Shown here in pieces: positions 1-25,740 of a DNA stretch of 25,740 bases. The translations under genes and the position numbers were made by a program. Origin of the DNA: a virus; the IMG/VR virus record IMGVR_UViG_3300025000_000391, positions 1 through 25,740 of that record; one strand, 5' to 3'. Under the pieces are notes generated by a model that was given only the letters and a program-made list of their open reading frames with translations, made no database searches and was not told the DNA's origin. Every line of letters begins with the position of its first letter. Position 1 is the stretch's first letter.

Positions 1-363
1 TATGACTTTATTAATAAATCTATCAAGGAATTATCAGAAAATAAAGAGGTTAAATATAATCAAGCCTCTGTTTTATCATCTGTCGTAAATAAGATGTTTA
101 TACCCGATCCAGATAATGAAGAGGAATATTATGAGATTGAAGGGGCATTCGAAATTGCCAAAGTGATTTATTCCCTTACTGACAATGATATTATCATCTT
201 GACAAAACAAGGAGATTCTATCCTAGAAGGATTGAGTTTCGAATTCGGTTTAATGAATGTTCAATGTCCTAATTGTAAATATCACACTCAATCCTTACCA
301 ATGGATTTAGAAGCCATACTTTTTTACAAATATCAACAGGCAATGAGTACAAAAGTCGAATAA
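1..363 (+). CDS. C-terminal part of a phage protein with a CPNC motif (possible baseplate/tail assembly protein)
   Basis: The reading frame is open from the first base, so this is the 3' part of a gene that starts left of the window; the ATG at 94 is internal. The visible 120 residues are acidic and contain one CxxC pair (CPNC) followed by a segment rich in L and F. Phage T4 gp26-type baseplate proteins also end in a CxxC-containing stretch before an aromatic helix, so a tail/baseplate assembly role is possible, but this is a weak resemblance. The next open frame (-1 relative) is open across this stop and has no SD of its own, which suggests a frameshifted longer product. Confidence 0.6.
   Translation, partial: YDFINKSIKELSENKEVKYNQASVLSSVVNKMFIPDPDNEEEYYEIEGAFEIAKVIYSLTDNDIIILTKQGDSILEGLSFEFGLMNVQCPNCKYHTQSLPMDLEAILFYKYQQAMSTKVE
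349..355 (+). promoter_or_regulatory. Candidate -1 frameshift site (ACAAAAG)
   Basis: In the zero frame the codons are ACA AAA GTC GAA TAA. A one-base backward slip of the Lys codon AAA re-pairs perfectly with AAA because the preceding base is A, and moves the ribosome into the -1 frame, which is open before and after the stop at 361. No clear stimulatory hairpin or SD was identified. This is an inference from frame overlap. Confidence 0.35.
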
Positions 364-389
364 AACAATTCTATGCCTTTCTGGATGAG

Positions 390-584
390 ATGCTTGAACT
401 TTATAAAGGGCAGCTTGATATGGATGATTTTAAATATAAATTATCGTATCGAGAGGCCCTTATTATGAGGGAAACTAGAATAGAGCGTCTTAAACGAGAA
501 CGGGAAGAAATAGAAGAGGAACGAAAGAAAGAAGCAGAAAGGATGAAGAGTGAACAAGCCAGACAATCTATATTGCGAAAGTAA
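390..584 (+). CDS. Charged coiled-coil extension, probably made by -1 frameshift from the preceding gene
   Basis: From the first ATG it would be a 64-residue protein, but no SD lies upstream of that ATG and the frame stays open well upstream of it, overlapping the previous gene. It encodes a tyrosine/acidic segment (DMDDFKYKLSYREALIMRE) followed by a highly charged helix of repeated R/K/E (about residues 28-60), which looks like a coiled coil. The arrangement, a short protein plus an out-of-frame helical extension, resembles the frameshifted tail assembly chaperone pairs of many tailed phages. Independent translation from 390 cannot be excluded. Confidence 0.55.
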   Translation: MLELYKGQLDMDDFKYKLSYREALIMRETRIERLKREREEIEEERKKEAERMKSEQARQSILRK

Positions 585-631
585 TATAGATCCCCAGCCT
601 GTTGGTAGTAAAAAAGTAAGGGGGAGTGAGA

Positions 632-1006
632 ATGGAAAACGATATGATCATTATATTCAATCAATTAACAAAGTCTGAATTGTCAGACTGTTCTCTATTT
701 GAAAACATCTTGAATTATCATTATGAGAAATTTAAATTCTTTTATTCATTAATAAGAAATCTATGTTTAAAAAATGTAGAGAAGATAATCTGTAATGAAC
801 AGACTGATAAACTTCTAATATATATACATTTTAAAACAAAACCATTATTAAATAATTTCAATAAGACATTAAAAACAGAATTGGGTTCTAATACTTACAT
901 TCACGCTAAATATTTTACTCTAGATGTCATTAAGAGTTCAAACAAAATAGATATTTCTATAATGAATAAAAATATTTCCGAGGAGCAAGAAATATATGAA
1001 GATTGA
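632..1006 (+). CDS. Hypothetical protein, 124 aa
   Basis: The start ATG at 632 was chosen because an AAGGGGG SD lies seven bases upstream; a GTG at 626 would overlap that SD. The protein is rich in I, N, K, F and Y with no motif I recognise, no signal peptide and no clear membrane segment. Its last 11 bases overlap the start of the RNA polymerase gene, so the two are likely co-translated. Function unknown. Confidence 0.7.
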   Translation: MENDMIIIFNQLTKSELSDCSLFENILNYHYEKFKFFYSLIRNLCLKNVEKIICNEQTDKLLIYIHFKTKPLLNNFNKTLKTELGSNTYIHAKYFTLDVIKSSNKIDISIMNKNISEEQEIYED

Positions 1007-4000
1007 TTTAATACCAATTAAGAAGTTTATTCAAGTTAATTCATTACAAGAAATCACTGAAATCATAATATTTGAAAAAGGTAGTATACCAACATCTGGT
1101 GGTTTACTATCTACAAATATATTCGGTGTATCTGTTAATGAACGACGAGAAACTTATGCTTATATTAAACTAAATGGGCACTTCTTACACCCATTTGTTT
1201 ATAAGTTATTAAAACGTATGAATAGAAATTTTCAATCTATTGTATATGGATCAAAGAATTTTATAATAGATAAAAATGGACAATTGGTTGAAGCTGAGGA
1301 ATCTGGTGAGACTGGATTAGAATTCTTATATAAAAATTGGGAAAAAATAAACTTTGAAAAGAATGCCAGTTCTATACGTAGTGAAAGAATTGACTTGCTG
1401 AGATCGTATGATAAAGATACTTTATTTACTGAGTACTGGATTGTAGTGCCAGCATTCTATCGTGATGTTAATTTACAATCAGCAACACAGGGTAAGATTA
1501 GTCATCATGAGATCAATGATAAGTACGCTAAATTATTAAGATTCGCAACTGTGTTGAGGAACTCCAATAATTTTGATTTTGTACTTAATGGAACTAGGGC
1601 TAAGGTTCAGGAAGTCTTAGTAGAAATTTATGATTTGCTCAAAGGTAGAATAGAAAAGAAGAATGGATTAATTAGAAAAAATTTAATGGGTAAATCGGTT
1701 GATTTCGGATCGAGGAGTGTGGATTTACTGCACGTAGCTCCTTAATTGTCGGGAATCTCCTTAGAACTTAAAGTAACAATGTTTAAGTTTGGACAATCCG
1801 CAGCCAAGATTCTATCTAATAGAATAAGGTTCAACGACTATCACACGGAAATATGGTTATATTAATTTACCGTGAGTTAGATACATTATTGTATTGAAAT
1901 GGGAGTTCAGGAATTCTTAATTTCCTGAAGATATAGTCTAGTATCCTAATGAAAATTAGGGAAGTTCATGAGAGAACTGTATAGAGTTATATTCTATATG
2001 AATAAACGAATTTCTGCACCTATATTCAAAGCAAATAAACCATCTGAGATGCAAATAGATTTTTATCATGTTGGTATTCCTCTTGCACAAACATGTTCAT
2101 TATTTACACCATTTATAATAAATTGGGTTAAAAATTTCTTCCATAGAGAATTAGAGAAGGTTGGTAATAAGTATCCTGTAAGAAATCCGGACGGTTCCAT
2201 GGGATATGTGAAATTAAAAGATCCCTCATTATATTTCAACGAAGAATATCTTAAAAAACAAATTGATAGATTCATATTTAGTGTATCCGATAGATTTACA
2301 CCAATTGAACTTCCCGTCGAGGAACCTAGATCTGATGGGAAGAAATTATATATGCGATTTATAGGAAAAGATTATAAACCAGGGGTTCCTGAAACTGAAT
2401 CTCCCTTAGTACAAAGGAAGGCAACTTGGTGTGATATTTTATATCAAGCGGCAGTTGATGTTACATCAGATAAAATGGTATTCGTTACGAGATATCCTAT
2501 TTCAGATTATTTCAGTAGCTTTCCTAACAAAATATCAGTCCTAAGTACCCACCAAACTATACCGATGTTTATTGGAAATAGAGTCTATACGAATTATCCT
2601 AGGATCGATCTTAGTTTACCTAAAGAAGAAATATCCACTCTATTTGCAGATACTGTGAGTATGTCAAATTTATATCTACCTGGTTTAAACGGAGATAAAA
2701 GTTGTTGTCTCCCTTTGCTAGAAATAGCTTAGTTAAAAATCCTGTGAACGCTTAACAGGCGGTGTATGGGTATCACAATACTCATGCTAACGGTAGAAGT
2801 GAAATAAGCATTGACGAATAAGCTTCGTAAGAGAACCTAAGGTCCTGAAATATGGATAGCTGGAAATACCGTGTCAAGCTTTAATTGATTTACGAAATTC
2901 ATATATTGTAAAAAAATACTTTTATACTAACTTATATATAATAAGGGGGGTTATTATGTATAATGATGATCTAATAATTGAATCGAAAAAACATTTTGGT
3001 GTAATATATATGTTGAGAAATAATATAGATGGTAAAATTTATATTGGTCAGACAATAAATCTACATTCACGACTTAAGGATTATAAGTATAAAAAGCTTA
3101 ATAGGAAATCGAATTTATATCATATTATAAAAATAGTTAATGAATATGGATTTAATAATTTTGATTGCAGTATAATAGACACATGCACCTCTAAAAATGA
3201 AATGAACGAAAAAGAGGTATATTGGATATCAACTTTAAAAGCAAATGATCCTAATATTGGATATAATAAGAAAACAGGTGGGGTCGGTGGAACTATGAAT
3301 AGTGAGTCTAAATATAAGATGAGTGAAAGTACAAAATTATTTAGACATTCTGAACAAACTAAACGAGATAAATCTAAACCTATAATTGCATTTAAAGATG
3401 GGTTATTTCATATATTCCAAGGAGCGAAGTCATTTGCTGATTCAATAGATAGTAATAAAAGTTCTGTAACTCATGCGGTTCGATTTGGACGTATTATTCA
3501 AGGATATTTTGTATTCTATTGTGATAAAAATTCCCGTAATGAAATATTGATTAAAATAGAGTCTAAACTAAATGATACACCCAAAATAAAAACCCCCATG
3601 TTAAAATTACAATATGTGAAAATATGTAAATTAATTAGAGAAGATGTAGAGACTAACGAAAATTACTATCATATAATTATATAGTAGTTAGTAGTGTACT
3701 GACTAATTTGTGGGTTAGTTGGGAAGTGCAGGACACCTAATTAATAATTTATTATTATACGGTGAAGATATAGTCCATGCCATATGAAAATATGGAGTTT
3801 ACATGTACGACGGTCATTGTATTGCCGTATTTTCCTTAACTGTCGGGAAACTCCTTATAGCTTCTTTAATGGAAGATTGGACAATCCGCAGCCAAGTCTC
3901 TTATATAAGAGAAAGGTTCAACGACTAGAAGTAATTCGTAGATATAGTTATATATCGAAATGGGAAAACAATAGATTTATTCTATTGAAGAGATAGTCTA

Positions 4001-4237
4001 ATATCCTATATTAATATAGGGAAGTTCATAAGAGAACTGTATGGATTAAATATCTATATGAATATTTTGGATCAGGTTACAGTAAAGGGTTTATTTAGTC
4101 AAGAAGCTAATAAAGAAGCTATTGAAATTATGACATCTAAAGCTCATATTCTAAATATCGCTGGTAGTAATATGAGAAAGACAACCAATGAGGGTGTTCA
4201 TACACTATATATGATGACACGTTTCGAAAATGATTAA
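996..4237 (+). CDS. Phage RNA polymerase beta-prime subunit, N-terminal half; four exons split by three group I introns
   Basis: Exons by inspection: 996-1720, 2009-2696, 3806-3814 and 4070-4237, giving 529 residues. Exon 1 has the beta-prime signature LIRKNLMGKSVDFGSRSV (about 225-242). Exon 2 continues with ISAPIF and ends LYLPGLNGD. Exon 3 is only TAC GAC GGT (Y-D-G). Exon 4 starts DQVTVKG and ends at YMMTRFEND. Joined, residues 469-475 read NGDYDGD, the form of the universal NADFDGD motif that holds the catalytic magnesium of multisubunit RNA polymerases. The gene stops soon after this, where normal beta-prime continues, so it is one half of a split subunit as in phiKZ-like phages; the C-terminal half is not in this window. 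Whether it belongs to the virion or the non-virion enzyme is not decidable here. An SD (GAGGAG) lies ten bases before the ATG. Confidence 0.9.
1721..2008 (+). ncRNA. Group I intron 1 of the beta-prime gene (288 nt, no ORF)
   Basis: The 5' site follows exon bases GTGT, which pair with GCAC at 1730-1733 (three pairs plus the U-G pair expected at a group I 5' splice site). The core holds AATCCGCAGCCAAG, GGTTCAACGACTA and GATATAGTCTA, typical of P4/P6/P7 strands. The last base is G2008, after which AATTTCTGC restores the frame (R-S-V-I-S-A-P). Core blocks are shared with the introns at 3815-4069, 14234-14506 and 14595-14869. Confidence 0.85.
2697..3805 (+). ncRNA. Group I intron 2 of the beta-prime gene, carrying a GIY-YIG endonuclease gene
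   Basis: Exon 2 ends GGAGAT, which pairs over six bases with GTCTCC at 2707-2712, including the terminal U-G pair. The 3' exon (ACGAC of TACGAC) can pair with GTTGT at 2701-2705, a P10 helix, which supports the 3' splice site after G3805. Conserved core strands include the segment around 2820-2880 and GAAGATATAGTCC near 3764. The sequence differs from the four short introns of this window, so it is an independent insertion. The ORF fills a peripheral loop. Confidence 0.85.
2956..3684 (+). CDS. GIY-YIG homing endonuclease within intron 2
   Basis: The 242-residue protein has the GIY-YIG core near its N-terminus (GVIYMLRN, then KIYIGQT), the conserved Arg (SRLKDYK) and the catalytic Glu (NEKEVYWI). 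The C-terminal half carries a DNA-binding repeat of the NUMOD1 kind (IIAFKDG...FADSIDSNKSSVTHAV...GYFVFY). It has its own strong SD (AAGGGGGG) so it can be translated from unspliced RNA. Such enzymes nick intronless alleles and drive intron spread. All key residues seem present, so it may be active; its target would be the catalytic-motif region of an intronless polymerase gene. Confidence 0.9.
   Translation: MYNDDLIIESKKHFGVIYMLRNNIDGKIYIGQTINLHSRLKDYKYKKLNRKSNLYHIIKIVNEYGFNNFDCSIIDTCTSKNEMNEKEVYWISTLKANDPNIGYNKKTGGVGGTMNSESKYKMSESTKLFRHSEQTKRDKSKPIIAFKDGLFHIFQGAKSFADSIDSNKSSVTHAVRFGRIIQGYFVFYCDKNSRNEILIKIESKLNDTPKIKTPMLKLQYVKICKLIREDVETNENYYHIII
3815..4069 (+). ncRNA. Group I intron 3 of the beta-prime gene (255 nt, no ORF)
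   Basis: The 5' site follows ACGGT of the 9-nt exon; ACGGT pairs with GCCGT at 3824-3828 with U-G at the splice site. Core strands GGACAATCCGCAGCCAAG, GGTTCAACGACTAG and GAGATAGTCTA are shared with intron 1 and with the two introns at 14.2-14.9 kb. The last base is G4069, after which GAT CAG GTT resumes the polymerase frame. Confidence 0.85.
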
Positions 4238-4274
4238 TGAGATAGAGCTATGTGTAAAACATAGCTCTATCTCA
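4238..4274 (+). terminator. Strong hairpin directly after the beta-prime stop
   Basis: A perfect 16-bp stem (4238-4253 with 4259-4274) with a 5-nt loop begins just after the TAA. No long T run follows, so it may act as a terminator or as a 3'-end stabilising structure. Confidence 0.7.
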
Positions 4275-4995
4275 TTATCGTATTTTAAGATAATTAAAAT
4301 ATATATTATACTAATATAAGTATTATAAAATAAGAAAGGATGGTTATAATGTGTCACCACAATAATAGTTAACAGAAATGAAGGTGATTATATAGCAAAG
4401 CCTTATTATTAACCCTTATCACTAACCTACTATATTATATATAGAAAGGTGGTGAGGCCCCTCTTAAGTTTGTAACGATACTTAATTAAAGTATTATACA
4501 ATTCTTACTAGGGAAGGTGGTGAAAAGCTGCATATATTATAATTAATATGTGGAGTTTCTAACCTCTATACTAATCGTATAAATATCATTTATTCAATTT
4601 ACTGAGTAGGAAGGGTATATAGTTTAGAGATTGTAATATAAAGTTGTTTAGACGTAGATAAATATTTGATATTTAAGACATAATTACTGAACGTGTAGAA
4701 GGAAATATAACATAGTTGTTGACGCTCTATATCATGTACAAAATATGTTAGTTTCTTAGTTTGATATAGAAAACTGATGGTGTGTTTGCCCGCGTATCTA
4801 CTTATAATATATGTAGCCCTCTATGGATGAAGGCGAAGATATTATTTTAGAAGGCGATACTATCGGAGGATTTGAGTAAACTTTAATATTACTCAAATAA
4901 AAATGGTTAAAAGTGTTTTAGGTATTTAATACATATTTTCATTAAGATGAGAATATCTATTAACAATTTAAATGACCATTATTGGCTTAAACATA
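4275..4995. other. About 720 nt with no recognisable gene
   Basis: No convincing ORF, tRNA-like T-loop or group I core was seen. There are several SD-like purine blocks: AAGGATGG followed by a seven-codon ORF (4349-4372), and AAGGTGGTGA at 4446 and 4514. One frame near the right end carries coding-like acidic sequence (EGEDIILEGDTIGGFE, ending at the TAA at 4877-4879) interrupted upstream by several stops. It could be a decayed gene, an RNA locus, or a cluster of tiny peptides. Confidence 0.4.
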
Positions 4996-5041
4996 AAAGA
5001 AACCCCATATGTGTATGAGATTACACATATGGGGTTTCTTT
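4996..5041. terminator. Bidirectional intrinsic terminator
   Basis: A stem of about 20 bp (AAAGAAACCCCATATGTGTA with its complement) and a short loop is followed on the + strand by a T-rich tract (to about 5055). On the - strand it follows the stop of the gene ending at 5046. It separates the convergent transcription units. Confidence 0.85.
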
Positions 5042-5045
5042 AGTA

Positions 5046-5402
5046 TTATTTTTTTTCTATGGCATCGGGTTCAGGTTTTTTGCGCTGGTTGGTGGGTTGT
5101 GCGATTGCGATAACCGGTTTAATCTCTTCGATTACAGGAACCACTTCCACTTTTGTCTCCACGATAGGTTCAACAATCTCTTCGATCACGTCTGGAGTGA
5201 TTTTGGCATCGAAGTTTTTAGTGTTCAGGACCACTTCAGATCCATCAGAAAGAACCTCAACAACTTTTATGTTGCGGGTAATCATGATGAAGATGGTACG
5301 AACATCCTCCATATATGGAGTCAGGATTGGACCTGAAATTCCTCCCTTTGGATATATAATATCATTAGAGAGGACTTTAACCATTTTATTAGTAACTTTC
5401 AT
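5046..5402 (-). CDS. Hypothetical protein with P/E/V-rich tail, 118 aa
   Basis: The start ATG at 5402 was chosen because an AAGGGG SD precedes it and because it lies just after the stop of the upstream gene (5428); the longer ORF start would overlap that gene. The first about 75 residues look like a compact beta-rich domain (GGISGPILTPYMEDVRTIFI). The rest is a repetitive acidic, then basic tail of V, E, P and I, probably disordered or extended. It is encoded with two upstream genes as a likely operon. Possibly virion-associated; no family recognised. Confidence 0.7.
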   Translation of the reverse strand: MKVTNKMVKVLSNDIIYPKGGISGPILTPYMEDVRTIFIMITRNIKVVEVLSDGSEVVLNTKNFDAKITPDVIEEIVEPIVETKVEVVPVIEEIKPVIAIAQPTNQRKKPEPDAIEKK

Positions 5403-5427
5403 TTTATATTCAAACCCCTTTCCGTAA

Positions 5428-5673
5428 TTATATTTTTCCTTCAGGTATATATTGTTCTTCGAGTGTAGCCAGATCGATATCCTCAGCATCTCCATACTCG
5501 GGGATTTTATCAATCAGTTTAGTAATTTCAGGATCATCTTCAGCACCATCCATTAAATCATCATTTAAGAATATATCTCGTATATCATCATCAGTAGTAT
5601 GTTTAATTGTAGCTTCAGTGACAAATTCTCTGTTTTGATTCTCTCTGATACTTTTTTTAAGATTATTTAACAT
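5428..5673 (-). CDS. Small acidic hypothetical protein, 81 aa
   Basis: A GAGGTG SD lies upstream of the ATG. The protein has a basic N-terminus (NNLKKSIREN) followed by a very acidic body (TDDDIRDIFLNDDLMDGAEDD) and no cysteine. A promoter-like AACA-N6-TA motif lies 31 bases upstream of its start. It is first in a two-gene unit with the 118-residue protein. Function unknown. Confidence 0.75.
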   Translation of the reverse strand: MLNNLKKSIRENQNREFVTEATIKHTTDDDIRDIFLNDDLMDGAEDDPEITKLIDKIPEYGDAEDIDLATLEEQYIPEGKI

Positions 5674-5703
5674 AATATAATCACCTCACATAATTCACTT
5701 ATT

Positions 5704-5715
5704 TATTTAAATGTT
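5704..5715 (-). promoter_or_regulatory. Candidate late promoter AACA-N6-TA
   Basis: On the - strand the sequence is AACATTTAAATA. The predicted start at about 5704 gives a 31-nt leader to the ATG at 5673. It matches the remembered AR9 non-virion RNA polymerase consensus AACA-N6-TW. Confidence 0.5.
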
Positions 5716-5729
5716 TTAGAAAAAAATAA

Positions 5730-6920
5730 CTAATTCGCCATGAATTTATTATAGTACACACGGAGAATAAATAATAGCATAGGAATTAGAATGAATGAAT
5801 TTAAATCGTACTCAATATAATCGTTCTCAGCCAATGGTCCCATATCAAATGTATCGATAACATTCACATTATTATTAAAATAATCAATAATTGTTTTATA
5901 ACTAACCTTATCTGATGGTATACTATTGATTATGCTATTAATAAGTATATCATCAATATATGGCAAACCAATATCTGAGAAATATATACTCTTTACATAT
6001 ACGTCATTATAGTACCTGAATATAGATGATGTATTAGCTACACTACCAGTTGCATAATTAATATGCTCTGGAATCATACTCTTTTTATTTTTTTCTAAAA
6101 TGTGATAAAATGACTTATCGTATTCAAGAGGAAATTTATGATTGTCATCCTCATTTACTAAAAACAATGTATCATATTCATATCGTTCATTAAATAACTG
6201 ATGTTTATTAATAAAGAATGTTAGATATTTATCATAGTATTTTATATGGCTGATTTCATCAATATACATAAAACTGTTATATCTTATATTATAGAACAAT
6301 ATTTTATATTTTTCACAGATTTCTTTATACATTTCATTCATAAGAATAATTTTCTCGTATATATCAGATCGAATTATACATTTCTCCTGCGTTCCTATAT
6401 TAGTTAGAACACAGTTATATACTTCTTCAACCTGTAATAATAATTGATTTTTAATATCGGGTGTTAACGATCTAATAACAAATGAAATCTTATAATAGTT
6501 ATTACTCTTAATGGTATCATAATTAACAGTTGTTACCATAAATAAATAATTACTATCTAGATATGTTATCGTAAAACAATCATTAGGAAGTGGCCGTATG
6601 GTATTAGGTAATATAACTACTTCACCATCATATGAAGTATCTAGGCCTATTTCGTCATCTGTTAAATCTAGCAGAATTGTATCAAGTCCATAAATTGGAA
6701 GATCATCAATTCGCTTAAATCGTATAGGAGAATTATAATCAATAATACGCTCCACATTTAAAAAACCTGTATCTGTTATAGATGTAATATTATTTATATT
6801 GTAATACGTTATAAATGTAGGGGTTTTATCTAGAAATCTTGAGTATTGAGAATTCATCCTCTCTTCATATTTAAAGATGTTATTGTTTATAAACCTTTTT
6901 TCATCAATTAAATGTCCCAT
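5730..6920 (-). CDS. Probable virion structural protein, 396 aa
   Basis: The ATG is preceded by an AGGTGG SD and by a promoter-like motif. The N-terminal 150 residues are beta-rich (FITYYNINNITSITDTGF, then SPIRFKRIDDLPIYGLDTI and ILPNTIRPLPNDCFTITYL), a style I associate with neck/baseplate structural proteins of jumbo phages. The middle is helical with many Y, I and N. The last about 20 residues (FILIPMLLFILRVYYNKF) are hydrophobic and could be a membrane or buried helix. Structural role is inferred from sequence style, not from a motif. Confidence 0.6.
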   Translation of the reverse strand: MGHLIDEKRFINNNIFKYEERMNSQYSRFLDKTPTFITYYNINNITSITDTGFLNVERIIDYNSPIRFKRIDDLPIYGLDTILLDLTDDEIGLDTSYDGEVVILPNTIRPLPNDCFTITYLDSNYLFMVTTVNYDTIKSNNYYKISFVIRSLTPDIKNQLLLQVEEVYNCVLTNIGTQEKCIIRSDIYEKIILMNEMYKEICEKYKILFYNIRYNSFMYIDEISHIKYYDKYLTFFINKHQLFNERYEYDTLFLVNEDDNHKFPLEYDKSFYHILEKNKKSMIPEHINYATGSVANTSSIFRYYNDVYVKSIYFSDIGLPYIDDILINSIINSIPSDKVSYKTIIDYFNNNVNVIDTFDMGPLAENDYIEYDLNSFILIPMLLFILRVYYNKFMAN

Positions 6921-6949
6921 AAATATACACCACCTATTTTAGTTATTAT

Positions 6950-6961
6950 TAGTTAATTGTT
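6950..6961 (-). promoter_or_regulatory. Candidate late promoter AACA-N6-TA
   Basis: The - strand reads AACAATTAACTA; the predicted start lies 30 nt before the ATG at 6920. Confidence 0.5.
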
Positions 6962-7027
6962 AGAGGTAAAGATATATAACCAATACTTATAAAATAGTAT
7001 AATTAATCTTCATGTGGTAATGAATTA

Positions 7028-7039
7028 AACATAATATTA
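7028..7039 (+). promoter_or_regulatory. Candidate late promoter AACA-N6-TA for the fibre module
   Basis: The + strand reads AACATAATATTA, placing the start at about 7039, 33 nt before the ATG at 7072. It is followed by the SD AAAGGAG. Confidence 0.5.
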
Positions 7040-7071
7040 AAATAACATAATACAAAGGAGTTGAAGTTAAA

Positions 7072-7512
7072 ATGGATAAAATAATTCTTATTGGTGGTGT
7101 ACCATTTAAAGCTGTAGAAAATCCTGATGGAACGCATTCTGCGGCAGCTATATTAGACGGAACTGATGCTACTGGTGTATCACAAGCAACTGGGGGTACT
7201 GGAGCCAGAGGATGGTTATCTAGTATATATAGAGCATTATGTGGTAGTACGTCATTAACTGGGGCATTAAAATTAGTCACTACTGCTGGAACCAGAACTC
7301 AATTACCTAATATACCATGTCGGGAGGTAACTGTTATCGGTTTGGATACTAATACAGGAAGTGTCTTCGCCGGTGGAGTAAATGTTTCATTGGCTGTTTA
7401 TGGGGTGAAGCTTGGTGCCAAGGAAGCATTCACATTTGCTGTAGCCAATGCTAATCAAATCTATATTGATTCATCTATAAGTGGGGAGGGAGTCAGTTAT
7501 GTCGCAATCTAG
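7072..7512 (+). CDS. Virion/fibre-associated protein with G/T-rich N-terminus, 146 aa
   Basis: AAAGGAG lies upstream of the ATG. The N-terminal part (DGTDATGVSQATGGTGARGWLSSIYRAL) resembles linker segments common in virion proteins of Gram-positive phages. The C-terminal about 70 residues (IPCREVTVIGLDTNTGSVFAGG...NQIYIDS) look like a small beta-sandwich seen at the end of many tail-tip or head-decoration proteins. It overlaps the esterase-fibre gene by 14 bases and is probably a partner of it. Base composition is less AT-rich than the flanking genes. Confidence 0.65.
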   Translation: MDKIILIGGVPFKAVENPDGTHSAAAILDGTDATGVSQATGGTGARGWLSSIYRALCGSTSLTGALKLVTTAGTRTQLPNIPCREVTVIGLDTNTGSVFAGGVNVSLAVYGVKLGAKEAFTFAVANANQIYIDSSISGEGVSYVAI

Positions 7513-9661
7513 GTATGATCCAAGTGCTGGTATTAAGAAAGATCTTATGACGTATAAGGCAGAGAATGTGCAGGAGTTAGCAACAAAAGCACGTCAAGTA
7601 GACTTGGATTTAGAAAGCGCAAGAATAACAAATCTTGCAACACTTTCGGCAGGAAGCACTACTGGAGATGCTGAGTTAATTGACGGTAGAGTTGGTGCAG
7701 ACGGAGCAACCTATGCAAATATAGGAACCTCAATAAGAGGGCAGATTGGCAAAATAGATAATTTAGTTGGCGATAAGTTGTCTGGCACAGCAACCGAATC
7801 TTATGCTGATTTAACAATTGGCACGTTTAACGATGCTGATGGTTCAGAAGTTGTGTCAAACATAAGGGCTAGGGTGATACTTGAGTCCGAATTCGTCGCT
7901 AACCTGTCCTGCAAGCTAGGTTATCAGTTTCTTATAAAAGGGTGTGATATAAAGGGAACTGCTATTACAACAATAGGTGGATGGATTGCGTCGAACGCTG
8001 TGTATATAAACCCGTTAAGCCATAAATATTTATACATTATAGTAAAAGATAATAGTGATGCGGATATAACTGGGATTGATTTAGATAGCATTTTAAGTGT
8101 TATAAGTCATAACACAGTTATATTGTCAAGGGTTGAAACTACTGTTAGGTATGGTGGGGATGTCATAAGTGCTTATGCTAATCTGATAACTGGTAATATT
8201 GATGCTACTGGTAATAAGTTTATTATCAATACGAGGGCATTTATTGTGCTTCCCACGTATAATCTAAGCGGATTTGAGGCGGCAACTGGTTTTCAGCTTG
8301 TCGTGAATGCTAATAACGATGGGTATGGACAGCCTTTTGAATTTATACAAGATTGGTGTACGGAATACGCTTTTGATAGTGATTACCTATATGTCGCAGT
8401 TATTATTAAGGCGATTGACGGTAGTAATGTTACAAATTTAACGTCAAGTCTTACTGTAAATTATTATTCTGAGAAAAGAAAACTTGCAGCATATGGAGAA
8501 GTGCAAGCACTTTCGCAAGAACTATCACTACAAGGGAATGGACAATACATCGGTAAAAATATTTTGTGGTTAGGAACATCAATTCCTGAACAAGGGCACC
8601 CTATCCTAGTCGGTACGGCAATTGGAGCAACCGTGACTAATAAAGCTGTCGGTTCGTCAATGATGCGTATAGGTGGTTCTGTTTATGATACCTCTGAGTT
8701 GGGTGATGACCTTGGAATAACTGGTCTATGGATGGCAAATGTACTGCGTACATTATCAATGACACAGGAAGAACGTAGGCGGTTGTTTGATTGCTGGAAA
8801 ACAACGGATCGTAAAGCCTATCTTATAGCAAAGGGTTATACTGAAGGAGAAGTAACAAGTGTTATTGGCTATGGGGATATGCTTGCAGATACATATGTTA
8901 GTGTAGACCCTGTAACACCTGTTATAGGGATTCCGGCTTTAAAACCAATTGACGTTTATGCGAATAATGGTGCAACATATAATAGTATGCGATGGTTGGC
9001 ATATTCTTACTGTTGGGATGATTCCATGGATATCGAAGGTGATTTAAGCATAACTGGGAAAATCACAGGTGCTATGCTTGGACGTATTGAGTCATACATT
9101 GCTACTTCGGATGCAATTGTTTTCGAGCATTTTAGGAATGATGCCACAGGAGACGCTTCTGCTTTAACCTATACTAGCGTCCCAGCAACTTCAAATGATA
9201 GGCATTATGCTGTGGGTGCGTTTATTTATCTGGTACAACAAATACGTTTACGTAAACCACGAATAAAAATACTAATGGTTGGGCATTACGACAATGACGA
9301 CAGTAGATATCAGTTAGGACATGTTTGGGAAGCAGAGGAAACGGCATCTAATTACTTTGGATTTCCACTTTATAAGCTATGGGAAGAAAGTGACGTAAGG
9401 GCAAGGACACAAATTACAACCACTGGATATTGGGATGTGTCTCATGTATGGCACGATACAGGTTATAACGGGTCGAATCATGTGGGTTCAAATCTTGAAA
9501 ATCTAAACGAAAACCCTCGTCAAGTTGATGGTGTGTGGGTGCATGACTTATCACTTCGGCAAATATGGATGTACGACGATATACATCCAATGTCCGATTC
9601 CTGTAAACAGCACTTTGCAGGCTTGATTTCAGCATGGATGAAAACCCAATCTATATTGTAG
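7499..9661 (+). CDS. Tail fibre/spike with C-terminal SGNH (GDSL-like) esterase domain, 720 aa
   Basis: The ATG at 7499 follows GGGGAGGG at good distance; a GTG at 7481 overlaps the SD and is rejected. An N-terminal segment (ELIDGRVGADGATYANIGTSIRGQ) is a familiar fibre element of Firmicutes phages. Two beta-rich repeats of about 120 residues follow (each with ...IIVKD/VIIKA... strands). From about residue 350 an SGNH hydrolase fold is suggested: ILWLGTSI supplies the nucleophile Ser (block I, GTS instead of GDS), EHFRND near 542 fits block III, and DDIHP near 692 supplies the Asp-His pair. Such domains remove acetyl groups from cell-surface glycans during adsorption. Substrate unknown. Confidence 0.8.
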   Translation: MSQSRYDPSAGIKKDLMTYKAENVQELATKARQVDLDLESARITNLATLSAGSTTGDAELIDGRVGADGATYANIGTSIRGQIGKIDNLVGDKLSGTATESYADLTIGTFNDADGSEVVSNIRARVILESEFVANLSCKLGYQFLIKGCDIKGTAITTIGGWIASNAVYINPLSHKYLYIIVKDNSDADITGIDLDSILSVISHNTVILSRVETTVRYGGDVISAYANLITGNIDATGNKFIINTRAFIVLPTYNLSGFEAATGFQLVVNANNDGYGQPFEFIQDWCTEYAFDSDYLYVAVIIKAIDGSNVTNLTSSLTVNYYSEKRKLAAYGEVQALSQELSLQGNGQYIGKNILWLGTSIPEQGHPILVGTAIGATVTNKAVGSSMMRIGGSVYDTSELGDDLGITGLWMANVLRTLSMTQEERRRLFDCWKTTDRKAYLIAKGYTEGEVTSVIGYGDMLADTYVSVDPVTPVIGIPALKPIDVYANNGATYNSMRWLAYSYCWDDSMDIEGDLSITGKITGAMLGRIESYIATSDAIVFEHFRNDATGDASALTYTSVPATSNDRHYAVGAFIYLVQQIRLRKPRIKILMVGHYDNDDSRYQLGHVWEAEETASNYFGFPLYKLWEESDVRARTQITTTGYWDVSHVWHDTGYNGSNHVGSNLENLNENPRQVDGVWVHDLSLRQIWMYDDIHPMSDSCKQHFAGLISAWMKTQSIL

Positions 9662-9684
9662 TCACAGACAAAGATGATCAATTT

Positions 9685-9717
9685 AAACTCTAGATAAAAC
9701 AAAATTATCTAGAGTTT
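9685..9717. terminator. Intrinsic terminator after the fibre gene
   Basis: A 13-bp perfect stem (AAACTCTAGATAA with its complement) is followed by ATTCTAAT. It closes the fibre transcription unit. Confidence 0.7.
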
Positions 9718-9741
9718 ATTCTAATATTGGGAGGTAATAAT

Positions 9742-9975
9742 ATGAGTTCTATCGAATCCCTAACAGAGTATTTAAAAAAACTAGATAGTAAAAAGGAAAA
9801 CCCGTTTACATTTCGTTTAAGCTCATGTTTTTTAAGTGGTTCAAATTGCAGTTGTTGTGGTGCATATAAAAATGGTAGATGCACTTATCACGATAATGAT
9901 AAATCTGAAATTGTCTTAACTAAAGCAATTGAGATATTAGGATTAGAAAATGTATTAAGTGTGTGCAGATTATAA
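9742..9975 (+). CDS. Cysteine-rich small protein, 77 aa
   Basis: The ATG at 9742 follows GGGAGGT; the TTG at 9727 precedes the SD. The middle has a cluster of Cys (SSCFLSGSNCSCCGAYKNGRCTYH), probably a zinc-binding knuckle; the C-terminal helix ends with one more Cys. It lies between two hairpins, so it may have its own transcript. Function unknown. Confidence 0.65.
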   Translation: MSSIESLTEYLKKLDSKKENPFTFRLSSCFLSGSNCSCCGAYKNGRCTYHDNDKSEIVLTKAIEILGLENVLSVCRL

Positions 9976-9995
9976 GAGCCGAAAGGCTCTTTTAT
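9974..9995 (+). terminator. Short intrinsic terminator
   Basis: AAGAGCC and GGCTCTT pair around a GAAA tetraloop and are followed by TTATT. It overlaps the stop of the Cys-rich gene. Confidence 0.75.
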
Positions 9996-10020
9996 TATGG
10001 GAAGGTGGGTGAAAAATATT

Positions 10021-10179
10021 TTGAGCAATAAAAAAATGCAAGAATATTGTTATGCCAAAAAAGATGTGAAATGTCCGAAACAGGGTGAATATTCACGACG
10101 AGGAATTTGTTTATCATGTGAGCATTGTCCCAAAATAATATGGTTTGGTTGCGGAATACCTGCAGGAATTGGTGACTAA
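10021..10179 (+). CDS. Six-cysteine mini-protein, about 52 aa
   Basis: The purine block GGAAGGTGGG at 10000-10009 serves best as SD for the TTG at 10021, although an ATG at 9997 in the same frame would give 60 residues. The protein contains YCYAKKDVKCP, then ICLSCEHCPK and FGCG, spaced like a zinc-binding fold. It lies next to another Cys-rich gene but the two are not clearly similar. Function unknown. Confidence 0.5.
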   Translation: MSNKKMQEYCYAKKDVKCPKQGEYSRRGICLSCEHCPKIIWFGCGIPAGIGD

Positions 10180-10286
10180 CTCTGTAAATTCAGATCCATC
10201 TTTGGTAGATTTAATGTCGTAGTTGACGCATTATACGACATAATTAATAAATTGTCAAATCGTGAATTATTAGTTACTTTCGTGAT

Positions 10287-10298
10287 AACAAATTATTA
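10287..10298 (+). promoter_or_regulatory. Candidate late promoter AACA-N6-TA
   Basis: AACAAATTATTA on the + strand puts a start 30 nt before the ATG at 10328. A separate TTGACG lies near 10213 inside a small GTCGTA/TACGAC inverted repeat, without a clear -10. Confidence 0.5.
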
Positions 10299-10327
10299 AT
10301 TATTTGATAACGAAAGGAAGTAATGAT

Positions 10328-10435
10328 ATGATGAATGAATTAATTTTAAACATTTATAAAGAAGAGATTTTTAATAATATATACGATAAAAATAAATATT
10401 TATCTATTGATCCAAGCAATATGGGTTGCATTTGA
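10328..10435 (+). CDS. 35-residue hypothetical protein
   Basis: It has a promoter-like motif and an AAAGGAAG SD at suitable distances, which supports translation despite its length. The product is a charged, probably helical peptide (NELILNIYKEEIFNNIY). Its stop codon lies in the 5' arm of the hairpin that covers the next gene's start, so its translation may open that hairpin. It could also be the remnant of a longer gene. Confidence 0.45.
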   Translation: MMNELILNIYKEEIFNNIYDKNKYLSIDPSNMGCI

Positions 10436-10496
10436 CGGCATTAGTATGGTATACTCTTACTAGAAATAGGAAGGAGTTGTGCCATACTATGCCGTC
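10434..10496 (+). promoter_or_regulatory. Hairpin enclosing the SD and start codon of the next small gene
   Basis: GACGGCATTAGTATGG (10434-10449) pairs with CCATACTATGCCGTC (10482-10496), with one extra base. The AGGAAGGAG SD is in the loop and the ATG at 10489 is in the 3' arm. The upstream stop lies in the 5' arm, a layout that suits translational coupling. Confidence 0.55.
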
Positions 10497-10620
10497 CCTT
10501 TATCTTGATTTACTCAAACTTGAGATTTTAGAGAATTTTCCTGAATTGAATACAGATTTGCAAGTAAATACATTAACTGGTATATTAAATAAATACAATA
10601 TCTCCATCCTGTCGTGTTAG
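10489..10620 (+). CDS. 43-residue hypothetical protein, 3' end formed by the TnpB element
   Basis: The ATG at 10489 follows AAGGAG by 12 bases with an intervening hairpin. The peptide is leucine-rich and acidic (LYLDLLKLEILENFPELNTD). The element boundary at about 10607 falls inside it, so the last four to five codons and the stop come from the element. The original C-terminus was probably different or longer. Function unknown. Confidence 0.45.
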   Translation: MPSLYLDLLKLEILENFPELNTDLQVNTLTGILNKYNISILSC

Positions 10621-10762
10621 TAGTACTTGTTAGATACCACAATAACTTAACCGTTAAGGTTCTTTAAACCGTCCGACCAACGGCGAAATCTCTATTTACG
10701 TTAGTTAATAAAGATCCTTTAAATGACTTATAAATATTAATAGAAGCATTGTTATCCCTACC
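10607..10762 (-). ncRNA. Predicted TnpB omega-RNA scaffold / right end
   Basis: In characterised TnpB systems the guide RNA overlaps the tnpB 3' end and runs to the element's right edge, with the guide being the flanking DNA. Here the segment from within the tnpB 3' end to 10607 is conserved in a second copy at 19288-19442 even where the coding frame is lost, which is the pattern of a selected RNA or end. It contains CTTAACGGTTAAG, a small hairpin. The guide would start in - strand sequence TGGAGATATTGTATTTATTT. Confidence 0.6.
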
Positions 10763-11896
10763 ATCTATATGTCCGCATATTGGACAATTAAAGATTCTTT
10801 GAGATAACTTTAACTTAGTTTTAAGTTTATGATTACATTCAGAGCATGTAATGGTACTATTAGGTAATGCTAAAATATATTCACTACCATAAAAGTGACA
10901 TTTATATTTTAACACCTGTGTAAACATAAAGTCACCAACTCTGTGTATACCTCTATTTATACGCGTATTACCATCGGACTCTGTTAATAACTCTTTAAAA
11001 CTAAACTCATCAACTATTACGTTTCTATAAGTCTTAGCTAAGAATGTAGATACCTTCTGAATATAATCCATTCTGATATTCACTATTTTGACGTGAATAT
11101 CATTAAGTTTGGTTCTCGCTTTTATATAGTTCTTTGATGGGTTACGTTTATCATACTTCTTTTTAGAAACTATTACTGAGAGTTTATCAACTTTCTTCTC
11201 TAGTTTCTTAATAATTCCCTTCGGAAATTTAGGATTTATGATATCGTTTCCATCAAAACAAACTACTGGATTATGTATTCCTAAATCTATACCTACCATA
11301 TTTTTCTTATGTTTATGCTTTGGGATATCTATTTCATAAGTGAATGATACATAATATTTAAAATTCTTCATACTAATAGTCATTGTTTTTATATCATAGT
11401 GATATAAAAAGCTTATATCTTCAAAAGTTTTCAATGGCATGTGACCGTATTCTCTATTAATAATAAAAGAGAATAACTTCTTATCAATAATTTTAACATT
11501 ACCTTTATTCGTCTTGTATATTCTAAAAGAACCATTTCCATGAATCTTTCTTTTAAAATGTAATTTACATCGTTTCTTGTCTTTAATATCTTTAAAGAAC
11601 TTATTAATAGCTATATTAAAATCACTAGCCACTTCATTCTTTATTGACTTATTATACTCTTGAGTCCATTCAAATCCCGGTTCCTTTTCTTTCTTAGAGT
11701 ATATATGAGTAATATAATCAAACTTATCAAAGAACTTCTTTAATGTTTTATCAATAATATTACCATTATGCTCTAAAAGGGTATTAAAATATTCTAAAGC
11801 ATTATTGTATATGAATCTTCTATATCCAAAGCATTTGTTTAAATATATCTCTTGTTCTTTAGTTGGTCGTATTCTCGTTTTAAAAGTCTTAATCAT
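10664..11896 (-). CDS. tnpB: TnpB RNA-guided nuclease, 410 aa
   Basis: The N-terminal part (MIKTFKTRIRPTKEQEIYLNK) is typical of TnpB/OrfB. The RuvC residues are all visible: GIDLGI with Asp204, VDEF with Glu297, and DGRDNNAS with Asp381. A zinc knuckle lies between the last two (CSEC 351-354 and CPIC 371-374). The length agrees with full TnpB, so it is likely active. The SD is AAAGGGGGTGA. In this phage it may behave like a homing-type nuclease that cuts DNA lacking the element. Confidence 0.92.
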   Translation of the reverse strand: MIKTFKTRIRPTKEQEIYLNKCFGYRRFIYNNALEYFNTLLEHNGNIIDKTLKKFFDKFDYITHIYSKKEKEPGFEWTQEYNKSIKNEVASDFNIAINKFFKDIKDKKRCKLHFKRKIHGNGSFRIYKTNKGNVKIIDKKLFSFIINREYGHMPLKTFEDISFLYHYDIKTMTISMKNFKYYVSFTYEIDIPKHKHKKNMVGIDLGIHNPVVCFDGNDIINPKFPKGIIKKLEKKVDKLSVIVSKKKYDKRNPSKNYIKARTKLNDIHVKIVNIRMDYIQKVSTFLAKTYRNVIVDEFSFKELLTESDGNTRINRGIHRVGDFMFTQVLKYKCHFYGSEYILALPNSTITCSECNHKLKTKLKLSQRIFNCPICGHIDGRDNNASINIYKSFKGSLLTNVNRDFAVGRTV

Positions 11897-12012
11897 TTAT
11901 CTTCACCCCCTTTCTTATATTATTTGTTATAAGTATAATAATATCTTATTAGGAATGAATTATTAAGACTACTGATTAAGTTATTTCTCTAAGTTTCCTT
12001 AAAGCACAGACT

Positions 12013-12065
12013 ATATAACAAAAGACATATAATTAAAAAAAATAATTATATGTCTTTTGTTATAT
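12013..12065. terminator. Perfect 23-bp hairpin, bidirectional terminator
   Basis: Positions 12013-12035 pair without mismatch with 12043-12065 around a 7-base A loop. It separates the TnpB element from the replication block. Confidence 0.7.
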
Positions 12066-12151
12066 ATTGGTAAATAATTTACTAAACAGATAATTAAGAA
12101 AGGGTAGATTGCTCACTACCTTTTCCCACAGTCCTCCTCTTTTTTATATAA

Positions 12152-12193
12152 GAAGATGGATAAACAATCTTAAATGATCGTTTATCCATCTTC
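12152..12193. terminator. Hairpin after the 102-aa gene, with T tract on + strand
   Basis: GAAGATGGATAAAC pairs with GTTTATCCATCTTC; ATTTTTT follows on the + strand. It sits just beyond the stop of the - strand gene ending at 12199 and probably ends that operon. Between the two hairpins only a weak GGTAG/CTACC inverted repeat is seen. Confidence 0.65.
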
Positions 12194-12198
12194 ATTTT

Positions 12199-12507
12199 TT
12201 ATGTCGTTTTAGGAGGTATGAAAGTTGACTTAAGTTCTTTATCCTTTAGCTTATCACACCATTCTGAGGTATATGGACATGTGACTAATCCTTCACTTTC
12301 TTTTTCATTTATTTCCTCAGTTTTACTCTTATATGTCTCAGAGTCAACAGCCTCCACTTCACTACTAAGATAATACTTTTCACCGCAGTATTTTATAATT
12401 AAGGTATTCAATTCATTTAGAAACGAATCTATTTTAGATGGGACAATTTCTCCAACCAATGAGCCTTTTATAAAATATCGTGTTAACTCAGTTATACGTT
12501 TATTCAT
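12199..12507 (-). CDS. Hypothetical protein, 102 aa, downstream of primase
   Basis: The ATG at 12507 was chosen because AAAGGTGA, which contains the primase stop, is its SD eight bases upstream. The protein has a helical N-terminus, an acidic middle (EVEAVDSE, EINEKESEG) and two Cys in TCPYTSEWC near residues 76-84. It is probably translated together with primase. No family recognised. Confidence 0.7.
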   Translation of the reverse strand: MNKRITELTRYFIKGSLVGEIVPSKIDSFLNELNTLIIKYCGEKYYLSSEVEAVDSETYKSKTEEINEKESEGLVTCPYTSEWCDKLKDKELKSTFIPPKTT

Positions 12508-12515
12508 ATAATAAT

Positions 12516-13544
12516 TCACCTTTCTATTTTTCGTTTGATAATCTTTATTTTATCTTTAGTAACACCATAATCCTTACCTATTTCATTATAGAATAGATTA
12601 ATTGTATGTATCCAGTCTTTTAATTCATAATATAACTTCTTATAAAATATAGGTGATTTATCTTTATCAGAATAAATATTTACATCCACATTACCAAAGA
12701 TTCCCATTTGAATAAAATATTTTATTACAGATACAAAACCACAACCATTTACACTAGTATAGATAATATTCTTATGTTCCTTTTCGTATAAATGATGATA
12801 TATACCTAAGATATCAAAAACACCTTCAGCTATATTAATAGTAATTTTATCACGCGTCAAAAGATCTATTGAGTTTGGTATAGTATAAAACTTTCGAGTG
12901 TTATCCAGATTATTATATACGTTATATTTATCATATCTCTCATTTCTTCCAGTAATATCTCTGAAATTTATAAACTCGTTTCTCGCAGTTAAAAACCCCA
13001 CATAGTCATTATGTAATAATCTAGCTTTATATTTATTTGTAGTTAAAGTATCAATACCATTAAATTTTAAGAATTCTCCTAAATTAAACACAACCTTTAG
13101 ATTAACCAATTCTTCTATGGTAAATTTTACACCCAGTCTTCCTTCAATATATTTTTGTTTTAATGAAGTTCTTTCATTATCACTAGGTGTTGGAACTCTT
13201 AAATTTAGATTGTTATTATATAAAGTAAAAGATTTGTTATTAGTACCTAAAGATGCTTTATTATAAGATAATAATCCACTGTTTAATTGTAAATCATTAA
13301 TCTTAAATGAACGCAACATAGTTGGTGTGAGAATACCACTAATATCACATCGAAAACAATGAAATATTACAGGTTCATCATTGAACATATCTATCTTAAC
13401 AGAAAAATGCCCATGTGAAAGATCTTTTTGTGAATCTAAACAAACTGGACATCTTAATAAGATTTGTTTAGGGCCATTTTGTTTGGCAGATTGAATTTGT
13501 AATAATTTATTTCTTAAGTGGTTTTTCATCTCAAGATTATTCAT
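12516..13544 (-). CDS. DnaG-type DNA primase, 342 aa
   Basis: The N-terminal zinc-binding motif is visible (LLRCPVC near 28-34 and FHCFRC near 61-66), followed by a linker and a TOPRIM domain: INIAEGVFDILGIY with the catalytic Glu, and IYSDKDKS with the DxD metal site. This makes RNA primers for the phage replisome. At 342 residues it is shorter than bacterial DnaG (about 600) and lacks a visible helicase-binding domain, as in phage primases. The start overlaps an 8-codon leader ORF in TTATGA, so initiation depends on coupling. An in-frame TAA just upstream excludes a longer start. Confidence 0.85.
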   Translation of the reverse strand: MNNLEMKNHLRNKLLQIQSAKQNGPKQILLRCPVCLDSQKDLSHGHFSVKIDMFNDEPVIFHCFRCDISGILTPTMLRSFKINDLQLNSGLLSYNKASLGTNNKSFTLYNNNLNLRVPTPSDNERTSLKQKYIEGRLGVKFTIEELVNLKVVFNLGEFLKFNGIDTLTTNKYKARLLHNDYVGFLTARNEFINFRDITGRNERYDKYNVYNNLDNTRKFYTIPNSIDLLTRDKITINIAEGVFDILGIYHHLYEKEHKNIIYTSVNGCGFVSVIKYFIQMGIFGNVDVNIYSDKDKSPIFYKKLYYELKDWIHTINLFYNEIGKDYGVTKDKIKIIKRKIER

Positions 13545-13567
13545 AATTTATTCATCTTTATATACAT
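13541..13567 (-). CDS. Eight-codon leader peptide before primase
   Basis: ATG TAT ATA AAG ATG AAT AAA TTA TGA is preceded by a full AAGGAGG eight bases upstream. Its stop overlaps the primase ATG. The SD itself abuts a 17-bp hairpin. Primase has no other SD, so the leader probably delivers ribosomes. Confidence 0.5.
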   Translation of the reverse strand: MYIKMNKL

Positions 13568-13582
13568 ATAGAATTCCTCCTT

Positions 13583-13621
13583 ATTAATAGTAGTGAATCG
13601 AAAAGATTCACTACTATTAAT
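13583..13621 (-). promoter_or_regulatory. 17-bp hairpin adjoining the primase leader SD
   Basis: ATTAATAGTAGTGAATC pairs perfectly with GATTCACTACTATTAAT around 5 nt. On the - strand the SD AAGGAGG follows at once, with no T tract. It may be a 5' stabiliser of primase mRNA or a terminator for the upstream gene. Confidence 0.6.
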
Positions 13622-13629
13622 GATTTGTT
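13618..13629 (-). promoter_or_regulatory. Candidate late promoter for primase
   Basis: AACAAATCATTA on the - strand overlaps the stop of the upstream gene and puts a start at about 13618, so the transcript would begin with the 17-bp hairpin. Confidence 0.4.
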
Positions 13630-15711
13630 ATAATTGATTCAAGAAATTAAGAAACTCATCGGATATCATATCAGAGTTAATATCCAATGTAGTACCCAAC
13701 TTGTCTCGATTATCATAATCAACACATGTAAATGTTGTATTAAGAATAGTTGATAATAGATTAAGTATTAGATTAGATTTCTTTAATTCTTCTAAAGTTG
13801 AAAATTTATCTTGCATTAATGATTGATATATAGAAGAATTTTCAATCTTCATTAAGAATTTAGTATTTTGAATTGTACGAGTATTTAATTTACCTTCAAT
13901 GTTACTTGTTAAAACCTGGGGTAAGTAAGTATTTCCTTGGATTTGTAATTTACGTTTAAGAAGTATTAGTAAGGTTAAATATTGTCTTCGGGTTAATAGA
14001 TTAAGATCTCGATAATTACCAAAATGTCTAGCATAGAAAAAGAATATGAGACTAACATGAAATTTATTAATGTGATGATTGATCTTATAATATTCTAATT
14101 CATCTTCACTGATCTTAACTTTCATTTTATTCTTAATTCTCTTAATAGTTTTCTTTATATTAATCCCAGATAATATAATTAAAGATTCATCAATCTTATT
14201 ACTGTTAATCTCAAGCTTATCTAATCCTGATAACTTTATATTCATATAGATTATAACTCTATACAGTTCTCTTATGAACTTCCCTAAATTACTTTAGGAT
14301 AATAGACTATATCTTCTTCATAATATTATGAAGTTTCTCCACTTCGATTTAGTTATAAATCTACGAGTCACACTCTAGTCGTTGAACCTTATTCTTGTAT
14401 TAAGAATCTTGGTTGCGGATTGTCCAATCTTAAACATTATTACTTATAGTAGTTTAAGCTATAAGGAAGTTCCCGTCAGTTAAGAGAAAACCGGCTTCTA
14501 TAAAAAACCGTCGAGATCTTTTTTATTGTTTAACTCAATTAATGAGAATTCATAAGGTTCTCGTATGAAGTAACCAAGCTGTTTTTCTAAGCATCGTGTT
14601 CACATAGGTTGTTAATCTATGCAGTTCTCTTATGAACTTCCCTATAGTTATATAGGATATAAGACTATATCTTCTCATCTTAATTAAGATGAGTTTTCTT
14701 ATTTCAATCTAAACTATAGATCTACGAGTCACACTCTAGTCGTTGAACCTTATTCTTATATAAGAATCTTGGCTGCGGATTATCCAATCTTAAACATTAT
14801 TACGATTAAGTAGTTTAAGCTATAAGGAACTTCCCGTCAGTTAAAGAAAAGGTGGCATTAGATTATTTTACCACACTGTTAAAACTGATAATGTTTTTAT
14901 CAAATGTATATTTGAACATAGTTTCAGAAATTATCTTCTCCTTTAATAGTTTATCAAGCTCTATTAACGGATCTGTTCCAAATATTTCTCGCTGGTCCCA
15001 TATAACTCGATGTTTTGTAGCATTCACATTAACTTTAGCCAATGTAGATACCCATAGTTTATTATAGATATCAACCTCTTCATCATATTTATACATATAG
15101 AACAATCGTTCATAAAATTGAAAGATATAATTCGGTTCCTTTAACATAGATGACGAATTGATAAAATGAAATATGATAGGAACCATTATCTTCATACTCA
15201 TTGAGATCATCATTAATAGTTTTGCATGTTCATTTGTAAATTCCATTGATTTGGTATATTTAATACCATTATGTGAAGTAACATCAACATGGTAATTGTC
15301 TTCTACTAAGTGTCGTATTTTATTCTTTAATGATTCTGTAAACAGAATAGAATACAACATCTTGATGAAAGATATTAACTTAATAGACTTTTTCTTATTG
15401 TCAATAATGTATTTGAGTTTTATATATGACAATAATAACTCATTATCTAAATCATAATACTTAATGAAATAATTTAGATAATGACATATACCTTTAGATA
15501 TAGTGCCATCTTTATTCAGTACATGATCCAAACGTTTCACATATGATTCTTTTTTAATAACAAAAGTATTTAAACTTGTTATATTATCCTTGTTAAATAT
15601 TTTGTCAAATGGTATTATTACTAGTTTTCCATCATGTCGGATAATCACATCCCTTTCTTCAGGTTCCCATTCATCAACTAATATAACTGAACGTATATCA
15701 TCATTTGACAT
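13628..15711 (-). CDS. Conserved phage protein of unknown function, three exons split by two group I introns
   Basis: Exons on the - strand: 15711-14870, 14594-14507 and 14233-13628, giving 511 residues. The ATG at 15711 lies eight bases after AAGGAG; a GTG at 15717 is too close. Junctions read ...FNSV-V-CLEKQLGYF and ...NKKDLDG-LSGLDKLEIN and keep frame. The 29-codon middle exon is coding in no other sensible way. The protein is I/L/N/K rich and mostly helical; the end is acidic. Length (511) is near that of the fifth, non-beta subunit of phiKZ-like non-virion RNA polymerase, but I see no motif that proves this. Group I introns usually sit in conserved essential genes, which suggests a core role. 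Confidence 0.75.
14234..14506 (-). ncRNA. Group I intron (273 nt, no ORF), second in the unknown gene
   Basis: The 5' exon ends GACGGT, of which CGGT pairs with GCCG in the intron. Core strands GGACAATCCGCAACCAAG, GGTTCAACGACTAG and GATATAGTCTA match the other short introns. The last base is G14234 (minus strand AAAG), after which TTA TCA GGA continues the frame. It inserts after the same six bases (GACGGT) as beta-prime intron 3. Confidence 0.85.
14595..14869 (-). ncRNA. Group I intron (275 nt, no ORF), first in the unknown gene
   Basis: Exon end GTGGT pairs with GCCAC (U-G at the splice site). Core strands include AATCCGCAGCCAAG, GGTTCAACGACTAG and GATATAGTCTT. It is very similar to the intron at 14234-14506, with most differences in loops. 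The last base is G14595 and the exon resumes with A TGC TTA GAA. Confidence 0.85.
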
Positions 15712-15756
15712 TAACACAACTCCTTTTATGTTTTCTTAAAGTAATAATATATAAAT

Positions 15757-16512
15757 TCATTTAGATTTTATTTTAGGTTTAGATGACTTACGCGCAACTA
15801 TCTTCTTAAGAGGTACTATTCTCTTTACAGTATCAGAAACTCTTTCAATTACCTTCTTAGGTTTTTTAAGTGCATCTTCTTTAATTTTTCTTTTTTCATC
15901 CCTAAGACGCTTATCCTCTTTCTTTATATCAATGTCGATTCTATCCGTAGGTCTAATTAATTCATTAAACTTCTTAACGTCAAAAGGTTTAGCTATAGAA
16001 TTAAGATGCATTTTATTTAGGTATTTTCTATTTTCCTCTATATAATGACAAGCGAAATATATCGATTTATCGTAGTTAACGACTTCGCCGGGGTTACGAA
16101 CAAGAGGATTCTGATCTAAAACGATATCTTTATATTTATTAGCCAAATGAGGAATAAGTAAACCATATTCATTATAAGTATATGCAAATGTATATACGAA
16201 ATTAGGACTATTGGAAAAGAAGATCATATAGTAATTATTAATGAAATTGTCGTATTTGAAATCATCTTCACCCATAGTGAAATGTAGTACCACATCATAT
16301 GTATTAGTTCGTTCGGTTTCACTAGGTATTTTAAAATGGAAATAATATTCATCTTTGTCTCTGTACACATCAAGAGTTATAGGTTTCTCTTTCACTAATT
16401 TAAGAAATCTTCTATTTAGATCATCTCGTATAATTTGTATGTTACCTTGTGCAGTACTTCCAGGGCCTGCTGGATTTTTAATAAAGGCTTTAAGATTTTG
16501 CGCCATATACAT
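15757..16512 (-). CDS. Hypothetical protein with basic C-terminal tail, 251 aa
   Basis: AAAGGAGG lies nine bases before the ATG. The first about 180 residues look like a globular domain with aromatic strands (EYYFHFKIPSETER, NNYYMIFFSNSPNFVYTFAY). The last about 55 residues are strongly basic (KKEDKRLRDEKRKIKEDALKKPKK ... VARKSSKPKIKSK, given in parts), likely disordered and able to bind nucleic acid. It is between chaperonin and the two-intron gene. No family recognised. Confidence 0.75.
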   Translation of the reverse strand: MYMAQNLKAFIKNPAGPGSTAQGNIQIIRDDLNRRFLKLVKEKPITLDVYRDKDEYYFHFKIPSETERTNTYDVVLHFTMGEDDFKYDNFINNYYMIFFSNSPNFVYTFAYTYNEYGLLIPHLANKYKDIVLDQNPLVRNPGEVVNYDKSIYFACHYIEENRKYLNKMHLNSIAKPFDVKKFNELIRPTDRIDIDIKKEDKRLRDEKRKIKEDALKKPKKVIERVSDTVKRIVPLKKIVARKSSKPKIKSK

Positions 16513-16541
16513 AATTAATTTCCTCCTTTAAAAGTAAATAA

Positions 16542-16570
16542 TTGGAGATATGACAAAATCATATCTCCAA
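16542..16570. terminator. Hairpin between chaperonin and the next gene
   Basis: A perfect 12-bp stem (TTGGAGATATGA with its complement) and a 5-nt loop start nine bases after the chaperonin stop. There is no strong T tract on the - strand. Confidence 0.55.
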
Positions 16571-16578
16571 ATTGTTAA

Positions 16579-18390
16579 TTATTCAGTTGGTTGTGGAATA
16601 GATATATATTGATTACTAGATATCAGCAAAGAGATTATAGATGTTGATGCTTTTAATATCTCAATATCAGTATGGCATGAATTGATGACATCATCGGAGA
16701 ATTTCTCGTTAATCAAATCCCAACATTGTCTCCGATCAATTGCTTCGTTTACTAAACTATTAATATATACATCAGATTCATGAGTATATTTATTCTTTAA
16801 TACTTTAAAGAATACTTCTTTGAAAGCAGTATCAAATAATCTCAAAACGATTTTATCAAGTTCAGGTATACCGAAATCATTACATAATAGTTTTTGTATA
16901 GTAATAGGGATCGCCAAATTCCCACCAATATTGAATCCATAATTATATGCAGATTCACAAGATTTAACCGCATCTTCAACAAGGTCGAAGTTACTATCCT
17001 TTTCAAGTGTGGAATAACCACCGACGGATATTATTCCCATTTTTCCACGTAATTTAGAAATTCGTTGTTTGAGATCATATAGTTCCGAATTAACTACTCC
17101 GAGTTGACTGTGAGTTTCTTCAACTCGTTTATATTTAGAGACAGCATCATTCATATATCTTTGATGTTCGTCAGTATTCATCTTAAAACAATCTTTTATT
17201 AAGCTGGTTTTATCGCCGATTGAAATCTTACCAACTTCTCCAACATATTCTTCAAGATTAATTTTACCTTCAATTATATCCTCAGCCGCAGATTCATTAA
17301 TCATCATAGCTCCGGTCATCATACAGAAATCATTAAAATATTCATTATGCATATCACTTATTAACGCCACTTTTGTATACACAACTGTACATTTTTGAGT
17401 TGCTCTAAATTCTATATTACTATTACGACGGATTAGATTTAACAATTGATTATCATAATATGGAGCTATCACAACAATTCTTCTATCGGAATTAAGAGCC
17501 TCTTGTATAAGAGGTTGTATTATTTTCTCATAATGAATCATTTCAATCTTATGATTGAACATTAACATCATCGGTTTGGTAATATCACATGTACCCGCAT
17601 CATTAGTAATAAATATCGGGTCCATATAATTTATCATGCATTTGTAACCGTTAACTATCTCGAAGTTAGTTTTACCCGTTCTGGATTTATTAAATTCGAT
17701 ACTGGAATTTCCCGTATCGGCATAAATAAAGCGTATCATTTCTGAAACCTCTTTATTTCCATTCGTTGAAATTATAGCAAGTTTATAGATATCAGAAAAT
17801 TCAGGATCTTTAATAGGATCTATCTTAGTAGAATTAATTAAGATGATACCCGTTATTAGCTCAACACAATGTTTTACAACATCCATTAAATCTTTGGATC
17901 TAATAGTTTTTAATTCCTCACATTTACTAAGATTATTGAAAATTGAATCGGCTGCTACGATCGAAGATGTACTTCCATCACCGATTTTTAATATAATTTG
18001 CGAGCTTATATTAAATAACAATTGTAAGATATGATTATTAATTTCTTCAGTGAAATGGATCTTCTTCAATACCGACCAGCCGTCTTTTGTGATACACATT
18101 TCACCAAAACGTTCGATCAAAGTCGTAGATCCATAGGGACCAAGAGTTTTCACTAAAGCCGATGATACTTGACTAAATACATTGAGTATTCGCTGTTTAA
18201 ACTCGTCCTCACTCAATATATTCCATTGATACTCTGTATTTTTTTTAACTTCAGGTATGCCTCGAAACCCGAGTGGAATATATTCACCACCGCCCATTAC
18301 TACTTCATTACTCAAGATGTTCTCTCCATTTATAATCCTCCGTTTATAACTCTCACCAGTATAACCACAACCGTCAGTACAATAATCCAT
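16579..18390 (-). CDS. GroEL-like group I chaperonin, 603 aa
   Basis: Chaperonin signatures in order: ALVKTLGPYGSTTLIERFG (about 78-96), ITKDG (101-104, ATP-site Asp), IGDGSTSS (136-143, the DGTTT loop with catalytic-type Asp), an apical domain in the middle, and LVEDAVKSCESAYNYGFNIGGN near 470 with the Asp equivalent to GroEL D398. It should form a ring that folds phage proteins; phiKZ-relatives such as OBP and EL encode such single-ring chaperonins. It is about 55 residues longer at the N-terminus than GroEL, with three Cys/Gly-rich positions (YCTDGCGYTG), and lacks the GGM tail. No co-chaperonin gene is near. A promoter-like motif lies 33 nt upstream. Confidence 0.9.
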   Translation of the reverse strand: MDYCTDGCGYTGESYKRRIINGENILSNEVVMGGGEYIPLGFRGIPEVKKNTEYQWNILSEDEFKQRILNVFSQVSSALVKTLGPYGSTTLIERFGEMCITKDGWSVLKKIHFTEEINNHILQLLFNISSQIILKIGDGSTSSIVAADSIFNNLSKCEELKTIRSKDLMDVVKHCVELITGIILINSTKIDPIKDPEFSDIYKLAIISTNGNKEVSEMIRFIYADTGNSSIEFNKSRTGKTNFEIVNGYKCMINYMDPIFITNDAGTCDITKPMMLMFNHKIEMIHYEKIIQPLIQEALNSDRRIVVIAPYYDNQLLNLIRRNSNIEFRATQKCTVVYTKVALISDMHNEYFNDFCMMTGAMMINESAAEDIIEGKINLEEYVGEVGKISIGDKTSLIKDCFKMNTDEHQRYMNDAVSKYKRVEETHSQLGVVNSELYDLKQRISKLRGKMGIISVGGYSTLEKDSNFDLVEDAVKSCESAYNYGFNIGGNLAIPITIQKLLCNDFGIPELDKIVLRLFDTAFKEVFFKVLKNKYTHESDVYINSLVNEAIDRRQCWDLINEKFSDDVINSCHTDIEILKASTSIISLLISSNQYISIPQPTE

Positions 18391-18422
18391 TAGTTTACCT
18401 CCTATTATTTCGTTAGATTCAT

Positions 18423-18434
18423 TAAGACATTGTT
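18423..18434 (-). promoter_or_regulatory. Candidate late promoter AACA-N6-TA for chaperonin
   Basis: AACAATGTCTTA on the - strand, with a 33-nt leader to the ATG at 18390. It lies within the short gap after the preceding gene. Confidence 0.5.
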
Positions 18435-18464
18435 TTACCCGTAGTATTTTATAATATTTTAAGT

Positions 18465-19163
18465 TTATTTAAAATCACTTTTTACAATATCAATTGGCAT
18501 GAATGTAGCAAATTTAAATATTCTCTCTTTTATAGCGTCATCTAAATTCATTCGAAGATTTAACTTATTATCAATATACGTAAAATTGTATCCATAGTTA
18601 GCAACTAGAATATTAGTATAAGCTATCTTATCAGTAGCCAATAAAGCTGATACATCCATAATATCAGCAAGTATATATGAGGTAATACCATCGATAGTAT
18701 TAATAACATTAATTAAGTTGCCCGTGACATAATTAACTTTGTCCATATCGTTATAGTTCATCTGAATGTCTAAGTGGATTTTCTTATCATATTCTTGACT
18801 ATGAATATATATCTTCTTAGTAAATTTTTGATGTAGAATAAAGCTCAATGATTTACCTATAGTCAATAATTCAGATTCAATAAACATATCATAATATTTA
18901 TCACTAATTTCTTTCATAGCCGTATTACAATCAAATTCCTTTTTTGCAAGTGTATGAAATATATTTTTATGTTGACGTTTAAGACAAAATAAATCAAGTT
19001 GTTTCTTATTCAAATTCTCTATCTGGGATAAATCTAAGAAATCATTATAATATGATTTATACTTTTGTAATATTTGATTAAGAATAAATGGATTGCGACT
19101 CTTAATGACATCATCATATGTTATAAAGATAATTTCATCTTTTGTTGTAAATTCATTTGACAA
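18465..19163 (-). CDS. Hypothetical protein, 232 aa
   Basis: AAGGAGG precedes the start (TTG at 19163: the visible codon is TTGTCAAATGAA, read as Met). The protein is helical and K/I/N/Y-rich with no Cys cluster, no signal peptide and no recognised motif. It starts just downstream of a good terminator, so it may need its own promoter, but no AACA-N6-TA was seen there. Function unknown. Confidence 0.7.
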   Translation of the reverse strand: MSNEFTTKDEIIFITYDDVIKSRNPFILNQILQKYKSYYNDFLDLSQIENLNKKQLDLFCLKRQHKNIFHTLAKKEFDCNTAMKEISDKYYDMFIESELLTIGKSLSFILHQKFTKKIYIHSQEYDKKIHLDIQMNYNDMDKVNYVTGNLINVINTIDGITSYILADIMDVSALLATDKIAYTNILVANYGYNFTYIDNKLNLRMNLDDAIKERIFKFATFMPIDIVKSDFK

Positions 19164-19191
19164 ATAATAACCTCCTTAGTAACAGTAAAAA

Positions 19192-19225
19192 AATAATGGG
19201 CTATATTATTTTATAGCCCATTATT
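19192..19225 (-). terminator. Intrinsic terminator on the - strand
   Basis: A 14-bp stem (AATAATGGGCTATA with its complement) is followed on the - strand by TTTTTTTT. It would end transcripts that come through the ssDNA-binding gene and the solo omega-RNA copy. Confidence 0.85.
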
Positions 19226-19229
19226 AATT

Positions 19230-19287
19230 TTATCTAGATGAATTTACTCTTCTTCTTATATCATCGGCGGATATTTTAATTCTATCG
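19230..19287 (-). pseudogene. Coding-like remnant, 18 codons, next to the solo TnpB end
   Basis: Directly beyond the element edge, the - strand reads D-R-I-K-I-S-A-D-D-I-R-R-R-V-N-S-S-R then TAA. It looks like the C-terminus of a gene cut off by the insertion. The matching N-terminal part may be the 46-residue ORF upstream, but this is a guess. Confidence 0.35.
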
Positions 19288-19442
19288 TCCTGTCGTGTTA
19301 GTAGTATTAGTTAGATACCATAATAACTTAACCGTTTAAGGTTCTTTAAACCGTCCGACCAACGGCGAAAATCTTTATTTACGTTAGTCGATAAAGATTT
19401 TTTACAACTTATAAATATTATTAACAGGCTTGGTTATCGCCA
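19288..19442 (-). mobile_element. Solo right end / omega-RNA copy of the TnpB element, without tnpB
   Basis: About 150 bases match 10607-10762 nearly base for base in the central part (for example ACCGTCCGACCAACGGCG, shared exactly), including the last tnpB codons, which here contain stops. It could be an internally deleted element or a stand-alone guide RNA gene served in trans by the TnpB at 10664-11896. Its orientation matches the ssDNA-binding operon, so read-through would transcribe it up to the terminator at 19192-19225. The guide would start CGATAGAATTAAAATATCCG. Confidence 0.75.
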
Positions 19443-19473
19443 CTATTTATAAGTCTCGTATTAACACATAATT

Positions 19474-19614
19474 TTACTCAGAATCAGAATATTTTGTGCC
19501 GAAAAATGGAATACCTTCCTTCTCGGCTTTTAATCTACCAATTTCATTTTGAGCATCTAATAATTGTAACCTAAGATTTTTTTCACGTTTAGATTCAAAA
19601 CCAAGAAATCCCAT
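19474..19614 (-). CDS. 46-residue hypothetical protein, coupled to the ssDNA-binding gene
   Basis: The ATG starts one base after the upstream stop, so it needs no own SD. The peptide has a basic helix with heptad spacing (KREKNLRLQLLDAQNEIGRL), a possible short coiled coil, then FFGTKYSDSE. Its downstream side is occupied by the solo TnpB end, so its C-terminus may be altered. Confidence 0.6.
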   Translation of the reverse strand: MGFLGFESKREKNLRLQLLDAQNEIGRLKAEKEGIPFFGTKYSDSE

Positions 19615-19615
19615 T

Positions 19616-20428
19616 CTAGTTTAGAAACTTCTCAATATCATCAATATTACTCAGATTTTCAACATTAGTCTGAGGTTCAGTTCGAGATGAATTCTCCTGT
19701 CTTCCACCATTAGAGAAAATATCTCCACGACCATATGAATTCTTTTGTGGGCCGGTAATGGTTATACCAAGTTTACCAGCAATTTCACCGATGTCACTGT
19801 TTAATTTGTCTTTAAAGTATTTGTCTACACAACGTGATGCGTGGACTGTTGAGTTTCCGAGTCCGATAATGGATGTCTTTAAGACATTAAGGAATACCAT
19901 TAGCTCGGCATTGAGACTAGGTCCCATTTCAAATGCGCCGGTAGTTTCATCGTAGTTGTCAATGCTTATGTCTGAGTTAAATGAATAATACATACTCATA
20001 GAAGGTAGTTTGGTTTTAGGATCAAGAGACTTATGAATTGCAATATATGGCGCAATTGATCCTATTAATTTTTTACCGGTTGAAACGATCAACAATGAAT
20101 CACTTCCAACTGGAATACCAACGGAATGAGCCTCATCTTTTTCAATAGCCGGAAGAATTTCTTTTTCGATTTTTGTAGCAAGAATAAAAGCTTTTTCAGG
20201 AGTCAACGCGGTAGATACTACCTTCTCATAATCAAATTTTCTTGTTTCAGTTTGCTTGCTCAATTCTAGGGCAGGATGCATCCTCAATGAGATTAGACCA
20301 TTCCAATACCCGATTAAGAATGCGGCTCCACCATCGTATCCATCTTTGTTAAAGAATGAAAGTCCTTTAGTGTTAACATTAGCAGCTTCACGTGAATTGT
20401 TCTGACCATTATTTGTATTAAACGCCAT
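19616..20428 (-). CDS. Putative single-stranded DNA-binding protein, 270 aa
   Basis: Evidence is indirect. The first about 190 residues form a beta-rich domain (FLIGYWNGLISLRMHPAL, SVGIPVGSDSLLIVSTGK, APYIAIHKSLD) as in some phage ssDNA-binding proteins. A Q/N/S/G-rich disordered linker follows (PQKNSYGRGDIFSNGGRQ), and the protein ends with an acidic, hydrophobic tail (NIDDIEKFLN), which is the SSB-like layout. AGGAGG precedes the ATG and it sits in the replication block. It could instead be a structural protein. Confidence 0.5.
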   Translation of the reverse strand: MAFNTNNGQNNSREAANVNTKGLSFFNKDGYDGGAAFLIGYWNGLISLRMHPALELSKQTETRKFDYEKVVSTALTPEKAFILATKIEKEILPAIEKDEAHSVGIPVGSDSLLIVSTGKKLIGSIAPYIAIHKSLDPKTKLPSMSMYYSFNSDISIDNYDETTGAFEMGPSLNAELMVFLNVLKTSIIGLGNSTVHASRCVDKYFKDKLNSDIGEIAGKLGITITGPQKNSYGRGDIFSNGGRQENSSRTEPQTNVENLSNIDDIEKFLN

Positions 20429-20509
20429 TTGTTTTTACCTCCTATTAATTAACTCATTATCTTAATATAAAGTTCGTGGTCTAATAAAATATAATACGAA
20501 CTGATGGAA

Positions 20510-20815
20510 TTATTCTCTCATTCGTATATTTTCAGTTGTACCAAATTCAGATCTTCGATCAATAAAGGACGATTCCTTTAATATAGATACAACTATTTCT
20601 TTTGTTACAGGATGATAACCGGATATTGAGATCTTATTTAAAATATTATTACCTTCACATATATAGATTGATAAACAAGGACCATCCATAATTATAGCAT
20701 ACGGCCTATGTTTATTAATAAATTTATCAGCTATTATTTCAATATCTGTTGTTTCAAATATTTGCTCGTCGTACCTTTCCCATGCTCTATGTTGATTTAC
20801 TAATAAATATCTCAC
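20510..20815 (-). CDS. Hypothetical protein, 101 aa
   Basis: AAAGGAG lies ten bases before a GTG start. The protein looks globular with a beta/alpha pattern (YAIIMDGPCLSIYICEGNN) and two Cys. It follows the 60-residue gene in the same operon. A weak AGTTCGT/ACGAACT inverted repeat (20471-20502) separates it from the ssDNA-binding gene. Function unknown. Confidence 0.65.
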   Translation of the reverse strand: MRYLLVNQHRAWERYDEQIFETTDIEIIADKFINKHRPYAIIMDGPCLSIYICEGNNILNKISISGYHPVTKEIVVSILKESSFIDRRSEFGTTENIRMRE

Positions 20816-20837
20816 AATTTAACAACTCCTTTAAATT

Positions 20838-21020
20838 TTATAATTCTGCCATTGGACGTATATTTATATCATCTCTAATAATTTTATCTTTATCATCTAG
20901 AATAAACTCAAATGAGTAAAGCATATTATCAAAAGAACTAACATATTTTTCAGCAAACCAATTAAGATTAGTTATTTCAAACCGATCAATACTTCCTTTT
21001 TCAGTAACGATAATTCTCAT
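20838..21020 (-). CDS. Small hypothetical protein, 60 aa
   Basis: The ATG at 21020 starts one base after the stop of the radical SAM gene, indicating translational coupling; longer starts would lie inside that gene. The product begins MRIIVTEKG and has several acidic/aromatic segments (SFEFILDDKDKIIRDDI). Function unknown; coupling suggests a link to the radical SAM protein. Confidence 0.6.
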   Translation of the reverse strand: MRIIVTEKGSIDRFEITNLNWFAEKYVSSFDNMLYSFEFILDDKDKIIRDDINIRPMAEL

Positions 21021-21021
21021 A

Positions 21022-22035
21022 TTAATACACCACAGGCGGATAAAATTCACGATTATAGACTATATTACATCTATTACATTTGAGAACATGATTGGTTTTT
21101 ATAGTTCCATCGAGTACCTCCAATACATCACCACATTGTTTACATGTACTAACTCGGAATACCTGATTAAATTCAGCCCTAGTTAATACACTACTGCTAA
21201 TATGCGCCATTTCACTTTTGATTATATCAAAATCCCTCTTACTTTCCCAATCACGTGTTAAATGACCATTTGGATGTAATATTAGCTCATAAATAAACCA
21301 ATCAAATGAATTAGATGGTTCTAGTAAACTAGTTTTCCATATAACTTTCATACCATTTATAAGTTGGATTTTAACTCTAGATACTGTATCTGACTTAATA
21401 TATATCGGTTTGGTATTATTGAATAGGTTCTCTTCTGTTGTTGGGTCGAGTGTCATTTCAGTTGTTTTAATCTTCTTAAAGCAGATAGATGATGCCCCAT
21501 GAGATTTACCAAATTCTATATACTCAAGTATATCCCCATGATCATTGAACTGATCTATAAGAACAGCAGTAAATGTTACATCAATTCCTAAACTATTTAA
21601 TTTTGAGTTAGTTCTTATTAAAAGCTCACCCGCCGTACTATACCTTCTATTCATTAAAAGTCCATTTGTTGTAGTATAACGTCTATTCATTATACGTTCA
21701 TTGATAAAAGTATTAAAATGATGAATACTAATAGAGACATGATCTACTATATCTCCTAAATCATCAATAACGTCATACAAGTTAGATCCATTTGTTAATA
21801 AAGTTACATCTTTGAATTTAGATTTATATTTCTTTATGAGTTGCAGTAAGTCTTTTAAATACGGACTTAAAGTCGGTTCACCACCAGTTAGTTTTAAACT
21901 TAGATGACCATCAGGTAACTCACTTATTATGGATTCAACTTTAGTAATATAATTGTCACAGGCCTCAGTTTGTTTCCAGAAACAAAAACCACATTTTGCA
22001 TCACAATCCCCAGGCACAATAATCGAAAAATCCAT
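21022..22035 (-). CDS. Radical SAM protein with C-terminal zinc ribbon, 337 aa
   Basis: The iron-sulphur motif C11-DAK-C15-GF-C18 is at the N-terminus, followed by LTGGEPTL (49-56), the SAM-contacting GGE motif, and LLTNGSN, as in the MoaA/QueE-like group. Two CxxC pairs near the end (298-301 and 320-323) form a zinc ribbon or a second cluster site. Residues 116-127 and 128-139 are a tandem duplication (MNRRYTTTNGLL, MNRRYSTAGELL). GAGGAGG gives a strong start. The substrate is unknown; nucleoside or peptide modification are both possible, and no other queuosine pathway gene is in the window. Confidence 0.8.
   Translation of the reverse strand: MDFSIIVPGDCDAKCGFCFWKQTEACDNYITKVESIISELPDGHLSLKLTGGEPTLSPYLKDLLQLIKKYKSKFKDVTLLTNGSNLYDVIDDLGDIVDHVSISIHHFNTFINERIMNRRYTTTNGLLMNRRYSTAGELLIRTNSKLNSLGIDVTFTAVLIDQFNDHGDILEYIEFGKSHGASSICFKKIKTTEMTLDPTTEENLFNNTKPIYIKSDTVSRVKIQLINGMKVIWKTSLLEPSNSFDWFIYELILHPNGHLTRDWESKRDFDIIKSEMAHISSSVLTRAEFNQVFRVSTCKQCGDVLEVLDGTIKTNHVLKCNRCNIVYNREFYPPVVY
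21619..21690 (-). repeat. 36-bp in-frame tandem duplication in the radical SAM gene
   Basis: Two adjacent 36-base units both begin ATGAATAGA and end CTTTTA, with about ten differences, giving a 12-residue repeat after SISIHHFNTFINERI. Confidence 0.8.
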
Positions 22036-22118
22036 TGTTCTTTTCCTCCTCTAAATTTTAAGAATATTACTAAAGTTTTTTCAATTCTAGATTTATTATA
22101 TTAGTTACACGATAAGCT

Positions 22119-22823
22119 TTAATCATGTTCATGGATTATAACATCCGATGGGAGATTAATTTTAATAAGATACCTATCTTTGAAATATCCGGGTGGTTTC
22201 AAAAGCATAGTACTTGGGAATCCTTTACGTAAGCGCCCACTAAAAGTTCCCTTATTTATACCATATTGCTTCGCCCACATACCCATAGTTTTCGTTACTC
22301 CATTAATCGTTATGTGCACATTACTTCTAGTATTATTATTTTGCTCGGACGAAGTTGACCAACGACAATTAGATGGCTCGTAGTTACCATCATTATTGAT
22401 TCGATCGATTGATAAATTAGATTGATAACCGCTTCTCATAGCCCATTCAATAAACGTTTTTAATCCAGTCTTTTCATCTAACCATTCATCACAAATTTTA
22501 ATTCCTCTACCACCATAATTTTTATATGATATGGTTGAAGTCTTTAAACAACGACTCTTCATACCATATAATATACCATATAATCTATTGTAGCTAAAAC
22601 CATGCTTAGTGTTACTTTTTAAAATACTAACTTTTCGCACACATCCACAATTGGTAGATATTCCTCGAACTAAACTATTAGAGCTAACATATCTTCGAGT
22701 TTTATCAGAACAACTACATTCACATAAAAATGAAGTTCTCTTTAAATAGTTTATTAACATTGGAGAATCAACTATTGTCCATAATCCAAATTTTTCTCCA
22801 GGTTTAATATCCAAACGCCTCAT
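22119..22823 (-). CDS. Free-standing HNH homing endonuclease, 234 aa
   Basis: The N-terminal CECSC region may bind zinc. The HNH core is clear: YKNYGGRGIKICDEW, then LSIDRINNDGNYEPSNCRWS and EQNNNTRSN. A C-terminal helix-turn-helix-like segment (MGMWAKQYGINKGTFSGRLRKG) should bind DNA. It lies between the DNA polymerase and radical SAM genes with its SD (AGGGGTG) overlapping the polymerase stop, a typical place for endonucleases that cut near conserved genes. No intron around it was found. Confidence 0.88.
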   Translation of the reverse strand: MRRLDIKPGEKFGLWTIVDSPMLINYLKRTSFLCECSCSDKTRRYVSSNSLVRGISTNCGCVRKVSILKSNTKHGFSYNRLYGILYGMKSRCLKTSTISYKNYGGRGIKICDEWLDEKTGLKTFIEWAMRSGYQSNLSIDRINNDGNYEPSNCRWSTSSEQNNNTRSNVHITINGVTKTMGMWAKQYGINKGTFSGRLRKGFPSTMLLKPPGYFKDRYLIKINLPSDVIIHEHD

Positions 22824-22835
22824 TTATATACACCC

Positions 22836-24770
22836 CTAAATCTTTAAAATATTAGAAAAATACTCATATCTGGATGTCTTAATAGTTTCTAATTGAAGAG
22901 ACTCAAGAATACTGGTAAATCTTGACAGATTATCATTCACAATAGTATCGACATCAATAAACACCCTCAACCAATCTGGAATATTTGGAAATGAACGTGG
23001 GATAGCAAATGCCTGTACACCTTTTTCTGAAATAGCTTTTTCCGGATTATTAAATACCCTTTCTAAGAAAATATTATAATAATCTTCATTCACCCCTTTT
23101 AGTTTTTCTAATTCAGACAGTGTGCCAAGTTTTACTTTAACAATGTCTAATTTCTCAGGTAACTGAATCTCCATATCCGGGTAAATGTAATTAAATGCTA
23201 TAACCGCCCTAAAACCCGTTTCCCTGAATGGGAATTTATATGCAGAAAACGATTTAACGGACTTTGGCAATAGAAAGTCTTTCTCACCATTAATAAGAGA
23301 TGTTCTTACAATATCCTCGAATCTTTCCAACTCTCTTAATATTTCAGATATATTGATATCTGGACTATCTATCATTTTAGTTTTAACCAAATTAGTAAAA
23401 AATACTTTAGTGGCTTCCCTTGTAGTAGACTTCATAAAGTCATGTCCTGAAATAGCAGTACGTGGTGGAAATATCTCAACTCCTTCACGGAGTCGTATAT
23501 TAGTTACGTAGCGCTTTTTTTTAGGTGCTAGGATAACTCGTATTTGGAAAAACTCATTTTTCATATTAATTTTAGGTCGGTATTTTTTAGGCACATGTGA
23601 ATATTTACAATACCTAGCTAAAACTAAAGTTATCATTTCTGTCATAAAATAACACATTATATTGATAATAATAAATTTCATTTGATCGGGATCTTTATTA
23701 AATAATTTAGTATTATTCATAACAATATTACTCTGTATTGCAATAAACCATGGATTTAAATGAATGAAATTTGAGTCGGTGTCTATAACTAGTACACTCT
23801 TACGAACATCGTTCTTCAATCTTTGAATTCTATCAAAAGCAAAATGGTTGTAAAAAACAAATTGCCCATAATAATCCCAGAGTTCTTTTAAATCAGATTT
23901 AATAATATCTGGTACTTTACTTGGATTTTTAAACTCATCCACTTTTAACATAACTGAAGTTAACATATTATTTATCTTTCTTAGACTAGAAAATTCATAT
24001 AAGTTATTCTTAAAATATATTCTATTAATATCTCTCTGATTTAGGTTTAATATATAACAGAATAGTATATCCTCATATGAATCTTTATAATCCTGGAAAT
24101 TTGATTTTAATCTCTTTATTAATAACTCTACTGATATATTAGGTAGGAATCTATCATCTAAAACTTTCTTCTCATGAATAATATTCTCCATGAAATTCAT
24201 GCAATCATCTAAGTCTATAAATGTTACATTATTAGTTAAGAACGCTTCATAGGCTAACTCTGTTGTAGATATTATAGATTGGCCAGTAGATGTTGTACTA
24301 CTGGCCGTATAGAGGTTGAAGAAGTTTGATTTTCGGTTCCCGGAACAGCCATAGAAGGAATTTGCGTTGATTTTCTCAGTTCCCTGAAGCCTATCAAATG
24401 TGGCATACTCATATGATTTCCTGTCAAATTCTTTAAGTTTGTCCTTATATGATTTTCTTAAAGTTAGGAAATTATCCAACATTACTGCTGAGGGATTGAG
24501 TTCTTGATCCTGATTCTTAAAGAATACTCCAAATCCAGCAGCTATAGGTTTAGTTCTGTCATACCAATCAATTAAAGTAAGTAAATCAACGTCTATCTCC
24601 TTATGGTTATAGTTATTATGAATTTTTCCTTTTGGACTAACTGCTCTTTCCGAAGCAATGCTTTTAATGAATTTACTAAGTTCCTTCTCGTTTAAATCAG
24701 GGTACATGGTAGAGAATATAGATACATAATGATTTTTCCAATCAGTTAGAAATTTACCTTGTTTACTCAT
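22836..24770 (-). CDS. Family B DNA polymerase, C-terminal catalytic part (fingers, palm motif C, thumb), 644 aa
   Basis: Motif B is KINANSFYG (133-141) after a basic helix LRKSYKDKLKEFD (104-116); motif C is VIDTDS (328-333); KKKRY (417-421) is the conserved primer-binding motif. No DxxSLYPS motif A and no exonuclease motifs are present, so the enzyme must be completed by another polypeptide. The region between motifs B and C is long (about 190 residues against 60-100 usual). The start ATG overlaps the upstream stop (ATGA), which argues against a frameshifted longer ORF here. It replicates the phage genome. Confidence 0.85.
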   Translation of the reverse strand: MSKQGKFLTDWKNHYVSIFSTMYPDLNEKELSKFIKSIASERAVSPKGKIHNNYNHKEIDVDLLTLIDWYDRTKPIAAGFGVFFKNQDQELNPSAVMLDNFLTLRKSYKDKLKEFDRKSYEYATFDRLQGTEKINANSFYGCSGNRKSNFFNLYTASSTTSTGQSIISTTELAYEAFLTNNVTFIDLDDCMNFMENIIHEKKVLDDRFLPNISVELLIKRLKSNFQDYKDSYEDILFCYILNLNQRDINRIYFKNNLYEFSSLRKINNMLTSVMLKVDEFKNPSKVPDIIKSDLKELWDYYGQFVFYNHFAFDRIQRLKNDVRKSVLVIDTDSNFIHLNPWFIAIQSNIVMNNTKLFNKDPDQMKFIIINIMCYFMTEMITLVLARYCKYSHVPKKYRPKINMKNEFFQIRVILAPKKKRYVTNIRLREGVEIFPPRTAISGHDFMKSTTREATKVFFTNLVKTKMIDSPDINISEILRELERFEDIVRTSLINGEKDFLLPKSVKSFSAYKFPFRETGFRAVIAFNYIYPDMEIQLPEKLDIVKVKLGTLSELEKLKGVNEDYYNIFLERVFNNPEKAISEKGVQAFAIPRSFPNIPDWLRVFIDVDTIVNDNLSRFTSILESLQLETIKTSRYEYFSNILKI

Positions 24771-25162
24771 TTAACATTACCTACTTTAATAAAGATATAA
24801 TATCTATTAGGTTCAATATGTTTTAATTTAGGTAAATCTGGTTCATCAAGCATTGTACAGATATGTAGAGTATATAATTCTTCTGCTGATAAACTACCCC
24901 AGTCCCATTCAACATTACCATAGTTCATTCGTATAAGACGATAATCACATAGAGCAAGATGTTCTTCCAAATACTCATCCAAAACTATATCCTGATCATC
25001 ATAATTATCATCAGATTCAATATATAACAATACATTTCCACTGGGTAATAAATAAAGATTATCATAACTTTTAAGCAAATTAAACTCATCACTAACAGCA
25101 TCGTTTGATAATTCTAGTAATATCTTTTCGTAAGCTTCACCTGTTAATAATAAAACAATCAT
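24767..25162 (-). CDS. Hypothetical acidic protein, paralogue of the upstream gene, 131 aa
   Basis: The ATG at 25162 was chosen because it follows the upstream stop by one base and aligns with the paralogue; an ATG at 25177 in the same frame is possible. It shares with the next gene an N-terminal VLLL/VILL strand, a 'SDEFNLLKS..NLYLLPSGNVLLYIES' segment (SDENNLLKS..NVYYLKTGHIILFFED there) and an ending PNRYYIFI/PTKYYIFI. It overlaps the polymerase gene by four bases. Confidence 0.75.
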   Translation of the reverse strand: MIVLLLTGEAYEKILLELSNDAVSDEFNLLKSYDNLYLLPSGNVLLYIESDDNYDDQDIVLDEYLEEHLALCDYRLIRMNYGNVEWDWGSLSAEELYTLHICTMLDEPDLPKLKHIEPNRYYIFIKVGNVK

Positions 25163-25163
25163 A

Positions 25164-25571
25164 TCATTCACCATCATTTATATTAATAAAGATATAATAT
25201 TTAGTTGGATCAAGTTTTATTGCTTCGGATTTTAAATCAGGCATGACTAAGTGGGTGTATGCATATAACTCATGACCATCATTATCACCCATCTCATTAA
25301 CCCCACCATAACCATCAACTTCAACGAAACGATATTCTTCATCATCAAGAGTTGCTAATAACTGCATCATATTACCGACGTCTTGAATATGAGAATACCA
25401 TTTACTATCTTCAAAGAATAAAATAATATGTCCGGTTTTTAAATAATATACATTACCATTACTTTTCAATAGATTATTTTCATCTGAAATAGAGTTATCT
25501 TTCATCCATTTTACACCTTTTAAATAAGCGGAACTATTTAATAATATAACTACTGTACTTCTTTCTGACAT
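25164..25571 (-). CDS. Hypothetical acidic protein, paralogue of the downstream gene, 135 aa
   Basis: GAGGA lies eight bases before the ATG at 25571. It is strongly similar in layout to the 131-residue product that follows and probably arose with it by tandem duplication. Both precede the DNA polymerase part in one operon with overlapping stops and starts. Function unknown. Confidence 0.75.
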   Translation of the reverse strand: MSERSTVVILLNSSAYLKGVKWMKDNSISDENNLLKSNGNVYYLKTGHIILFFEDSKWYSHIQDVGNMMQLLATLDDEEYRFVEVDGYGGVNEMGDNDGHELYAYTHLVMPDLKSEAIKLDPTKYYIFININDGE

Positions 25572-25626
25572 ATAAATCATCCTCATTTCTTTATAATACT
25601 AAATTAATAATATATAAATTCATATT

Positions 25627-25638
25627 TATTAAAATGTT
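25627..25638 (-). promoter_or_regulatory. Candidate late promoter AACA-N6-TA of the polymerase operon
   Basis: AACATTTTAATA on the - strand, 56 nt before the ATG at 25571. The leader is longer than in the other cases. Confidence 0.4.
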
Positions 25639-25705
25639 AATAAGACATTAATTTGTTATCTACTATAGAAATTAGTTTTCATATGGTGGTAAAAATATAT
25701 TAATG

Positions 25706-25717
25706 AACAATTAAATA
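25706..25717 (+). promoter_or_regulatory. Candidate late promoter AACA-N6-TA of a gene beyond the window
   Basis: AACAATTAAATA on the + strand, followed by the SD GGAGTTGAAG at 25731-25740, the same SD as at 7057. The start codon must lie just outside the window. Confidence 0.5.
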
Positions 25718-25740
25718 AAAAATGTTTATAGGAGTTGAAG

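Follow-up and report, generated by a model that had tools for sequence, protein, structure and literature searches.

How is the catalytic motif of an RNA polymerase (RNAP) assembled when its codons are spread over three exons, one of which is only nine bases long? The question is raised by a viral sequence record 25,740 bases long (the window), part of an AR9/PBS1-like jumbo phage, whose gene at 996-4237 (+) encodes a virion RNAP beta-prime N-terminal subunit. A preliminary description of this DNA had proposed that two separate group I introns split the motif NGDYDGD. We consider it very likely, judging from the sequence and its relatives, that each intron is removed by ordinary group I splicing, that the nine bases are carried into the message as a mini-exon, and that the motif is a hot spot for intron insertion.

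Exon-intron anatomy and identity of the gene

Joining of 996-1720, 2009-2696, 3806-3814 and 4070-4237 produced a single open frame of 529 aa, reading ...LYLPGLNGD-YDG-DQVTVKG... across the motif, and defined three predicted introns, at 1721-2008, 2697-3805 and 3815-4069. The region of 2697-4069 previously assigned to the two motif introns and the exon between them was exact to the base. Intron 1, which lies between RSV and ISAP, is free of open reading frames (ORFs) and matched the Rfam group I intron model (RF00028) with 66.0 bits. Exon 2 ends in ...LNGD, its final GGAGAT being the P1 strand of intron 2. Intron 2 is a group I-like element of 1109 nt with a GIY-YIG homing endonuclease ORF at 2956-3684, followed by exon 3, the nine bases TACGACGGT (3806-3814), which supply Y-D-G of the motif. 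Intron 3 (255 nt) is ORF-free, and exon 4 runs from DQV through the stop codon. At the level of sequence, the anatomy, the reading frame and the guide pairings are established, as is the recurrence in other phages described below.

The identity of the gene was assessed by profile and pairwise comparison. In a profile search, residues 1-521 of the spliced product aligned with phrog_2986 (E 6.3e-96). The product also aligned over 99% of its length with intronless beta-prime proteins (BpSp, LPJP1 and others), with 39.2% identity to Bacillus phage BpSp and 37.8% to Listeria phage LPJP1. It thus has both the full-length profile match and the NxDxDGD motif expected of a virion RNAP beta-prime N-terminal subunit. 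Residues D471, D473, G474 and D475 are invariant among eight aligned beta-prime proteins, bearing out the earlier statement that both introns sit at the most conserved residues. NGDYDGDQ aligned with NADFDGDQ of an RNAP gamma subunit, the cyanobacterial form, with a weak local score (12.5 bits). Megablast of window positions 1-12000 against the phage collection returned no match, and a pattern search of genome contigs for relatives gave 20 stretches that fitted the pattern, none of which was confirmed.

The nine-base exon and its guide pairings

A three-exon search was performed in which each 5' exon had to end in U, a G had to precede each 3' exon, each intron had to have a P1 and the motif had to be in frame. 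The nine bases TAC GAC GGT were the sole solution in the window, and none of 200 Markov-resampled regions gave any solution. The resulting 529-aa frame matches the intronless relatives, in agreement with the exon originally suggested.

The pairings were likewise as first described. GGAGAT at the end of exon 2 pairs with the internal guide GTCTCC (2707-2712) over six base pairs, ending in U.G at the splice site, and the P10 strand GTTGT of intron 2 (2701-2705) can pair with ACGAC at exon bases 3807-3811. The guide GCCGT of intron 3 (3824-3828) pairs over 5 bp with ACGGT, so that its P1 lies wholly within the mini-exon and occupies the last five of the nine bases; its P10 looks weak. With the exon held fixed, random intron starts gave an equal P1 in 161 of 20000 trials for intron 2 and 340 of 20000 for intron 3. 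Each of these P1 helices is good and, taken singly, is not decisive. The 4-bp P1 of intron 1 was equalled in 1792 of 20000 such trials and is no evidence by itself.

It had also been suggested that the two introns might interfere or have to splice in order. Exon bases 2-6 are taken up by the P10 of intron 2 and bases 5-9 by the P1 of intron 3; two bases are thus claimed twice, and the pairings clash there, though only while both are formed. A set order did not follow from this: whichever intron leaves first, the P1 of the other survives, and pairing alone demands no order. Splicing without a fixed order is what these pairings would predict. In Staphylococcus phage LY01, considered below, exon bases 1-3 and 5-9, as read by eye, form the equivalent pairings and have no base in common; nine-base exons thus do not share a forced order.

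Introns 2 and 3 as group I introns

Both introns have the U.G at the 5' splice site and the final G. The preliminary description had proposed a covariance-model search for group I introns, and its outcome differed between the two. Intron 3 scored 69.8 bits, above the RF00028 gathering cut-off of 50 bits, whereas intron 2 fell below it (25.6 bits, E 0.0011). An ORF-free relative of intron 2 in L031 behaved similarly (27.7 bits, E 2.7e-5). Rfam's group I model has been termed incomplete, according to the available part of PMC11878797. Intron 2 and the small staphylococcal introns escaped searches of whole loci that applied the gathering cut-off, and shorter stretches were therefore searched at an E-value threshold.

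The assignment of intron 2 was made from its relatives and its core. Related ribozymes occupy the same insertion point in L031-L035; those in L169, L175, L179 and L190 are shifted downstream by one base, and the one in L071 lies at GD|Q. In a seven-sequence alignment of the 5' half of this family, 19 of 42 pairs had two-sided changes and 19 of 294 cells were broken, counts made on a structure taken from the same alignment and without a shuffled control; the broken cells are mostly P1/P2 positions misaligned between subgroups. The alignment thus reveals the conserved paired core with compensatory changes expected of a group I intron. A P7 can be formed between GACTA (3651-3655) and TAGTC (3771-3775), with GATCAT/ATGATC as its counterpart in L071. 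Taken with the Rfam match of intron 3, the pair changes and P7 of intron 2 uphold the reading of two separate group I introns in the motif.

The ORF of intron 2 has a GIY-YIG domain (PF01541, 45.8 bits against a cut-off of 22.6, E 7.8e-12), and its 3' end overlaps the 5' strand of P7, a feature absent from the preliminary description. This enzyme may be what moves intron 2.

A sister contig and other RNA polymerase genes

A second contig of the same virus, IMGVR_UViG_3300001041_000009 (118 kb), was identical to window positions 1-8696 except for one 9-nt indel, with no mismatches, and over these 8.7 kb it has the same beta-prime arrangement. The indel is in intron 1, where the window at 1765-1773 has nine nucleotides fewer than the sister contig (L005), whose longer form is similar to related introns. 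The sister contig gave 16 group I matches, 11 of them over the cut-off, in a list that misses intron 3 and is thus incomplete; eight of 14 control genomes also matched, two over the cut-off.

On the sister contig, sequence patterns written after the exons had been spotted by eye suggest mini-exons in two further RNAP motifs, one of 19 nt and one of 20 nt. The beta-prime C-terminal gene, related to the AR9/BpSp subunit, is interrupted where it aligns with BpSp GARKSLITNFKQVRNSGYLTRKL, a stretch that we take to be the bridge helix. Its 19-nt exon (L225 1324-1342) was found as one solution and lies beside an exon of about 36 nt whose start is approximate. The whole region (L225 747-1617, G001:C1:99800-101900) is probably that of the bridge helix and has three group I introns. 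The 20-nt exon is in the beta gene (L224 1968-1987), in LGVTRD-DSTRTAM-ASKQSKH, where the tight pattern gave one solution and a looser one 123. By eye, the motif in this beta-gene region (L224 1193-2275, G001:C1:17400-23600) is like the site of the Phi-PA3 gp210 intron.

In the window, the minus-strand gene at 15711-13628 (phrog_25005, RNA polymerase) has two introns around an 85-nt exon. They are group I introns at 14869-14592 and 14506-14234 (-), and the exon upstream of the second also ends in GACGGT. Eight ORF-free introns compared across these four RNAP genes, including some of those of the beta gene, were 64-80% identical to one another.

Elsewhere in the window, a 170-nt repeat occurs at 10607-10773 and 19288-19455 (86% identity). 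The 3' end of a TnpB-like gene (10664-11896, -) falls within one copy; the other stands alone and is perhaps a guide-RNA end. The window also carries a chaperonin (Cpn60/TCP-1) gene at 16579-18390 (-) and a radical SAM gene at 21022-22035 (-).

A mini-exon in Staphylococcus phage LY01 and a probable one in AH12

A nine-base exon at the same two insertion points was read by eye in the sequenced isolate LY01 (OR836606): TTTGACGGT, at L011 6583-6591. Its flanking introns, of 181 and 157 nt, scored 54.6 bits (over the cut-off of 50) and 43.4 bits (under it); they are 73% identical to each other and belong to a family different from that of the window introns. As judged from these sequences, the LY01 exon is independent of the window case. 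AH12 (OR455461) probably has a 15-nt exon (L012 6203-6217, read by eye) that ends at the same downstream site as the window exon. It lies between two small inserts that scored just 20.4 and 31.3 bits and is less secure for that reason. Unlike those of the window, the introns of the two staphylococcal phages are 149-181 nt long, of another family and ORF-free, and the mini-exons fall outside the annotated coding sequences, which are listed there as hypothetical proteins.

The automatic three-exon search gave no solution in LY01 or in AH12. For LY01 this is most likely because the search took a single mini-exon and the gene has a further upstream insertion, after SYAG. That insertion has a weak Rfam group I match (27.2 bits), and no junctions in it combined U at -1, a final G and the reading frame. 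For AH12 the null result is most likely explained by exons that end in C. In AH12, PB50 and Machias, the exon upstream of the DG|D intron ends in C opposite a guide A (GATGGC/ACCATC), replacing U.G. The C opposite A at a group I-like 5' splice site is found at L012 6217 and at about 6036 in L013/L014, in introns of only about 149 nt.

The motif as a site of repeated insertion

Related genes were collected from viral-contig scans with alignments, from the first scan and from phage records, giving 203 usable loci. Loci sharing 95% identity across 250 nt or more of the preceding exon were placed in one cluster, and repeat entries of the same contig were merged in this way. The motif was interrupted in 29 of 99 clusters, a proportion that is not that of a random sample, as relatives were drawn as 80 of 222 and 80 of 184 in two scans. 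Insertion positions for this count were entered by hand; the script left L097, L098 and L165-L167 unplaced, and L135, which is not a relative, was dropped beforehand. Seven nucleotide positions are occupied: GG|D, GD|Y, one base after GD, DY|D, YD|G, DG|D and GD|Q. Insertion was in phase 1 in five clusters and in phase 0 in the others.

Two of the 29 interrupted clusters were mixed, one holding L009 with the intact L019 and the other AH12 with PB50/Machias. One cluster holds Madawaska and the intact DC4. The co-clustering of Madawaska with DC4 and of AH12 with PB50 and Machias indicates that gain or loss has been recent. An intronless relative in this gene, L022, is 74% identical.

Twenty-seven loci were checked singly, and 17 had a P1 of 4-10 bp at an exon ending in U. 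In L071, the 5' site comes from this test (6-bp P1) and the 3' site (8753) was read from separate comparisons; this locus also has an insertion at the site equivalent to intron 1. No acceptable splice solution was found in this test for L007, L009, L013, L134 and L140. The splice sites of L134 and L140 look right by eye, and L013 is a case of C opposite A. P1 was at most 3 bp in L008, L107, L113 and L114. In L192 it was 3 bp in the right frame, and 5 bp could be had only with loss of a codon. The insert of L009 had no Rfam match, and that of L114 had a partial one (36.6 bits). In view of these splice-solution, P1 and Rfam outcomes, L008, L009, L107 and L113 are claimed as interruptions and not as proven group I introns.

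Alternative explanations

Exon 2 joined straight to exon 4 is in frame, and the mini-exon might frequently be skipped. The product, LNGD-DQV without Y-D-G, should be catalytically dead, and splicing would then set the amount of active polymerase. Skipping has precedents, seen for SIOphi in a splicing assay and for Twort orf142 as cited in the same source (PMC11878797, available in part). Given this precedent, the full product may be just a part of the mRNA. In LY01 the equivalent codons are likewise retained as an exon at this site, which suggests selection for inclusion. The exon boundaries differ in AH12. We regard frequent skipping as improbable. It is less probable still that 2697-4069 is a single composite intron, excised whole, with TACGACGGT coincidental: the outer junctions alone do preserve the frame, but the product would lose the invariant D473 and G474. 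Moreover, the nine bases come after a final G, and the intron that follows them has a P1 and an Rfam match of its own. MarsHill, PB50, Machias, phiR1-37 and others have an insertion at DG|D only, and the resampled regions were devoid of three-exon solutions.

The window gene could in principle be a decayed copy, with a working beta-prime gene elsewhere. The genome is evidently incomplete, as related isolates have 223-269 kb, against 25.7 kb for the window record and 118 kb for the sister contig. A complete beta-prime gene elsewhere, which the preliminary description had named, together with mature mRNA that retains the region, as an observation that would count against its reading, was sought in the 118-kb contig and not found there, and all exons of the window gene are open and its motif complete; decay is very unlikely, if marginally less so than the composite intron. 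The metagenomic origin of the record also raises the matter of an assembly artefact. This is scarcely credible, as two contigs agree across 8.7 kb save for the indel in intron 1 and an isolate, LY01, has the same structure.

Discussion

We favour, then, ordinary group I splicing of each intron. Each intron would fold its own catalytic core, its guide would pair with the exon bases just upstream to form a P1 ending in U.G, and excision is predicted to occur in two guanosine-dependent steps. All introns of the gene are expected to splice, the nine bases being kept as a mini-exon to give the mature message NGD-YDG-DQV. The arrangement most likely arose as mobile group I introns repeatedly invaded those RNAP codons that are best conserved. 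The motif codons GGN GAY TAY GAY GGN GAY are nearly fixed, which would make the motif a conserved target for intron mobility and hence a hot spot. These codons can also end in U, and such a U would supply position -1 as needed for group I splicing, which may be a further reason for the hot spot.

The nine-base spacing of the two introns may have come about by homing at low homology or by reverse splicing. Work on phage T4 reportedly points to a further route, DNA repair that needs hardly any exon homology. A more far-reaching idea is that an ORF-free group I family spread through four RNAP genes of one phage by reverse splicing, at the level of RNA, into short sites that match the guide. It would have landed time after time in the catalytic motifs, leaving the 9-, 19- and 20-nt mini-exons, and the splicing load would gate how much active polymerase is produced. 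Paralogy is the whole basis of this idea, and we consider it doubtful.

Group I and group II introns have been reported in this beta-prime gene (PMC12350094). To judge from the Fig. 5A legend of that paper, AR9/PBS1 share with the window a group I intron in the same motif of the same gene; unlike in the window, the exons are long, with no mini-exon among them, and the single group I intron of the motif is preceded by a group II intron. We found the AR9 motif intron at GDYD|GD, with an Rfam score of 86.7 bits. The upstream group II intron, already reported in PMC12350094, is at L007 5220-6717. Phi-PA3 gp210, described in the portion of PMC11620839 available as a vRNAP beta intron endonuclease that serves as a weapon by cutting a competitor's intronless allele, likewise places a homing endonuclease, along with a putative group I intron, at a conserved motif of RNAP. 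It differs in being in beta, not beta-prime, in being HNH, not GIY-YIG, and in having a single intron. A small exon (phiNIT1 rNDPL) and exon skipping (SIOphi, Twort orf142) are known from closely spaced phage group I introns, in other genes and with neither an exon size nor a catalytic loop mentioned in the accessible part of PMC11878797. Neither a nine-base exon nor a multi-position hot spot at this motif is described in the available parts of PMC12350094, PMC11620839, PMC11878797, PMC7598289, PMC12908238, PMC10638138, PMC5312081 and PMC5759034; the papers on the AR9 genome, on MarsHill/Madawaska/Machias and on Twort could contain such a description.

The position of the LY01 and AH12 mini-exons outside annotated coding sequences shows how easily jumbo-phage RNAP subunits are mis-annotated. 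The guide pairing of intron 3 fills over half of the nine-base exon, and the locus thereby tests the minimum spacing at which two group I introns can be spliced correctly. Seven insertion positions within 15 nt of the motif, together with an intronless close relative, form a natural series in which DNA homing may be set against RNA guide matching.
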